A stretch of 64,000 nucleotides of DNA. Source: Thermodesulfobium narugense DSM 14796. Lineage in GTDB: Bacteria > Thermodesulfobiota > Thermodesulfobiia > Thermodesulfobiales > Thermodesulfobiaceae. Numbering within the stretch: position 1 is the stretch's first letter; each line of letters starts with the position of its first letter. Both the position numbers and the translations under genes were made by a program. Below the pieces are notes generated by a model. The model did no database searches, was not told the DNA's origin, and saw only the letters and a list, made by a program, of their open reading frames with translations. This document shows positions 1 to 64,000 of the stretch, piece by piece. The stretch covers positions 523,501 through 587,500 of the forward strand of contig NC_015499.1 in NCBI RefSeq assembly GCF_000212395.1. The letters are read 5' to 3'.

Positions 1-122
1 ATTTGACCAGTGGTTTAGCTGTAATGATTTTAAGCGTTGATTCTGAGGTAAACGATGATGTGCTTAGGGAATTAATAAGCGGAGGGGATATTGAAGAACT
101 TAGGTCAATTTTCCTTTCATGA
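1..122 (+). CDS. serA: C-terminal end of D-3-phosphoglycerate dehydrogenase (partial)
   Basis: Only the last 39 codons are present, read in the frame starting at base 3 and ending at TGA 120-122. The segment (ending in ELRSIFLS) looks like the tail of the C-terminal ACT domain of SerA: hydrophobic strand with VMILSVD, then a short helix EVNDDVLRELIS. SerA makes 3-phosphohydroxypyruvate, the first step of serine synthesis. The next gene overlaps the stop by 4 bp (ATGA), so the two are translationally coupled. Assignment rests on a short tail; another ACT-domain protein cannot be excluded. Confidence 0.55.
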   Translation, partial: LTSGLAVMILSVDSEVNDDVLRELISGGDIEELRSIFLS

Positions 123-748
123 AAATATATTTAATTAGACACGGCGAGACAAAATGGAATAAGGAAAGTAGATATCAAGGAGTAAAAGACATACCCCTTT
201 CTGAAAAAGGTATAGAACAAGTAAAAAAGCTTGGGATGTATTTTTCTAATTTGCCTTTAGATATAATAGTTTCCTCTCCGTTAAGCAGGACAAAAGAAAC
301 GGCGGATTCTATTGTTGAATTTTATCCAAAGAAATTAAAGGTTTTTTATGATGATAGATTTTTAGAGATATCACATGGTTTATGGGAAGGGAAAGTTGTA
401 GCTGAAGTAAAAGAAGAGTTTAAAGAAATTTATAATTTTTGGAAATTAAAGCCTTATGAGGCAAAAATGCCTGAAGGCGAAGGTTTACACGATGTGTCCT
501 TGAGAGCTACCAGTGCTTTCAGGGAATGGGTAAATAAATATAGAGAAAGAGATATAGCTTTTGTTACGCATGACGTAGTAATAAGAGTTATTTTGATGGA
601 CATATTTTCTCTCCCTTATGATTTCTTTTGGAAATTCAAACTCGCAAATGCTGGCATAAACGTTCTTGAATACGATGGAGAATTTAAATTATTGTCGATA
701 AACCTTATCTGTCATTTAAATGAATTTAGCGCAGAGGGCGTGATTTAA
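119..748 (+). CDS. Histidine phosphatase family protein, candidate phosphoserine phosphatase
   Basis: 209-residue phosphoglycerate-mutase-like (histidine phosphatase) enzyme. The phosphate-accepting motif LIRHGET lies at residues 5-11, with the second-half catalytic His in FVTHDVV near residue 150. Length matches cofactor-dependent PGM-like phosphatases (CobC, PhoE, PspA). Its ATG overlaps the stop of the serA-like gene by 4 bp. Metal-independent phosphoserine phosphatases of this fold are known from Hydrogenobacter, so the serA neighbour makes that role the best guess. A broad-specificity phosphatase or alpha-ribazole phosphatase is the alternative. Confidence 0.7.
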   Translation: MKIYLIRHGETKWNKESRYQGVKDIPLSEKGIEQVKKLGMYFSNLPLDIIVSSPLSRTKETADSIVEFYPKKLKVFYDDRFLEISHGLWEGKVVAEVKEEFKEIYNFWKLKPYEAKMPEGEGLHDVSLRATSAFREWVNKYRERDIAFVTHDVVIRVILMDIFSLPYDFFWKFKLANAGINVLEYDGEFKLLSINLICHLNEFSAEGVI

Positions 749-775
749 TTAAGACTTCACAGAAATTTACTACTT

Positions 776-1432
776 TTGGGTGAAGATTGTATTGAGAAGA
801 TAAGAAAATCAAGAATTGTAATCTGTGGTCTTGGAGGGGTTGGGGGGTTTGTGTTAGAAGCTCTTGCAAGATTGGGTGTTGGAAGCTTCTTTCTGGTTGA
901 TGATGATAGGTTTGAGATAACAAATCTAAACAGGCAAATTTTGTCGAACTTTAACAATATTGGTAAATTAAAGGTTGAAGAAGCAATTGATAGATTGAAA
1001 CTAATAAGCGACTGTGACGTTCTTGTTTCGAAGAATAAAGTTCAAGATGCTATCCTTGAGATTGAAAAATTTGAACCAAATGTAATCATTGATGCTATAG
1101 ATGACTTAGAAGCAAAAATACTATTAATCGGACATTTTTATAAAAAGTCTAACATTGTGGTTAGTGCAGGAGCGGGAAACAGAATAGATCCCACAATGGT
1201 AACCTATGCAGATCTCTCAAAAACTTCAAATTGTTCTATTGCTAGAATCCTTAGGAAGAGGCTTAAGAGTTTTGGAATTGTTTCTGGAATAGACGTTGTC
1301 TTTTCTAAAGAAACCCCAAAAAAAGAATTTAATAATTCGAATATTGTTTCAAGCGCAGTTTTTGTGCCTATGGCTTTTGGCGCTTTGATCTCTTATCTAA
1401 CTTATAGACTTATTTGCAATAGTATAGATTAA
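776..1432 (+). CDS. ThiF/MoeB-superfamily E1-like protein, TcdA-type (tRNA threonylcarbamoyladenosine dehydratase)
   Basis: 218 residues from TTG 776. Carries the Rossmann ATP-binding motif GLGGVGG near residues 18-24, the DxxDVxxxNLNRQ-type stretch (DDDRFEITNLNRQ), and the C-terminal block SSAVFVPMAFGALI that matches TcdA/YgdL proteins, which cyclise the t6A base at tRNA position 37 in an ATP-dependent reaction. No E1 catalytic or zinc-finger extension is seen. The start is uncertain: family-like residues (RLHRNLLLLGEDCIEK) continue upstream to base 749, directly after the previous stop, and that stretch has no ATG/GTG/TTG. TTG 776 has no good ribosome site. Confidence 0.75.
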   Translation: MGEDCIEKIRKSRIVICGLGGVGGFVLEALARLGVGSFFLVDDDRFEITNLNRQILSNFNNIGKLKVEEAIDRLKLISDCDVLVSKNKVQDAILEIEKFEPNVIIDAIDDLEAKILLIGHFYKKSNIVVSAGAGNRIDPTMVTYADLSKTSNCSIARILRKRLKSFGIVSGIDVVFSKETPKKEFNNSNIVSSAVFVPMAFGALISYLTYRLICNSID

Positions 1433-1450
1433 ACTATTTTTTTTATAATG

Positions 1451-1459
1451 TGATATAAT
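1451..1459 (+). promoter_or_regulatory. Extended -10 promoter element for the SAM decarboxylase gene
   Basis: TGATATAAT has a perfect TATAAT (1454-1459) with an upstream TG, about 33 bp before the start codon. No clear -35 box is seen. The same nine bases occur before rimP at 62467. Confidence 0.5.
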
Positions 1460-1492
1460 CACTTCTTGTGATTTGATTTAGGAGGTAAAGAA

Positions 1493-1897
1493 TTGGAAGC
1501 AATAGGAATGCATTACATTGTTGAAGCTTCTGGATGTGACCCTGCTATTATAGGGGATCCAGTAAGAGCAAGAGAAATTTTTTTGGCGGCTGCTAAGGTT
1601 GCGAATATGGACGTAAAGGCTGTTCATTTTTACAAGTTCTTTCCGTCAGGGACCAGTGGTGTTGTAGTAGTATCCGAGTCACATATTTCGGTACATACCT
1701 GGCCTGAAAATGGTTATGCGGCACTAGATGTATATACTTGTGGTGAGAAAGCGCAACCTGAAAAAGCTGTTGAATTTATTTTGCAGGCTTTTCGAGTTAG
1801 ACATGCTCACATTACAGAAGTTCAACGAGGCGTAAAGGATGAGGATACCTATACGCATACCACAATGACGTGGGAGGAAGATTATTCGGAAGATTAG
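1493..1897 (+). CDS. speH: S-adenosylmethionine decarboxylase proenzyme (pyruvoyl-dependent)
   Basis: 134-residue class 1B AdoMet decarboxylase, which supplies decarboxylated SAM for spermidine synthesis. The proenzyme cleaves itself within SESHISVHTWPE between Glu62 and Ser63, and Ser63 becomes the pyruvoyl group. His68 and Cys83 (DVYTCGE) sit at the same positions as the processing and catalytic residues of the Thermotoga maritima enzyme. Start is TTG preceded by a strong AGGAGGT about 7 bp away. It has its own promoter and is followed by a terminator, so it is probably monocistronic. No spermidine synthase is in the window. Confidence 0.93.
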   Translation: MEAIGMHYIVEASGCDPAIIGDPVRAREIFLAAAKVANMDVKAVHFYKFFPSGTSGVVVVSESHISVHTWPENGYAALDVYTCGEKAQPEKAVEFILQAFRVRHAHITEVQRGVKDEDTYTHTTMTWEEDYSED

Positions 1898-1925
1898 TTT
1901 TATTAATTTAATATCTAGTTGCTTT

Positions 1926-1950
1926 CAAAGAGTAATACTCTTTGATTTTT
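1926..1950. terminator. Intrinsic terminator between convergent genes
   Basis: CAAAGAG (1926-1932) pairs with CTCTTTG (1938-1944), followed by ATTTTTT. On the minus strand the hairpin is followed by only a short A/T tract. It probably ends the SAM decarboxylase transcript. Confidence 0.6.
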
Positions 1951-1954
1951 TGAT

Positions 1955-3508
1955 TTATATATTTTTTTCAGAAAAATCAAAGAGAAGGTATTCTTTTACT
2001 AATTCATCACAAAGAATATCTAAATCTTTTACATTACCTATTTTTTCATATGTAACGCCTTTGGATACATTCCATGGCTTATATTCTAATAGTTGCCTTT
2101 TGTAAATTGCTAGATCAGCATCGCTTGATGTGTTTCTCTTTAAAGCTCTTTTAGTTAACCTTTCTTTAACTACCTCAAAATCGGCTTCTCTTTCAATTAA
2201 AATCAAATCGACTTCTAAGTTTTCTTGTAAATCTAAGATCATTTTGCGATAGGTATCTGAATTAAAGGTGGCGTCAATAATTACAGATCTATTTGACTTA
2301 ATTTCTTCACTTGTCAGATCAAATATTTTATTATAGACTTTTTCTGTAAATTCTGGGGAATAAATCCCCTGATTATAATCAGCTTTTGCGCTTTCGTGTT
2401 TCGGGATTCCTGCTAAATCCTTTCTTATCTCATCTGAAGAGAGTCTCTTAATATTTGCTTTAGCGCTTAACCTTTTAGCAAGTGCGCTCTTTCCAGTACC
2501 AGAAAGGCCACAAATAACGAATATTGTTGGCAAAGCGCTATCAAAATATTTTGCAGAAAGTCTAAAATATCTTCTAATTGTTCTTTCAAGGCCTTTATTT
2601 GTCTGTTCGCTTAAAAAAGAGAACGATAGAACTTTCCCCCTTACATAAGCAAGGTAGGATTTAAAAAAGTTTAAGTAGGAAGTTATGTTTTTATTACTTA
2701 GTTTCTGATAAGAATTTATGTATGCTAATGAGAGATCGCTTTTGTTGTTAAAGTCTAGGTCCATTGAAAGAAATGAAATTTCAGAAGCGACGTCCTGAAT
2801 TCTAAATCTTTCATTAAACTCGATGCAGTCGAATATATATATGTCATCTGGCATGATAGAAATATTTTTCGAATGTAGGTCCCCATGTCCATCAACAAAC
2901 AAATCGTTTTCCATTCTTTTTAAAAAATCAGATTTATGAGAATCAAAAAAATAAAGCGAATTATCTTTTATTAGATTAAAATTGTGTTTTGAAATTAACC
3001 AGTTTACAATGTTTTCAGTCTGTCTAAAGTTTTCTTCTAAATTGTATCTAATAGAGTTCACAAATTGAGTATCCTTAATCTTATTGGCTATTGAGTGAAA
3101 ATATACGACTTTTTCGGCAACTCTTTTAATATCTTCTACTGATACCCTATCCTTAATTAACAAATTTGACATTAGAGAATCTTGAGGTAGTTCCACCATT
3201 TTAATGCAGTATTCAACTGTGTTTTCAGTTGAATTTAGAATATAGGAGTTATTTATTAAACTGATGGGTAAAATTCCCAAATACAAACTTGGGCTTATTC
3301 TTGAGTTTAATATGATTTCTTGTTCACAAAATCTTTTTCTATTCTCAAGAGTAGAAAAATCTAAAAAACCAAAGTTGACAGGTTTTTTTATTTTATAAGC
3401 ATATTTTCCAGTCAAAAAAACGCAGGATATATGAGTTTCAATAAGTTTTACATCTGCTTCGTGTGGGTAGAAAGAAGGGTTTAGCATTGCTTTAATTAAA
3501 TTTTCCAT
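1955..3508 (-). CDS. Aminoglycoside-phosphotransferase-like / P-loop kinase fusion protein
   Basis: 517 residues from the ATG at 3508, chosen because GGAGGA sits just upstream; an in-frame ATG at 3526 would add 6 residues. The N-terminal half resembles the protein-kinase-like phosphotransferase fold: VDGHGDLHSKNI corresponds to the catalytic loop and IYIFDCIEFN to the metal-binding Asp region. The C-terminal 180 residues form a separate P-loop kinase with Walker A GLSGTGKS and a DAT motif (VIIDATFNS). This two-domain layout matches the conserved COG2187 plus COG0645 fusion, whose substrate is unknown. It is convergent with SAM decarboxylase and divergent from the DUF815 gene. Confidence 0.75.
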   Translation of the reverse strand: MENLIKAMLNPSFYPHEADVKLIETHISCVFLTGKYAYKIKKPVNFGFLDFSTLENRKRFCEQEIILNSRISPSLYLGILPISLINNSYILNSTENTVEYCIKMVELPQDSLMSNLLIKDRVSVEDIKRVAEKVVYFHSIANKIKDTQFVNSIRYNLEENFRQTENIVNWLISKHNFNLIKDNSLYFFDSHKSDFLKRMENDLFVDGHGDLHSKNISIMPDDIYIFDCIEFNERFRIQDVASEISFLSMDLDFNNKSDLSLAYINSYQKLSNKNITSYLNFFKSYLAYVRGKVLSFSFLSEQTNKGLERTIRRYFRLSAKYFDSALPTIFVICGLSGTGKSALAKRLSAKANIKRLSSDEIRKDLAGIPKHESAKADYNQGIYSPEFTEKVYNKIFDLTSEEIKSNRSVIIDATFNSDTYRKMILDLQENLEVDLILIEREADFEVVKERLTKRALKRNTSSDADLAIYKRQLLEYKPWNVSKGVTYEKIGNVKDLDILCDELVKEYLLFDFSEKNI

Positions 3509-3630
3509 ATTTCCTCCATAGTGCATTTTTTATAGTTTATAATATTTTTGTAAAAATTAAGTCTTAACTTTAAATTAACATCTTATATTATAAGTTATAT
3601 ACTTTAAAATAAAAAATTACTTTAGTTTTT

Positions 3631-3657
3631 AAAACCTAACAAATAGTTGGGTTTTTT
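3631..3657 (+). terminator. Terminator-like hairpin in the leader of the DUF815 gene
   Basis: AACCTAAC (3633-3640), a 5-base loop AAATA, then GTTGGGTT (3646-3653) running into a T tract. It lies only about 20 bp before the next start codon and downstream of where a promoter in the divergent 150 bp gap should be, so it could attenuate that gene. Weak stem with one G-T pair. Confidence 0.4.
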
Positions 3658-3677
3658 ATTAAATTAGGAGGTTTTTT

Positions 3678-4475
3678 ATGTCATTTAAAGAAGATTTAAA
3701 GGAAATAGCTGCTTTTAGATTCAAGGACGAGAAATTGATGCCTATACACAACGTGAGTTTTTATGACTTAAATAAATTTTTGGGTATTGATGAACAAATT
3801 AAAACTTTGTTAAAAAATACTTTTAAATTTGTAAAAAGATTGCCTGCTAGCGATGTTTTGCTTTGGGGAGAGAGAGGAACTGGCAAATCAAGTTTGGTTA
3901 AAGCCATGCTTGGCAAATTTTTTTCCGATGGTTTAAGAATTATTCAAATTTATAAATCTCAGATAAACGATTTGTCAAATCTTTATGGGTTGCTAAGAGA
4001 TGAAGACTATCGCTTTATACTCTTTTTCGATGATCTTTCGTTTTCTATAGGTGAGGATTCATGGATGGTTTTAAAGGCATTGCTTGATGGGGATATTGAA
4101 GAAAGACCTTCTAATATTTTGGTTTATGCTACGTCAAACAGAAGACATCTGACAAAAGAAGAAGATACAAATGAGAAATTTGCAAACGATGCTTATAGGG
4201 AGACTATTTCTCTTGTAGAAAGATTCGGGATTAGACTTTCTTTTTCTCCTTTTAGCAAAGAACAATATTTAAACATCGTTAAAAATTATGTAAATCTTAG
4301 GGGTTTAGAGATTGATGAAGAAATATTAAGCCAAAGGGCACTTGAGTGGGTTCAAATGGGTGGGAGCTTTACAGGACGATCTGCCTTTCAGTTTGTAGAG
4401 TATTTATATGGCGAGGAAATGTTGAAAAAATTAAACTTTGAGTATATAATTAATGATAAATATATAAATAGTTAG
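3678..4475 (+). CDS. DUF815-family AAA ATPase
   Basis: 265 residues. Walker A GERGTGKSS near residues 66-74 and Walker B ILFFDDLSF near 115-123, followed by an ATSNRRHL sensor-1 region and a C-terminal lid. This is the layout of the DUF815 (COG2607) ATPases, whose target is not established. Start ATG follows a strong AGGAGG. The gene is divergent from the kinase fusion and 10 bp before the FmdB gene, so those two are probably co-transcribed. Confidence 0.8.
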   Translation: MSFKEDLKEIAAFRFKDEKLMPIHNVSFYDLNKFLGIDEQIKTLLKNTFKFVKRLPASDVLLWGERGTGKSSLVKAMLGKFFSDGLRIIQIYKSQINDLSNLYGLLRDEDYRFILFFDDLSFSIGEDSWMVLKALLDGDIEERPSNILVYATSNRRHLTKEEDTNEKFANDAYRETISLVERFGIRLSFSPFSKEQYLNIVKNYVNLRGLEIDEEILSQRALEWVQMGGSFTGRSAFQFVEYLYGEEMLKKLNFEYIINDKYINS

Positions 4476-4485
4476 GGGTGTTTAA

Positions 4486-4686
4486 ATGCCGATATTTGAG
4501 TATTTTTGTAAGGATTGTGGTGCGGACTTCGACATATACCTGCCATCCTCTGCTGATGGAAGAAAAGTAGTATGTCCAAACTGCAATTCAGAAAACGTTA
4601 GAAAGGTTTATAGGGTTAATCACTGGTCTAATACGAGCAGCTCCGATGATGGATCTGACTCAGGGAGCTGCTTTAGCGGTGGTTGA
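4486..4686 (+). CDS. FmdB-family zinc-ribbon protein
   Basis: 66 residues. It opens with the family signature MPIFEYFC and has two CxxC knuckles, C8-KD-C11 and C32-PN-C35, that would bind one zinc. The tail is Ser/Gly/Asp rich and ends CFSGG, as in many FmdB-like regulators. Function is unproven in this family; a regulatory or small adaptor role is usually assumed. Start ATG with AGGGG about 8 bp upstream. A double hairpin terminator follows. Confidence 0.85.
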   Translation: MPIFEYFCKDCGADFDIYLPSSADGRKVVCPNCNSENVRKVYRVNHWSNTSSSDDGSDSGSCFSGG

Positions 4687-4700
4687 GGATTTTAACTAAA

Positions 4701-4748
4701 GGCTCAGTTTGAGCCTCAAAAAAAGCCTGCAAGTAGCAGGCTTTTTTT
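4701..4748 (+). terminator. Two-hairpin intrinsic terminator
   Basis: First hairpin GGCTCA-GTT-TGAGCC (4701-4715), then a second with AGCCTGC (4724-4730), loop AAGTA and GCAGGCT (4736-4742) followed by TTTTTT. The flanking A and T tracts make it possibly bidirectional. Confidence 0.85.
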
Positions 4749-4801
4749 ATTAAATTAAAAAGTAATATAATAAATAAAATATTGTTTAGGGGGTAAGTTT
4801 G

Positions 4802-5851
4802 ATGGACGTTTTTTCTCCATTTAAGATTAAAAGTTTAAACTTTAGGAATCGTTTTATAAGATCTGCTACACACGATTGGATGGGCAATGAAGACGGTTCA
4901 ATATCGGAAAGACAATTGAACATGTTTAAAGAACTTGCAAAAGGAGAGGTTGGGTTAATAGTTTCTGGTCATTCTTGTGTTGAATTTCCCCGTGGAAGAG
5001 CTGGGTTAAAGCAAAATAGAATAGACGATGATAGATTTATTGAGGGATATAAAAAGTTGGCTGATGTAATACACGAAAACAACTCACTTTTTGCAATTCA
5101 GATTTCGCATGCAGGTCTCCAGACGAATAAAGATTTTACAAATAATCTGGATCCAATTGATCACAATACTATGGATAAAGAGGATATCAATACTTTGGTT
5201 GAAGCCTTTACTAAAGCAGCCGTGAGAGTAAGACTTTCTGGAGCAGATGCAGTTTGTGTTCATATGGCTCATGGATATTTTTTGTGTAGGACGCTCTTTT
5301 CTGATTCAAATAAAAGAGAAGATGAATTTGGCAAAAGTATAGCAAACAGATCAAAAATTGCTCTTAAATTAATTGACTCTATTAGAAAGGCTCTTGGCGA
5401 GGATTACCCAATTTTTGTAAAACTAAATTCCACAGGGGGGACTGGAGAAGGAAACATAAGTACGGAAGAACTAGTAGGTGTTGCTACTCTTCTTGAGGAG
5501 CACGGAGTAGACTTGATTGAGATAAGCGGTGGAGCTGTTGGCTCAAAAGAAAACCCAATTGATAGGTTGAATATCTTAAAGATTGAAGATGAAGGGTATT
5601 TTTTGGAAAGAGCAAAAGTTGTAAGAAAAAATACTAATACTGCACTCAGTGTGGTAGGAGGCATTAGATCTCTTTCTTTGATGAACGAAATTATTGGAAA
5701 AGGCTTTGCTGACTTTATTTCCCTAAGTAGGCCATTCATCAGAGAGCCTGATTTGGTTATAAGGCTTAAAAGTGGACAAGAAAAGGTTTCGTGTATTTCT
5801 TGTAGCAAATGTAGGAATTTTGAGGGGATAAGATGTGTTTTTAACAAATAA
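4802..5851 (+). CDS. Old Yellow Enzyme family NADH:flavin oxidoreductase
   Basis: 349 residues; ATG 4802 is preferred over the TTG one codon upstream, with AGGGGG about 8 bp before. The FMN-binding TIM barrel is evident: FSPFKIKSLNFRNRFIRSAT at the N-terminus, AIQISHAG, and the active-site region DAVCVHMAHGYF where His replaces the usual second-motif residue set. The C-terminal VGGIRS and FISLSRPFIREPDL bind the flavin phosphate. It lacks the C-terminal FAD/NAD domains of dienoyl-CoA reductases and is a single-domain type, but ends with a cysteine-rich tail (CISCSKC, then C). Substrate unknown; it stands alone between a terminator and insertion sequences. Confidence 0.85.
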   Translation: MDVFSPFKIKSLNFRNRFIRSATHDWMGNEDGSISERQLNMFKELAKGEVGLIVSGHSCVEFPRGRAGLKQNRIDDDRFIEGYKKLADVIHENNSLFAIQISHAGLQTNKDFTNNLDPIDHNTMDKEDINTLVEAFTKAAVRVRLSGADAVCVHMAHGYFLCRTLFSDSNKREDEFGKSIANRSKIALKLIDSIRKALGEDYPIFVKLNSTGGTGEGNISTEELVGVATLLEEHGVDLIEISGGAVGSKENPIDRLNILKIEDEGYFLERAKVVRKNTNTALSVVGGIRSLSLMNEIIGKGFADFISLSRPFIREPDLVIRLKSGQEKVSCISCSKCRNFEGIRCVFNK

Positions 5852-5896
5852 AATTTTCAAAAAATATTAATTTTGTCCCCTTTTTTATGTATTGTT

Positions 5897-6116
5897 TATT
5901 TTGATTCTCTGCCCCCCTTTTTGTGAGCCAGACCGGCAGTGCCTTCTGTTTTTGTCCCCTTCTTTAAACGAATAATTTGACGTTTACTTAAGCCTAAAAC
6001 TTCAGCTGCCTGCCTATTAGTAATATTTCCTTCTATTGCTTGTTCAATTACAAAAACTTTGTGTGATTCTTTAACGCTCAAAAAACTCTCCCATCATAGT
6101 GACAAAATTAGCGTCC
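5897..6116 (-). pseudogene. Truncated IS1202-like element: right end plus first 61 codons of the transposase
   Basis: The reading frame 6081-5896 (TTG start, 61 residues, helix-turn-helix AAEVLGLSKRQIIRL) is a diverged copy of the N-terminus of the intact transposase at 12463-13827, followed by the same upstream end sequence (CCCATCATAGTGAC). Everything beyond codon 61 is missing. The terminal repeat is shortened: the intact element has two copies of the end repeat, here only one remains, as if deleted between repeats. In this copy the upstream ATG frame is closed, so TTG is the true transposase start in this family. Confidence 0.8.
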
Positions 6117-6132
6117 GTTAATAAAAGCAACT

Positions 6133-7565
6133 CGAATTACGTGTTGCCTCATTTAAAAACCTAAAGGAAGTTGTATTCGTTGCCTCACTTAAAATTCTAA
6201 ACATAACCATAACATATTTTATCTTTGTTTTTGCTAATTTTTTTAATAGAGTTTCTTACTTCTTCCTTTATGGATATATCTTCTAGTAATTTTTTTTGAA
6301 GTTTTACTATTTCTCTTTGAAGTTCAGCTGGATTTAATTTTGTATACTGTTCTATTAGCTTTTCTTTATCTATTTTTTCTACACCAGGATTTTCTAATAT
6401 TCTTTGATAAGGAGTTCTTGCTTTATCGTATTTTTTTGTAACTTTACTTCCAATTCTTTCTTTTGAGATTTGTTTCATTATAGGCTGAAAAAAGTTTATA
6501 TATAGCCTTAGGCTTTCATAAAGCCTTTTTAAAGTCATTAGCTCAACTTCTCTATCATATCTAAAATAACCAACATATTTTCTTACTACAGAGTAGTTTT
6601 TCTGTTCAACATAGCAGTTATCGTTTTTTCTATATTTTCTTGACCTTGTGAACGTTATATTATTTTCAACACAATAACGATGAAGTTGATGATTTATAAA
6701 CTCTGCTCCATTATCAGAATCAATTCCAAAGAGTTTAAAAGGCAAGCGTTTCTTTATTTCATCTATTGATTCAAAAACCCACCTTTGAGCTTTATTTCTT
6801 AAAGCATCTATTTCTATCCAACCGGTGCAAATGTCAACTGCAGTTAGAGTTTGGATAAATTCTCCTCTTAGATCTCCTCCTTCATGACCTACAAGGTCTA
6901 TTTCTAAATATCCAGGTATACTTTCGTCCCATTCTGAAAATGTCCTTATAGGGATCTGGCTTTTTAAGAAGGCTGCCTGGTTTTGTATATGTCTTTCCCT
7001 TTGGTTTATTCATTCTTTTGTATTCTGAAAGTATTCTGTCTATAGTAGATGCGCTTATCTTAAAGAGTTTTTCTTCTACATCCCTTTCAATTTGTATTTC
7101 TTTAAACTCTTTAAGTTTATATATTATTTCAGGAAGAACAGGTTTTAACCTTTTGCCACATGGACAATCTAAAACGTCCCATACCTTAATTAACGCCTTT
7201 TTTACATCATCATCATAATATTTGCTTTTCTTTTTCTTTTTCTTCATCGTTAAATCTACTTTTAAAACTCTGTTATTCATCCTTACTATCTTCTCATGAC
7301 TGCTTAAAAGAAAAGATGCATAACTACGATTGTATCCAGTCAAAGCTATTAGCTCATCTAAAATTATGTCCTTTTTGTTTCTTGCTTGCTTTTTTATATC
7401 TTTTTGCAATTTCACTCACCACTGCTTTTCTTCCTTCATCGTTAACCCCATTTCTAGCCTCCAGAGTTATAGTAACTACTATTCTAAGAGGCTTATTATT
7501 TTCATTTAGATTTTTTATTTGAGGCAACGATTGTATTTCGTTTAGATTTTTGATGAAGCAATTCG
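6133..7565 (-). mobile_element. Decayed insertion sequence with paired terminal repeats
   Basis: Bounded by inverted CGAATT (6133-6138 and 7560-7565). Inside each end lie related repeats containing TTGCCTCA and a following AAAA-CTAAA stretch, two at the left (near 6143 and 6179) and, reversed, two at the right (near 7520 and 7550, the outer one degenerate). It encodes one frameshifted transposase on the minus strand. It sits immediately beyond the IS1202-like fragment and its right end is 5 bp from the -35 box of the iron operon. Family not assigned. Confidence 0.7.
6197..7450 (-). pseudogene. DDE (rve integrase-core) transposase, broken by frameshifts
   Basis: Two main open segments, 7415-6882 and about 6960-6197, form one protein. 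The first has a helix-turn-helix region (LTGYNRSYASFLL). Reading the next frame after an A-run near 6960 gives EIDLVGHEGGDLRG, then GIDSDNGAEF, then VEQKNYSVVRKYVGYFRYD, which supply the D, D and E of an integrase core. Two further shifts seem to lie near 7380 and 7435, because family-like N-terminal residues (VSEIAKRYKKASKKQKG) are in another frame there. All breaks are in A-rich runs, so sequencing error is possible, but three in one gene favour decay. Confidence 0.75.
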
Positions 7566-7570
7566 TAGGA

Positions 7571-7599
7571 TTGACAGATGCTAAAAGTTTTAATATACT
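7571..7599 (+). promoter_or_regulatory. Promoter of the feo operon
   Basis: Consensus TTGACA (7571-7576), 17 bp spacer, TATACT (7594-7599). It begins just after the right end of the insertion sequence, so the promoter has escaped interruption but has lost its native upstream DNA. Confidence 0.7.
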
Positions 7600-7605
7600 T
7601 ATAAA

Positions 7606-7621
7606 GTTAGATAGCTCTAAC
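7606..7621 (+). promoter_or_regulatory. Candidate DtxR-type operator
   Basis: GTTAGA-TAGC-TCTAAC is a perfect 6-bp-arm inverted repeat overlapping the expected transcription start. The TTAG...CTAAC pattern resembles the DtxR/IdeR consensus (TTAGGTTAGCCTAACCTAA). A DtxR-family regulator is encoded second in this operon, so iron- or manganese-dependent autorepression is the likely reading. Confidence 0.55.
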
Positions 7622-7638
7622 TTAGGAGGTTTTAATGA

Positions 7639-7848
7639 ATGAAAGAATATATATTACATCTTTTATATAAAGATAAAGGACTTACATTTGATGAAATATT
7701 GAAAAAAACTAATTTACAGCGAGATGATTTATTACAGGCGATATTCAATCTTACTAATGAAAACAAAGTGCATTATATAGATCTAAGTTTAAGTAAGTGT
7801 TCAATTTGTAAGATTTGTAATAAAAATTTTTTTGTGAAAGGAGGTTAA
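7639..7848 (+). CDS. FeoC-like winged-helix protein
   Basis: 69 residues with a winged-helix-like N-terminus (GLTFDEILKKTNLQRDDLLQAI) and a C-terminal cysteine cluster C-SI-C-KI-C (residues about 54-60). FeoC-like proteins have this layout and bind an iron-sulfur cluster or metal to control FeoB stability or feo transcription. ATG 7639 is 8 bp after AGGAGGT; a nearer ATG at 7635 is in another frame and opens only a short reading frame. First gene of the iron operon, 2 bp before the DtxR-like gene. Confidence 0.65.
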   Translation: MKEYILHLLYKDKGLTFDEILKKTNLQRDDLLQAIFNLTNENKVHYIDLSLSKCSICKICNKNFFVKGG

Positions 7849-7850
7849 AA

Positions 7851-8492
7851 ATGACCTATTTAAGTGAAACGCAAGAAGATTATTTACTTGATATTTTTGA
7901 ACAGACATCAAATAATGCCGTAGCGCGTATTAAAGATATTGCACAATCGCGAAATGTGACTTTACCTACTGTTGTAAGTGCTATTAAAACACTTGTGGAA
8001 AAAAAGATAATCAAACATGAAAAATATGGTTATGTGATGTTGACAGACTATGGTATTGAGCTAGCAAAAAGTTTGCTAGAACGAAAAAAATATATATTGA
8101 AATTTTTAACTTTTACATTGGGCATACCAACAAATATAGCAATTAATGATGCGCACAAACTTGAACATGATTTATCAAATGAAGCTTATGAAGGTTTAGT
8201 GAAACTTACAGATTTTTTTTCTAAAAATCCTCATATCAAAGAACAATTTGAAAATTTTTCAGAAAAGGAGATTTATATGAGATTAGATCAAATAGACACA
8301 GGTAAAACAGTTAAGATTGTAAGAATTGAAGATTCACCCATAAAAAGTAAGCTACTTTCTATGGGAACTACACCTGGTACAGTGATAAAGGTAGAAAAGG
8401 TTGCACCTCTTGGAAATCCTATTGAAGTGACTTTGCTTGGGTATCATTTAACTCTTAGGAAAGATGAGGCGGAAAAAATAATTGTTGAATGA
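7851..8492 (+). CDS. DtxR/MntR-family metal-dependent regulator with C-terminal FeoA-type domain
   Basis: 213 residues in three parts: winged helix-turn-helix (about 1-65, RNVTLPTVVSAIKTL recognition helix), metal-binding and dimerisation region (about 70-140, with DAHKLEHDLS where the E/H ligands are expected), and an SH3-like FeoA domain (about 145-213, MGTTPGTVIKVEKVAPLGNP). This is the standard three-domain form of iron-type DtxR regulators. Position inside the feo operon and the operator-like repeat at 7606 point to control of ferrous iron uptake. It overlaps feoA by 11 bp. Manganese as effector cannot be excluded. Confidence 0.85.
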   Translation: MTYLSETQEDYLLDIFEQTSNNAVARIKDIAQSRNVTLPTVVSAIKTLVEKKIIKHEKYGYVMLTDYGIELAKSLLERKKYILKFLTFTLGIPTNIAINDAHKLEHDLSNEAYEGLVKLTDFFSKNPHIKEQFENFSEKEIYMRLDQIDTGKTVKIVRIEDSPIKSKLLSMGTTPGTVIKVEKVAPLGNPIEVTLLGYHLTLRKDEAEKIIVE

Positions 8493-8721
8493 TAGGGTTA
8501 TACCACTTGTTTTAGCTAAGGAAAATTCGGAGTATGAAATTATTGGGATAAGAGGTGGTTGTGGTCTACGGGCAAAATTACTAGAAATGGGTTTTATACC
8601 GGGATCAAAAGTGAAGTTATTATCTAACTCAAATGGGCCATTGATTGTTGCAATTAATAGTTCAAGATATACCATGTGCAAAGGCTTTGCTTCAAAGATA
8701 TTAATAAAGGAGGTTGTATGA
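8482..8721 (+). CDS. feoA: Ferrous iron transport protein A
   Basis: 79 residues, one SH3-like domain: GCGLRAKLLEMGFIPGSKVKLL and the C-terminal strand IVAINSSRYTMCKGFASKIL are typical of FeoA, the cytosolic partner of FeoB. TTG start lies inside the end of the regulator gene with an 11 bp overlap; the stop overlaps feoB by 4 bp (ATGA). The tight packing suggests translational coupling of regulator, FeoA and FeoB. Confidence 0.85.
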   Translation: MLNDRVIPLVLAKENSEYEIIGIRGGCGLRAKLLEMGFIPGSKVKLLSNSNGPLIVAINSSRYTMCKGFASKILIKEVV

Positions 8722-10715
8722 GAGAATTTACAATCGCTTTAATTGGTAACCCAAATGTTGGAAAGTCAGCAATTTTTAACGAGCTTACAGGTGCTAATGC
8801 TCATGTAGGTAATTGGCCAGGCGTTACTGTTGAAAAAAAAGAAGGTAAGTTTGTTTATAACGATACTAAAATAAACGTGGTTGATTTGCCTGGTATTTAT
8901 AGCTTAACTGCATCTTCAATTGATGAACGTATAGCAAGGGATTATATAGTTAGAGAAAAACCAGATCTAGTTGTATGTATAGTAGATTCCACGAATTTAG
9001 TAAGAAACTTATATCTCTTTGTATTGCTAAAAGAACTTGGCGCTAAAACTCTTTTAGTGCTTAATATGATAGACCTTGTGGAAAATAAAATTGAATTTGA
9101 TGAATCAAAACTTTCAGAAAGTTTAAAAACTCGAATTGTGAAGACCTCTGCTACAAAAAAAATAGGAATTGATGAACTCAAAAAAGCTATTTATGAAGAA
9201 TTCCATAAGGATCAGGGCGAGTTTTTTGTTAACTATGGTAAAGATATTGAATCTTCAATAAAGAGGATTGAAAGCTTGTTAAACAGTACAGAATTATCTT
9301 ATAATAAGCGTTTTTTAGCTATAAAGCTTTTGGAGCAAGATTCGGTTATCTCAGAAGAATTGAAACGACTGAAAAAGGAGAATATTGTTGAAAGCGCTTT
9401 ATTAGAAGTGAATAAGTTGGAAGGAATTTATTCAGACTTAGAAACAGAGATAATTGAAAAAAGATACGCTCTTATAGAGGGGGTTATTAAAAGTTCAACA
9501 AAAAATTTGGTTAGTATAGAAGATAGGTTAACATTTTCAGATAAAGTAGATAAAATTGTTACGAATAGGTATTTAGGATTACCTATTTTTGCAATTGTGA
9601 TGCTAATTGTATTTAAAGCTACATTTACACTTGGAGGTTTTTTTACAGGTTATATTAACCAGTTTTTTGATTGGTTTGGAGATTTTTTATCCATTTATAT
9701 TCAGAATCCAATTTTACAATCGTTTATTAAGGATGGTTTAATTGGGGGTGTAGGTACAGTAGTAGCTTTTTTGCCAAATATATTAATTTTGTTCCTATTT
9801 TTATCTTTTCTGGAAGATGTAGGTTATATGGCAAGAGCTGCTTTTGTTATGGATAAATTGATGCATAGCATTGGCCTTCCAGGGAGAGCTTTTATACCTT
9901 TAATACTGGGTTTTGGCTGTAATGTGCCAGCAATTATGGCAACCCGTACAATTGCAGATGAAAGAGATAGAATTTTAACAATACTTATAAATCCATTTAT
10001 GTCTTGTACTGCACGTTTGCCTATTTATGTGTTGTTAACTGGAATTTTTTTTAATAATAATCATCCTGAACTGATCATATTTTCACTTTATATCCTGGGT
10101 ATTTTTGTTGCAATATTTAGTGCAAAATTATTTAGAAGTACAATTCCAAAACTTAAAGGTAAAGTATCGTTTTTAATTATGGAACTTCCTGTTTATAGGA
10201 TGCCTACTTTTAAAGCTGTGTCAGTACATACATGGGAGAGAACAAAAGAATTTCTGAAAAAAGCTGGTACTATCATATTGCTTGGTGTTTTACTGGTGTG
10301 GTTGTTGTCAAGTCTTCCATTTGGTGTTGATTATGGTAGTGAAGAATCCTTAGTAGGAATGTTGGGAAAATTTTTTGCACCAATTTTAGTGCCAGCTGGT
10401 TTTGGATTTTGGCAGGCTGCAGTAGCTCTTATCTTTGGGCTTCTGGCAAAAGAAACAGTTGTTGGCACTATGGGAACACTGTTTGGTGGCGAAGAAAATC
10501 TTTCGAACTCTTTAACACAACTTATGACTCCTTTGAGCGCATATACATTTATGGTAATGAGTCTACTTTACATTCCATGTCTTGCAACAATTGGCGTAAT
10601 CTATAGAGAAACAAATTCATTAAAATGGACTGCTTTTAGTATCCTTTATAGTCTACTTATTGGATGGCTTACTGCAACTTTAATTTATCAAATGTTTTCA
10701 TTAATATGGAAATAG
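8718..10715 (+). CDS. feoB: Ferrous iron transporter FeoB
   Basis: 665 residues from ATG 8718, 4 bp after AAGGAGGT. The N-terminal G domain has G1 GNPNVGKS (residues 10-17), the G3 DLPGIYSL, and G4 NMID. Two Gate domains follow with many membrane segments: GYMARAAFVMDKLMHSIGLPGRAFIPL and GCNVPAIMATR form the first gate/core block, AKETVVGTMGTLF the second. It imports ferrous iron across the inner membrane, coupled to GTP binding. The porin gene starts only 11 bp downstream. Confidence 0.96.
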   Translation: MREFTIALIGNPNVGKSAIFNELTGANAHVGNWPGVTVEKKEGKFVYNDTKINVVDLPGIYSLTASSIDERIARDYIVREKPDLVVCIVDSTNLVRNLYLFVLLKELGAKTLLVLNMIDLVENKIEFDESKLSESLKTRIVKTSATKKIGIDELKKAIYEEFHKDQGEFFVNYGKDIESSIKRIESLLNSTELSYNKRFLAIKLLEQDSVISEELKRLKKENIVESALLEVNKLEGIYSDLETEIIEKRYALIEGVIKSSTKNLVSIEDRLTFSDKVDKIVTNRYLGLPIFAIVMLIVFKATFTLGGFFTGYINQFFDWFGDFLSIYIQNPILQSFIKDGLIGGVGTVVAFLPNILILFLFLSFLEDVGYMARAAFVMDKLMHSIGLPGRAFIPLILGFGCNVPAIMATRTIADERDRILTILINPFMSCTARLPIYVLLTGIFFNNNHPELIIFSLYILGIFVAIFSAKLFRSTIPKLKGKVSFLIMELPVYRMPTFKAVSVHTWERTKEFLKKAGTIILLGVLLVWLLSSLPFGVDYGSEESLVGMLGKFFAPILVPAGFGFWQAAVALIFGLLAKETVVGTMGTLFGGEENLSNSLTQLMTPLSAYTFMVMSLLYIPCLATIGVIYRETNSLKWTAFSILYSLLIGWLTATLIYQMFSLIWK

Positions 10716-10725
10716 GGGGTTAATA

Positions 10726-12288
10726 ATGAAAAAAATCTTTGTAATCTTTTGTTCTTTCTTTGTTTCTGTTTACTTTGTTTCTTTTGCTTTTGCAGGACCG
10801 TTTTCAGACGTGCCAGCTAATTCTTGGGCATACAAGGCAGTGCAAGATTTATCGGCAAAAGGACTGGTTATAGGGTATGGAGATGGCACTTTCAGAGGTG
10901 AAAGACTTGCCACCCGTTATGAGATGGCAATGGTAGTTGCAAGAATGCTCGATATGTATGAAAAGGGTCAAAATGCACAGGATCAAAAGATAGAGCTAAA
11001 CGCTAACGACATAGCAACTCTTATGAAACTAGCTCAGGAGTTTAAGTCAGAACTAGCATCGCTAAACGTCAGAGTTGCAGCGCTTGAGAAAAAAGCAGCT
11101 CTTGATACCGTAAACTTCACAGGGGATGCAAGGTTTAGGTTTGGGAGCGAGAAGAGAACTTTTTATGCAATGTCTACCTCTGGAACAAATGTATTTATTA
11201 ATACAGAAGGTTCCTCCAGCAATGGATTTATTGTTGGAGATACTTTACCTGCGATGTTAAGTCAGGATCCTGGACTCTCTCAGCAAAAGGACAACACATT
11301 CATGCAGTATAGGATCAGATTAAACGTTTCTGCTCCAGTAGCAGACAACATATCATTTAATGCAAGACTTACAATGGAGAAGAATGCGGGAGTTAATTCA
11401 GACGGCTCTTCAAATAACAATCCTTTGTATGCATCCCTTACAGGATACAATGATGACAACAACACCTTGTATGTGGAAAGATCATATATCACATGGACTC
11501 TTAACCCATATCCTGTGACCTTTGTTCTTGGCAGACTTCCTACTATGGATTCTGGAGCTTATTACAACAATCTTTTTATGGATACTGGCACAGAAGGTGG
11601 AATGGTAATATTCGATCTTAGCAACATGCTCCCATCAACTTCAGTTTCTGCTGCGTGGGTAAAGATGTTTGATGGCGGCCTTGTAACTTCATCTGATGAA
11701 GCAAATGGATTAAAGGATAAGGATGTATACGTACTTAATCTTAGTACAAAATTATTTAATACCCTTGGTTTAGAAGCAGATTATGGAAACGTAAATAAGT
11801 TCTCATATTTCAATACTTCTTTAAATGGCATGTATGGAAAATACGACTGGTGGGCGTTGATAGGCAGTTGGAATATATACAACGTGAGTATGTGGGCTGG
11901 ATATAACGGTACGTCTACTGATATGCCAATTCTTGCTTCTAATCAAATTTTTACAGGCACGCATTCTGTAAATGGCGGTGCATGGAGAGTTGGAGCTACT
12001 ATTCCTCTACCAGTAGGTTCTCTTACAGGGGATTTCTGGTTTGGGAATAACAAATGGTTTAATCCTTTTAACTTAAATACGATGGTCTCTACAGAGTACA
12101 AAGATTATTACAACGTTTACTACACTCTGCCAGTTGCAAATAATGCAACGCTTACTCTAAACTACGATTACTTCAAGGGCAAAAAACCTTATGCTACTGA
12201 CTCTTTAAATAACTACTACTATACCTTTAACCCAGATCAGATCGATAAAGACCAAAGGTATTATATTCAGCTAGACGTGAACTTCTAA
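10726..12288 (+). CDS. SLH-domain outer-membrane porin
   Basis: 520 residues. Signal peptide about 1-23 (hydrophobic run ending SFAFA), then one S-layer-homology domain (PFSDVPANSWAYKAVQDL, GYGDGTFRG, TRYEMAMVVARML; about 24-80), a short coiled coil (about 85-125) and a long Tyr/Asn/Gly-rich beta-barrel ending in YIQLDVNF with terminal Phe. The SLH domain would anchor the barrel to peptidoglycan, as in porins of cyanobacteria and other non-proteobacterial diderms. It follows feoB by 10 bp with no terminator between, so it is probably made with the iron uptake genes. The solute it passes is unknown. Confidence 0.88.
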   Translation: MKKIFVIFCSFFVSVYFVSFAFAGPFSDVPANSWAYKAVQDLSAKGLVIGYGDGTFRGERLATRYEMAMVVARMLDMYEKGQNAQDQKIELNANDIATLMKLAQEFKSELASLNVRVAALEKKAALDTVNFTGDARFRFGSEKRTFYAMSTSGTNVFINTEGSSSNGFIVGDTLPAMLSQDPGLSQQKDNTFMQYRIRLNVSAPVADNISFNARLTMEKNAGVNSDGSSNNNPLYASLTGYNDDNNTLYVERSYITWTLNPYPVTFVLGRLPTMDSGAYYNNLFMDTGTEGGMVIFDLSNMLPSTSVSAAWVKMFDGGLVTSSDEANGLKDKDVYVLNLSTKLFNTLGLEADYGNVNKFSYFNTSLNGMYGKYDWWALIGSWNIYNVSMWAGYNGTSTDMPILASNQIFTGTHSVNGGAWRVGATIPLPVGSLTGDFWFGNNKWFNPFNLNTMVSTEYKDYYNVYYTLPVANNATLTLNYDYFKGKKPYATDSLNNYYYTFNPDQIDKDQRYYIQLDVNF

Positions 12289-12297
12289 GAGAACAAT

Positions 12298-12335
12298 ATC
12301 CCTTCAGAACTATTTAAACAGTCTGAAGGGATTTT
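12298..12335 (+). terminator. Intrinsic terminator of the feo-porin operon
   Basis: ATCCCTTCAGA (12298-12308) pairs with TCTGAAGGGAT (12322-12332), followed by TTTC. Strong 11-bp stem, short T tract. Confidence 0.8.
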
Positions 12336-12339
12336 CTTA

Positions 12340-12400
12340 AAATATCTCTCCCATCATAGTGACAAAATTAGCGTCTTCTTAAGGGGTGAAATCAGCGTCC
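12340..12400 (-). mobile_element. Solo end remnant of an IS1202-like element
   Basis: This 60-bp piece matches the right end of the neighbouring intact element (13838-13894): CTCTCCCATCATAGTGAC, then two end repeats (ending at 12375 and 12400). No transposase remains. It abuts the porin terminator on one side and the direct repeat at 12401 on the other. Confidence 0.75.
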
Positions 12401-12432
12401 GTTAACATACATTAACAAATAAAATTGTCAAG
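12401..12432 (+). repeat. Left direct repeat flanking the intact IS
   Basis: Begins GTTAACATACATTAAC and continues with CAAATAAAATT. It matches 13895-13924 with small gaps. IS1202-group elements make long target duplications (over 20 bp), so this is probably a diverged target duplication. Confidence 0.6.
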
Positions 12433-13894
12433 GGACACTGATTTTGTCACTACAAAAGTAAATTAATGAGACACTGATTTTGTCACCCCTCTTTCATCAA
12501 CTAATGATGAATTGTCATTGCTATTTGAATTTGAATTAGAACTTGAATTAGAATTTGAATTAGGTCTTTTAAACTTGTTGATAACCATATGACGCCAGGG
12601 GTGGTCTGCAGCAGGTATATAAGGTTTTTTGGTTGAAGTGTTTTTAGAGCCATTCTTTACTTTTTCTTTAGGTGGTATGAGTAATTCTTGTAGTAAGTAA
12701 TATTTATCAGCGTATAATGCGCTGAATGATCCATCTAGATGAGTTAGAACTTTTACTGTACTTTTAGGAGTTAAAGGTATTACCTTGCCATTAGAATCTA
12801 CTAATTGATAAATATGACCCAGGTAAGATATATAAGAGCCGTGAGATGCCTTGCGTTCTTGATGCCATGATAGAATCTCTTCTAGTTTGTCTAATGAAGG
12901 GCAAGGGCTATAAGTTAACTTGGGGTTATCTGGAACAACAGCGAACCTTTGATTAAACCTTTTAATAAAGTCTGGTAGAAATTCATTTGCTGCTTCAATA
13001 GTAGATATACCTGCCATACGCAGTTCAATTGTTAGTCTCTTTTGTAATGTGCCCCAAAGACGTTCAATACGTCCTTTGGCCTGTGGAGAACGAGCGGGTA
13101 TATGTCTAATCCCTAATTCTGAAATAGCTCTGCCAAACTGAGTTAAGGGAACAGTTTGCCCAGATAATTCTTCTGAAATTGATAACTTATCCTCTTTAGG
13201 TGAAAAGAAAATGGTATGACGATCACTGTATATGCTTTTAGGTATTCCAAAGTTCTGTGCTACTTGTTGAATAAGTTTTAAGTAACCAAAAAGACATTCA
13301 TGAAGTTCAAAATGTAATCCCTGAACCTTACTAGTAGCATCATCAATAGAACCGTGCAAAGAAAGCATTGGTCCTCTATCTTCAAGCCATTCAAAAGGAC
13401 TGGCGTCTATTTGAGAAAGTAGACCTTCCTGAGGTAAACGTTTACGTGACCTCTTAAGCTTAGATGACCTGTGCGTATGACTTAATGGAATATTATTTTT
13501 CTTTAAGATACGATTTACTGTCTTGGATGAAACATCTATGTTATAAAACTCTTCAAGTATTTCAGCTATTTGCTGACAACTGGCATTGTGAAGACTATCC
13601 TGAGCTAATTTAACAATCCTTTCTCTAGTTTCTTTAGGTATTCTCTGTTTTGATTCTCTGCCTCTATTTTTGTGAACCAGACCAGTAACGCCTTCTGTTT
13701 TCACCCTCTCCTTCAAACGAATAATTTGACGTTTACTTAAGCCTAAAACTTCAGCTGCCTGTCTATTAGTGATATTGCCTTCAATTGCTTGTTCAATTAC
13801 AAAAACTCTGCGTGATTCCTTAACACTCAAAAATATCTCTCCCATCATAGTGACATTATTACTGTCTTCTTAAGGGGTGACAATATCACTGTCC
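12433..13894 (-). mobile_element. Intact IS1202-like (ISNCY) insertion sequence
   Basis: Terminal inverted repeats GGACACTGATTTTGTCAC (12433-12450) and GTGACAATATCACTGTCC (13877-13894) match at 16 of 18 positions. Each end has a second inner copy (near 12470-12487 and 13851-13867), giving paired transposase binding sites. One intact transposase gene fills the element. It is flanked by imperfect direct repeats of about 30 bp. Confidence 0.85.
12463..13827 (-). CDS. IS1202-like DDE transposase
   Basis: 454 residues from TTG 13827 (GGGAGAG upstream). An ATG at 13848 would add 7 residues, but the truncated copy at 5897-6116 keeps only the TTG frame, which favours TTG. N-terminal helix-turn-helix (AAEVLGLSKRQIIRL), second HTH (IAEILEEFYNIDVSSKTVNRIL), then the catalytic core with QIDASPFEW, IYSDRHTIF and SPQAKGRIERLWGTL supplying D, D and E. 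The C-terminus carries a low-complexity Asn/Ser run. The gene is intact, so the element may still be mobile. Confidence 0.88.
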   Translation of the reverse strand, partial: SVKESRRVFVIEQAIEGNITNRQAAEVLGLSKRQIIRLKERVKTEGVTGLVHKNRGRESKQRIPKETRERIVKLAQDSLHNASCQQIAEILEEFYNIDVSSKTVNRILKKNNIPLSHTHRSSKLKRSRKRLPQEGLLSQIDASPFEWLEDRGPMLSLHGSIDDATSKVQGLHFELHECLFGYLKLIQQVAQNFGIPKSIYSDRHTIFFSPKEDKLSISEELSGQTVPLTQFGRAISELGIRHIPARSPQAKGRIERLWGTLQKRLTIELRMAGISTIEAANEFLPDFIKRFNQRFAVVPDNPKLTYSPCPSLDKLEEILSWHQERKASHGSYISYLGHIYQLVDSNGKVIPLTPKSTVKVLTHLDGSFSALYADKYYLLQELLIPPKEKVKNGSKNTSTKKPYIPAADHPWRHMVINKFKRPNSNSNSSSNSNSNSNDNSSLVDERGVTKSVSH

Positions 13895-13924
13895 GTTAAC
13901 ACATTAACAAATAAAATTTGACAG
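13895..13924 (+). repeat. Right direct repeat flanking the intact IS
   Basis: Starts GTTAACACATTAAC, then CAAATAAAATTTGACAG; the counterpart of 12401-12432. Its last bases form the -35 box (TTGACA) of the rpmG promoter. Confidence 0.6.
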
Positions 13925-13946
13925 TTTTTTATTAATATTATAAAAT
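13918..13946 (+). promoter_or_regulatory. Promoter of the rpmG-secE-nusG-ribosomal protein operon
   Basis: TTGACA (13918-13923), 17 bp spacer, TAAAAT (13941-13946). It begins within the right flanking repeat of the insertion sequence. Confidence 0.6.
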
Positions 13947-13980
13947 TAACCGTCTATGAAATACAAATGGAGGTTTTGAT

Positions 13981-14154
13981 ATGGCTAAGGCCGGTGCAAA
14001 GGAAAAAAGAATAAGAATAACTTTAGCATGTCAGGAGTGTAAAGAGAGAAATTATCATACTCAGAAAAATAGGATTAATGATCCAGATCGTTTGCAATTG
14101 AAGAAATATTGTCCAAGGTGTAACAAAGTAACTGTTCACAAAGAAACAAAATAG
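13981..14154 (+). CDS. rpmG: 50S ribosomal protein L33
   Basis: 57 residues, [20 protein letters not shown] at the start. Zinc-ribbon cysteines C17-QE-C20 and C44-PR-C47 are both present, so this is the zinc-binding form. ATG follows GGAGG with 6 bp spacing. L33 upstream of tRNA-Trp, secE and nusG is a common bacterial order. Confidence 0.95.
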
Positions 14155-14174
14155 TATTATAATGCTTTTGTTTT

Positions 14175-14249
14175 AGGCCAGTAGCTCAATGGCAGAGCAC
14201 CGGTCTCCAAAACCGGGGGCTGCAGGTTCAAGTCCTGCCTGGCCTGCCA
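14175..14249 (+). tRNA. trnW: tRNA-Trp (CCA)
   Basis: 75 nt cloverleaf: acceptor AGGCCAG/CTGGCCT, D arm GCTC..AGAGC, anticodon stem CCGGT/ACCGG with loop CTCCAAA (anticodon CCA at 14207-14209), T arm GCAGG-TTCAAGT-CCTGC, and encoded 3' CCA. Lies between rpmG and secE, the usual place for this tRNA. Confidence 0.97.
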
Positions 14250-14324
14250 TTTTTGCGTGACCACATCGCCAGTTGTGGGAGCATAAAGCTTGTTTAATTT
14301 CTTAATACCTCTTGGAGGTGTAAT

Positions 14325-14552
14325 TTGTTATCTTTTAGTGATGTGAAGGAAAAAATTAGGTCCTTTTATTCAGAAGTTAAAGTTGAAGCCAGGAAAGTAA
14401 GTTGGCCTGATAGGAGAACGGTGATTTCCGCTACTGGAGTCGTCTTGGCCTTTAGTCTAATTATTGCCGTTTTTGTAGGTACTATTGACGCCATTTTTAC
14501 TGCTATTTTTAATTTCTTGATCTCGACATTTGGTCACTGGACATCTTCATGA
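14325..14552 (+). CDS. secE: Preprotein translocase subunit SecE
   Basis: 75 residues with a single membrane segment (about 37-62). The conserved cytosolic motif VKVEARKVSWPDRRTV is present just before it. Short single-span form of SecE, part of the SecYEG channel. TTG start after GGAGGT; the stop overlaps nusG by 4 bp. Confidence 0.95.
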   Translation: MLSFSDVKEKIRSFYSEVKVEARKVSWPDRRTVISATGVVLAFSLIIAVFVGTIDAIFTAIFNFLISTFGHWTSS

Positions 14553-15088
14553 CAAAGGCTAATCCAAATTTGAAATGGTACGTAATTACAACTCTTTCTA
14601 ATTATGAGAAAAGAGTTGAAGAGGCAATATTAGTCAGAGCGCAAAGAGAAGGCCTTGAAGACAAAATAACAAGAGTTTTAATACCTGTAGAGAAGGAAGT
14701 TAAAATGATAGGCCATCAAAAGAAAGAAAGTTCAAAAAAGGTGTTTCCTGGCTATGTTTTAGTAGAGATGGATCTTGATGATGCTACATGGAATCTTGTT
14801 AGAACTACTCCAGGAGTAACTGGTTTTATAAGTAGTAAAAAGAAGCCCTTACCACTTAGCCCAGAAGAAGTTGAAAAAATTATGATGTATGCAAAATCGG
14901 ATAAGCCCGTAATTAGGGTAGAATTTGAGAAGGGTCAAGTTGTTAGAGTTACAGCTGGGCCATTTGCTGAACAAACTGGAGTAATTGATGAGATATTTCC
15001 TGAAAAAGGAACAGTACGGCTCGTTATAAATCTTTTTGGTCGAGATACTCCTGCTGAGATAGCTCTGACCCAAATAGAAAAAGTTTGA
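14549..15088 (+). CDS. nusG: Transcription termination/antitermination protein NusG
   Basis: 179 residues. NGN domain (WYVITTLSNYEKRVEEAI, FPGYVLVEMDL, VRTTPGVTGFI) then a C-terminal KOW domain (FEKGQVVRVTAGPFAEQTGVIDEI). It binds RNA polymerase and links it to the ribosome or Rho. Starts within the secE stop (ATGA). Confidence 0.97.
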   Translation: MTKANPNLKWYVITTLSNYEKRVEEAILVRAQREGLEDKITRVLIPVEKEVKMIGHQKKESSKKVFPGYVLVEMDLDDATWNLVRTTPGVTGFISSKKKPLPLSPEEVEKIMMYAKSDKPVIRVEFEKGQVVRVTAGPFAEQTGVIDEIFPEKGTVRLVINLFGRDTPAEIALTQIEKV

Positions 15089-15117
15089 TTTTGATTAAGT
15101 GATGGAGGTTATAATAA

Positions 15118-15564
15118 ATGGCTGCTCCTAAGAAGAAAAAGAAAAAGATTGTTGGAATTGTAAAATTGGCTTTGCCTGCAGGTAAAGCTAATCCGGCACC
15201 ACCAGTAGGTCCTGCATTAGGCCAATATGGCGTCAATATTATGGAGTTTTGTAAAGCTTATAACGCTCAAACTTCTTCTCAAGAAGGAACTATAATTCCT
15301 GTAGAAATTACAGTATATGAGGACAGAAGTTTTGATTTTGTCTTGAAAACCCCTCCTGCTTCAGTCCTTATTAGAGAAGCTCTAAAACTGGAAAAGGGTA
15401 GTGGCGAACCGAATAAAAAGAAAGTTGGAAAAATCGCAAGATCCAAACTTGTAGAAATAGCTCAAAAAAAGTTAAAAGATATGAACGCAAACAGTGTTGA
15501 AGGTGCAGTTAGGATGTTAGAAGGTACTGCACGCAGCATGGGCGTAGAAGTAATTGAAGGGTAG
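15118..15564 (+). CDS. rplK: 50S ribosomal protein L11
   Basis: 148 residues, a few longer than the usual 141 because of a lysine-rich start ([12 protein letters not shown]). The Pro-rich N-terminal signature ([19 protein letters not shown]) and C-terminal rRNA-binding domain are complete. ATG follows GGAGG with a 9 bp gap. Confidence 0.97.
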
Positions 15565-15574
15565 GAGGGCAAGA

Positions 15575-16294
15575 ATGCATAAAAGAAGCAAGAGATATGT
15601 TCAAGCTTTAAGTCTTTTTGATAGAAATCAAAAATATGATCCGGTTCAGGCTTTTGAGATTGTGCAAAATTCTCCCAAAGCAAAATTTGATGAAACTGTT
15701 GAGGTTTCTGTCAGAACTGGTTTAGACGTAAAGCACGCCGATCAACAAATTAGAACTACAGTATCTTTGCCTGCTGGGACTGGTAAAAAGGTTAGAGTTC
15801 TAGTTGTTGCAAAGGGTGAAAAAGCTAATGAAGCCAAAGAAGCTGGAGCTGATTATGTTGGAGCTGAAGATATTTTGCAAAAGATTCAGCAAGAAAATTG
15901 GTTTGATTTTGATGTGATTATTGCAACTCCAGATATGATGGGTGCACTTGGCAAACTAGGTAGAATTCTTGGACCAAAGGGTTTGATGCCAAATCCAAAA
16001 ACTGGTACAGTAACCTTTGATATAGCTAGAGCTGTAAAGGAGTTCAAAGCAGGTAAGGTAGAGCTAAGAACTGATAAAAGTGGCATTTTACACGTTCCAA
16101 TTGGTAAAGTTTCTTTTTCAAAAGAGGATCTGATGGCAAATTTTGCTGCTGTGATGGACACAATTTTGAGATCAAAACCATCGGCTGCAAAGGGTACTTA
16201 TTTGAAGAGCATTACTGTTTCTTCAACAATGGGTCCTGGAATAAAGATAGATACAAATAAAGCAACTGAGTCTGTAAAGAAAGTAAACCTTTAA
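15575..16294 (+). CDS. rplA: 50S ribosomal protein L1
   Basis: 239 residues from ATG 15575 ([12 protein letters not shown]), chosen for the AGGAGGG about 7 bp upstream and the normal family length; the frame is open for 7 codons more. Conserved L1 segments such as [19 protein letters not shown] and [16 protein letters not shown] are present. L1 is also a translational repressor of the L11 operon in many bacteria. Confidence 0.97.
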
Positions 16295-16309
16295 AAAATA
16301 AGAAGTTTA

Positions 16310-16405
16310 AACTGAATATTGGCCAAAGAAGCAGGTGAGTTTCTCATAAATCCTGCGGAGGCAAAGGAAGATAATACCCAGGTATTGCCTTTGCCTGGGT
16401 ATATT
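16310..16405 (+). ncRNA. Ribosomal protein L10 leader with attenuator-like fold
   Basis: The untranslated stretch before rplJ has GCAGG...CCTGC pairing (16331-16335 with 16352-16356) as in L10-binding leaders. Downstream ATACCCAGG (16374-16382) can pair with CCTGGGTAT (16394-16402), a terminator-like stem though with few Ts after it. An alternative 8-bp pairing GGCAAAGG (16360-16367) with CCTTTGCC (16388-16395) shares bases with that stem, so the two folds exclude each other. L10 or the L10-L7/L12 complex is the known ligand of such leaders. Confidence 0.65.
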
Positions 16406-16452
16406 TATAATTAGATATAAATTTATTGCATCGCTTGAAAGGAGGTGAAAAA

Positions 16453-16986
16453 ATGGTAAGTCAAACAAGGAAAAATAAAGAAAATACTGTAAGTAAAATT
16501 TTAGAAGAACTTAATAATTCCTCTGCTGTTTTTTTGGTTGATCTAAAGGGAATGAACGTCAAAGAAAGCGTCGAATTGAGGGATAGAATAAGAGAAACTT
16601 CTTCAAAGCTCAGAATAGTGAAAAATACTTTGCTTGGCATAGCGCTTGATCAAATTGGCAAAAAGTCTTTGGTGAAAGACTTGTTATTTGGGCCAACTGC
16701 AGTCCTTTTTGTACAGGGCGATATTAGCGCTGCCGCAAAAGTTTTGAAGACATCCCTTAAAGAATTTGAAAAGGGAACAATTAAAGGTGGATTTATTGAA
16801 AATAAGGCTCTTAGTGCCATAGAGGTTGAGGCTCTTGCTGATATTCCGCCAAAAGAGGTACTTTTGTCAAAGGTGTTGTATCTTTTACAGAGTCCTTTGT
16901 CAAGATTTGCGGGAGTACTTGGTGCGGTTCCGAGAGACTTTATGTATGCACTGCAGGCCCTTAGAGATAAAAAAGAGGCTTCTTGA
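16453..16986 (+). CDS. rplJ: 50S ribosomal protein L10
   Basis: 177 residues from ATG 16453, chosen for AAAGGAGGTG 6 bp upstream; upstream in-frame codons belong to the leader. Family features: FLVDLKGMNVKESVELRDRI, RIVKNTLLGIAL, and the long C-terminal helix that binds L7/L12 dimers. Confidence 0.96.
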   Translation: MVSQTRKNKENTVSKILEELNNSSAVFLVDLKGMNVKESVELRDRIRETSSKLRIVKNTLLGIALDQIGKKSLVKDLLFGPTAVLFVQGDISAAAKVLKTSLKEFEKGTIKGGFIENKALSAIEVEALADIPPKEVLLSKVLYLLQSPLSRFAGVLGAVPRDFMYALQALRDKKEAS

Positions 16987-17065
16987 TTTTTGAATATAAT
17001 GAATATAAATTTATTATTTATTTAAACGAAAATTTTTAAAAATTATAAATATTTAGGAGGATAAA

Positions 17066-17452
17066 ATGGCTTTGAGTAAAGAAGAAATATTAGAAGCTAT
17101 ATCTCAAATGACTGTTCTTGAACTATCAGAACTCATTAAGGCTTTTGAGGAAAAATTTGGCGTAACTGCTGCGGCTCCTGTTGCTGTTGCCGCTGCTGGA
17201 GCTGGGGCTGCTGCAGCACCTCAGGAAGAGGTTGAGGAACAAACAGAATTTGACGTAATTTTAACTGATGTAGGCGCAAAAAAGATTGATGTCTTGAAGG
17301 TTGTGCGTGAGATTACTTCGCTTGGTTTGAAAGAAGCAAAGGAATTGGTTGACAATGTCCCCAAACCAATTAAAGAGAAAGTGAAAAAAGAAGAAGCTGC
17401 CGAGATTAAGGCAAAAGTTGAAGCTGCTGGTGGCAAAGTTGAAGTAAAGTAG
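17066..17452 (+). CDS. rplL: 50S ribosomal protein L7/L12
   Basis: 128 residues: N-terminal dimerisation helix, Ala/Gly-rich hinge (about 36-50) and the C-terminal domain ([42 protein letters not shown]). ATG after AGGAGG. Ends the ribosomal protein operon; a strong terminator follows. Confidence 0.97.
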
Positions 17453-17470
17453 TTTTTCCCTAATAATTCT

Positions 17471-17499
17471 GGTCGGACTTAAGTCCGACCTTTTTTTTT
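17471..17499 (+). terminator. Intrinsic terminator of the rplJL operon
   Basis: Perfect palindrome GGTCGGACTTAAGTCCGACC (17471-17490) followed by nine Ts. Confidence 0.95.
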
Positions 17500-17551
17500 G
17501 TTATGAAAAGATGTTAAACTATTATGAAACTTTAAAGTTGAGGTGTAGTTA

Positions 17552-18532
17552 ATGGAATATAGAAAGTTAGGGACTTCTGATATTATGATCTCTACAATAG
17601 GTTTGGGTACTTGGGCTATAGGTGGTTGGTCTTGGGGAGGCACTGATGTAGAAAAGTCAATTGAAACAATTAGGGCCTTTATAGATAATGGGGGTAATTT
17701 TATTGATACTGCTCCTGCTTATGGATTAGGGCTTTCCGAAGAAATTGTTGGAAAGGCTATAAGAGGCAAAAGAGATAAAGTTGTTTTGGCTACAAAGTGT
17801 GGACTAGTTTGGGATATTAAAAAGGGTACGTTTTTTTTCCAGGAAAACGATAAGCCTGTTTATAGATATCTGGGTAGGGAATCTATAGAAAACGAATTAA
17901 ACCAAAGTCTTAAGAGATTAAATACAGATTATATAGATCTTTATCAAATCCACTGGCTTGATAGAGTGACATCTGTTGAAGAGACAATGGGGGCTCTTCT
18001 AAAGGCTAAAGAAGAAGGAAAGATCAGAGAGATTGGCATATGTAACGCTGGAACTTTGGAAATTGAAGAGTTTATGAAATACGCAAAAATTCAATCTGAT
18101 CAAGAGAAATTTAGTATGTTGGATATGGAAGCAAGATTTGAAAATATACCTTACTGTACAAAGAATAATATTTCTTTTATAGCTTATTCCCCTCTTGAAA
18201 AGGGTTTATTAAGTGGGAAAGTGACTCTTGATAGGGTATTTCCTAAAGACGATAACAGGTCTTTCGAATCAAGATTTAGCCCTCAAATTAGAGGAAAGAT
18301 TTTGAATCTTTTGGCTGAGTTTGATAAGCTAAAGGAGAAGTATAATATTACAACAGCACAGCTTATCCTGGCATGGACTAGAATGATGCCTGGAGTTTCA
18401 TGTTTGCTTGTAGGAGCAAGAAAGGTTGAACAAGTTATAGAAAACCTTAAATCTTCTGACATTTTTCTTGAGCAGAGGGATTGGAACTATATTTTTGACT
18501 ATGTGGAAAGAAAGACTGAAAGTATATTTTAA
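17552..18532 (+). CDS. Aldo/keto reductase
   Basis: 326-residue single-domain (beta/alpha)8 NAD(P)H-dependent oxidoreductase. Catalytic tetrad in place: Asp52 and Tyr57 (FIDTAPAYG), Lys82 (LATKCG), His134 (LYQIHW). The C-terminal cofactor loop LVGARKVEQVIENLKS is intact. The family reduces aldehydes and ketones; this substrate is unknown. It has its own upstream region after the ribosomal terminator and is 24 bp before the next gene. Confidence 0.88.
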   Translation: MEYRKLGTSDIMISTIGLGTWAIGGWSWGGTDVEKSIETIRAFIDNGGNFIDTAPAYGLGLSEEIVGKAIRGKRDKVVLATKCGLVWDIKKGTFFFQENDKPVYRYLGRESIENELNQSLKRLNTDYIDLYQIHWLDRVTSVEETMGALLKAKEEGKIREIGICNAGTLEIEEFMKYAKIQSDQEKFSMLDMEARFENIPYCTKNNISFIAYSPLEKGLLSGKVTLDRVFPKDDNRSFESRFSPQIRGKILNLLAEFDKLKEKYNITTAQLILAWTRMMPGVSCLLVGARKVEQVIENLKSSDIFLEQRDWNYIFDYVERKTESIF

Positions 18533-18556
18533 ACTTTACGTTGAGGATAATTAATT

Positions 18557-19129
18557 TTGGAAAAGATTGATATTGTAAAAAATAATTTAAAAAGGATTGT
18601 TGAAGAAAAAATTCAAAAAATCCCAATTTACTCCTGGATTGATAATTTTTATGATATATTTACTTCTTGGGATGAATTTTTTGAAATTTTAAAGAAATAT
18701 GATAATAATGTGTCATTTAATGTCAGTGATTTTTCTAATGAAGAGCTTAAGAATATAGAAGAAGAGACTATAAAAATATCAATAGAAGGTTTAAAATATA
18801 GAATTAAAGAAGAAATTGAGAAGGAACTGCAATTAGTTGAGAGGTTTTGGATTATAGTAGACAAAGAAGGTTTTAAATTACCAAGATTTATTGTTTATGA
18901 CGATAGTGGAAAAAACCATAAGGATTTTAACGTTTTTGATTGTCTAAGAGCGTATGGTTTAAAACCCGATGGGGACGAAGTTTGGGAAGAGGTTGCTAGA
19001 TCAATTTTGTACTCTAAAGAGAATAGGGAAGAATGGGATTTAGATCTTTATGCTACTTATCTTGAGGCTGAAGATCAGGGGTTGAACGAAGTTCAAAGTT
19101 GTTCTACAAAATATATGGATATGGTTTAG
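18557..19129 (+). CDS. Hypothetical acidic protein
   Basis: 190 residues, TTG start with GAGGA about 11 bp upstream. I do not recognise a family. It is rich in Glu/Asp/Lys and Trp, with a predicted helical first half (about 60-100) and no signal peptide or membrane segment, so probably a soluble cytosolic protein. It lies between the aldo/keto reductase and the signalling cluster in the same direction, but a 45 bp AT-rich gap before 19175 may hold a promoter. Confidence 0.6.
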   Translation: MEKIDIVKNNLKRIVEEKIQKIPIYSWIDNFYDIFTSWDEFFEILKKYDNNVSFNVSDFSNEELKNIEEETIKISIEGLKYRIKEEIEKELQLVERFWIIVDKEGFKLPRFIVYDDSGKNHKDFNVFDCLRAYGLKPDGDEVWEEVARSILYSKENREEWDLDLYATYLEAEDQGLNEVQSCSTKYMDMV

Positions 19130-19174
19130 GTTTTCTATATAATATTTTAATATAACCTTAACTTAGGGGGTAAT

Positions 19175-21400
19175 ATGAGGATTTTTCGTATTTTCTTAAA
19201 TGCTGCCCTTCGCAAAAAGATGGGCATAATGGTTCTTTTAAGCTTTTTTGTCTTCGGATTATTATTGTCTGGTGGTGGGTTAATTCAAATTTATAATTTT
19301 AGTAATGAAATTTTGCTAAATGATATAACAAATACCGCAAGAGGAATTAATTCTTTCCTTGATTCTAAAATTTCTGACACAAAAAAGGCTGCCTTAACTT
19401 TGGCCAGTGATCACGATATAATTTCTGGAGTAAAAAACAAAGACTCTAACTCTTTGTTTGTTTTTATTGAAAAATTTGCTCAGCTTTATCCTGGTTTATA
19501 CGTTGTTGTTACTGATTCTGATGGTAAGGTCTTGGCTAGGAGCGATGCCCCCTCAATATCGAGAAATGATAATATTTCAGAATTACCAGAAATAAAAAGT
19601 GCTCTGGATGGAAAAGTTCAATCTGGAATAGGTTTAGGACGAGTTGTAGGTTTATCGATAAGATCAGGAGCACCAGTTAAAGATGAGAAGGGGAAAATTA
19701 TTGGAACTATTTCAACTGGTTACAGAATAGCAGGGGCGAACGAGATTTCAAATCAGATTAAGAATAATTTTGGTGTTGAGGTGGCTTTTTTCCAGGGTAA
19801 TGAAATGGTTTCTACGTCTATTAAACCCAATGAACTTTCTCAATTTAGTAAATTTTTCAATCCTTCGGTTTTTGGGTCTGTCTTAAAAGAAGGAAAACCA
19901 ATAAATTATGGAGCACCTACTAATATTTCAGAATTATACAGTTTTGCTCAGGAAATATTATTTGGTAAGCCATATTTTGGTTATTATTATCCTCTTAGAG
20001 ATGTAGATGGAAATATTTTGGGCATGTATTTTATTGCTAAGGATACTTCTTTTTATAACAACATGTTAAAGAGATTTACTATAATGCAGTTTGCTTTAAA
20101 CATTACGGCTATTATTATCGGTATAATTTTGTTATTGTTGTCTATGGAATTTTTCTTTATGAGACCGATAGGCTTGCTAGTAAAGGATATTAAAAGAGTT
20201 GCTTCTGGTGATCTTAGTCAACCTCTTAATCCTGTTTTTAACGACGAACTAGGAGTTGTTGTAAGGGCTGTAGAATCAATAAGATCAAACTTTATTAACG
20301 TCATTGGAAAAATTAATTATGCAATTAAAGATCTGGTAAACGCATCTAGCGATCTTATGTCGGTGTCGTCTTCTCTTACGACATCTTCAGGGGATGTTTC
20401 TAAATTATCTGAAATTAATGCCAAAGGTGCCGAAAATTTATCTAATATTGCAACTAAATTAAATGAAGACAAAAACATTTTGCTAAAAGGCATACAGGGT
20501 ATTTCTAAAGGCGTTGAGGATCAGGCAATTGCTGCTTCTAATATTGCTCAAAACATCAATAGAATAGCAAGAAGCATTGAAGATTTTACGAATAAGCTTG
20601 GAGACGTAAGTAATAGCTTGTTGGTAATAGATACAAACGTTAAAGAAATAGAAAAAAATATTTTAGAAAAGAAAAACGCTGTTGGAGCAGTAACAGATAT
20701 AGCTAGAAACATAAACTCAATATCTGATGGTGTGAAAGAAGTTTCTGAGAAAATAAGAATGTCTTTAGTTCCCATTCAAACCATAGCAAATCAGATTCAG
20801 CTCTGGTCATCAAACGCTATAATTGAAACCTCAAAATTAGGCGAACAGGGTAAAGCCTTTGGCGTTATCATAGATGAAATACGCAGTCTTTCTGAAAAGC
20901 TTTTGTACACATCCAATGAAATTTCTAGCAATCTTAACGAACGCCTGTTTAACTCTAATAACTTTGATTTTAATTTTGACAGACATATAGAAGGTGTAGA
21001 AGATCTGGGAAATTACTTTACTGCAATTGAAGACTCTGTTAAAACTTTGAAAGATAACATCAGTAATTTGTACCAAAAATTTGAGAAAATAAAAGACGAA
21101 GCTTTAGGTATAATATCTTCAAAAGACATTAAAAATGTTGAAACAAGCTTGGCCAATCTTGCTGCTTTGGCCGAAGAAGATCTCTCGAACGTTCACGATC
21201 TAAACAGAGCATCTTTAGATGTTCAAAAGGCAATTGAAAATCTTGTACAGGTTTCAAAAGATACCGTGTCATCAACAAAGGATATCTCAGAAAGAGCTGA
21301 GAAACAATTAAATGAGGCGGGTAAATTGGAAGAAGTTTCGAACGATATTAAGATGAAGTCAAACGAGCTTGAAGATGAGGTTAGAAAGTTTAAAATATAG
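19175..21400 (+). CDS. Chemoreceptor-like membrane sensor with degenerate signalling domain
   Basis: 741 residues. Membrane helix about 17-42, extracytoplasmic Cache-like region about 45-300 (LYVVVTDSDGKVLARSDAP and GYYYPLRDVDGNILGMYF are typical), second membrane helix about 303-325, HAMP about 327-380 and a long helical domain. The hairpin tip of methyl-accepting proteins is only partly kept: SNAIIETSKLGEQGKAFGVIIDEIR replaces the usual [24 protein letters not shown] and the preceding tip is altered. CheA/CheW coupling is therefore doubtful. It heads a four-gene run with vWA, PP2C and kinase genes (gaps 18-26 bp), which suggests it signals to those proteins. Confidence 0.8.
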   Translation: MRIFRIFLNAALRKKMGIMVLLSFFVFGLLLSGGGLIQIYNFSNEILLNDITNTARGINSFLDSKISDTKKAALTLASDHDIISGVKNKDSNSLFVFIEKFAQLYPGLYVVVTDSDGKVLARSDAPSISRNDNISELPEIKSALDGKVQSGIGLGRVVGLSIRSGAPVKDEKGKIIGTISTGYRIAGANEISNQIKNNFGVEVAFFQGNEMVSTSIKPNELSQFSKFFNPSVFGSVLKEGKPINYGAPTNISELYSFAQEILFGKPYFGYYYPLRDVDGNILGMYFIAKDTSFYNNMLKRFTIMQFALNITAIIIGIILLLLSMEFFFMRPIGLLVKDIKRVASGDLSQPLNPVFNDELGVVVRAVESIRSNFINVIGKINYAIKDLVNASSDLMSVSSSLTTSSGDVSKLSEINAKGAENLSNIATKLNEDKNILLKGIQGISKGVEDQAIAASNIAQNINRIARSIEDFTNKLGDVSNSLLVIDTNVKEIEKNILEKKNAVGAVTDIARNINSISDGVKEVSEKIRMSLVPIQTIANQIQLWSSNAIIETSKLGEQGKAFGVIIDEIRSLSEKLLYTSNEISSNLNERLFNSNNFDFNFDRHIEGVEDLGNYFTAIEDSVKTLKDNISNLYQKFEKIKDEALGIISSKDIKNVETSLANLAALAEEDLSNVHDLNRASLDVQKAIENLVQVSKDTVSSTKDISERAEKQLNEAGKLEEVSNDIKMKSNELEDEVRKFKI

Positions 21401-21423
21401 AAAACGGTCTAAGGAGACTTATA

Positions 21424-22740
21424 GTGCTTAAAGTGAATCTTAAGACTCATAGAAAAAGGTTGTTGGCCGATACCAGTGGCCAAAAGCTATTTGTTTTACT
21501 TAGTATTGAAGTTAGTAAAGAAGTTGAGGAGAGAGGAAAACTTTTTGTCTCCTTTGTTCTTGATACATCCGGTTCAATGAGCGAAACAGTAAACGATAAA
21601 TCAAAAATTGAAATTGTTATTGAATCTCTGAAAAAAATTCTTGAATCTAACATTTTAAAAGATGATGACGAAATAAGTATTGTAACTTTCGATGATGAAG
21701 TAAAAATAGTTTTGCCATTTACCGCTGCTACAGAAAAGGAGAAAATATTTTCATCATTTGAACAAATTAGAACTGGTACAGTTGGCACAAACCTAGGTGC
21801 CGGAATGAAGGTTTCATTAGATCTGCTTAAAGATAAAGCCGGAATAAAAAAGATGGTTGTTTTAACGGATGGCAACGTTTTTGATTTGGATTTGGTTGAA
21901 AAAGTCCTTGACGAACTTGTTTTTTCAAATATATCAGTTATATCTGTGGGTGTTGGTGACGAGTGGAATGAAGATTTGTTGTGCAGGATTTCTGATCGGA
22001 CTTTAGGTAAACCTCTTCACCTATGTGACGTTGAAATTGAGTCTGAAAGTTCAAGCAGTATTAATATTAGCAAGTTGCCATATGTTTTTTTAAACGAATT
22101 AGGCCATGCAACACAGGAAGTAGTTATGAATCTTGAGATGGGAATAGAACTAAAAGAAGGTTTTTCTCTTGAAAGGATAACAAAAATCTTTCCCGTTCAG
22201 TATGAGATTATGATAGATAATAAACCTTATTTGTTGGGAAATCTCGAATCAAGAAGAAGAAATGTTTATCTTCTAGAATTTGATGTTCCTTCAATGCCAG
22301 TTTCAAAGGTTGAAATGGGGAAAATTGATCTATACTATCAGATCCCAAATGCCGATATGAAAGAAAAAGTTGGGCCTTTTGAGATTGGAATTGAATTTAC
22401 AAAGGATCAATTGCTAGCAGTTCAAACGGATCAAGAAGTTATGGATTGGGTTCAGCAAAGGAATATTGAGAAAATAGTAAGTGAAGCAATTAGCCAAGCA
22501 CATAAATCGCCCGAAGAAGCAGAAAAAATTTTGGGTTTGGCAAGAAGTCTCACTATAAAATTAAAAAATGACAACCTAACAGCTTTGTTAGATAAGGCAA
22601 TAGAAGAGATACGTGTTAAGAAATATATAGGTTCAAGCGTGGCAAAAACGCTTAAAATAGGCACGAAGACGCAATTATTAGATCACTCTAAAGAGGATAT
22701 GCCTACAGATGATGATATCAGAAAAGCGACAGGAAGATAG
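21424..22740 (+). CDS. von Willebrand factor A domain protein, TerY-like
   Basis: 438 residues. The vWA domain spans about 38-215, with an intact metal-ion adhesion site: DTSGSMS (about 47-53), Thr in GTVGTNLGAG, and LTDGN. A beta-rich middle (about 220-320) and helical C-terminus follow, as in vWA proteins paired with kinases. No signal peptide, so cytosolic. GTG start after AAGGAG. Neighbouring PP2C phosphatase and Ser/Thr kinase match the TerY-P triad (vWA, phosphatase, kinase) described for stress-signalling systems. Confidence 0.82.
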   Translation: MLKVNLKTHRKRLLADTSGQKLFVLLSIEVSKEVEERGKLFVSFVLDTSGSMSETVNDKSKIEIVIESLKKILESNILKDDDEISIVTFDDEVKIVLPFTAATEKEKIFSSFEQIRTGTVGTNLGAGMKVSLDLLKDKAGIKKMVVLTDGNVFDLDLVEKVLDELVFSNISVISVGVGDEWNEDLLCRISDRTLGKPLHLCDVEIESESSSSINISKLPYVFLNELGHATQEVVMNLEMGIELKEGFSLERITKIFPVQYEIMIDNKPYLLGNLESRRRNVYLLEFDVPSMPVSKVEMGKIDLYYQIPNADMKEKVGPFEIGIEFTKDQLLAVQTDQEVMDWVQQRNIEKIVSEAISQAHKSPEEAEKILGLARSLTIKLKNDNLTALLDKAIEEIRVKKYIGSSVAKTLKIGTKTQLLDHSKEDMPTDDDIRKATGR

Positions 22741-22766
22741 TATGGTTATAAATTCGGAGAAATCTT

Positions 22767-24209
22767 ATGGATGAGGAAATTATTCAGAGTTTAGACTTTG
22801 AAAAAGTTTTTGATTCTTTTAAAGTTGTTGAATCTTTTGGAGATGGATGGAATAAATGCGAATATAATGGGAAAGTTTTTTTATGTTATAGTGGAGAAAG
22901 GGTCAATGTCTATGAAAAGATATTAAAGATAAAAATTTTCCCAGAAATATTAAGTTCGTTCGGGAACAATATTGTTTGTAAGTTTTATCAGGATAAGAGA
23001 TTAAATCTTCCATTAGCACCTGAGCTATCATTACTTCTTATAAAAGATATATGTGAAGCATCTATTTTTTTAGAAAATCATGGATATATGTTTAAAGAAA
23101 TTAATGTGGACGATATTGTGAAATCAGAAAGTGGTTTTAAGTTCTCAAAGATTCCTACTATTATGAGTTTTTCAGATTTTGAGTTTACAAACAAAGCTTA
23201 TGAAAGAGAAGATTATACGATCAAATTGTTGGGCTCTCTTTTATACGAATTATTAAGTGCAATATCAATAAAAAATGGCTTTGATGTTAAGCTTATTTCT
23301 CGTTATGATATCCCTGGTATTCCTCAGTTTCTATCGCTTGCTCTTCCAGGAAGTAGGGCAAAAATTTCTCTTAAAGATGCTTTTAATATGTTAAATCAAA
23401 TATGTTCTACAATTGAAGTACGTCGTTGTAAATACAATATTGGTTCTGCCTCAACAATTGGCTTGAATGTTTCAAGATCAATTAATGAAGATTCATTTGG
23501 CTACGCTCAAATGTATTTCTATAATCATTTTGGGAAACATAACGTTTTGAAAGCTTGTATAGCCGATGGTATGGGGGGAATGGAGGCAGGAGAAATAGCC
23601 AGCAAAGCTGCTGTGGATGCCTTTTTGACTGAAAGGTTTGAACTAATTGATGATGAAGAACATATAGCTAATCAAACAATTGAACTTGCATGGAAAGCTA
23701 ATAGAGCTGTTTTGGAAAGCCTAAATGGTAAACACGGTGGCTGTACTTTTAGTGGTATTTTTATTTATGATGATAAGCTCTTTATTGCACATGTTGGTGA
23801 TACAAGAATTTATTTATACAAGGATAAAAAATTTGAAAGGTTAACAAACGATCACTCTTTGGTTGAAACGTTGATTTTAGGTGGAATAATGACGAGAGAA
23901 GAAGCCCTTAATAGCCCTGATAGAAACAAACTTTTAAGGTCTATGGGATTTATAATAGATAAGCAAGAAAACTATATCGAAGGTCTGTTTCAAAAATTTG
24001 AAAAATACTTTATTCAATTGACTAAAGGAGATTTAATCTTAATGGTAAGTGATGGAGTTTGGGGTGAATTGCCAGACGATGAGATGTTTTCTGTTGTAAA
24101 CTCTTTATCGAATAGACCAGATGATCTGGTAAGTGAATTAATTTCAATAGCTTTAAAAAGGGGGGCGCCTGACAATGCGACAGCGGTTGCTATTTATAAA
24201 GAATTTTAA
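22767..24209 (+). CDS. PP2C-type Ser/Thr phosphatase with kinase-like N-terminal domain
   Basis: 480 residues. The C-terminal half (about 228-480) is a full PP2C: RSINEDSFG, IADGMGGMEAGEIAS, FIAHVGDTRIYLY, LMVSDGVWGE and GAPDNATAVA keep the metal-binding aspartates. The N-terminal 220 residues look like a degenerate protein-kinase fold: the place of the HRD loop reads MFKEINVDDIV and that of DFG reads IPTIMSF, so it should be inactive. It may act as a regulatory pseudokinase. It lies between the vWA and kinase genes and probably removes phosphates added by the latter. The pseudokinase reading is inference; the phosphatase is clear. Confidence 0.85.
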   Translation: MDEEIIQSLDFEKVFDSFKVVESFGDGWNKCEYNGKVFLCYSGERVNVYEKILKIKIFPEILSSFGNNIVCKFYQDKRLNLPLAPELSLLLIKDICEASIFLENHGYMFKEINVDDIVKSESGFKFSKIPTIMSFSDFEFTNKAYEREDYTIKLLGSLLYELLSAISIKNGFDVKLISRYDIPGIPQFLSLALPGSRAKISLKDAFNMLNQICSTIEVRRCKYNIGSASTIGLNVSRSINEDSFGYAQMYFYNHFGKHNVLKACIADGMGGMEAGEIASKAAVDAFLTERFELIDDEEHIANQTIELAWKANRAVLESLNGKHGGCTFSGIFIYDDKLFIAHVGDTRIYLYKDKKFERLTNDHSLVETLILGGIMTREEALNSPDRNKLLRSMGFIIDKQENYIEGLFQKFEKYFIQLTKGDLILMVSDGVWGELPDDEMFSVVNSLSNRPDDLVSELISIALKRGAPDNATAVAIYKEF

Positions 24210-24227
24210 AAAAATTAAGGAGAGAAT

Positions 24228-25976
24228 ATGATTTTTTGTAGAGTTTGTGGGTATGGTCCAATATCAGAAGAGGTAAAAGTTTGCCCGGTATGTGGTACCT
24301 CAGTTGTTGATAAAGCTTTTTCTGGGACTAGAACTCTTTCAATAATGGCACTAGCTTCTGGAACTCTTCTTCAAAATGGAAAGTACAGAATTGAAGACGT
24401 AATTATCCAAGGTGGATTCTCTTTTACTTATTCAGCAATACAAACTATGCTTGATGCAAAGGTAGCGATAAAAGAGTTATTTGCGCTGGGAGCTACAAGA
24501 CAGGGTAGCGTTGTTATATTTGATTCAGATTCCTCTGAAAGTATTGGTGAATTTCTAAATGAGGGAAGAATTCTTGCAAGGTTAAATCATCCTGGAATTG
24601 TAAAAGTTCTTGATTTTTTTGAAGAAAATAATACTGCATATCTTGTAATGGAATTTCTTGATGGTGAATCTTTGTCTTTATTGTTAAATAGGGTTGGAAA
24701 AATACCTGAAAATGAAGCTCTTAATTATATTAAGCAAGTTGCTCAGGCCCTAAAAGTTGTTCATGATGCAGGATTACTTCATCAGGATGTAAAACCAGAT
24801 AACTTAATTTTGACAAAGGAAGGTCGAATTGTAATTGTTGATTTTGGTTCGGCCAGACAATTTATTGCAGAGAAAACAGGCAATTATGATAGGATTGTTA
24901 CTCCTGGATTTGCGCCTCTTGAACAATACGGTCAGAGAGTAAGAAGAGGCCCTTATACAGATGTATATTCCCTTTGCGCTAATTTTTATACATTAATTAA
25001 AGGTTTTCCCCCACCACCTGCCCCAGATAGATTGCAAACTTTGAGAGAATTAGATTTATCAGGTGTAAATCCAAAAATTGCGAGGATTATTTCAAAAGGT
25101 CTTGAGGTTAATGTAAATAATAGAATTAGATCAATGGATGAACTTTTGGCAATGATTGATGAGATAGAAAGCAAAAGTTCTGTGGTAGACAGAACTATTT
25201 CTAGAGAAGTGCTGCAAAGAGAAGAAGACGTTAGCTTTGATGATAGAAAGCTTTTTTCAAATAATGAAAATGTATTTTCTCAGGAAGAAGTACTTGATAT
25301 TGATATTTTGGAGATTGAAAATCAAGAAGATCCGAAAGTGCTTTTTGAAATTGGTTTAAAGTATTTACTAGGTTTTGGTGTAACAAGAAATTTTGATATT
25401 GCTTTTAAATGTTTTAGAGAGGCTTCTGGGAAAGGAAATGTTGAAGCATTATATAGGTTGGGACTTATGTATCTTCACGGGCAAGGAACATATCAAGACG
25501 ACAAAATGGCCTTCAAATACTTCAAAGACGCTTCAGAAAAAGGAAATGCTGATGCAATGTATAGATTGGGTTGGATGTATGAATATGGTAGAGGTACATC
25601 ACAAGACGACAAAATGGCCTTCAAATACTTCAAAGACGCTTCAGAAAAAGGAAATGCTGATGCAATGTATCACTTGGGACTTATGTATCTTCACGGGCAA
25701 GGAACATATCAAGACGACAAAATGGCCTTCAAATACTTCAAAGACGCTTCAGAAAAAGGAAATGCTGATGCAATGTATAGATTGGGTTGGATGTATGAAT
25801 ATGGTAGAGGTACATCACAAGACGACAAAATGGCAAAATATTGGTATGAGAAGTCAAAAGATTTAGGGAATATTGATTCCAAAAACAAGCTTGAAAGTTT
25901 TTTGCCTGGTATTAACTCTAAAAAAAATAAGGGTAGCTTTTTTGGAAGAATTTTCAAAAATATTTTTGGTAGTTAA
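24228..25976 (+). CDS. Ser/Thr protein kinase with N-terminal zinc ribbon and C-terminal Sel1 repeats
   Basis: 582 residues. Zinc ribbon at 1-25 (C4-RV-C7 and C19-PV-C22). Kinase domain about 50-310: Lys in VAIKELF, catalytic loop LLHQDVKPDNLIL (HQD for HRD), metal motif IVDFGSA, and GFAPLEQYG of the PknB-like activation segment. The Gly-loop is weak (QGGFSFTYS). After a linker come five Sel1-like repeats (about 375-555), four nearly identical, which usually bind partner proteins. No membrane segment, unlike many bacterial kinases of this class. Last gene of the signalling run. Confidence 0.88.
   Translation: MIFCRVCGYGPISEEVKVCPVCGTSVVDKAFSGTRTLSIMALASGTLLQNGKYRIEDVIIQGGFSFTYSAIQTMLDAKVAIKELFALGATRQGSVVIFDSDSSESIGEFLNEGRILARLNHPGIVKVLDFFEENNTAYLVMEFLDGESLSLLLNRVGKIPENEALNYIKQVAQALKVVHDAGLLHQDVKPDNLILTKEGRIVIVDFGSARQFIAEKTGNYDRIVTPGFAPLEQYGQRVRRGPYTDVYSLCANFYTLIKGFPPPPAPDRLQTLRELDLSGVNPKIARIISKGLEVNVNNRIRSMDELLAMIDEIESKSSVVDRTISREVLQREEDVSFDDRKLFSNNENVFSQEEVLDIDILEIENQEDPKVLFEIGLKYLLGFGVTRNFDIAFKCFREASGKGNVEALYRLGLMYLHGQGTYQDDKMAFKYFKDASEKGNADAMYRLGWMYEYGRGTSQDDKMAFKYFKDASEKGNADAMYHLGLMYLHGQGTYQDDKMAFKYFKDASEKGNADAMYRLGWMYEYGRGTSQDDKMAKYWYEKSKDLGNIDSKNKLESFLPGINSKKNKGSFFGRIFKNIFGS
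25458..25835 (+). repeat. 216-bp tandem DNA repeat encoding paired Sel1 repeats
   Basis: The segment starting at 25458 (TTGGGACTTATG) recurs at 25674, 216 bp on, almost base for base through about 25835. Each unit encodes two 36-residue Sel1 repeats, one with LMYLHGQGTYQDD and one with WMYEYGRGTSQDD. Near identity at silent sites indicates recent duplication or gene conversion. Confidence 0.9.
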
Positions 25977-25998
25977 TTTTTTGTAATTTCGCAAGTGT

Positions 25999-26026
25999 TT
26001 GACAATTTAAATTTAAGGTTTATTAT
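25999..26026 (+). promoter_or_regulatory. Promoter of the ilvBNC-leuA operon
   Basis: TTGACA (25999-26004), 16 bp spacer, TATTAT (26021-26026), just upstream of the T-box leader. Confidence 0.65.
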
Positions 26027-26034
26027 ATATAGAA

Positions 26035-26290
26035 TTAGTGTTTTGAAAATTTAATAGAGTTAAAGGCTATGAACAGGAGTAGTAGAAAGCTTAACTTTCT
26101 AAGAGAGCCGAAGGTTGGTGCGATTCGGTAAAGGGCGCTTTCGAACTCGCCTGGGAGCTTTTCTGGTGAAATTAAGTAATCAGAAACGTAAGACTGCGTT
26201 AAAGTTTAGAGTGAACCATCCTTTGGATGGTTAATCGTGGTGGTACCGCGGAACCTCCCTCCGTCCTCGTGATGTGAGGGTTTTTTTTTA
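26035..26290 (+). ncRNA. T-box riboswitch (probably leucine tRNA) with terminator
   Basis: Stem I features AGTAGTA, AGAGAGCC and GGTTGGTG are followed by GAA-CTC-GCC, where CTC (26146-26148) sits at the expected specifier position and would read tRNA-Leu. The T-box core GGTGGTACCGCGG lies at 26239-26251. A CCCTC/GAGGG terminator stem with nine Ts ends at 26289. Uncharged tRNA would bind and allow read-through into ilvB. The specifier assignment is by alignment from memory. Confidence 0.88.
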
Positions 26291-26315
26291 AAAATTTTTG
26301 GAAGGAGGGATATTT

Positions 26316-28004
26316 ATGAAGATGAGAGGGACAGCAGCGATTTTAAAGGTTCTTGAGTCCCAGGGTGTCAAAAATGCATTTGGTATTACTGGTGGGGCAA
26401 TAATGGGCCTTTATGATGAACTTTACAAAAATCCTGTTTTCAAACACTATATGATGAGACATGAACAGGGAGCAGCTCATGCTGCAGACGGCTATGCAAG
26501 GGCTTCTGGTGAAGTAGGGGTGTGTATTGCTACCTCTGGTCCTGGAGCAACAAATCTTGTAACTGGCATTGCAAACGCCTATATGGACTCAATACCTATT
26601 GTTGCACTGACTGGGCAGGTACCTACTAGCGTAATGGGTACGGATGCATTTCAAGAGACTGATATATTCGGTATAACTTTACCTATTGTAAAACATAGCT
26701 ATATCGTAAAAAATCAGCAGGAAATACCCACTATTTTTAAAGAGGCTTTTTATATTGCTTCCACGGGGAGACCTGGCCCAGTTCTTATCGATCTTCCAAG
26801 AGATATTTTGATGAATGAAAATGAATTTAATTTTACAAAACCTATTAATATTCCTGGTTATAAACCTACAACTGAAGGACACCCTTTACAAATTAAAAAA
26901 GCTGTTAAAATTATACAAAAATCAAAGAGACCAGTAATTTTAGTTGGTGGTGGAGCTAGAGATTGTGTAGAAGAGATTAAAGAATTTGTCGAGAAAACTC
27001 ATATTCCTGTAGCTCACACTTTGCATGGCAAAGGAGTTTTGCATCCTGATTCTGTTTATCATCTTGGAATGCCTGGAATGCATGGTTTGCCATGTGCTAA
27101 CAAGGCTTTGATGGAGTCTGATTTGATTATTTCAATTGGGGCTCGTTTTGACGATAGAGTTACCGGACATCTTGCTTCATTTGCACCTCACGCTAAAGTT
27201 ATTCACATTGACGTTGACCCGGCAGAAATAGGTAAAAATGTACCAGTTTTAGTTCCAATAGTTGGGCTTAGCAAGAAGGTGCTTGCTCAGTTAAATAAAG
27301 AGCTAGAACAAATGCAACCGAAAAATGAATGGATGAAGCAAATAGAAGAATGGAAAAAGGAGTTTTGCCTTGAATACAAGCCTCCAAAAGCACATGAAGG
27401 CATTTATCCACAAGAGTTTTTCTATATGTTCAGTCAAATTTTAGGTACAAACGGCATTGTTGTAACTGATGTTGGTCAACATCAAATGTTTGCCGCTTTG
27501 TATCTTAAGAGATTTGATCCTAGAACATTTATTTCTTCTGGCGGACTTGGAACTATGGGATTTGGGCTTCCTGCTGCTATAGGGGCTCAAGTTGCAAAGC
27601 CAAATCAACTTGTAGTTTGTATTGCTGGAGATGGTGGATTCCAGATGACTATTCAAGAGTTAGCTGTCTTAAATTCTTATAAATTGCCAGTAAAAGTAAT
27701 GATAGTTAACAACGGATATTTAGGAATGGTTCGACAGTGGCAAGACCTATTTTTTGAGAAGAGATACGCTGAAACAGATTTGATATCTGGAAATCCAGAT
27801 TTCTTAAAGATTGCCGAAGCTTATAACATTCCTGCAAGAACAGTAAAGAAAAATTCAGAGTTAAAGAGCGCAATTGAAGAATGTCTCTCCTCTTCGGGGC
27901 CATATTTATTAGATATTTGGGTAGAAAGAGAAGAAAATGTTTTCCCAATGGTCCCCCCTGGTGTTGATATATCAAAGATGATTTATGGGAGGGAAAGTAA
28001 ATGA
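26316..28004 (+). CDS. ilvB: Acetolactate synthase large subunit
   Basis: 562 residues from ATG 26316 (GGAGGG 6-7 bp upstream). Thiamine-diphosphate enzyme of valine, leucine and isoleucine synthesis. The catalytic Glu is in RHEQGAAHAADGYARA; the ThDP/Mg motif is GDGGFQMTIQELAV...NNGYLGMVRQW; SGPGATNLVTGIANA and GLGTMGFGLPAAIGA are standard family blocks. First gene after the T-box; the stop overlaps ilvN (ATGA). Confidence 0.96.
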   Translation: MKMRGTAAILKVLESQGVKNAFGITGGAIMGLYDELYKNPVFKHYMMRHEQGAAHAADGYARASGEVGVCIATSGPGATNLVTGIANAYMDSIPIVALTGQVPTSVMGTDAFQETDIFGITLPIVKHSYIVKNQQEIPTIFKEAFYIASTGRPGPVLIDLPRDILMNENEFNFTKPINIPGYKPTTEGHPLQIKKAVKIIQKSKRPVILVGGGARDCVEEIKEFVEKTHIPVAHTLHGKGVLHPDSVYHLGMPGMHGLPCANKALMESDLIISIGARFDDRVTGHLASFAPHAKVIHIDVDPAEIGKNVPVLVPIVGLSKKVLAQLNKELEQMQPKNEWMKQIEEWKKEFCLEYKPPKAHEGIYPQEFFYMFSQILGTNGIVVTDVGQHQMFAALYLKRFDPRTFISSGGLGTMGFGLPAAIGAQVAKPNQLVVCIAGDGGFQMTIQELAVLNSYKLPVKVMIVNNGYLGMVRQWQDLFFEKRYAETDLISGNPDFLKIAEAYNIPARTVKKNSELKSAIEECLSSSGPYLLDIWVEREENVFPMVPPGVDISKMIYGRESK

Positions 28005-28474
28005 GACACACTCTTAGTTTGGTTGTTATAAATAAATCGGGTGTGCTAGCAAGAGTTGCTGGATTATTTGCTAGAAGAGGATACAATATTGAATCTTTGA
28101 CCGTTGCACCTATGGAAAATGAAGGTTTCTCTAGGATGACTATTCTTGTAGAGGGGGACGATAGGGTTGTTGAGCAGATAGCAAAACAACTACACAAGCT
28201 TATTGATGTAATAAAAGTATTTGATTACTCTCAAGAAAATATTGTTGAAAGACAACTTGTTCTTATAAAAACAAAGGCAAGCGGCCCTGTAAGATCGGAA
28301 ATTTTGCAGATAATAAATATTTTTAGGGCTAGGGTAGTAGATCTTTCTAAAGATACGCTAACTGTGGAAGTAACTGGAGATGAAGAAAAAGTATATGCTT
28401 GTCTTAACCTTTTAAAGCCGTATGGAATTATTGAAGTTTTGTTTAGTGGTAGGGTGGCAATGAAGAGAGGATAG
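28001..28474 (+). CDS. ilvN: Acetolactate synthase small (regulatory) subunit
   Basis: 157 residues. N-terminal ACT domain (LVVINKSGVLARVAGLFARRGYNIESLTV) binds valine for feedback inhibition; C-terminal ferredoxin-like domain (about 80-157) completes it. Starts 4 bp inside the ilvB stop, the usual coupling for the two subunits. Confidence 0.95.
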   Translation: MRHTLSLVVINKSGVLARVAGLFARRGYNIESLTVAPMENEGFSRMTILVEGDDRVVEQIAKQLHKLIDVIKVFDYSQENIVERQLVLIKTKASGPVRSEILQIINIFRARVVDLSKDTLTVEVTGDEEKVYACLNLLKPYGIIEVLFSGRVAMKRG

Positions 28475-28533
28475 AACAATTAAATCAAACAATAGACTGT
28501 TGTAGTTTTTAATTTTCGAAAAAATTATATTGA

Positions 28534-29550
<1,017 letters not shown>

Positions 29551-29562
29551 GGAGTGAGTGTC

Positions 29563-31086
29563 TTGAAAAGAATAAAGATTTTTGATACAACTCTTAGAGA
29601 TGGAGAACAATCTCCAGGTGTAAGCCTTAATAGTGAAGAGAAATGTGAGATTGCAAAGCAATTAGCTAGACTTAACGTTGACTGTATCGAGGCAGGTTTT
29701 CCTATTGCCTCAGAAGGCGATTTTAGAGCTGTCCAACAAATTGCAAGAGAGGTTAAGGGCCCAATTATTGCAGCTCTTGCAAGAGCGAAAAAGGAAGACA
29801 TAGACAGAGCCTGGGAAGCAATAAAAGATAATGAAAAACCAAGAATTCATACCTTTTTGGCTACATCTGATCTGCACCTTGAAAAGAAGCTTCAGATTTC
29901 AAGAGAGGTAGCCTTGTCTAAGATAAGAGAATCAGTAACCTATGCTAGATCTCTTTGTACAGATGTTGAGTTTTCAGCAGAAGATGCTTCTAGAAGCGAC
30001 CTTGAGTTTCTTGCTCAATGTGTTAGTACAGCTATAGAGTCAGGTGCAAAAACGATTAATATTCCTGATACTGTTGGTTATGCTACTCCAAGTGAAATGG
30101 CTGAGATTATTCGATATCTTAAAGAAAATGTTAGAGGAATAGAAAATGTAGATATTTCTGTTCATTGTCATAACGATTTAGGCCTTGCAGTTGCTAACTC
30201 TTTAGCTTCTATAGAAGCTGGCGCCTCGCAAGTTGAATGTACTATTAATGGAATTGGCGAAAGGGCTGGGAATGCAGCTCTTGAAGAGATAGTGATGGCA
30301 CTTTATGTTAGAAAGAACTTTTATCAGAGTTTTACCAACATTAATACGCAGGAAATTTATAGAACTAGTAGGTTGGTATCATCATTAACAGGGATGAACG
30401 TACAGGCAAACAAGGCTATTGTAGGTGCTAATGCTTTTGCCCACGAATCAGGTATACATCAGGATGGAGTTTTGAAAGACAAGAGAACTTATGAAATTCT
30501 TGATTCAGAACTTATTGGGCTTACTGGTTCACAAATGGTACTTGGAAAACACTCTGGCAGACACGCCTTTAGAAAAAGGATTGAAGATTTGGGATTCAAG
30601 TTGTCTCCTGCAGATTTAAATAAGGCTTTTATAGCTTTTAAAGAAATGGCTGATAAAAAACAACAAATTCATGATATGGACCTTGTAACCCTTATTAGTG
30701 ATATTATTTTCCAAGGTGAAGAATTCTATAGAGTTGATTATGTTGGCGTTTTTTCAGGCACAAATTCTTACCCTACCGCAACTGTAGTGCTAGAGAAGAG
30801 TAATGGAGAAAGATTAGTAGATTCAGGTACTGGTAACGGTTCAGTAGATGCAATTTATAAGACTATTGAAAAGATTGTTAATTTGAAACTAAATTTAATT
30901 GATTTTAACATTAAAGCTATTACAGGTGGAACAGATGCTTTAGGAGAGGTTACAGTAAGGGTTCAAGATTCTGACAAGAGGGTTTTTATAGGCAGAGGAT
31001 CTGATACTGATATTCTTGTAGCCTCTGCAAAGGCATTTGTGAGTTCTGTAAACAAGATGATTAGTTATAAATCAATGCAATCTTAG
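29563..31086 (+). CDS. leuA: 2-isopropylmalate synthase
   Basis: 507 residues from TTG 29563, with AAGGAG 8 bp upstream; the in-frame GTG at 29554 overlaps that ribosome site and is less likely. The catalytic barrel has FDTTLRDGEQSPG, metal His pair VHCHNDLG, and GERAGNAALEE. The C-terminal LeuA dimer domain (about 390-507), with DTDILVASAKAFVSSVN, binds leucine for feedback. First committed step of leucine synthesis, which suits a leucine T-box. No leuBCD in the window. Confidence 0.94.
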   Translation: MKRIKIFDTTLRDGEQSPGVSLNSEEKCEIAKQLARLNVDCIEAGFPIASEGDFRAVQQIAREVKGPIIAALARAKKEDIDRAWEAIKDNEKPRIHTFLATSDLHLEKKLQISREVALSKIRESVTYARSLCTDVEFSAEDASRSDLEFLAQCVSTAIESGAKTINIPDTVGYATPSEMAEIIRYLKENVRGIENVDISVHCHNDLGLAVANSLASIEAGASQVECTINGIGERAGNAALEEIVMALYVRKNFYQSFTNINTQEIYRTSRLVSSLTGMNVQANKAIVGANAFAHESGIHQDGVLKDKRTYEILDSELIGLTGSQMVLGKHSGRHAFRKRIEDLGFKLSPADLNKAFIAFKEMADKKQQIHDMDLVTLISDIIFQGEEFYRVDYVGVFSGTNSYPTATVVLEKSNGERLVDSGTGNGSVDAIYKTIEKIVNLKLNLIDFNIKAITGGTDALGEVTVRVQDSDKRVFIGRGSDTDILVASAKAFVSSVNKMISYKSMQS

Positions 31087-31138
31087 AAAATAAAAAAAAT
31101 AATGTGGGGGGGCTTAACTTTTTAATATTTTTGATTAT

Positions 31139-31175
31139 TCCAAAAATATGGGTTTTTCCATATTAGTTTTTGGAA
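31139..31175 (+). terminator. AT-rich hairpin after leuA
   Basis: CCAAAAATATGG (31139-31150) pairs with CCATATTAGTTTTTGG (31158-31173) around a GTTTTT loop. It may end the ilv-leu transcript, although no long T tract follows. Confidence 0.4.
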
Positions 31176-31186
31176 AATTCTCACTA

Positions 31187-31215
31187 TTGACAAAATTTGC
31201 TTTAAAGTATATTGT
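31187..31215 (+). promoter_or_regulatory. Putative promoter of the pil operon
   Basis: TTGACA (31187-31192) and, 17 bp on, TATTGT (31210-31215), with an overlapping TATATT at 31208. It sits about 65 bp before pilM. Confidence 0.5.
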
Positions 31216-31280
31216 AAATATGCAGGATAACAAGTATGATATTGTATTATTAATTTATTTTATTGTGGGCGGAGGAAGAG

Positions 31281-32213
31281 TTGTTTTTGTTTAAAAAGAA
31301 AAAAATTTATTGTGGCATTGAAATAGACGGTAACATATTGAGATTTTCTCATGTAGAAAATCGCAAATCTTCTTTCTTTTTAAGAAATTATCAAGAAATT
31401 ATACTGCCACAACCATATACTAAAGATTCGAATATTGAAAGTATAAAGTCTTTTTCTTCTCTACTTGAACAACAATTTGGCTCATTTAAAAATGTTGACT
31501 TTGTTTTGGGTCTTCATGGGACTCAAGTTATTTTAAAAAACATTAGACTTCCTATGCTGCCCGCTGATGAGGTGCCTCTGGTTGTAAAATCTGAGGCAGA
31601 CAGATATTTGCCTATACCACCAGAAGAAGCCTATATTGATAGTTGTTTTTTGAGAGATGTTAGTATAGGAAATGATAATTTTGTTGATGCCCTTTTGGTT
31701 GCCTGTCCTAGAAGAATAGTTGATCCTTATATTGATTCTTTTAATAGGGCTAATCTAAATCTGAGTAAAGTAGATCTTTCAATTTTAGCACTTGCAAGAG
31801 CTTTAGGGGAGCAACTTGTTTCTGGGATTCAGATGATTATGAAAATATTTTCTGAAGGAGTAAATATTTTAATTTTGGACGAGGGTTTTCCAGTATATCA
31901 ACGTTTTATTTTAATTCCATACGATAATCTTATAAGAAATGATACTGCAAGTTTGGAGCTCCTTCTTTCCGAGATTGAAAGAACTATTAGCTTTTATCTT
32001 TCCGATAAAGTTAACAAGGAAGTTAGCAAGTTAAGTTTTATAGGAAGAAGCGAAAATGATAAGCCTTTGTTTAATTATATTAAAGAAAAAATTAGCGTTT
32101 CGTTCGGAGAGGCAAAGATTGTTCCAAACAAATTCCTTAAAGGAAATTTCGATGAAAGTGCTCTTAATTATTCTGGCATTTCAGTAGGGTTGGGGATGAG
32201 AGATGAAGAATAG
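31281..32213 (+). CDS. pilM: Type IV pilus assembly protein PilM
   Basis: 310 residues from TTG 31281, after GGAGGA; the frame stays open to a TTG at 31263 that would precede this ribosome site. Actin-like ATPase (IYCGIEIDGNILRF is the first phosphate loop; VDALLVACPRRIVDPY the middle). PilM sits on the cytoplasmic face and binds the PilN N-terminus. First gene of a pilMNOPQ run; overlaps pilN by 11 bp. Confidence 0.88.
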   Translation: MFLFKKKKIYCGIEIDGNILRFSHVENRKSSFFLRNYQEIILPQPYTKDSNIESIKSFSSLLEQQFGSFKNVDFVLGLHGTQVILKNIRLPMLPADEVPLVVKSEADRYLPIPPEEAYIDSCFLRDVSIGNDNFVDALLVACPRRIVDPYIDSFNRANLNLSKVDLSILALARALGEQLVSGIQMIMKIFSEGVNILILDEGFPVYQRFILIPYDNLIRNDTASLELLLSEIERTISFYLSDKVNKEVSKLSFIGRSENDKPLFNYIKEKISVSFGEAKIVPNKFLKGNFDESALNYSGISVGLGMRDEE

Positions 32214-32769
32214 CGTCTATATGAGATATGTTGTAAATTTATTGCCTGAAGAGTTTACTGAGAAGACTAAAGAAGTTAACCAAAACTTAGTTTTTATTGT
32301 ACCTGTGGCTGTTTTTTTTATTCTTTTGTTGCTTACGGGTGTGGCCTTTGCTCTAAATTTCTATATGTCGTCTAAAATTAATAGTTTAAATGCCCAAATT
32401 ACTGCGCTTATGCCAGATGCGCTTAATTATGACGTTCTACTGAAGAGAAAAAATGAATTACAGGAAGCTAACAAGGTTTTGCAGGGAATAGATCAAAGGT
32501 CTAAGATAGACATCGAAGTTCTAGAAGATCTTAGATCTAGTATACCTGCTGATACCTGGATTACTTCTTTAAAGATAAACGGATCACATTATACTTTAAA
32601 CGGCTCTTCTCTTAGTTCCACTTCTCCTGCGTACTTTTATTATTTGATATCAAAATCTAAAATACTTTCTAATCCAAGATTGGATGAAATTATAAGGGTT
32701 TCTGGTAAAGGCAAGGAAGACTCAAATAATGCCTTTAACTTTATTTTTGACTTTGAGGTCTCAAGATGA
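32203..32769 (+). CDS. pilN: Type IV pilus assembly protein PilN
   Basis: 188 residues. Short cytoplasmic start with VNLLPEE, the PilM-binding motif, then a membrane helix (about 28-54) and a periplasmic coiled coil plus ferredoxin-like domain. Partner of PilO in the inner-membrane alignment complex. ATG lies inside pilM; an ATG six codons later is an alternative start. Stop overlaps pilO by 4 bp. Confidence 0.87.
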   Translation: MKNSVYMRYVVNLLPEEFTEKTKEVNQNLVFIVPVAVFFILLLLTGVAFALNFYMSSKINSLNAQITALMPDALNYDVLLKRKNELQEANKVLQGIDQRSKIDIEVLEDLRSSIPADTWITSLKINGSHYTLNGSSLSSTSPAYFYYLISKSKILSNPRLDEIIRVSGKGKEDSNNAFNFIFDFEVSR

Positions 32770-33491
32770 AAGACTATATTTTAAATTATTTCAGAAATCT
32801 GAGTTATAGAGAGAAAAAGATGCTCTCTTTTTTGTTATCTTTTTTGTTAGTTATCTTTTTTGGAGTTTTTTTCCTTTTACCGCAGTTACAACTGTTTATA
32901 ACTCAGAAGTCAACTCTAGATTCTAAAGAGTTACAACTAAATGAATATAAAAATAAATCCCTTGCTTTAGTTGCATTAAGAAAGGATTTCAACCAGGCGA
33001 GTTCTGAAATTGATAAGATAAAAACAAGGTTTATAACCCAAAGTGATATGGCTAAGATGTATGTAGACCTTTCAAATCTGATTGAGGCATCAGGCGGTAC
33101 TATTGTTGAATTTAAACCTGAAACGGTTGCTCAAACTCCCAGTACTCAACAAAAACCTCAGCAACAAACAAATACTAATACTGGAGCGACCTTTAGCAAA
33201 ACAGTTATGCAGCCAGCAAACCAGCCTGCTAATAGTAATGTTGTTAATCCGTCTATAGGCAATCCTTATGCGAACGCAGAAAAAGTTTTAAATGTTAGAA
33301 CTATAAAGTTTGCACTTAAAGTAGATTTTCACGGATATGAGGCTATGAAAAAATTTATACAAAAGTTGAGCACTTTCCCTAAAATACTTACTTTAGATAG
33401 TTTTCAGGTCGTTGGTTATTCTGAAAAGGACAAAACTTTAAGGTTAGATATGACTTTAGACGGATTTTACGATCTGTCGAAGTCTAAATAG
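32766..33491 (+). CDS. pilO: Type IV pilus assembly protein PilO
   Basis: 241 residues. Membrane helix about 20-42 followed by a coiled coil (about 45-85) and a C-terminal ferredoxin-like fold (KFALKVDFHGYEAMKKFIQKLSTFP). A Gln/Asn/Thr-rich insert (about 118-165) is longer than usual and probably disordered. Placed between pilN and pilP, 4 bp overlap with pilN. Confidence 0.83.
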   Translation: MKDYILNYFRNLSYREKKMLSFLLSFLLVIFFGVFFLLPQLQLFITQKSTLDSKELQLNEYKNKSLALVALRKDFNQASSEIDKIKTRFITQSDMAKMYVDLSNLIEASGGTIVEFKPETVAQTPSTQQKPQQQTNTNTGATFSKTVMQPANQPANSNVVNPSIGNPYANAEKVLNVRTIKFALKVDFHGYEAMKKFIQKLSTFPKILTLDSFQVVGYSEKDKTLRLDMTLDGFYDLSKSK

Positions 33492-33502
33492 GGAGAGCTA
33501 AT

Positions 33503-34021
33503 ATGGATAAACAGAAGAGAATGAAAATTATATTGGGGATTTTTATTTTGATTCTTGTAATTGCAGTAGGCATTAACGTCTATCCTCAATTTTTCCAAAC
33601 TAGTCCTAAAGGATCTCAAATTCAACATGTTGGGCAAAATCCTGAAGTTAAAAAAGAAAATACTCAGGTTTCTAATAATATTATTAACCCTGAGACGCTT
33701 GAAAAACCAAATGTTCCAATAGGTAGAGCGGATCCCTTTGTTCCTCTTATTAGTTCTGAGAATAGTTCAGCGAACCTCCATGGATCTTCTGGTTCAAATA
33801 TTAATTTACCTATGATAAAAATAAACCCTTTTCCTCCAACATTGAAGTTAGTGGGGATTATGAGAGTTAATGACAAGATGATGGCAATTTTAGAAAATGG
33901 TCAACAGACATATACTGTAAAACAAGGCGATATAATATTGGGAAACATTAAGGTTGAAAGAATTTATCTTAATAGTGTGGTTTTAACTTCTTCTGGCCAA
34001 ACGAGAACCTATGAACTATAA
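33503..34021 (+). CDS. pilP: Type IV pilus PilP-like protein
   Basis: 172 residues. Membrane anchor about 8-27 in place of a lipobox, a flexible linker with GRADPFVPL, and a C-terminal beta domain (LKLVGIMRVNDKMMAILENG, YTVKQGDIILGNIKVERI) typical of PilP, which contacts the PilQ secretin. It lacks the lipoprotein cysteine of proteobacterial PilP. Eleven bp after pilO. Confidence 0.75.
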   Translation: MDKQKRMKIILGIFILILVIAVGINVYPQFFQTSPKGSQIQHVGQNPEVKKENTQVSNNIINPETLEKPNVPIGRADPFVPLISSENSSANLHGSSGSNINLPMIKINPFPPTLKLVGIMRVNDKMMAILENGQQTYTVKQGDIILGNIKVERIYLNSVVLTSSGQTRTYEL

Positions 34022-34040
34022 AATATGTGAGGTGAATTTT

Positions 34041-35933
34041 ATGAAATGGTTTTTAAAATCGTGTTTTTTTCTGTTTTTTCTCTTTATTTCTATAACCTCT
34101 TACGCTTCTGACAAACCTGCTCTTGTTAATATAGGCACAAATAACCAGGATACTTATGATGAATTAACTCTTACTTTTTCAGGGCCTATAGACCTAAACA
34201 GCATCAGTGAGGAAAGACTTAATTATCCAGATTGCATAAAATTCACTTTTAAAAACGTAAACCTTTCTTTAAAACCAGGACAAAAAATTTTTGCAGATCT
34301 GTCAAAAATTGATTATCTTTCTTATTATATTGTTCCAGAGGGAGTAGAGCTCTATGCGTATCTTAGAGATCCAGATACTAGTGTAAGCATTCAAAAAACT
34401 GCGGACAATGTTATAAAATTGAAATTTCAATCTAAAGAGATTAGTAAATCTGTGCAAACCGGTTCTCCAGGGAATGAAAATGTGGAAAGCAAATCATCAA
34501 ACCAAAATGTTTCAAGTTCTGGAAATGCAAATAATTTAGACTCAGGCCTTTATCCGAAGGGATTTAATTTGTCTAACTTTAAGTCACAAACCAGTAACGA
34601 ACAAAATGAAAGTAGCAATAACTACCAAGCTGAAAACTCTCCTATGATCTCTTATATGGCATTTAAAGGCGCTGATATAAGAGATGTTTTGGCTACTCTG
34701 GCAAGATTAGGAGGGTACAATTTAGTAGCAGCGGATTCTGTTAAAGGATCGGTTACTGTTGATTTGAAGGACATAAGCGTTGATGATGCAATTAAACTTG
34801 TTACAAAAATAAATAATTTTTCGATGCAAAAGGTTGGCAACGTTCTTGTAATAGGTACTGATAAAGATCTTAGTAATTTTGGCGTTATTAGAGTTTATAA
34901 ATTATATAATGTAGGCAATAAAACAATAATAGAGACTTCTACTTCAGCAACTGCTGGTGGAGGCACTTCGGGAGGAGCATCGGGTCTAACTATAAATAAA
35001 GTAACTACAATGAGGCAAGGAGTTGATGTAGCAAAGCTTATTGCAGAGGGCATTGGTGCATCGTTTTCTTCTACAAAGATTGCATCCTCTTCAGGTGGAG
35101 GAGAATCAACGTCCACATCTAGCTCGAGCAATAGCTCAGGAAAGGTTCTTTATGATGACAGGACAAATACGATTACAGTAATAGCACCAGAAGACAAGCA
35201 GAAAATTGCTGAAGAATTGCTTCAAAACCTTGATAAACCTCTTAAACAAATAGAAGTTCAGGTAATGGTTATTGAACTTGACAATCAAGGGATAAAACAA
35301 TTGGGTATACAGTGGCCTAATAATATCCAGTTTTCTGGCAACGCTACCGGTACAAGAACTTATGGTACTTCAAAGAGTAAATCTAGCGTTTATACAGGTA
35401 CGATTTCCAATATTACTGCAAGTCTTTATGCTCAGTTAAATAATAATAATGCAAAAATACTTTCAGATCCAAGAATTCTTGCTTTGGATGGACAGGATTC
35501 ATATGTATTTGCTGGTGACAAGTTATATATACCTCAGGTGTCTTCTGCTACCGGAGGTAACGTCACATACACTACGAATGAATATGATGTAGGAGTTTTG
35601 TTAAAGATTACCCCATTTATAGGTGAAAATGGAGAAATTACCATTCACGTAACTCCATCTGTTTCTGCATTTAATGGAGACGTTACCCAGCTTCAGATTA
35701 ACCAACCATTTACTACAACTATAAGAGAAGCTGATGTAACAGCAAGGGTAAAGGATGGCCAAACATTTTATATTGGTGGTCTAATTAGCGATGAACAGAG
35801 AAAACAAACTATTTCTGTTCCAGGATTAGGCAATATGCCACTTCTTGGCCCAATGTTTAGATATGATTATAACATGAAGAGTAGGACAGAAGTAATATTC
35901 TTGCTTACTCCTCATATAGTAAAAAATAGTTAG
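34041..35933 (+). CDS. pilQ: Type IV pilus secretin PilQ
   Basis: 630 residues from ATG 34041 (GAGGTG 6 bp upstream), which puts the signal peptide (about 1-22, SFFLFFLF-like hydrophobic run ending SYA) at the N-terminus. Then an AMIN-like domain (about 28-125), Ser/Asn linker, STN domain (about 202-270, ISYMAFKGADIRDVLATLAR), N1 domain with a Gly/Ser-rich insert (about 280-395), and the secretin barrel (about 400-628; ILSDPRILALDGQ, FYIGGLISDEQRK, VPGLGNMPLLGPMFR, EVIFLLTPHIV). It forms the outer-membrane pore, so it is direct evidence for a second membrane. Confidence 0.93.
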   Translation: MKWFLKSCFFLFFLFISITSYASDKPALVNIGTNNQDTYDELTLTFSGPIDLNSISEERLNYPDCIKFTFKNVNLSLKPGQKIFADLSKIDYLSYYIVPEGVELYAYLRDPDTSVSIQKTADNVIKLKFQSKEISKSVQTGSPGNENVESKSSNQNVSSSGNANNLDSGLYPKGFNLSNFKSQTSNEQNESSNNYQAENSPMISYMAFKGADIRDVLATLARLGGYNLVAADSVKGSVTVDLKDISVDDAIKLVTKINNFSMQKVGNVLVIGTDKDLSNFGVIRVYKLYNVGNKTIIETSTSATAGGGTSGGASGLTINKVTTMRQGVDVAKLIAEGIGASFSSTKIASSSGGGESTSTSSSSNSSGKVLYDDRTNTITVIAPEDKQKIAEELLQNLDKPLKQIEVQVMVIELDNQGIKQLGIQWPNNIQFSGNATGTRTYGTSKSKSSVYTGTISNITASLYAQLNNNNAKILSDPRILALDGQDSYVFAGDKLYIPQVSSATGGNVTYTTNEYDVGVLLKITPFIGENGEITIHVTPSVSAFNGDVTQLQINQPFTTTIREADVTARVKDGQTFYIGGLISDEQRKQTISVPGLGNMPLLGPMFRYDYNMKSRTEVIFLLTPHIVKNS

Positions 35934-36742
35934 TGTCAAAAGGATTCTCTTTTGTTATTTTAATTGTATGTGGTTTATTAGTCCTCTTTGTTGGAAATAA
36001 ATTATTTCATACAGATAGATCTCAAACAAGTAACGAGACAGTTAAGGAAAACGTTGTTAAGAATCAAAATGAAAACATACCTCCTAAAACTAATAGCCAT
36101 AGAACCAGCGAAGAGCAAAAAATTGGTGAAAGCTCTAAAAGTTATAGTTCAAGATATGAGATAGATAGAGCAAAAGGCAAGACAATAGTTCTTACCTTCG
36201 ATGCTGGAGCTGATGGTAGTAGATTGCCTGAAATTCTAAATATTTTGTCTGAAAATCACGTAAGGGCAACCTTTTTCCTTACTGGGCCTTTTTGCGAGAG
36301 ATATCCGAATCTTGTTAGAAAAATTACAGCATATGGCTTTGAAGTTGGGAATCACTCTTATGCTCATAAAGATATGACAACGATGTCGAACGAATCAATT
36401 AAGGAAGACATACTTAGAGCTCAAGAGATAATTATTAAAACTACTGGGCAGGATCCAAGGCCATGGTTTAGACCTCCTTATGGGGCTAGAGATGATAGGG
36501 TAAGAGGGGTGTTAAAGTCTTTAGGATATGAAACGGTTTATTGGACTATTGACTCTCTTGATTGGGAAGATAATATGACTGTTGAAAGGGAAAGGGATAG
36601 AATATATAATAATCTTAAAGATGGAAGCATAATATTGCTTCATATTGGTAGTAGAACAACTCCAATGATTTTATCTGAAATGATAAAGTATTTTGAAAGT
36701 AAAGGTTATAGAGTTACAGATCTATCAGGTGCTCTTAGATAA
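35933..36742 (+). CDS. Membrane-anchored polysaccharide deacetylase (NodB domain)
   Basis: 269 residues; GTG start shares one base with the pilQ stop. N-terminal anchor about 5-22, Asn/Lys-rich linker, then NodB domain (about 75-265) with LTFDAG (catalytic Asp), NHSYAHKD (metal HxxxH/D motif), RPPYGARD and ILLHIG. Members remove N-acetyl groups from peptidoglycan or other polysaccharide. Its fusion to the end of the pil operon suggests cell-wall trimming, perhaps for pilus passage, but this is inference. Confidence 0.87.
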   Translation: MSKGFSFVILIVCGLLVLFVGNKLFHTDRSQTSNETVKENVVKNQNENIPPKTNSHRTSEEQKIGESSKSYSSRYEIDRAKGKTIVLTFDAGADGSRLPEILNILSENHVRATFFLTGPFCERYPNLVRKITAYGFEVGNHSYAHKDMTTMSNESIKEDILRAQEIIIKTTGQDPRPWFRPPYGARDDRVRGVLKSLGYETVYWTIDSLDWEDNMTVERERDRIYNNLKDGSIILLHIGSRTTPMILSEMIKYFESKGYRVTDLSGALR

Positions 36743-36757
36743 ATAAGGAGGGCGTAT

Positions 36758-37216
36758 ATGAAAATTCTTGTAGCTGTCGATGGTACTAAGTACTCTAGAG
36801 AAGCAGCTTTGTGGGCAGTAAAAATAGCTAAAAAAGAAAAAGAAGCCAAACTGATAGCAGTTTATGTTGAAAGACAGCTTTCAAAGGAAGACTATTTATT
36901 ATCTGACGATGAACTTGATATTAGAATTGAAAAAAAAGCAAATGAAATATTTGAAAAATCGTTTGAAGATATAGATTTGGAAGGTATTGAAGTTGAAAAA
37001 GTGGTAGAAAGAGGTAGCCCTGCATCAAAAATATTAGATGTTTCCGACAGGGAGGATGTAGATTTAATAGTTGTTGGAAATAGTTCAAGATCAGGAATTA
37101 ACAACTTCTTTTTAGGCTCAGTATCCGATAAGGTATTTACTTATTCAGTGAGACCTGTCCTTGTTGTAAAGACAAGAGAAAAAGAACCAGTAATAGAAAC
37201 GGTGGCTATAACTTAG
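36758..37216 (+). CDS. Universal stress protein (UspA family)
   Basis: 152 residues, single Usp domain. MKILVAVDGTKYSREAALWA at the start and the nucleotide-binding loop VVGNSSRSGINNFFLGSVSD (GxxxxxG...GS) point to an ATP-binding type. ATG with AGGAGG 8 bp upstream. It converges on the glycosyltransferase with an 11 bp 3' overlap. Confidence 0.88.
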   Translation: MKILVAVDGTKYSREAALWAVKIAKKEKEAKLIAVYVERQLSKEDYLLSDDELDIRIEKKANEIFEKSFEDIDLEGIEVEKVVERGSPASKILDVSDREDVDLIVVGNSSRSGINNFFLGSVSDKVFTYSVRPVLVVKTREKEPVIETVAIT

Positions 37217-38306
37217 TTTTAAAAATGCTTTTAGCTTCTTCGTAAATATCAATAAGAGAAAGCGTGATTTTTTCCCAGGAGAAATTTATCGCATAAGGTC
37301 TTGCCCTTTTTTCCAATTCTGTTCTTGCTTCTCTATTTTTAATTAAATAGCATATTTTTTGTGCAAGGTCATTTGGGTCGTTCGGCTCAACTAATAAACC
37401 GTATTGACCGTTTTTTAGCAGAGTTCTGTATCCTGTAATGTTTGATGCAATTACCGCAGTTCCAGAAGAGAGTGCCTCTAAAATAGTCATACCAAAGCTT
37501 TCCCCACCCAATGCTGGCGAACAAAATATCCAGGCTTTTGAGTATTCTTTTGCAAGGTCTTCTTCGCTTAGTTCTCCAAGAAACTTTACGCCATCAAGAT
37601 CTTGAAATTTGTTAATTCTTTTTTCAGTTGAATATCCAGCTATTCTTAGTTGTGCATCGGGGTATTTTTTAAAAATTTTATTCCATGCTTTTAATATTAC
37701 GTCAAGTCCTTTTCTCTTTTCAAGTCTTCCAACAAAGAGTATTGTTGGTTGTTGATATTTTTCTGAGGGGGCAAATATGTCTATATTAACTCCATTTGGT
37801 ATAATTTTAAATTCTCCATCAATATATTGTTCTGCAAAGTGCATTGATGCTTCTGAGACAGCAATTTTAACGTTTATTTTTTCTGAAAATCTTTTTGAAA
37901 TTGGTTTAAACCATTCAAAGGGAAACGGTATATCAGAATAAGCGTGAAAAGTACCTACTATTGGCTTATTTATAGTAAATATAGAAAAGAGAGAAGGACC
38001 TGGTGCAAAGGGTTCATGTACATGCCATATATCAAAGTTTTCTTTAAGCAAAAGTATTTTTCCAAGAGCTCCCGGAGTTGGCGCAAGTCTTGCTATAGAA
38101 CCGTTTGTCATAAATGGGAAAGATCTACCTACTGTATGAAATCTTGAGTGATCAACATTGTAAGCAAGTGGTTTTCCTGGTTCTGCAGGAGCAATTATGT
38201 GCGTTTCAATGTTGTGTTTATCGAAAAATTTTTGAAGAAAAAAAAGATGGGTATTAACTCCTCCTTTGAACGAAAAGGAATATGGACTAACGAGAGCTAC
38301 CTTCAT
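37206..38306 (-). CDS. GT4 glycosyltransferase, PimA-like (phosphatidylinositol mannosyltransferase)
   Basis: 366 residues, GT-B fold. Strong resemblance to mycobacterial PimA: VSPYSFSFKGGVNTH at the N-terminus, TNGSIARL, WHVHEPFAPGPSL, VGTFHAY, IPNGV, LFVGRLEKRKGL and SPALGGESFGMTILEALSSGTAV (donor site with the E-x7-E pair). PimA transfers mannose from GDP-mannose to the inositol of PI at the inner face of the membrane. Last gene of the minus-strand run, overlapping the acyltransferase by 4 bp, the same order as patA-pimA in actinobacteria. Sugar and acceptor are inferred, not shown. Confidence 0.82.
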   Translation of the reverse strand: MKVALVSPYSFSFKGGVNTHLFFLQKFFDKHNIETHIIAPAEPGKPLAYNVDHSRFHTVGRSFPFMTNGSIARLAPTPGALGKILLLKENFDIWHVHEPFAPGPSLFSIFTINKPIVGTFHAYSDIPFPFEWFKPISKRFSEKINVKIAVSEASMHFAEQYIDGEFKIIPNGVNIDIFAPSEKYQQPTILFVGRLEKRKGLDVILKAWNKIFKKYPDAQLRIAGYSTEKRINKFQDLDGVKFLGELSEEDLAKEYSKAWIFCSPALGGESFGMTILEALSSGTAVIASNITGYRTLLKNGQYGLLVEPNDPNDLAQKICYLIKNREARTELEKRARPYAINFSWEKITLSLIDIYEEAKSIFKTKL

Positions 38307-39169
38307 TCGTAATCATCTCCAATCCAGTTGGGTTGAAAGATAAACCATTGTGTGGGGCTAATATTTATCATTTCTTCTAGATTTTTTATTAATAAATTTG
38401 TTATTTCTTCTTTTGAATTTTCATTTTTGTATTCTATTTCTTTGAAGTATATTTGATAGTTTTTATTTAATCTATACAAACCAGCTACGAAGAGCTTTGG
38501 GTTAGTTCTCTTTATCAAAATTGAAGGTCCATCGTTGAAGATACACTCTCTTCCAAAAAATGTTGTCTTTATTCCATGTTTTGTTAGATTTCTGTCGACT
38601 ACTAGTGCTATTACATTGCCGTTTTTTAGCTCTTTTAAGGATTTTATTCCAGTAGATTCATTAAGTGGAATTATTTTTAATCCAGCTTTTTCTCGGGTCC
38701 ATTTAAAAAAGTTAAATAACCATCTTGGTCTAATTGATTCAACTACTGCAAATGCTTCTTTGTTACATTCTTTTGATATTGAAGATATTATGTAGGACCC
38801 TAAGTCCCAATTGCCAAAGTGAGCAGTGATAACAATTATGCCTCTATCATTCGCCTGTATAAAGCAATCCTTTAATATTGAATATGATTCTTGAAAGTTG
38901 TTGATAAAGTATCTAATAAATTTTATTAAAAGCGGCAATAAGATTATTTCAAGATAATAAATTGAGTAATTGTAAAAGTTTTGGCTTACGAGATAATTTA
39001 ACTCCTTTTCGCTTAAATTTGGGTATAAATTTTTAAATCTTAATTTTGCTAAACGAAATCCCTTCTTATGAAATGATTTCATAAGAAGGGATACAGGATG
39101 TGCAAAAAGTTTTATATTTTCCAAAATAAGATAACACAGGAAAATTATAATTTTTTCTTTAAATAGCAT
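38303..39169 (-). CDS. LPLAT-superfamily acyltransferase (LpxL/PatA-like)
   Basis: 288 residues. The catalytic H-x4-D motif is H117-FGNW-D122 (ITAHFGNWDLGS). Later blocks VVDRNLTKHGIKTTFFGRE and NISPTQWFIFQPNW are typical of the LpxL/HtrB family. N-terminal hydrophobic helix (about 7-30) gives membrane contact. Neighbouring PimA-like and PI-synthase-like genes favour a PatA-type role, acylating a PI-mannoside, over lipid A acylation; no lpx gene is in the window. Another acyltransferase of the same family lies 1.3 kb upstream. Confidence 0.82.
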   Translation of the reverse strand: MLFKEKIIIFLCYLILENIKLFAHPVSLLMKSFHKKGFRLAKLRFKNLYPNLSEKELNYLVSQNFYNYSIYYLEIILLPLLIKFIRYFINNFQESYSILKDCFIQANDRGIIVITAHFGNWDLGSYIISSISKECNKEAFAVVESIRPRWLFNFFKWTREKAGLKIIPLNESTGIKSLKELKNGNVIALVVDRNLTKHGIKTTFFGRECIFNDGPSILIKRTNPKLFVAGLYRLNKNYQIYFKEIEYKNENSKEEITNLLIKNLEEMINISPTQWFIFQPNWIGDDYE

Positions 39170-39221
39170 TTTACGCTTTGACTTTAATGGAATTTAAATC
39201 TATTGACAAGGGTATAACTTT

Positions 39222-39800
39222 TCAATTTTGTTTATACCCCTTGTATGCTATTAGAATTCTTTGAAAGGTTGTAAATATAGAAAGTATTGTAAGTATTATA
39301 AGTCCTTGTAATAAAAATCCTAGTGCTAAAGACACGACAAATAACAAAAGCCTTTCTGGCCTTTGCATAAGTCCACCTTTAATAGGAACATTGTCGCATT
39401 CCGATCTTGCCTTCGCGTAAGAAATCATGTAAGAAAAAACCATTGATGAGAAAGAAAAAACTATAATAAGATCATTATTATTTATGATTCCATATATGGC
39501 TGTAGAAGTGAAAATAAAGCCCTCAGATAGTCTATCGAGAGTGGAGTCTAGGAAACCTCCAAATTTGGTAATTTTGCCTGAAATCCTCGCAACTAACCCA
39601 TCTACAGAATCGAATGAAACCGCAATTAGCAAAAACAAAGCGCTGATTATATTTGGTAGAAATATAATTGAAAGTGATGCTAAAAATGTTATTATAGTGC
39701 AAAAAATAGTTATGGAATTTGGGGAGATATTCATTTTCGATAAGAGTTTCGCTATAGGATAAATAATTGGCTTTATTAGCTTTCTCTTATCTATTCCCAT
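39222..39800 (-). CDS. CDP-alcohol phosphatidyltransferase, candidate PI-phosphate synthase
   Basis: 192 residues, multi-pass membrane protein. The full family motif D-x2-DG-x2-AR-x8-G-x3-D-x3-D is present (SFDSVDGLVARISGK then GGFLDSTLDR, about residues 62-90). It joins CDP-diacylglycerol to an alcohol phosphate or alcohol. With inositol-phosphate synthase in the same run, the likely product is phosphatidylinositol phosphate, as for actinobacterial PgsA1; phosphatidylglycerophosphate synthase is the main alternative. Overlaps the upstream PHP gene by 14 bp. Confidence 0.8.
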   Translation of the reverse strand: MGIDKRKLIKPIIYPIAKLLSKMNISPNSITIFCTIITFLASLSIIFLPNIISALFLLIAVSFDSVDGLVARISGKITKFGGFLDSTLDRLSEGFIFTSTAIYGIINNNDLIIVFSFSSMVFSYMISYAKARSECDNVPIKGGLMQRPERLLLFVVSLALGFLLQGLIILTILSIFTTFQRILIAYKGYKQN

Positions 39801-40521
39801 TTATCAGCTTGCCACCTATTTTTTGTGCGATGTTTTTTATATCTGAGTTGAGTCTTGTTCTGGCAATCCTCAAATGCTCTCTTATACTCCAAAACTCTCC
39901 ATAGGCTTTAGTTTGTCGGTTTATGATAGCTCTCTTAACATCTTCTAGATTTTTTGTGTTTTCGGGGAACAGAGTATATGCGCTTCCTATTGTGTCTAGA
40001 GTGTGGGAGTCAGTTCCAGCAAGTTCTGCTAATTTTAAAGTTTTATTCAATTCTACTACCTTTTGTCTGATCACTCGACCAGCAAGAGTAGGATTTATTA
40101 TTTCTATTGCATCTGGTTTTGGAAAATTTTCTTTCTTGAAAATATTCTTTATGCAGCGAAGCGGAATACTATAAGTTAGTGGGCTCATTGGATGTGGAAG
40201 AACTATTATTCCCCCTGATTCATACGTTATTTCTATTGTTTTGTAAAGACTGGTAAACTTTCTTATGTGTTTATCTATAAAAAGACATATTACGTGACCT
40301 TGAAGGGTAGTTACCTCAACTCCAGGAACTACAATTATTCCATATTTCTCTCCTAATTCAACTGCTTTAAGCGATCCTTTTATGTTATCGTGGTCGGTTA
40401 TAGCAATTATTTTGAGATCGGTATAATTTGCTACGTATTTAACAATCTCTTCCGGGGATGCTATTCCGTCACTGAAGCTGCTGTGTATGTGAAGATCAGC
40501 TTTAATAAAATTTTTATCCAT
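39787..40521 (-). CDS. PHP-domain phosphoesterase
   Basis: 244 residues. Metal-binding motifs of the polymerase/histidinol-phosphatase fold: ADLHIHSSFSDG, ITDHDN, a Glu in VPGVEVT, LPHP and GTDSHT. Such stand-alone proteins hydrolyse phosphate esters. In this context it could remove the phosphate from phosphatidylinositol phosphate or inositol phosphate, since no inositol monophosphatase is seen; this is inference. Overlaps the acyltransferase upstream by 8 bp and the CDP-alcohol transferase downstream by 14 bp. Confidence 0.8.
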   Translation of the reverse strand: MDKNFIKADLHIHSSFSDGIASPEEIVKYVANYTDLKIIAITDHDNIKGSLKAVELGEKYGIIVVPGVEVTTLQGHVICLFIDKHIRKFTSLYKTIEITYESGGIIVLPHPMSPLTYSIPLRCIKNIFKKENFPKPDAIEIINPTLAGRVIRQKVVELNKTLKLAELAGTDSHTLDTIGSAYTLFPENTKNLEDVKRAIINRQTKAYGEFWSIREHLRIARTRLNSDIKNIAQKIGGKLINGNR

Positions 40522-41290
40522 TTTTTATCTCCATTGGTAAAAAGATGTACCACTGTTGTGGATAGGTCTTTACATACTTTTCAAAATAACTTACCCATTC
40601 TTGCATTGCTTCTTTGTAATCTTTTTTTGGTTTAATAAAGTTTTCTATATAGCAGTCAAAATTAAATGGATTTTTTCTGATTATAAATACTGGCAAGATT
40701 GGGCACTGCCTTGAAGATGCTATCTGAAAAGCTGCTTTTGGAAAGGAAATTTTGTGATTTAAAAAATTTATGTTTTCAGATGGATGATTTAAGGCTATAT
40801 CGCTTAGCATACATAAAATTTGGTTCTTCTTAAGCGAGTTTATTATTTCTCTTAATCCATTTCTCGCAGGAATTACATCAAAGCCAATTCTTGAACGGAT
40901 TAACCTTATTAAATGACCAGCAAGAGGAAAGTCAAGGTTTGCAACAACTTTTAGTTTGATATCTTTATGTTCAAATAAGCTTCCTACATCCCAGTTGCCT
41001 ATATGTGCTGTACTCACTATTACCCCTCTTTTTAAAGACAGAGCTTCATCAAGCCTTTCTAAGTTGAAAAAATTTACATTAAACTTATTTTTATTTAAAA
41101 AAAGCATTAAAACTTCATATATATAATCGCTATAAGATAAAAGGGCCTCTCTGGCGAGCGTTTCATAATCCGGGCGATTTAATGCGTCGCCTATAATCTT
41201 ATAGTTTTTTAATACAACTTCTCTCCTTTTTTTATTGTCCCAATAAATGCTGAAAATAACTCTTTTAATTATTTTTTTTATTAAGGACAG
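40514..41290 (-). CDS. Second LPLAT-superfamily acyltransferase, apparent CTG start
   Basis: 258 residues if started at CTG 41290. The first ATG (41107) would remove 61 residues, but the upstream frame is open and family-like (KKRREVVLKNYKIIGDAL, then REALLSYSDYIYEVL), and contains no ATG, GTG or TTG back to the stop at 41303-41305. AGGGAG lies 6 bp before the CTG, and the gap to the inositol-phosphate synthase stop becomes 1 bp. Catalytic motif H96-IGNW-D101; the C-terminal TYPQQWYIFLP matches the family. Probably adds an acyl chain to the same glycolipid as the 38303 enzyme. Confidence 0.78.
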   Translation of the reverse strand: MSLIKKIIKRVIFSIYWDNKKRREVVLKNYKIIGDALNRPDYETLAREALLSYSDYIYEVLMLFLNKNKFNVNFFNLERLDEALSLKRGVIVSTAHIGNWDVGSLFEHKDIKLKVVANLDFPLAGHLIRLIRSRIGFDVIPARNGLREIINSLKKNQILCMLSDIALNHPSENINFLNHKISFPKAAFQIASSRQCPILPVFIIRKNPFNFDCYIENFIKPKKDYKEAMQEWVSYFEKYVKTYPQQWYIFLPMEIKNG

Positions 41291-41291
41291 G

Positions 41292-42356
41292 TTATTCTCC
41301 CTTTATAAAATCTTCAAGCATTGCCCTTGCTTGTGTGTCAGGATATTGTACTGGTGGACTCTTCATGAGATATGCGCACGCACTAATAATCGGCCCGCCC
41401 AAATTCCTATCTTTTGCTAATTTTACTAATCTTAGAGCATCAACTATTATTCCTGCAGAATTTGGAGAATCCCATACCTCTAATTTGCATTCTATATTTA
41501 ACGGAACTTCACCAAATGCTTTACTCTCTATCCTTATATATGCCCACTTCCTATCATGTAGCCATGGAATGTAATCTGAAGGTCCTATGTGGATATTTTC
41601 TTCTGACATAGGTTCTGGCATCAGTGAATTGACGGCATTTGTTTTACTAATTTTTTTTGATTCCAGTCTTTCCCTTTCCAACATATTTAAGAAGTCTAAA
41701 TTACCCCCAACGTTAAGTTGGAACGTTCTCTCTATTTCAAGACCTCTATCAAGGCAAATTTGAGTAAGTGCCCTGTGTAAAATTGTAGCGCCAAGCTGAG
41801 ATTTTATGTCATCGCCTATTATTGGTAGATTTTTATCCTTAAATTTTTTTGCCCATTCACTGTTACTTGCTATGAATACTGGGATTGCGTTAATAACGCC
41901 AAGGTTTGCTTCTAGAGCACAGTTCATGTAAAATTCTGAGGCTTTCTGACTTCCTACCGGTAGGTAATTTATTAGAACGTCTGCTTTTGATTCTTTTAAA
42001 ACCTTTACTACGTCAACTGGTTCCTCTTTTGATTCTATTATTGCTTTTGCAGCATACTTACCGATACCATCGTTTGTATGCCCCCTCATAACTGTTACGC
42101 CTAAGTTCGGAACATCATGAAGTTTTATGGTGTTATTAGGTGCTGCAAATATGGCTTCTGAGAGGTCTTTGCCAACTTTTCTTTCGTCAATATCAAAGGC
42201 AGCTACAAAACGAATATTTTCTAATTTATATGGTCCTATTTTTTCATGAATTAAACCAATGGGTTTTTTTGCTGAATTTTTATAAAATTCAACGCCTTGT
42301 ACTAAAGAGGAGGCACAATTCCCAACCCCGACTATTGCAACTCTTATTTCTTGCAT
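41292..42356 (-). CDS. ino1: Inositol-1-phosphate synthase (myo-inositol-3-phosphate synthase)
   Basis: 354 residues, the short prokaryotic form. NAD-binding start VAIVGVGNCASSLVQGV, then RFVAAFDIDERKVGKDL, LINYLPVGSQKASEFY, GDDIKSQLGATILHRAL and NVGGNLDFLNM, all hallmark blocks of this enzyme, which converts glucose 6-phosphate to inositol phosphate. ATG after AAGGAG. It sits at the head of the lipid gene run, so its product probably feeds the CDP-alcohol transferase. Di-inositol-phosphate solute synthesis would need a nucleotidyltransferase, not seen here. Confidence 0.94.
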   Translation of the reverse strand: MQEIRVAIVGVGNCASSLVQGVEFYKNSAKKPIGLIHEKIGPYKLENIRFVAAFDIDERKVGKDLSEAIFAAPNNTIKLHDVPNLGVTVMRGHTNDGIGKYAAKAIIESKEEPVDVVKVLKESKADVLINYLPVGSQKASEFYMNCALEANLGVINAIPVFIASNSEWAKKFKDKNLPIIGDDIKSQLGATILHRALTQICLDRGLEIERTFQLNVGGNLDFLNMLERERLESKKISKTNAVNSLMPEPMSEENIHIGPSDYIPWLHDRKWAYIRIESKAFGEVPLNIECKLEVWDSPNSAGIIVDALRLVKLAKDRNLGGPIISACAYLMKSPPVQYPDTQARAMLEDFIKGE

Positions 42357-43015
42357 TTTATAACTCCTTTCTTTTTTTGAAAACTTGCTGATATTTTATA
42401 AAATATATTCTCTAGAAAAAAATATTTTCCAACTATTTTGGCTTCACTCAAAATTTTTACTAAATTTTCTCTAGAAACACTTAGTTCTGTTTCAACATAT
42501 GAATATGTTTCACCAAATCCCTCTATTGAGTGTGCATCACTTCCCGCTGCAACCACCTTTCTATTTTTTGTTGCAAACTCTCTAGCAAGAAAATTTTCAT
42601 AGGGCAACGATTTAGCATTAAACGATTCAATTATATCAAATTCATCTAAGAGAGTTTTTTTGGCTGAATTTTTTAATGCACTTCTAAAAAAAGAAAAGGG
42701 ATGAGGAAGATACACAAGGCCTTTCTGTGCTTTGATTTGCTTTATAGTTTCAGATGCGCTCATATATGGTTTTATTTCTTCTTGTAAAAAGAGCCCAATA
42801 ATTTCTCCTTGTGAGGTAAGAATTTCTTCCCCTATAATAACTTCAATATCTTTTATTCTATCTTTTGCAAGCATTGCTCCCTTTACCGTGTTGTGATCAG
42901 TAATAGCAATTACATTTATACCGCTTAATATAGACTTTTTGTACAGCTCATCTATAGAAATATTTGAGTCTTTGGAAAAGTTAGTATGAACGTGTAAATC
43001 TATTTTATATTTCAT
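42344..43015 (-). CDS. PHP-domain phosphoesterase
   Basis: 223 residues; motifs DLHVHTNFSKDS, ITDHNT, GEEI, LPHPFSFF and AGSDAHS give the metal site of PHP hydrolases. It is related to, but shorter than, the 39787 protein and lacks that protein's C-terminal helix region. Overlaps nth by 4 bp and inositol-phosphate synthase by 13 bp. A role in inositol phosphate removal is possible; the substrate cannot be read from the sequence. Confidence 0.78.
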   Translation of the reverse strand: MKYKIDLHVHTNFSKDSNISIDELYKKSILSGINVIAITDHNTVKGAMLAKDRIKDIEVIIGEEILTSQGEIIGLFLQEEIKPYMSASETIKQIKAQKGLVYLPHPFSFFRSALKNSAKKTLLDEFDIIESFNAKSLPYENFLAREFATKNRKVVAAGSDAHSIEGFGETYSYVETELSVSRENLVKILSEAKIVGKYFFLENIFYKISASFQKKKGVIKCKK

Positions 43016-43659
43016 TTATTTTTAGAAATCCCCACCTTTGGACAAATATCGTTTAGTATACATTCCTGACATTTAGGATTTTTTGCAGTGCACATTAATC
43101 TTCCATGTTGATTTAACATATATGATAATTTAAACCAATCTTTTTCTTCAACATTTAAGGCTATTTCCTTTTCAACAGTTATTGGATCACCTTTTTTTAC
43201 AAGACCTAAACGCACAGCCAATCTCTTAACGTGGGTATCAACAACTATAGCGCTTTTGTTGAACACGTAACCTAAGATAGCATATGCCGATTTTCTGCCT
43301 AGTCCAGGAATTTTGATAAGGTCATCAAAATTATTAGGTAAAGTTGAATTGAAATTTTTGATTATATATTTCGCCCCCTCCTTAAGCGCTTTTGCCTTGT
43401 TGTGATAGAATCCGGTTGGGTGTATTGCTTCTTCTAATTCCTCTAATGGTATGCTGTCTAGATCTTCAAAGCTTTTTATGCGTTTGAATAATTCTTTGGT
43501 TACTGCATTAACTTTTTCGTCAGTACATTGGGCGGCAAGAACAATAGCAACATAAAACTCGAAAGGAGTGTTAAAGTTTAAGTTACTTTTTATTTCTGGA
43601 TAGAGTTTATCAAGCTTACGTAATATTTCAGAATAGATATTAATATTGTTTACAACCAT
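43012..43659 (-). CDS. nth: Endonuclease III
   Basis: 215 residues. Helix-hairpin-helix LIKIPGLGRKSAYAILG with the catalytic Lys, and catalytic Asp in VVDTHVKRLAVRLGLV. A C-terminal C-x6-C-x2-C-x5-C set (CTAKNPKCQECILNDIC) binds the [4Fe-4S] cluster. Base-excision glycosylase/lyase for oxidised pyrimidines. Five bp after pnp, 4 bp overlap with the PHP gene. Confidence 0.94.
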   Translation of the reverse strand: MVVNNINIYSEILRKLDKLYPEIKSNLNFNTPFEFYVAIVLAAQCTDEKVNAVTKELFKRIKSFEDLDSIPLEELEEAIHPTGFYHNKAKALKEGAKYIIKNFNSTLPNNFDDLIKIPGLGRKSAYAILGYVFNKSAIVVDTHVKRLAVRLGLVKKGDPITVEKEIALNVEEKDWFKLSYMLNQHGRLMCTAKNPKCQECILNDICPKVGISKNK

Positions 43660-43664
43660 TTTCG

Positions 43665-45830
43665 TTATCTGTTAGTCCTTTTTTGCTTTCCTGAATGTCT
43701 ATCATTTTTAAGATCTGATGGATTTTCCGAGAGAGCCTTTATGCTTAAATTTATTTTCCCATTGCTTTCAAGATCAAGAACTTTAACAGTTACTTCATCG
43801 CCCAACTTTAAGACATCTTCAACGTTTTTAACTCTTGTCTTTGAAAGCTCAGAAATATGAACCAGACCCTCTTTTCCGGGAGAAATTTCAACAAGAGCAC
43901 CAAAGTTAAATATCTTGGTTACTTTTCCGATATAAACCTGTCCTGGGACTATTGGTTTAGTTATGTTTTGTATAATCTCGATAGTCTTGTTTAGACCCTC
44001 TTTGGATGTGGATGCTATATAAATTTTGCCGTCCTGCTCAATACTTATCTTTGAGCCAGTTTCTTCTATTATCTTTTTGATTATTTTGCCGCCTTGTCCT
44101 ATTACATCACTTATTTTTTCTGGATTTATTTGGATCATTTCTATTCTTGGCGCATAGTTTGAGAGCATTTCTCTAGGGTGTGATATAGCTTGATTCATCT
44201 TTTCTATAATACTCTTTCTGCCTTCATATGCTTTTTTAATTGCTTTTGAGAGGGCATCAATGGGTATACCAGGTACTTTTACGTCTAGTTGTAGCGCGCT
44301 AACTCCATCAATAGTTCCGGTAACCTTAAAGTCCATATCTCCTATTGCATCTTCTAAACCGGTAATATCCGATAAAATAATAATTTCCTCGTTTTCATAA
44401 ATAAGTCCCATGGCTATTCCGCCAACGTGTTTTGAGATAGGGACACCTGCATCCATTAGTGATAGAGAAGAACCGCATGCAGAAGCCATAGAAGATGATC
44501 CGTTCGATTCAAGTATTTCAGAAACAACTCTTATAGTATAGGGGAAATCAGATTCTTTTGGTAAAACGGGTAACAAAGCCTTTTCTGCCAGAGCACCATG
44601 ACCAATTTCCCTTCTTCCCGGCCCCCTTGAAGGCCTTGCTTCACCTACGCTAAAACCCGGAAAATTATAATGATGCATGTATCTTTTTCTGATTTCATTG
44701 CTTGATTGATAAAGGGTATCTATTATCTGAGAATCTTCTTGTGTTCCCAATGTTGCAATGCTAAGCGCTTGTGTTTGACCTCTTGTGAAAAGGGCTGAAC
44801 CGTGTGCTCTTGGTAACAAGCCAACTTGAATGGATATCGGCCTAATTTCATCTAAACTTCTGCCATCAACTCTCTTTTTATTTTTTATCACATAATTTCT
44901 TATTATTTTCTTTAGTTTATTTTGGAAAGCCTGGTTTATTAGTAAAATATTTGCTTCTACGAATTCGGATCCGAACCTGTCGGACAAAACAGACAAAATT
45001 TCGTCCTTTAGTTCTTTTTCCAAATTTTCAAAATCTTGTTTTGTTTTTAGGGGAAACTTATCTGTGATGTTATCTGTTAGAATGGAATCTAAAGAGCTAG
45101 TGATGTCTTCTGTTGGTTCTTGTAAATAAACTAAGCTTTTGGTAGGTTTTACTAACGATATTAACTCCTTTTGGATGTCGCATATCTTTGTTATTGCTGG
45201 AAGAGCATAATTGATTATTTCAATTATCTTATCTTCAGGGATTTCGTTAAAGCTTCCTTCTATCATAAGAATGTTGTCTTCTTTACCTACAATTACAATG
45301 TCTATGTCACTCTTTTCGATTTGATCAATTGTTGGATTTAAAATGAACTTTTTGTCAATTTCGCCAACTCTAACAGCGCCTACAGGTCCGTCAAAAGGAA
45401 TGTCTGAAATACATAAAGCTGCACTGGAAGCGATAATAGAAAGCACATCTACAGGGAAATCATTATCTATCGAAAGAGGAAAGGAAGAGATACAGACATC
45501 ATTTCTTAATCCCTTTGGGAATAAGGGTCTAATAGATCTGTCTATAATCCTGCTATATAGGATAGCTCTTTCACTTGGTCTTCCCTCTCTCTTGAAAAAA
45601 CCGCCAGGGAATTTTCCCGCGGCATACATCTTTTCATCAAAATCGACTACAAGAGGCATGAAATCTATATCGCTTCTGGCTTCTTTGGACATAGTTGCTG
45701 CACTAAAAACTATAGTATCTCCTGATCTAACAGTAACTGAACCGTTTGCTTGTTTTGCTAAAAGTCCAGTTTCAATATTTATAACTATGCCTTCTGCTAC
45801 TTCTTTTGTGATACTGTGTACTTCGTTCAT
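43665..45830 (-). CDS. pnp: Polyribonucleotide nucleotidyltransferase
   Basis: 721 residues: two RNase PH domains (1-215 and about 300-540), helical linker, KH domain (about 550-615, VIGQGGKIIKKIIEETG) and S1 domain (about 620-690, YIGKVTKIFNFGALVEISPGKEGLVHISEL). The phosphorolytic site block GSSSMASACGSSLSLMDAGVP is intact. Degrades RNA from the 3' end with phosphate. It shares one base with the rpsO stop (TAATG), the classic rpsO-pnp pair. Confidence 0.97.
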   Translation of the reverse strand: MNEVHSITKEVAEGIVINIETGLLAKQANGSVTVRSGDTIVFSAATMSKEARSDIDFMPLVVDFDEKMYAAGKFPGGFFKREGRPSERAILYSRIIDRSIRPLFPKGLRNDVCISSFPLSIDNDFPVDVLSIIASSAALCISDIPFDGPVGAVRVGEIDKKFILNPTIDQIEKSDIDIVIVGKEDNILMIEGSFNEIPEDKIIEIINYALPAITKICDIQKELISLVKPTKSLVYLQEPTEDITSSLDSILTDNITDKFPLKTKQDFENLEKELKDEILSVLSDRFGSEFVEANILLINQAFQNKLKKIIRNYVIKNKKRVDGRSLDEIRPISIQVGLLPRAHGSALFTRGQTQALSIATLGTQEDSQIIDTLYQSSNEIRKRYMHHYNFPGFSVGEARPSRGPGRREIGHGALAEKALLPVLPKESDFPYTIRVVSEILESNGSSSMASACGSSLSLMDAGVPISKHVGGIAMGLIYENEEIIILSDITGLEDAIGDMDFKVTGTIDGVSALQLDVKVPGIPIDALSKAIKKAYEGRKSIIEKMNQAISHPREMLSNYAPRIEMIQINPEKISDVIGQGGKIIKKIIEETGSKISIEQDGKIYIASTSKEGLNKTIEIIQNITKPIVPGQVYIGKVTKIFNFGALVEISPGKEGLVHISELSKTRVKNVEDVLKLGDEVTVKVLDLESNGKINLSIKALSENPSDLKNDRHSGKQKRTNR

Positions 45831-46102
45831 TATGCAGTTTCTCTAAGACCAAGTTTGCCGATCAGCTTTCTATATCTATTTATATCCTTGTTCTTTACGT
45901 AAGATAACAACCTCTTTCTTTGGTTTACCATCTTTAAAAGTCCTCTTTTTGAGTGAAGGTCATTCTTGTGCTCTTTTAAATGCTCTGCAAGTTTTTCAAT
46001 ACGGTAAGTTAGTATAGCTACCTGTACTTCTGCTGAACCAGTGTCGTTTTCATGCAGACCAAAATCTTCTATTACCTTTTTCTTAAGTTCTTTGTCTAAC
46101 AT
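45830..46102 (-). CDS. rpsO: 30S ribosomal protein S15
   Basis: 90 residues from ATG 46102, with AAGGAGGA upstream; longer readings add residues before the family start. [19 protein letters not shown] and [20 protein letters not shown] are the S15 core. It probably heads the transcript that continues through pnp and nth into the lipid genes, because no gap over 60 bp interrupts the run. Confidence 0.97.
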
Positions 46103-46265
46103 AAGTTCCTCCTTAAATAATAAATCCACTATCTGAGCATTGTCCACTGTTATCTCGCAATGCTTAGACAGGGTAAGTTTGATAACTTTATGATATATTT
46201 AGTAGTCAAACATTCAAAACTATTTTATCATAAATGTGTAATATTCAAAAAGTGAGGATTATATA

Positions 46266-46670
46266 TTGATTTTAGGAATTGATGCAGGAAGTTATAAAAT
46301 TGGTTATGCAATTTTAGATGAAAGGTATAATATTTTTTCAAAAGGGATAATACTACTTAATGACTTCAAAAAAGATTTTTTAAGATTTATAAAAGAATAT
46401 GAAATTGAAGTGGTTGTTGTTGGAAGTGGAACTGGACATAAAAAGGTGATGAAATTAATAGATGAACTCAATTTGGATTTAAAGGTCATAGTGATATCAG
46501 AAAGAAATACTTCGGTAGAAGCCAAATGGAGATATATTAATTCACTAAAAGGATTTAAAGGTTTTTTTTGCAAGCTTTTTGGATATTTGGATAAACCAGT
46601 TGATGACATTTCAGCTGTAATAATAGCTGAAAGATACTTAAATGAAGAGAGGAAAAAAAGTGAGACCTGA
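46266..46670 (+). CDS. RuvC/YqgF-like RNase H-fold protein
   Basis: 134 residues. [16 protein letters not shown] is the first strand with catalytic Asp of the RuvC/YqgF fold, [10 protein letters not shown] the second block, Glu in VISERNTS and Asp pair in [15 protein letters not shown] complete an acidic site. This suggests a nuclease active site but not which substrate; it is too divergent to call RuvX. TTG start with GAGG about 8 bp upstream. The dCMP deaminase gene overlaps its end. Confidence 0.65.
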
Positions 46671-47118
46671 TTGGGATTCTTATTTTATGAAAATTGCATT
46701 TTTAGTTGCTACGCGCTCAACGTGTATAAGAAGGAAAGTTGGAGCTGTCATTGTAAAGGAAAAAAGAATATTGTCAACTGGATATAATGGCGCTCCTTCA
46801 GGGCTTTTGCATTGTCTTGATATTGGTTGTTTGAGAGACAAGTTGAATATTCCTTCTGGCGAAAGACAGGAACTTTGCAGGGGATTACATGCCGAGCAAA
46901 ATGCAATAATCCAAGGTGCTATGTATGGAGTTAGCCTGATGGGATCTACAATATATGTTACAAATCAACCATGTATAACGTGTGCAAAAATGCTTATTCA
47001 GGCAGGAATAGTTAAAATAGTTTATCAGGGAGATTATCCTGATAAACTTGCTTTAGAGATGTTAGAGGAAGCTGGAGTAGAGATTATAAAATTTATTCCT
47101 GATGACAAAGAGGTGTAA
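46660..47118 (+). CDS. dCMP deaminase-like zinc deaminase (ComE family)
   Basis: 152 residues from GTG 46660 (GAGAGGA upstream); an ATG at 46642 would add 6 residues. Zinc site: His/Glu in GLHAEQNAI and the Cys pair in [18 protein letters not shown]-like substrate loop is present as [10 protein letters not shown]. Two additional cysteines and a His (HCLDIGCLR) give the second zinc seen in dCMP deaminases. Makes dUMP for thymidylate synthesis; ComE in competence operons is the same family. Confidence 0.88.
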
Positions 47119-47124
47119 TTTATC

Positions 47125-48144
47125 TTGTTATTTCTTATGTGTTTGTTTTCTTTTTTTCTTTCTCTCTTAAACACTAAATTTGTAATTTTTTTATCTGAAA
47201 AGCTGAAAATTTATGATAGGCCTGATAAGAGAAAAATTCACAACGAATTAACTTCTCGTCTTGGAGGAGTTGGATTTTTTGTTCCATTTCTAGTTACTGT
47301 ATTCTTATACTCCTTTCTAGTAAAAGGATTCGAAGTTGTTGATTTCTTGATTTGCATTTTGCCAATATTTCTCCTTGGGTTATATGACGATCTTTTTGGA
47401 ATTAACCCTATTGTGAAGTTAGCAGCCCAAATTTTTGCCTCATTTATAGCTTTTAATTTGGGATTTCGAATAGACTATATTTATCTTCCATTTGTAGGGT
47501 ATTTATTTTTTGGAGGATTGTCATTATTTTTGACTATTTTCTGGCTCGTAGGATTATCTAATGCTCTAAATTTAGTAGATGGCATGGATGGTTTGGCATC
47601 GGGAGTTGCTATTTTAATACTTTTATCAATGGCAATAGTCTCGTATGTTTTGGATAGGAATTTTGTTTTTATAATTTCGATAATACTTTTATTCTCTATG
47701 ACAGGTTTTTTTGTCTTCAACATAAATCCTGCTAGAATATTTATGGGAGATAGCGGTTCTTTGACTGTTGGTTTTATAATTGGTTTGCTTTCAGTTGTTG
47801 GATTTATGAAAGCTCTTACAATAGTAACATTATTTTCGATTATTATTATGTTAATAATTCCTGTGGCGGATACCCTTTGGGCTATTATAAGAAGATCAAT
47901 ATCTGGAAGATCAATCTTTTCGCCAGATAAAGGCCATTTTCATCATATGCTTTTGGAAAAGGGTTGGAGTGTAAGGAAGATCAATTTTTTGTTTAGAGGA
48001 ATTACTGTAGTAGGATCTTTGGTGTTCTTTTTTGTCTTTTTGCCTCAAGAATATTTTTTGTTTACTGCTTCTTTTCTGATTTTTGGTTATTTATTTTTAT
48101 TTTTGCTTGAATCTATCGTTATTGGAGTGAGAAAAAGTGCATAA
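47125..48144 (+). CDS. Undecaprenyl-phosphate GlcNAc-1-phosphate transferase (WecA/TagO family)
   Basis: 339 residues, about ten membrane helices. Family motifs: DRPDKRKIHNELTSRLGG, the Asp pair in LLGLYDDLFGI, NALNLVDGMDGLASG, IFMGDSGSLTVG, and GHFHHML. It moves GlcNAc-1-phosphate from UDP-GlcNAc to undecaprenyl phosphate to start a surface polysaccharide. TTG start, GAGGTG 9 bp upstream. Overlaps wecB by 8 bp, so UDP-GlcNAc/ManNAc use is linked. Confidence 0.9.
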   Translation: MLFLMCLFSFFLSLLNTKFVIFLSEKLKIYDRPDKRKIHNELTSRLGGVGFFVPFLVTVFLYSFLVKGFEVVDFLICILPIFLLGLYDDLFGINPIVKLAAQIFASFIAFNLGFRIDYIYLPFVGYLFFGGLSLFLTIFWLVGLSNALNLVDGMDGLASGVAILILLSMAIVSYVLDRNFVFIISIILLFSMTGFFVFNINPARIFMGDSGSLTVGFIIGLLSVVGFMKALTIVTLFSIIIMLIIPVADTLWAIIRRSISGRSIFSPDKGHFHHMLLEKGWSVRKINFLFRGITVVGSLVFFFVFLPQEYFLFTASFLIFGYLFLFLLESIVIGVRKSA

Positions 48145-49306
48145 AGCTTTGCTGATTTTTGGGACTAGACCTGAAGCTATTAAAATGGCTCCACTTTTTT
48201 TAGAACTAAAAAAATCGAAGCATTTTGAGCCTATTGTAGTTGTTACTGCACAACACAGAGAGATGTTAGATCAGGTTTTGAAAATATTTAACATTGAACC
48301 GGATTTTGATCTTGATATAATGAAGCCGGGTCAAAGTCTTGAAGGAATAACCATTAGAGCATTAGAAGGTTTGTGTAATATCATAAAGAGAGTGAATCCT
48401 TCTATTGTTCTTGTTCAGGGAGATACTACAACTACTTACGTGGGAGCATTAGCAGCATTTTATCACAAAATAGCAGTTGGACATGTAGAGGCAGGTTTGA
48501 GAACTTATGATAAATTCAATCCTTATCCTGAAGAAATTAACAGGAAAATGACTACTTGTCTTGCTGATCTACATTTTGCACCTACTATTACCTCTTTTAA
48601 TAATTTGATTAAGGAAAATGTCAAGAAAGAAGATATATATATAACTGGGAATACCGTGATAGATTCTTTGCTTCATATATCTAAAAGGGATTATGATTTT
48701 CCGCCAATTTTAAATTCGATAATAAATTCTCCTTTGAGAAAAATTTTAGTTACTGCCCATCGAAGAGAAAACTGGGACGAGATGAAAAATATTTTTCAGG
48801 CAATAAAAAAGTTAGTTGAAAACTTTGATGACATACATATAATTTTCCCTGTACACATGAATCCAAAAATAAGATTTGATGCTCAAAATATTTTGGGTAA
48901 TAATTCAAGAGTGTCTTTGCTTGAACCTCTTGACTACGAAGCTTTCATACACGTTATGAAGAATTGTTATCTTATACTTACTGATTCTGGAGGCGTCCAA
49001 GAAGAAGCTCCTTCTCTTGGCATTCCTGTAGTCGTTATGAGAAAGACCACAGAGAGGCCTGAGGCTCTTAAGGCGAATGCAGTTGTTTTAAGTGGAACTG
49101 ATGGTGAAAAAATATACGATACTGCAGCAAGGCTCTTGAGCGATAAAACTTTTTATCTTTCTATGAAAAAGAAGCTCAATCCATATGGAGATGGAAGAGC
49201 CTCTTTTAGAATTCTAAGATCTCTAGAATATTTTTTTAAACTTAGTTCTGAAAGGCCGGAGGACTTTAGATACGATTATGATGATAATCTGATATCAGAA
49301 ACCTAA
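48137..49306 (+). CDS. wecB: UDP-N-acetylglucosamine 2-epimerase (non-hydrolysing)
   Basis: 389 residues, GT-B-like fold. IFGTRPEAIKMAPL, VVTAQHREMLDQVL, VQGDTTTTYVGALAAFY, HVEAGLRTY, PEEINR, VTAHRRENW and DSGGVQEEAPSLG are all present. Makes UDP-ManNAc for wall or surface polymers. GTG start in the end of the WecA-like gene. Converges with the LUD-domain gene with a 12 bp overlap. Confidence 0.94.
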   Translation: MHKALLIFGTRPEAIKMAPLFLELKKSKHFEPIVVVTAQHREMLDQVLKIFNIEPDFDLDIMKPGQSLEGITIRALEGLCNIIKRVNPSIVLVQGDTTTTYVGALAAFYHKIAVGHVEAGLRTYDKFNPYPEEINRKMTTCLADLHFAPTITSFNNLIKENVKKEDIYITGNTVIDSLLHISKRDYDFPPILNSIINSPLRKILVTAHRRENWDEMKNIFQAIKKLVENFDDIHIIFPVHMNPKIRFDAQNILGNNSRVSLLEPLDYEAFIHVMKNCYLILTDSGGVQEEAPSLGIPVVVMRKTTERPEALKANAVVLSGTDGEKIYDTAARLLSDKTFYLSMKKKLNPYGDGRASFRILRSLEYFFKLSSERPEDFRYDYDDNLISET

Positions 49307-49936
49307 ATGCTCGTTAATTATAAAAACGCTAAATGGAGTAAGAGTCGGCCTCTTTTTTAATATAGTTGTAATGTTGCATATCCTGGTTGGTCCCTGACAA
49401 TCCATACATTCACCTGTTACAGTACATGGGTTTGGTCTATTTAGCCTTTTGTTGTTTAGTGGTGCTGCTATTGTCCTGATTCTTTTTCTTGCTTCTTCCT
49501 CATCCTTTACTATTTTATTAGTTCCAGCTATTATTATTACCTGTTTTGGTCCAAATATCATAGAGGCAACTCTATTTCCAACTCCATCAGTATTGACGAG
49601 CTTTCCATCAAGTGTTATGGCGTTTGAACCTGCTATAAATGTATCGCAGGTTAACTGCTTTCTTCTTAAGCTTAGAACTTCTTCTGGTGACAGGCCAGGT
49701 CTATTGTGATCTAAAATAATATTACCTCTTTTTGACAAGATATCCAGTATTCCAAGGCTTTGTACGGTTGTTGAGCCTCCAACTCCAATAACGTCCTTTT
49801 CTGGAATAATTTCTAAAAGTTTGTTTATTAAATCTTCTCTGGTGTTAAAGAAATCAGCGTTAAAGTTGTTTTTTTTCAAAGCTTCTACGGCTCTTTTACC
49901 AAAAACTTCACCGTGCCACTTCAGATTTGGATCCAT
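49295..49936 (-). CDS. LUD-domain protein (LutC/YkgG-like)
   Basis: 213 residues from ATG 49936, 8-9 bp after GGAGG; an ATG 7 codons upstream lies before that ribosome site. The LUD fold is visible: VIGVGGSTTVQSLGI, AGSNAITLDGKLVNTDGVGNRVASMIFGPK, IIIAGTNKIVKDEEEA. A C-terminal cysteine group (PCTVTGECMDC, then RIC) could hold a metal. LutC-type proteins work in lactate oxidation, but no LutA/LutB partners are nearby, so the function is open. Confidence 0.8.
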   Translation of the reverse strand: MDPNLKWHGEVFGKRAVEALKKNNFNADFFNTREDLINKLLEIIPEKDVIGVGGSTTVQSLGILDILSKRGNIILDHNRPGLSPEEVLSLRRKQLTCDTFIAGSNAITLDGKLVNTDGVGNRVASMIFGPKQVIIIAGTNKIVKDEEEARKRIRTIAAPLNNKRLNRPNPCTVTGECMDCQGPTRICNITTILKKRPTLTPFSVFIINEHLGF

Positions 49937-50272
49937 CTTTTCTTTCCTCCAGTCCAAAAAATTTTGATATTATATTAAAATGATATCACTAAATTATTAG
50001 TTTAAGATAAACTATTATTTGCTTCTATTCAATTTTCAGGGTTTTAAATATTCAAAAATATCTATTAATTTGTAAGATAAGTTATTTATTTATATAAGCT
50101 TTGTTTATTTAGAAAATTAAGACTTTTCTGACAAAACTAGTGACATATAAAGTTGGTGAAACTAAAATATTAAATAATTAGGTAAAATTTTAATTATTTA
50201 TTGGAGATATAATTTTATTATTGACATGATAAGAAAAATCTATTAATCTATAAATGATTTTTGTAGTTAGGG
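49937..50272. other. Intergenic region before the atp operon
   Basis: 336 bp, very AT-rich, with no convincing gene. It should carry the promoter of the minus-strand LUD gene near its left side and holds the atp promoter at its right. No strong hairpin or RNA motif was recognised. Confidence 0.6.
50221..50249 (+). promoter_or_regulatory. Promoter of the ATP synthase operon
   Basis: TTGACA (50221-50226), 17 bp spacer, TAATCT (50244-50249), about 24 bp before the first gene. Confidence 0.6.
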
Positions 50273-50491
50273 GTGAATCATATAAAAAAGAATAAAAAAG
50301 AACAAAATTTACCCCTATATGTTGTTCAGTTAGGTTTTAACGTTTTAGGTACTACGCTAGGAGGGTTGTTATTAGGGTGGTTTTTACAGGAAAAATTAGG
50401 TTGTGGATTGCCAGGTTTTTTGTTTGGACTTTTATTAGGCGTTTTTTCTGGTTTATGGATAATATTAAAACAAATTTTAAATCAAAAATGA
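50273..50491 (+). CDS. AtpZ/AtpI-type accessory protein
   Basis: 72 residues with two membrane helices (about 18-37 and 45-66) around a short loop. LGFNVLGTTLGGLLLGWFL and FLFGLLLGVFSGLWII match AtpZ/AtpI proteins, which sit first in atp operons and help c-ring assembly or Mg/Ca transport. The start is unclear: GTG 50273 partly overlaps the AGGGG ribosome site. 16 bp before atpB. Confidence 0.7.
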   Translation: MNHIKKNKKEQNLPLYVVQLGFNVLGTTLGGLLLGWFLQEKLGCGLPGFLFGLLLGVFSGLWIILKQILNQK

Positions 50492-50507
50492 AAGGGGGTG
50501 AAGAAAG

Positions 50508-51263
50508 TTGCATATCGCTGAAGAATTCATGTTACACAAAATCATACCTATAAATATTGCCGGGTTTGATCTTAGCATTACTCAGGCAGTTTTGTGGATG
50601 TGGATAGCTTCTGTAATTATGATGCTTTATTTGATTTATTGTAGTAGAAATATGACTGTAATACCTTCTAATAGACTTGTTACCTTATTTGAAGTTCTTG
50701 TAGACTTTGTTAAAAAAGATCTGGTTGAAAGTTTTATGCACGGAAAAGACGTTGAAAGATTTTTTCCACTTATTGCTTCAATATTTTTCTTTATCTTTGC
50801 ATCGAATTTTATAGGAATTATTCCGGGCACTTATACGCCTACAGCCAACATTAATACAACCGCTATACTTGCAATATTTGTGTTTATACTCTATAACGTT
50901 CTAGGAGTTTTCAGAAATGGCGTGATTGGATATTTAAAAAGTATAGTTGTACCGGGTCTTCCTGCTCCATTAATTCCTGTAGTTTTTGTCATAGAAATAT
51001 TTAGCCATCTTGCTCGTCCACTCTCATTATCTGTTAGGTTGTTTGCAAACATGACGGCAGGACACATTATTATTGGGGTGTTCATTTATCTTTGTTTAAT
51101 GGCAACAGGCGCTTTTGTTGGAGGTTTTATTCTTGGTGCTTTACCCTTTTTAGCATCTATTGGAATGTACTTTTTGGAGGTATTTGTCAAATTTTTGCAA
51201 GCAGTAATCTTTGCCGTTTTGACAGCTATGTACATAGCTGGTGCTGTTGCTCCTGAACATTAG
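50508..51263 (+). CDS. atpB: ATP synthase subunit a
   Basis: 251 residues, six membrane helices. The essential Arg is in HLARPLSLSVRLFANMTAGHII. FFFIFASNFIGIIPG and the C-terminal FLQAVIFAVLTAMYI are usual. Forms the proton half-channels. TTG start with GGGGGTG 8 bp upstream. Confidence 0.95.
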   Translation: MHIAEEFMLHKIIPINIAGFDLSITQAVLWMWIASVIMMLYLIYCSRNMTVIPSNRLVTLFEVLVDFVKKDLVESFMHGKDVERFFPLIASIFFFIFASNFIGIIPGTYTPTANINTTAILAIFVFILYNVLGVFRNGVIGYLKSIVVPGLPAPLIPVVFVIEIFSHLARPLSLSVRLFANMTAGHIIIGVFIYLCLMATGAFVGGFILGALPFLASIGMYFLEVFVKFLQAVIFAVLTAMYIAGAVAPEH

Positions 51264-51322
51264 AATTTTTCTTTACAGTTTAAAATTTAAAAATTTAATA
51301 ATAAATTCGGAGGTGTTTTTAA

Positions 51323-51574
51323 ATGGATGCAGTAAGTATAAACCTTGGATTAGCTCAATTGGGCGCAGGTGTAGCTATTGGATTTGCCGCTGCTGGTGGT
51401 GGTGCAGGAATGGGTATTTTAGGCGGATATTTTTTGACCGCTCTTGCAAGACAACCAGAGCTTCTTGGTCCACTACGTACTTATATGATTTTGGTACTAG
51501 TCTTTATTGAAGCTCAGGTTTTATATGGCTTTGTTGTATCTATGATCCTTTTGTTTGCAGCTCCTAAGCACTAG
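51323..51574 (+). CDS. atpE: ATP synthase subunit c
   Basis: 83 residues, helical hairpin. Helix 1 is Gly/Ala rich (GAGVAIGFAAAGGGAGMG), the loop has ARQPELLGPL, and helix 2 carries the ion-binding Glu in VFIEAQVLYGFVV. The Gln of helix 1 and Ser/Thr after the Glu, which mark sodium-binding rings, are replaced by Ile and Ala, so protons are the likely ion. Confidence 0.95.
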   Translation: MDAVSINLGLAQLGAGVAIGFAAAGGGAGMGILGGYFLTALARQPELLGPLRTYMILVLVFIEAQVLYGFVVSMILLFAAPKH

Positions 51575-51605
51575 TCTTTTATTCTTTTAAGGGAGATCTA
51601 AAAAA

Positions 51606-52091
51606 ATGATGAATTTTGAATTTGGACTAGAGTTCTGGACTATTGTCTCCTTTTTGATATTCTTCTTTTTGTTTGCAAAATTTGTTGTTCCACCAATAAA
51701 CAATGCACTTAAAGAAAGAGAAAAGGCTATTGCGGGTGCAATAGAACAGGCTCGAAAAGAAAGGGAAGAGGCAGAAAAACTCTTGCAGGAATCAAAGAAA
51801 GAGCTAGAAGAAACAAGGGCTCGTTCTTCAAAGATTGTAGAAGAAGCAAGAGCTTATGCTGAAGAAGTAAAAAAAGATATTATTCAAAAAGCTAAAGAAG
51901 AGGCACAAAAGATAGTTGACAGTGCTGCCAAAGATCTTGACAGGGCTAAGGCAGAGGTTATAGCAGAACTGAAAGTTGAAGTTGTTAATCTTACTATTTC
52001 TCTTACAGAGAAGCTCCTTGAGAAAGAATTGGATAAAAATGCGCAGACGAAGTTTGTAACAGAATATTTGCAAAAGATAGGTAAGAATTAA
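51606..52091 (+). CDS. atpF: ATP synthase subunit b
   Basis: 161 residues: one N-terminal membrane helix (about 8-27), then a long charged coiled coil (about 32-125) and a C-terminal delta-binding part. Peripheral stalk. Two tandem ATGs (51606, 51609) can start it. Ends 1 bp before atpH. Confidence 0.93.
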   Translation: MMNFEFGLEFWTIVSFLIFFFLFAKFVVPPINNALKEREKAIAGAIEQARKEREEAEKLLQESKKELEETRARSSKIVEEARAYAEEVKKDIIQKAKEEAQKIVDSAAKDLDRAKAEVIAELKVEVVNLTISLTEKLLEKELDKNAQTKFVTEYLQKIGKN

Positions 52092-52092
52092 A

Positions 52093-52635
52093 ATGAGCAG
52101 CAACTATGTTTTAGCCAAAAGATATGCAAGGGCTTTTTTGTCTATTCTCAAGGAAAACAAGAGAAACCTGCAAGACGTTGTTGACGAAACAAAAACCCTT
52201 ATGAAGAGCTTTAGAGAAACTGGACTTGACAAAGTGATCTTAAATCCTGTTCTTGATATTAGTACTAAGAAGGAACTGATTGAGCCTTTAAAAAACAAGA
52301 TTTCAAGTGATATTTTTTCTTTTTTAGAATTTCTTGTTGATAAAAATAGATTTTCTTTGTTGCCTTTTATTTTGCAATCGTTAGAAGAGACTTTAAACGA
52401 AGAAAGTGGTAGGATTGTCGCCAATCTTGAAGTGGCTATTCCATTAACTGACGAATTAAAATCAAATTTTATAGAATACTTTAAGAAAAAATTTAATGCT
52501 AAAGCTGTAGATATTGTTGAAGTCGTTAACGAAAAGATTATTGGTGGCTTTAGAGCAAAAGTTGGAGACTATCTTATTGATGCAAGTATTAAGGGGTCCT
52601 TGGATAAAGCCAAGAGACTTCTTTTAGCTAATTGA
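52093..52635 (+). CDS. atpH: ATP synthase subunit delta
   Basis: 180 residues. [15 protein letters not shown] at the start and the C-terminal block [34 protein letters not shown] are the family signatures. Joins the F1 head to subunit b. Confidence 0.93.
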
Positions 52636-52652
52636 AGGGAGGTGTTGTTTTT

Positions 52653-54167
52653 TTGAAGATAAGGGCTGAAGAAATTACTGATGTAATAAAAAAGCAATTA
52701 TCTAATATAAAAGCTGAACCAGAGTCTGCACTGGTTGGCACAATTATATCTGTTGGTGACGGAGTAGCAAGGATTTGGGGTTTGAAAGATGCTATGATGT
52801 CAGAGCTCTTAGAATTCCCAAATGACGTTTATGGAATTGTGTTTAACCTAGAAGAAGATTCTGTGGGTGCAATTATTTTGGGTGATGACTCAAAACTAAA
52901 TGAAGGTGATACAGTTAAATCAACTGGAAGGGTTATATCAGTCCCTGTCGGTCCAGAGTTGGTGGGTAGAGTAGTGGATGCTTTAGGAAGGCCTCTTGAT
53001 GGTAAAGGACCTATCAATGCAAAGAAGTACAGGGTGATAGAAAGAGTTGCTCCAGGCGTAATTACCAGACAATCTGTAAATCAACCTGTACAAACAGGTA
53101 TTAAAGCTATAGATGGTATGATCCCTATTGGTAGAGGCCAAAGAGAGCTTGTAATTGGCGACAGACAAACTGGTAAAACAGCTATTTGTGTTGATACGAT
53201 CCTTAATCAAAAAGATCAAGATATGATATGTATTTATGTAGCAATAGGTCAAAAGGCATCAACCGTTGCAACTATTATTAAGACGTTAGAAGACAATGGT
53301 GCGATGGATTATACAATTGTTGTAGTGGCTAATGCTTCTGATGCTGCTGCTCTTCAATATATTGCACCGTTTAGCGGTTGCGCAATGGGCGAAGAATTTA
53401 TGGAGCAGGGTAAAGACGCTTTGATAATTTACGATGATCTTTCTAAACATGCTTGGGCATATAGGCAGGTTTCACTACTTTTGAGAAGACCGCCTGGTCG
53501 TGAGGCATATCCGGGAGACGTCTTTTATTTACATTCCAGACTTCTTGAAAGGGCAGCAAAGCTCAACAAGAATTACGGAGGTGGTAGCTTAACTGCTCTA
53601 CCAATTATTGAAACGCAAGCTGGTGACGTTACTGCTTATATTCCAACTAATGTTATCTCTATTACCGATGGTCAAATATATCTTGAGCCAGAGCTTTTCT
53701 ATGCTGGTGTCAGGCCTGCTGTAAACGTAGGTCTTTCTGTTTCTCGTGTAGGTGGTTCGGCGCAAACAAAGGCTATGAAACAAGTAGCAGGCAGATTAAG
53801 GCTTGAATTAGCACAATATCGTGAATTGGCTGCATTTGCTCAGTTTGCTTCTGATCTTGATCCAGCTACAAAACAAGTTTTGACCCGAGGCGAAAAACTT
53901 GTTGAACTCTTAAAACAGCCTCAATATATGACCTTTTCTCTTTGGAAAGAAGTATGTTCTATATTCTCGGGAGTTCGTGGATTCCTGGACGATATAAATA
54001 CCGAAGACATTCAAAGGTTTGAAAAAGAACTTCTATCTTATATTGAAGCTCACAACCAGGATATAATTGAGGCAATAACAAAAGAAAAGGCTATTTCAAA
54101 AGAAACTGAAGAAAAGCTTGAGAAAGCAATTAAGGAATTCAAAGCTCTCTTCGTAGGCGGTAAATAA
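52653..54167 (+). CDS. atpA: ATP synthase subunit alpha
   Basis: 504 residues from TTG 52653, with GGGAGGTG about 9 bp upstream; an earlier in-frame TTG (52632) precedes that site and overlaps atpH. Walker [10 protein letters not shown], alpha-type [13 protein letters not shown], and the [15 protein letters not shown] block are intact. Non-catalytic nucleotide-binding subunit of F1. Confidence 0.96.
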
Positions 54168-54168
54168 A

Positions 54169-56461
<2,293 letters not shown>

Positions 56462-56473
56462 GGGTGAATACAA

Positions 56474-56902
56474 ATGAAATTGTTAATATTAACCCCTGAA
56501 GGTGTTGTAGTCGATGAAGAAGTAACATTTGTTTCAGCAATGGGAGAAGAAGGATCACTTGGTATTATGCCAAGACATGCACCGCTTGTTACTACTTTGA
56601 AGGTAGATGTGATAGAATTTGTTAAGGAGAACTCTGATAGGGAGGTAGTAGCTGCTATCGGAGGAATTCTCGAAGTTAAAGATAATAAGGTAACAGTTCT
56701 CTCTGATGCCGCAGAACTTGCTGTAGATATAGACGAGTTGAGGGCTAAAGAAGCCGAAAAGAGAGCTAGGGCAAGATTGACTATGAAAACAGAAGAGGTA
56801 GATGTAAAGAGGGCAGAAGCTGCTCTTGCAAGGGCACTTGCAAGGCTTAAGGCGATTGAACTGTTGAATAGAAGAAGTGGAAGTAGGAAAAGAGGTGCGT
56901 AA
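56474..56902 (+). CDS. atpC: ATP synthase subunit epsilon
   Basis: 142 residues. N-terminal beta sandwich (LLILTPEGVVVDEEVTFVSAMGEEGSLGIMPRHAPLVTTL) and C-terminal helical pair (about 88-135). Last subunit of the operon; murA begins 26 bp later in the same direction, so read-through is likely. Confidence 0.94.
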   Translation: MKLLILTPEGVVVDEEVTFVSAMGEEGSLGIMPRHAPLVTTLKVDVIEFVKENSDREVVAAIGGILEVKDNKVTVLSDAAELAVDIDELRAKEAEKRARARLTMKTEEVDVKRAEAALARALARLKAIELLNRRSGSRKRGA

Positions 56903-56928
56903 GGAGTATTTTAGAAGTAAATAATTGT

Positions 56929-58206
56929 AATGGAAATTTTTCTAAACAATATTATAGGATTTGTGGCGGCAAGCCTTTATTAGGTTCTGTGAAAACTAGC
57001 GGTTCAAAAAATGGGTCGCTGCCTATAATGGCAGCGGCTCTACTATTTGATTCACCTGTGTTTTTGTCTAACGTTCCATATTTATTGGACGTTAACACTA
57101 TGGCAAAAATAATTTCAAGTCTTGGGGGTAGAGTCGATTTTAAGGGAAACTCAGAGGTTTTAATTGATCCTTCAAACGTATCAAGGTACGATCCTCCTTT
57201 AGAACCTGTTATAGCTATGAGAGCATCTTTTTTGGTAGCGGGGGCACTTCTTGCAAGATTTGGTAGAGCAAAAGTAGCTCTTCCTGGAGGTTGTGCTATT
57301 GGTTCTAGACCAGTAGATATACACCTTAAGGGTTTTGAGGCTCTAGGTGTAAAAAGATCAATTGAACATGGTTTTGTAAATCTTGAATGCGATAAACTTA
57401 AAGGTGCAAATATTTATTTGTCTTACCCAAGCGTGGGTGCTACTGAGAATTTGATTATGGCATCTGTGTTTGCAGAGGGCATGACAGTTATCGATAATGC
57501 AGCAAAGGAACCAGAGATATTAGGTCTTTCAGAATTTTTAAATTTATGCGGAGCAAAAATTAGGGGAGCTGGTTCAAGAACTATTGAAATTGAAGGAGTA
57601 AAATCTCTTAAACCAATCGATAATTATTCGATTATACCCGATCGTATTGAAGCTGGTACTTTAATGCTTGCAGGAGCGATAACACAGGGTGATATTCTTG
57701 TAGAGAATATAAATCCTGACTATTTGAGTTCTGTTATTGAAAAGATGATAGAAGCAGGTATTGAAGTTTTGCCAGAGAAAAATAGCATCAGGGTAAGATG
57801 TAAAAATAGACCTAAACCAGTAACTATAAAAACATCTCCACATCCAGGGTTTCCTACAGATATGCAGGCACAATTTATGGCCCTATTATCGTTGGGCGAG
57901 GGTACTTCTGTTATAACAGAAATGGTTTTTGAAAATAGATATTTGCATGCTGAGGAATTGAGCAGATTGGGTGCAGATATTAGAATTGACGGAAGAACTG
58001 CAGTTATAGTGGGGGTTAATCACTTATCGGGTGCACCAGTAAGAGCTCTCGATTTAAGAGCTGGTGCTGCGCTTGTAATTGCCGGGCTAATTGCAGAAGG
58101 AGAAACAAGGGTTTTTGGACTTTCACATCTTAATCGTGGCTATGAAAATTTGGAAGTCAAACTCAGTAATCTTGGTGCATCAATATCTAAAGAAGTTTTA
58201 CCTTAA
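56929..58206 (+). CDS. murA: UDP-N-acetylglucosamine 1-carboxyvinyltransferase
   Basis: 425 residues from ATG 56929. This start restores the family N-terminus (YRICGGKPLLGSVKTSGSKNGSLPI) with the conserved Lys27-Asn28; a GTG at 56989 would cut 20 residues, although neither site has a clear ribosome sequence. Catalytic Cys122 is in LPGGCAIGSRPVD, so it should be fosfomycin-sensitive by family rule. First committed step of peptidoglycan synthesis. Confidence 0.93.
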   Translation, partial: NGNFSKQYYRICGGKPLLGSVKTSGSKNGSLPIMAAALLFDSPVFLSNVPYLLDVNTMAKIISSLGGRVDFKGNSEVLIDPSNVSRYDPPLEPVIAMRASFLVAGALLARFGRAKVALPGGCAIGSRPVDIHLKGFEALGVKRSIEHGFVNLECDKLKGANIYLSYPSVGATENLIMASVFAEGMTVIDNAAKEPEILGLSEFLNLCGAKIRGAGSRTIEIEGVKSLKPIDNYSIIPDRIEAGTLMLAGAITQGDILVENINPDYLSSVIEKMIEAGIEVLPEKNSIRVRCKNRPKPVTIKTSPHPGFPTDMQAQFMALLSLGEGTSVITEMVFENRYLHAEELSRLGADIRIDGRTAVIVGVNHLSGAPVRALDLRAGAALVIAGLIAEGETRVFGLSHLNRGYENLEVKLSNLGASISKEVLP

Positions 58207-58211
58207 TTGAG

Positions 58212-59288
58212 GTGAATGTGAAAGAGGTTTGGATAAAAAATGCTACTTCCTTTTGTGAGAAATCGATAAATTCCTTTTTGTTAGCTACAAAAATCCTTTT
58301 TTATTTGTTTTTTGTTTTTTATATATTGTTTTTTTATCAAAATAAATCTGATGCCTATACTAAGAATGAATATTCTATTAATGGTGCACATTTATATGTT
58401 TTTAAGTTTAACCCAAAAGAAGTTCGTGTAGTGCCATATTTAAATGATTATCCTATTAGAGCAATAGACGTGGTTAACTACTATAATCCTTTTTTACTTA
58501 TAAATGGCACATTTTTTTATTCTAATAAGCTTTTGGGTGCTTTGTTCATGCACGGTGAACCTCAATCTTATATGGGCGATAATAGAGCAACATTTTTTTA
58601 TTATAAAAATAATACTGCAAGCATAAATTATTTAAAATATAAAGTTAAGCTTGATATTTGCAGCTCTTCTTCAAAATGTAGGGTTTTATATCTTGATGGG
58701 ATAAATAGACCACAAAATTATTACGAAAATATATTGTACACGAATGGTTATTTGAGACCTGTTTTGCCTACTTCTGGCATATTGCTAAAAATAAATGAAG
58801 ATGGAACTTTTGAATATCTTTATACTAGGAGTGCAATGCCTTCTCGGGGAGAATATATTTTGCTAGCTAATCACGACTTGGATGTGTTAAACAACCTTGT
58901 GCCTACGGACAGAATTAGAGTAAGTATAGAGCCAATGATAAATAGCAATTTGGATTTCTATATTTCGGGCGGTCCTATGTTGCTTTATAACGGACAAAAC
59001 GTTGCCTTACAGTCATGCAAAAAAGAATATATAGTAAACGATATTAAAGTAGGAAATCACATGAGAACTGGTTTAGGAATTGACTCCTTGTCTAATATTT
59101 ATGTTTTTTCTGTTTCATGGCCAGGTTGTACTTTGAATGAACTTGCAAACTCATTGAAAAATCTTGGTCTAAAAGATGCTATGCTTTTAGATGGCGGCTA
59201 TTCTTCTGTTCTTTTTGCTGATAATAGATTTTTGGTAGGGAGTGAAGCAAGAGCAAATATCTCTTATTTGATGTTTTTTACTAATTAA
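58212..59288 (+). CDS. Membrane-anchored phosphodiester glycosidase-like protein (NAGPA/DUF2233 family)
   Basis: 358 residues. Membrane helix about 22-46, then an extracytoplasmic domain with PFLLINGTFFYSN, SGGPMLLYNG, HMRTGLGIDSLSNIYVFSV and MLLDGGYSSVLFADN, blocks typical of the phosphodiester glycosidase fold. Relatives cleave sugar phosphodiesters in the cell envelope. GTG 58212 and GTG 58218 are both possible starts, since GAGGTG overlaps the first. Five bp after murA, consistent with a wall-related role. Confidence 0.78.
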   Translation: MNVKEVWIKNATSFCEKSINSFLLATKILFYLFFVFYILFFYQNKSDAYTKNEYSINGAHLYVFKFNPKEVRVVPYLNDYPIRAIDVVNYYNPFLLINGTFFYSNKLLGALFMHGEPQSYMGDNRATFFYYKNNTASINYLKYKVKLDICSSSSKCRVLYLDGINRPQNYYENILYTNGYLRPVLPTSGILLKINEDGTFEYLYTRSAMPSRGEYILLANHDLDVLNNLVPTDRIRVSIEPMINSNLDFYISGGPMLLYNGQNVALQSCKKEYIVNDIKVGNHMRTGLGIDSLSNIYVFSVSWPGCTLNELANSLKNLGLKDAMLLDGGYSSVLFADNRFLVGSEARANISYLMFFTN

Positions 59289-59345
59289 TTTGTATAATAT
59301 AATATTTAATGAGTTTTATATTCTGAAATGCGAAGGAGTAGAAAG

Positions 59346-60746
59346 TTGAATATAAAATTTGGAACTGATGGTTGGAGAGCAAAAATCGCTCAAGATTATA
59401 CTTTTGAAAATCTTGAAAAAGTATCATTGGCTTTAGCTATTACTTTAGAAGAAGAAAATTCCTTAAATAAAACCTGTGTTATTGGTTATGATACAAGGTT
59501 TTTTTCCGAAGATTTTGCAAACCACGTTGCTGAAGTCTTGTCAGGTGTAGGTTTTGACGTAATAATTTCTGATAATTTTATACCAACTCCCACACTTGCA
59601 TTTTCTGTTAAAGATAAGTCTTGCGCAGTAGGTATAATGATAACTGCAAGTCATAATCCGTATAATTATAACGGTTTTAAAATAAAACAAAGCTTTGGCG
59701 GTTCTGCATCAAAAGAATTCACATCAAAGGTCGAATCTAACTTGGAAAAAATTAAAACTTATAAATTTAGAAATGAAAAAGGAAAAATTAAAGTCCAAAA
59801 TCTTTTTGAAAATTACAAAAATTCTATATTAAAATTCGTTGATATCAATGCCATTAAAGAATCAGGCATTAAAGTTGCCATTGATTGCATGAATGGCGCA
59901 GGATCGGGTTATCTTTCAAGTCTTTTGTCAGATCTAAATATAAAGGTATTTCCTGTAAGGAACAAAAGAGATCCATATTTTAAGGGGTCAAGGCCTGAGC
60001 CAATTCCTCAACTTTTAGGCCCACTTTCGTATGAAGTTTTTTCTAATTCATTAAATCTAGGCACTGCTCTCGACGGCGACGGAGATAGGGTGGCATCTTG
60101 TGATGCTTCTGGCACTATTTTTACTTCTCAACAAACGTATGTTCTACTGCTTAATCATCTGGTTACAAGTAGAAAGCTAAAAGGAAAAGTTCTCAAGAAC
60201 TTTGCTGTAAGCGTCCTAGTTGATAAATTGTGCAAGCTCTATGATATAGAATTTGAAATATTGCCTGTTGGCTTTAAATATATTTGTTCCAAGATGATTA
60301 GCGAAGGTAATGTATTGATGGGAGGAGAAGAAAGTGGAGGTTTTGGGTTTCTTGGTCACATTCCAGATAGAGATGGTTTTTTGTCTTCACTTTATTTGAT
60401 AGAATCAGTTGTTATGTCAAAGAAGTCTTTAATGGAACAGCTTGATGAAATATATGATAAGGTTGGTTTTTTTGAATATGACAGATATGATCTAAAACTA
60501 GAAACTTCAGTCGAAGAGGTAAGAAAAAAAATTAGAGACTTAATTGAAAATCCAGCAAAGAAAATTGGTGAGAAAAAGGTTTCTGAGATTTCTACTATTG
60601 ATGGAATCAAATATATTTTGGAAGATGAAAGCTGGCTTTTGATAAGACCGTCTGGAACTGAGCCCTTAGTGAGGATCTATGCAGAGGGAAAAAGCATTCA
60701 TGAAGCAAAAGCTTTGATTGGGTTTGGTAGAAAACTTTTTCAATAA
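59346..60746 (+). CDS. Phosphoglucomutase/phosphomannomutase family protein
   Basis: 466 residues from TTG 59346, with AAGGAG 7 bp upstream; an ATG at 59328 precedes that ribosome site. Phosphoserine loop MITASHNPYNYNGFK, metal loop LDGDGDRVA, sugar loop GGEESGGFG and phosphate loop RPSGTEPLVRIYAEG make a complete alpha-D-phosphohexomutase. Glucose and mannose phosphates are both possible; making mannose 1-phosphate would feed the PimA-like enzyme. Converges with the RNase J gene. Confidence 0.9.
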   Translation: MNIKFGTDGWRAKIAQDYTFENLEKVSLALAITLEEENSLNKTCVIGYDTRFFSEDFANHVAEVLSGVGFDVIISDNFIPTPTLAFSVKDKSCAVGIMITASHNPYNYNGFKIKQSFGGSASKEFTSKVESNLEKIKTYKFRNEKGKIKVQNLFENYKNSILKFVDINAIKESGIKVAIDCMNGAGSGYLSSLLSDLNIKVFPVRNKRDPYFKGSRPEPIPQLLGPLSYEVFSNSLNLGTALDGDGDRVASCDASGTIFTSQQTYVLLLNHLVTSRKLKGKVLKNFAVSVLVDKLCKLYDIEFEILPVGFKYICSKMISEGNVLMGGEESGGFGFLGHIPDRDGFLSSLYLIESVVMSKKSLMEQLDEIYDKVGFFEYDRYDLKLETSVEEVRKKIRDLIENPAKKIGEKKVSEISTIDGIKYILEDESWLLIRPSGTEPLVRIYAEGKSIHEAKALIGFGRKLFQ

Positions 60747-60762
60747 AGTTAATTTAAAAAAA

Positions 60763-62436
60763 CTATTTGCTATTTAACTTAATAGCTTGTATAAAGATAG
60801 CAGGGTATTTTCTATATTGACTAAAAACTAATTCTTTTATTGAATTGGAGATCTTATCTTCAAGTTTTTGGGTATTTTCTATTTTTGGACTTTTTAAAAA
60901 GAAAGAATATATTGCCGATTCAATTTCTTTTTGAATAATATTTTCTTGATTTTTCAGACCTAATGTTTTTATTCTTGGTTCAGCTAATATTTTGAACTTT
61001 TCCGGATCAAACGTTAGTGATATCAAAATTAGTCCTTCGTCTGATATTTTTTTTCTTTCAAGGAAAGAACTTTTATTAAATTCAATTATTTCTGAACCGC
61101 TTGCAATCATATTTCTAATCGCAATTTCGTCAACTATTTTAACTTCCCCGTTATTCAGTTCGACTACTGCTCCATTTTTTGCTAATATAATATTCTCTTT
61201 AGAATAACTAAGACTTTGTGCGAGATCAGAAAAATGCTTCATATGTCTAAATTCGCCGTGAAATGGTAAAAGATTTTTTGGTTTTACTAAATTTATTAGG
61301 AGCTTTATGTCTTCTTTTGAGCCGTGACCTGATACGTGTACCCTGTGATTTGGTTCGTATAAAACTTCAGCTCCTAACTTAAAGAGCTTGTTTATAGTCT
61401 TGTTAACAAGAGTTTCATTGCCTGGAATTGGTGATGCTGAAATAATAACAGTGTCGTTTGGGAAAATTTTAACGTCTTTGTGATTATTGTTTGCTATTCT
61501 TGTAAGAACCGAAAGCGGTTCTCCTTGACTTCCTGTTGTGATTATTGTGGTTTTTTCAAGTGGGTGATTTTTCAATTCATGTTGCTTTAGCTGATATTCT
61601 TCTGGAAAGGATAAATATCCTAGTTCTTTTGCTATTGAGACAGTATTTATCATGCTTTTGCCGAGAATACAAAATTTTCTGTCGAAAGCGATTGATGCGT
61701 TAATTGCTTGCTGTACTCTATGGATATTCGAAGCAAAAGTTGTAAGGATTATTCTTCCGTTTACCTTCCTGAATACATCAAAGAACTTTTCACCTACAAC
61801 CCTTTCGGATGGAGTAAATCCTTCTCTTTCAACGTTTGTAATGTCAAGCATCAAGAGGTCTATGCCCTTTGAACTAATTGATACTAATTTGTTATATTCT
61901 GTTGTTTTTCTATCTATTGGAGTCTGATCGAATTTGAAGTCGCCAGAATGAATTATTGTTCCGTGTGGGGTATGAATAGCATATCCTACCCCATCAGGGA
62001 TACTGTGATTAACGTGAAAAGATTCGACAAACATATCGTCAACAAAAATAATTTCATTTGAATTAATTTCATGAAAAGTTACATCCTTTGAAGATATTTT
62101 ATAGTCTTTTAGTTTTGCTCTTACCATTCCAAGTGTTAACTTGGTGCCATATATAGGTACATTTACCTTTTTTAATAGAAATGGAATTGCACCAATATGA
62201 TCTTCGTGTCCATGTGTGATGAACAGTGCTTTTACTTTGTCCTTTTTGTCAATTACGTATTGGAAATCAGCTGTTAAAAGTGAGGATTCGAAACTTGGAT
62301 CGGGAAATTTTATCCCACAATCAAGTACAATTAGCGACCTTTCGCTTTCAAAAAGTGTCATATTTCTGCCAATTTCTTCGATTCCACCTAGTGGTATTAT
62401 CTTGATGGGAGAGCTTTTTTTAGTAAAGTTAAAAAT
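60763..62436 (-). CDS. rnj: Ribonuclease J, apparent ATT start
   Basis: 557 residues if started at ATT 62436. The first ATG (62361) would cut the conserved strand IKIIPLGGIEEIGRNM that opens the metallo-beta-lactamase domain. Upstream to the stop at 62461-62463 there is no ATG, GTG or TTG, but a perfect AGGAGG lies 6 bp before ATT. Metal site T-H75-G-H77-E-D79-H80; later GTIIHSGDFKFDQTP, beta-CASP block TTGSQGEPLSVLTRI and VSGHGSKEDIK; C-terminal domain about 445-557. 5' exo- and endonuclease of mRNA decay in bacteria without RNase E. Confidence 0.9.
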   Translation of the reverse strand: MFNFTKKSSPIKIIPLGGIEEIGRNMTLFESERSLIVLDCGIKFPDPSFESSLLTADFQYVIDKKDKVKALFITHGHEDHIGAIPFLLKKVNVPIYGTKLTLGMVRAKLKDYKISSKDVTFHEINSNEIIFVDDMFVESFHVNHSIPDGVGYAIHTPHGTIIHSGDFKFDQTPIDRKTTEYNKLVSISSKGIDLLMLDITNVEREGFTPSERVVGEKFFDVFRKVNGRIILTTFASNIHRVQQAINASIAFDRKFCILGKSMINTVSIAKELGYLSFPEEYQLKQHELKNHPLEKTTIITTGSQGEPLSVLTRIANNNHKDVKIFPNDTVIISASPIPGNETLVNKTINKLFKLGAEVLYEPNHRVHVSGHGSKEDIKLLINLVKPKNLLPFHGEFRHMKHFSDLAQSLSYSKENIILAKNGAVVELNNGEVKIVDEIAIRNMIASGSEIIEFNKSSFLERKKISDEGLILISLTFDPEKFKILAEPRIKTLGLKNQENIIQKEIESAIYSFFLKSPKIENTQKLEDKISNSIKELVFSQYRKYPAIFIQAIKLNSK

Positions 62437-62466
62437 ATATTTCCTCCTGTTAAATTTTAACTATTA

Positions 62467-62475
62467 TGATATAAT
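62467..62475 (+). promoter_or_regulatory. Extended -10 element of the rimP-nusA operon
   Basis: TGATATAAT with perfect TATAAT at 62470-62475, in the 142 bp gap divergent from the RNase J gene. Very AT-rich surroundings probably hold the opposing promoter as well. Confidence 0.55.
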
Positions 62476-62521
62476 ATTTTCAAACAAGATAATTTATTAT
62501 AACATTTTAAGTTTTTAGCTA

Positions 62522-62552
62522 GAGTGGGTAATTACCCACTCTTTGTGTTTTT
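62522..62552 (+). terminator. Terminator-like hairpin in the rimP-nusA leader
   Basis: Perfect palindrome GAGTGGGTAATTACCCACTC (62522-62541) followed by TTTGTGTTTTTAAAA. It lies after the putative promoter and 37 bp before rimP, so it may attenuate the operon. Confidence 0.6.
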
Positions 62553-62578
62553 AAAAATCTGAAAGGACGAGATTTTTT

Positions 62579-63058
62579 TTGAAATCAAAAGATATTAAAG
62601 AAAAACTACTTAATATAGTAGAAAAAGTATTATTAGACATAGGATTTGAACTCTATGATCTAGAATACTTTAAGCAAGGCAAGAGATGGATATTAAGGGT
62701 ATTCATTGATAACCTTGAAAAGCCCATTTCTCTTGACGATTGTGAATTGGTATCAAAAAAATTAAGTGCTATATTGGATTATTATGATTTAATTCCTGAG
62801 AGTTTTTATCTTGAAGTATCCTCTCCTGGAATAGAGAGAAAGTTAAAGAAAGATTCTGATTTTACTAGATTTAAAGGTGAAGAAATAATAGTAATTTTTC
62901 AAAAACCAAATATTAGTCCTATTATTGGTATACTTGAAGGAATTGATAGTGATGGCAATTATATTATTGTCAACACTGGAAAATCTAAAGAAAAGATAAA
63001 CCGAAATGACGTAAAAGAAGTAAGAATACATTTCAGGTTTAAGGGAGATAGGCAATGA
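62579..63058 (+). CDS. rimP: Ribosome maturation factor RimP
   Basis: 159 residues. N-terminal domain with GFELYDLEYFKQGKRWILRVFIDN and SLDDCELVSKKLSAILD, then LEVSSPGIERKLKKDSDFTRFKGEE, followed by an SH3-like C-terminal part. Needed for 30S subunit maturation. TTG start with AAGGA about 11 bp upstream. Stop overlaps nusA by 4 bp. Confidence 0.93.
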   Translation: MKSKDIKEKLLNIVEKVLLDIGFELYDLEYFKQGKRWILRVFIDNLEKPISLDDCELVSKKLSAILDYYDLIPESFYLEVSSPGIERKLKKDSDFTRFKGEEIIVIFQKPNISPIIGILEGIDSDGNYIIVNTGKSKEKINRNDVKEVRIHFRFKGDRQ

Positions 63059-64000
63059 AAATTGACTTACACGTTCTTGAGCAATTAGAAAAAGAGAAAG
63101 GCGTTTCTTTGCCTGCTATGATATCCGCTTTGGAATCAGCTCTTTTAGCTTCATATAAAAAATATTATCCGTCAAAAAACGTTTCTTTAAAAATAATTCC
63201 TGACACTGGAGTTTTAGAAATAGTAGTTAAGAAAACTGTTGTTGATAAAGTAAATAATATCTTTGATGAAATATCCTTAACACAGGCTAGGGAAATAGAT
63301 CCTAAAGTTAATATTGGCGAAACTATAGAGATACAGGTAGATCCTAAAAATTTTGGTAGAATTGCTGCCCTGACAGCAAAGCAAGTTTGGCAGCAGAAAA
63401 TAAAAGAGGCTGAAAGAGATGCTGTTTTTGAAGAATTTAAAGACAGAGTCTTTGGTGTTATTTCTGGCAAAATTTTAAGACCTGAGGGGAAAAATTGGAT
63501 AGTGCAGCTTGGAAGGGCTGAAGGAATACTGCCTCAAAAAGAAACAGTTTTTCAAGACAAATATAACATTAACGAAAGATACGTTTTTTATGTTTTATCG
63601 GTTAAAAAGCAAAAGAAAGATGTTGAAATAATTTTGTCCAGAAGTCATCCAAATTTGGTTAAGAGGATATTTGAACTTGAATCGGCGGAAATTAGATCAG
63701 GTATTGTGGAGATAGTGTCAATAGCAAGAGATCCTGGTAGCAGAACTAAGATAGCGGTTTTATCAAGGGACCCTCATGTTGATCCGTTGGGTGTTTGCTT
63801 GGGGATAAGAAATTCTAGAATACAAAATGTTACAAAAGAACTTAGAGGAGAAAAAATTGACGTAATTTTATACAATCCAGATCCAAAAATTTATATAGCA
63901 AGTGCTTTGTCTCCTGCTAAAATTAAGAGGGTAGAGATATTAGATCAGGTTAAAAAAGAATCAAGAGTTTATGTAGATAAATCGCAGCTTTCATTGGCAA
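63055..64000 (+). CDS. nusA: Transcription factor NusA (partial, N-terminal 315 residues)
   Basis: Runs off the window. N-terminal RNA-polymerase-binding domain (1-125; LDEALESALLASYKK-type helix reads ISALESALLASYKKYYP), S1 domain (about 130-200, VFGVISGKILRPEGKNWIVQLGRAEGILP), then KH1 (KRIFELESAEIRSGIVEIVSIARDPGSRTKIAV). rimP-nusA is a conserved pair. ATG sits within the rimP stop. Confidence 0.96.
   Translation, partial: MKIDLHVLEQLEKEKGVSLPAMISALESALLASYKKYYPSKNVSLKIIPDTGVLEIVVKKTVVDKVNNIFDEISLTQAREIDPKVNIGETIEIQVDPKNFGRIAALTAKQVWQQKIKEAERDAVFEEFKDRVFGVISGKILRPEGKNWIVQLGRAEGILPQKETVFQDKYNINERYVFYVLSVKKQKKDVEIILSRSHPNLVKRIFELESAEIRSGIVEIVSIARDPGSRTKIAVLSRDPHVDPLGVCLGIRNSRIQNVTKELRGEKIDVILYNPDPKIYIASALSPAKIKRVEILDQVKKESRVYVDKSQLSLA

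Follow-up and report, generated by a model that had tools for sequence, protein, structure and literature searches.

The window (the whole stretch of DNA analysed, 64,000 nucleotides) belongs to a genome consisting of a single contig of 1,898,865 bases. A tight run of four genes lies on its + strand and encodes a receptor, a VWA-domain protein, a fusion of a kinase-like domain with a PP2C phosphatase, and a Ser/Thr kinase. The intergenic gaps measure 18-26 bases, and a purine-rich sequence precedes each start codon. The features of the locus are listed below in window coordinates.

18557-19129, + strand: 190-aa protein that matches nothing in Pfam, with conservation at two congeneric loci
19175-21400, + strand: Cache-HAMP-MCP-like receptor, first gene of the run
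21424-22740, + strand: VWA-domain protein, ending 26 bases upstream of the fusion gene
22767-24209, + strand: pseudokinase-PP2C fusion gene, open reading frame of 480 aa with full-length relatives
22818-23417, + strand: degenerate kinase-like domain, residues about 18-217, placed by profiles and alignment, with a low-confidence model
23451-24206, + strand: PP2C catalytic domain, residues about 229-480, with D242, D267, D345, D429 and D469 present
24228-25976, + strand: partner kinase, Ser/Thr, with a zinc-ribbon-like N-terminus (below the Pfam cut-off), a kinase domain and Sel1 repeats

The fusion gene is a complete reading frame with exactly the boundaries given in the original prediction, which had described a pseudokinase joined to an intact PP2C phosphatase. 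Residues about 18-217 of its product appear to form a probable N-lobe remnant followed by a C-lobe devoid of the HRD, DFG and APE motifs. The partner kinase looks intact by its motifs, with the beta-3 Lys, HQD and DFG all present. The Sel1 repeats of the partner kinase (window 25431-25834) are near-identical in DNA, with a 216-base unit at 96% match, which suggests that the repeat units arose by recent duplication or conversion; repeats arranged in the same way are seen in two congeneric genes. The 190-aa protein possibly belongs to the same operon-like unit as the fusion. Genes at window 16-32 kb, most of them named by eye, seem to be of ribosomal-protein, aldo/keto-reductase, MCP-like and branched-chain amino-acid types. 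A T-box leader (window 26060-26271, + strand; Rfam RF00230, 157.7 bits) precedes a gene at 26298 that resembles acetolactate synthase by eye.

The inventory of kinases and phosphatases in the genome covers the families PF00069, PF13672 and PF07228, and other or diverged kinases and phosphatases could escape it. It returned one Pkinase (PF00069) match, the neighbouring kinase; one PP2C_2 (PF13672) match, the fusion gene; and a weak SpoIIE (PF07228) match to the fusion gene only. Searches of the same genome for FHA, TerD and the type VI secretion component VipA/TssB gave no match.

Relatives and conserved gene neighbourhood

The fusion is present in all four genomes of the genus that were searched, and the full-length homologues in the other three share 89%, 78% and 78% identity with the window protein. 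A further full-length homologue, with 33% identity, is found in the genome G014. When 193 genomes around G014 were searched with a profile, relatives matching both halves turned up in 10 genomes of a distant family (f12) and, in one more of its genomes, a PP2C fragment at a contig edge; among the f12 genomes listed, 11 of 30 thus carry a match. In a search of 146 genomes from a third phylum, that of G079 (by its look, as a guess, cyanobacterial), 21 had matches with E of 1e-40 or lower; by N-terminal sequence 11 of these make up the A set and the other 10 the B set (group B). Viral contigs yielded no relatives with the first query, and the eight loci found there by profile search, which match around the PP2C part only, were left unused.

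Gene neighbourhoods were compared at 25 loci (4 from the genus, 11 from f12 and 10 from the A set). L004, which is the same contig as L031, is uncounted, and L042 (f12) and L071 (A set) stand outside the sample. Neighbours were called by similarity to seeds among ORFs of at least 80 aa, a procedure that can miss diverged genes, and some of the contigs end early. A kinase gene lies directly downstream of the fusion, on the same strand and within 0.4 kb, at 23 of the 25 loci; as to the two exceptions, no kinase was found near L109, and the kinase of L111 lies about 1.6 kb on. A VWA gene is found upstream of the fusion at 22 of the 25 loci and an FHA gene directly upstream at 16, distributed as 0/4 in the genus, 9/11 in f12 and 7/10 in the A set. 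The order of genes from VWA to kinase is the same at all four genus loci, and among the loci examined the MCP-like receptor occurs in this genus only. In group B, where seven of the ten loci were extended, the kinase gene lies directly upstream of the fusion in all seven and an FHA gene downstream in five.

The partner kinases retain the beta-3 Lys, the HRD Asp and DFG in each of the nine sequences aligned. At a threshold of 1e-10 one kinase match was found in G041 and two in G056, a genome with two fusions, each adjoining a kinase. G014 has zero kinase matches at this threshold, probably on account of a contig end cutting the gene.

Kinase ancestry and active-site residues of the fusion

Taken alone, the window protein gives no kinase match for its N-terminal half in Pfam, NCBIfam or PADLOC scans. 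The kinase-like pattern that the original prediction saw in the N-terminal 220 residues is therefore insecure from this single sequence, and it was recovered, for the larger part of the domain corresponding to the C-lobe, only through profiles of relatives. A match to the Tospovirus nucleocapsid (E 0.07 with the whole protein, 0.016 with the N-terminal half) fell under the cut-off and was taken as chance.

The N-domain of the window protein aligns with that of L005 from G014 at E 6e-7 over 217 columns. A profile of 14 N-domains from the genus and f12, the window included (alignment A5), finds titin kinase among PDB sequences at E 2.5e-5. Of its 133 matches up to E 1, the best 60 comprise 58 entries named as kinases or titin/twitchin, one nameless entry and, at rank 4 with E 0.001, a designed TIM barrel. 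Addition of ten A-set rows (alignment A7, 24 sequences, with L063 omitted because it starts late) brings STK17B to the top at 5.4e-8, followed by titin and, lower down, PknB; 59 of the best 60 of 493 matches are then named kinases or titin/twitchin. The PDB matches span chiefly the C-lobe half of the kinase fold, and the first ~80 residues, read off alignment A7 alone, would represent the N-lobe.

Comparisons of profiles by hhalign connect the different sets of fusions with one another. The genus and f12 N-domains align with the A set (A5 against A9) at 90% and 1.6e-6 and with group B at 71% and 3.8e-5, and the A set aligns with group B (A9 against A8) at 97% and 4.2e-11. All 24 N-domains together align with the partner kinases at 94.6% and 7.2e-8. 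Speaking against a kinase descent, smaller profiles match the partner-kinase profile only weakly (11.6%, E 0.0026; for the A set alone, 10.3%, E 0.0031). Two group B fusions that were scanned exceed the Pfam Pkinase cut-off, at 4.8e-26 and 1.5e-28. Judged by these profiles, descent of the N-terminal half from a protein kinase, mainly from its C-lobe part, is well supported.

Structure prediction, which had been proposed as a check along with the original prediction, speaks neither for nor against a kinase fold. The AlphaFold model from a two-sequence input (the window protein and L031) is of low confidence, with a mean pLDDT of 39.4 and a pTM of 0.25. Its elements run as three strands, helices, a long helix, two short strands, a second long helix and small helices, an order that would fit a reduced kinase. 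A Foldseek search with this model gave a best E of 0.059, which is not significant, at a TM of about 0.2; kinases account for 44 of the best 50 of 377 matches. A poor model and the lack of a significant Pfam match could be cited in favour of the N-terminal half being some other alpha-beta domain that resembles kinases by chance. However, almost all of the profile matches listed are kinases, the Glu of the APE motif is present in all 20 f12 and A-set rows (as read from alignment slices), and the parallel fusions of group B carry clear kinase domains, which leaves a chance resemblance very improbable.

Active-site columns were read by alignment in 4 genus, 10 f12 and 10 A-set rows, and the exact columns carry some error. 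The position of the beta-3 Lys is occupied by Tyr in all four genus rows and in nine of the ten f12 rows (Ala in the tenth), and by Arg in all ten of the A set. At the position of the HRD Asp the window protein has E and the three congeneric rows have N, E and D (the last in L031); Tyr is found there in 10/10 f12 rows, and Asp is kept in two of the ten A-set rows. The DFG Asp is replaced by Lys in 4/4 genus rows, the window protein reading K-I-P, and by Ile or Leu in 10/10 f12 rows, and it is present in 10/10 rows of the A set. The APE segment appears to be deleted in the genus. In group B the beta-3 Lys and the HRD Asp are invariant (10/10), TGF replaces DFG, and a glycine loop is absent by eye. 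As aligned, the domain in the window's protein is the most eroded extreme of a graded series, with group B less eroded. The absence of the HRD and DFG catalytic residues, claimed in the original prediction, is thereby borne out in the window protein and extends to the beta-3 Lys. The N-domain of the window protein shares 20-28% identity with the f12 rows, against 40-43% for the PP2C domain, and such faster divergence is expected of a non-catalytic part.

Losses of this type argue against ordinary kinase activity. Relatives may still bind nucleotides or other ligands, given that the A set keeps the DFG Asp and group B the beta-3 Lys and the HRD Asp. These retained parts of the site speak for a reading of the pseudokinase as a lid, allosteric or nucleotide-sensing, that binds ATP or another ligand without phosphotransfer and switches the PP2C on or off, with no docking involved. 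Models have proposed unusual ATP binding in other bacterial pseudokinases, as described in part of the source (PMC12599244). In the window protein and in f12, though, the beta-3 Lys, the HRD Asp and the DFG Asp are all replaced and a canonical nucleotide site is unlikely, and we regard such a lid as an unlikely account of the domain.

The phosphatase half shows the opposite condition. The fusion protein matches Pfam PP2C at 5.8e-15 and NCBIfam Stp1/IreP at 4.6e-45, yet the latter score lies under the cut-off of the model. In bits, the scores against the curated NCBIfam cut-offs are 65.4 of 374 for NF011149 (PRK14559) and 153.9 of 230 for NF033484, both too low. Solved bacterial PP2Cs match in the PDB sequence search, down to 2.9e-21. 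Eleven checked positions of the RxxNED, DG, GD, DH, SDG and DN motifs are identical in 15/15 aligned sequences, the window included, and the metal-binding Asp residues and the PP2C/PPM motif order can be recognised in the window protein. The PP2C of the fusion is accordingly predicted by its residues, and expected by us, to be enzymatically active. Three f12 fusions (L039, L040 and L041) bear asparagine-rich low-complexity inserts within the PP2C domain, close to its end. With the profile searches and the counts of catalytic residues, the description of the protein as a pseudokinase fused to an intact PP2C holds for both of its halves.

Descent of the fusions and proposed role

In the kinase tree the partner kinases of the genus, f12 and the A set form one group of 26 rows (100/99), which includes the outside kinase L137 and three rows that are second copies of partner kinases; an extra kinase of L110, labelled partner, falls outside the group. 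The fusion PP2Cs of the same three sets also form one group, of 24 rows (100/99) and apart from 37 other PP2Cs, in a tree whose bootstrap is not fully settled. By these groupings the genes of the module seem to have moved together. The group B PP2Cs are placed elsewhere in the PP2C tree, subject to the same unsettled bootstrap, but under an AU test one common origin of the fusions is not rejected (p 0.209). Group B is a second, less eroded set of fusions beside another kinase gene, perhaps of separate origin. Its pseudokinases form a long separate branch in the kinase tree (1.56) and the neighbouring kinases another group; recent duplication of the neighbour kinase as the source of these pseudokinases is not supported by this tree.

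Group B is the only set treed together with kinases, and as its pseudokinases are no recent copies of the neighbours, a shared substrate surface cannot be assumed. This matters for the idea advanced in the original prediction, namely that the pseudokinase bears a kinase-type substrate-recognition surface by which both enzymes would recognise the same substrates. The kinase neighbour conserved at 23/25 loci and the fast divergence of the N-domain speak for that idea, and the genome's single Pkinase match and single PP2C match are compatible with it; docking on the kinase itself fits the conservation of neighbours equally well. The APE segment is part of the substrate-binding face of a kinase, and the window's domain seems to be without it. 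Together with the long branch of the group B pseudokinases, apart from their neighbours, this makes a shared recognition surface quite unlikely.

The reading that we favour, with moderate confidence, sees the fusion as a PP2C Ser/Thr phosphatase with a dead, eroded kinase domain, which works with the VWA protein and the one Hanks-type kinase found, all encoded in the same operon-like run, in a closed phosphorylation switch where the pseudokinase docks. It builds on what the computations show: the N-terminal half descends from a kinase and has lost its catalytic residues, those of the PP2C are intact, gene order is conserved, and the genome gives a single Pkinase and a single PP2C match. Because the only Pkinase match and the only PP2C match lie in one operon-like run, the pair would form a closed switch, and little cross-talk is expected with a single kinase and a single PP2C found in the families searched. 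The conserved-neighbour counts indicate that the kinase, the fusion and their neighbours belong together; docking is what we infer beyond them.

In this switch the partner kinase would write phosphate on itself, on the VWA protein or on a shared substrate, and the PP2C of the fusion would remove it. The pseudokinase would transfer no phosphate; it would dock on the active kinase, or on a scaffold or substrate of that kinase (the VWA protein or, in relatives, the FHA protein), and so place the phosphatase where the kinase phosphorylates. It may also gate the activity of the PP2C. The adjacency of the fusion gene to the only matching kinase found suggests that the dead domain ties the opposing kinase and phosphatase together. 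As the weakest step, the upstream MCP-like receptor may feed a signal into the switch in the window's genus, signalling to the kinase rather than serving chemotaxis. It is also possible that the receptor is a plain chemotaxis gene, the genome having two CheW-domain matches, both away from the receptor-VWA-fusion-kinase run.

A further candidate was noted by eye in L048 (genome G092), where an ORF from position 508 encodes a 603-aa PP2C protein that contains zinc-ribbon-like stretches and a portion similar to an eroded C-lobe of a kinase, and adjoins an intact-looking zinc-ribbon kinase. It is possibly another independent pseudokinase-PP2C fusion, and the attachment of dead kinase domains to PP2Cs beside live kinases may be recurrent. 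A more tentative and rather doubtful picture extends this point: fusions would have arisen more than once beside an active kinase, the dead domain being a ready-made adaptor that pairs with the live kinase to give a self-limiting signalling machine, whose simplest form would be the single kinase and single PP2C of the window's genome.

Comparison with known kinase-phosphatase systems

The TerY-P triad takes its name from its association with Ter genes. Its VWA, PP2C and Ser/Thr kinase genes stand side by side, as described in parts of two sources (PMC4978471, PMC7699616), and resemble the cluster studied here. The window's PP2C, in contrast, carries a pseudokinase, the VWA protein shows generic VWA matches only, and the neighbouring genes do not look like DNA-processing or defence types. 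Assignment to TerY-P was rejected on the grounds of the missing TerD match and of neighbours without a defence look. The likeness raises the question of whether the whole cluster, like TerY-P, serves in defence against phages or stress, a reading that is compatible with docking. The three enzyme types are those of TerY-P, which is reported to act against T7-like phages (PMC7699616, in part), the partner kinase matches PADLOC kinase models (PD-T4-6 at 7.2e-49, mad6 at 2e-47), and the PP2C matches one PADLOC candidate model (PDC-M21C, 5.5e-6). The kinase matches, however, are spread over 35 families and seem to reflect general similarity among kinases, PADLOC gave nothing for the VWA protein, TerD is missing from the genome matches, the order from VWA to kinase is constant in the genus (4/4 loci), and the neighbours look housekeeping. 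A defence function is improbable on this evidence.

A zinc-ribbon kinase, a PP2C and a standalone vWA protein form a theme beside GAP1-N2 systems in actinobacteria (PMC7159879), and this parts list resembles that of the window; the description, in the part of the paper available, has no pseudokinase on the PP2C. The threonine phosphorylation pathway of type VI secretion (PMC5995506, PMC3224232, each in part) likewise combines a kinase (PpkA), a PP2C (PppA) and Fha as one switch, and relatives of the window's cluster have FHA. Filing under this pathway was rejected, as the genome has no VipA/TssB and no FHA match. The kinase-kinase-phosphatase system KKP is a cluster of Ser/Thr kinase and phosphatase genes and includes an FHA domain. 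Its two kinases, as part of the source describes them, have divergent C-terminal domains, and their HRD and DFG motifs matter for toxicity (PMC11341870), whereas the window has a single kinase, and its pseudokinase is part of the PP2C protein. This filing, too, was rejected, since the genome gave a single Pkinase match.

Composite proteins of Pseudomonas and Deinococcus that unite PP2C and kinase domains in a single chain were reported in 2005 (PMC1262709). In those proteins, so far as the available part of the report describes them, the PP2C is N-terminal and the protein is described as a kinase; in the window's protein the kinase-like part is N-terminal and lacks the catalytic residues. The bacterial Ser/Thr pseudokinase families ActPs1-3, GLW, CP1, DYD and DLHK are likewise kinase-like domains with degraded motifs (PMC12599244, in part). 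The main text of that paper, in its available part, does not refer to PP2C, 'phosphatase' occurring in the reference list only, and the domains linked to CP1 and DLHK are other than PP2C. No bacterial pseudokinase-PP2C fusion of this kind was found in open-access titles and the beginnings of abstracts. The window's cluster is a conserved variant of the kinase-phosphatase-VWA module, with the pseudokinase on the PP2C as its new element. Experiments on bacterial Ser/Thr pseudokinases are largely lacking, according to part of a recent source (PMC12599244), and a conserved family in which a pseudokinase is covalently joined to a phosphatase, beside an intact-looking kinase, offers a two-protein system for probing the function of a dead kinase.
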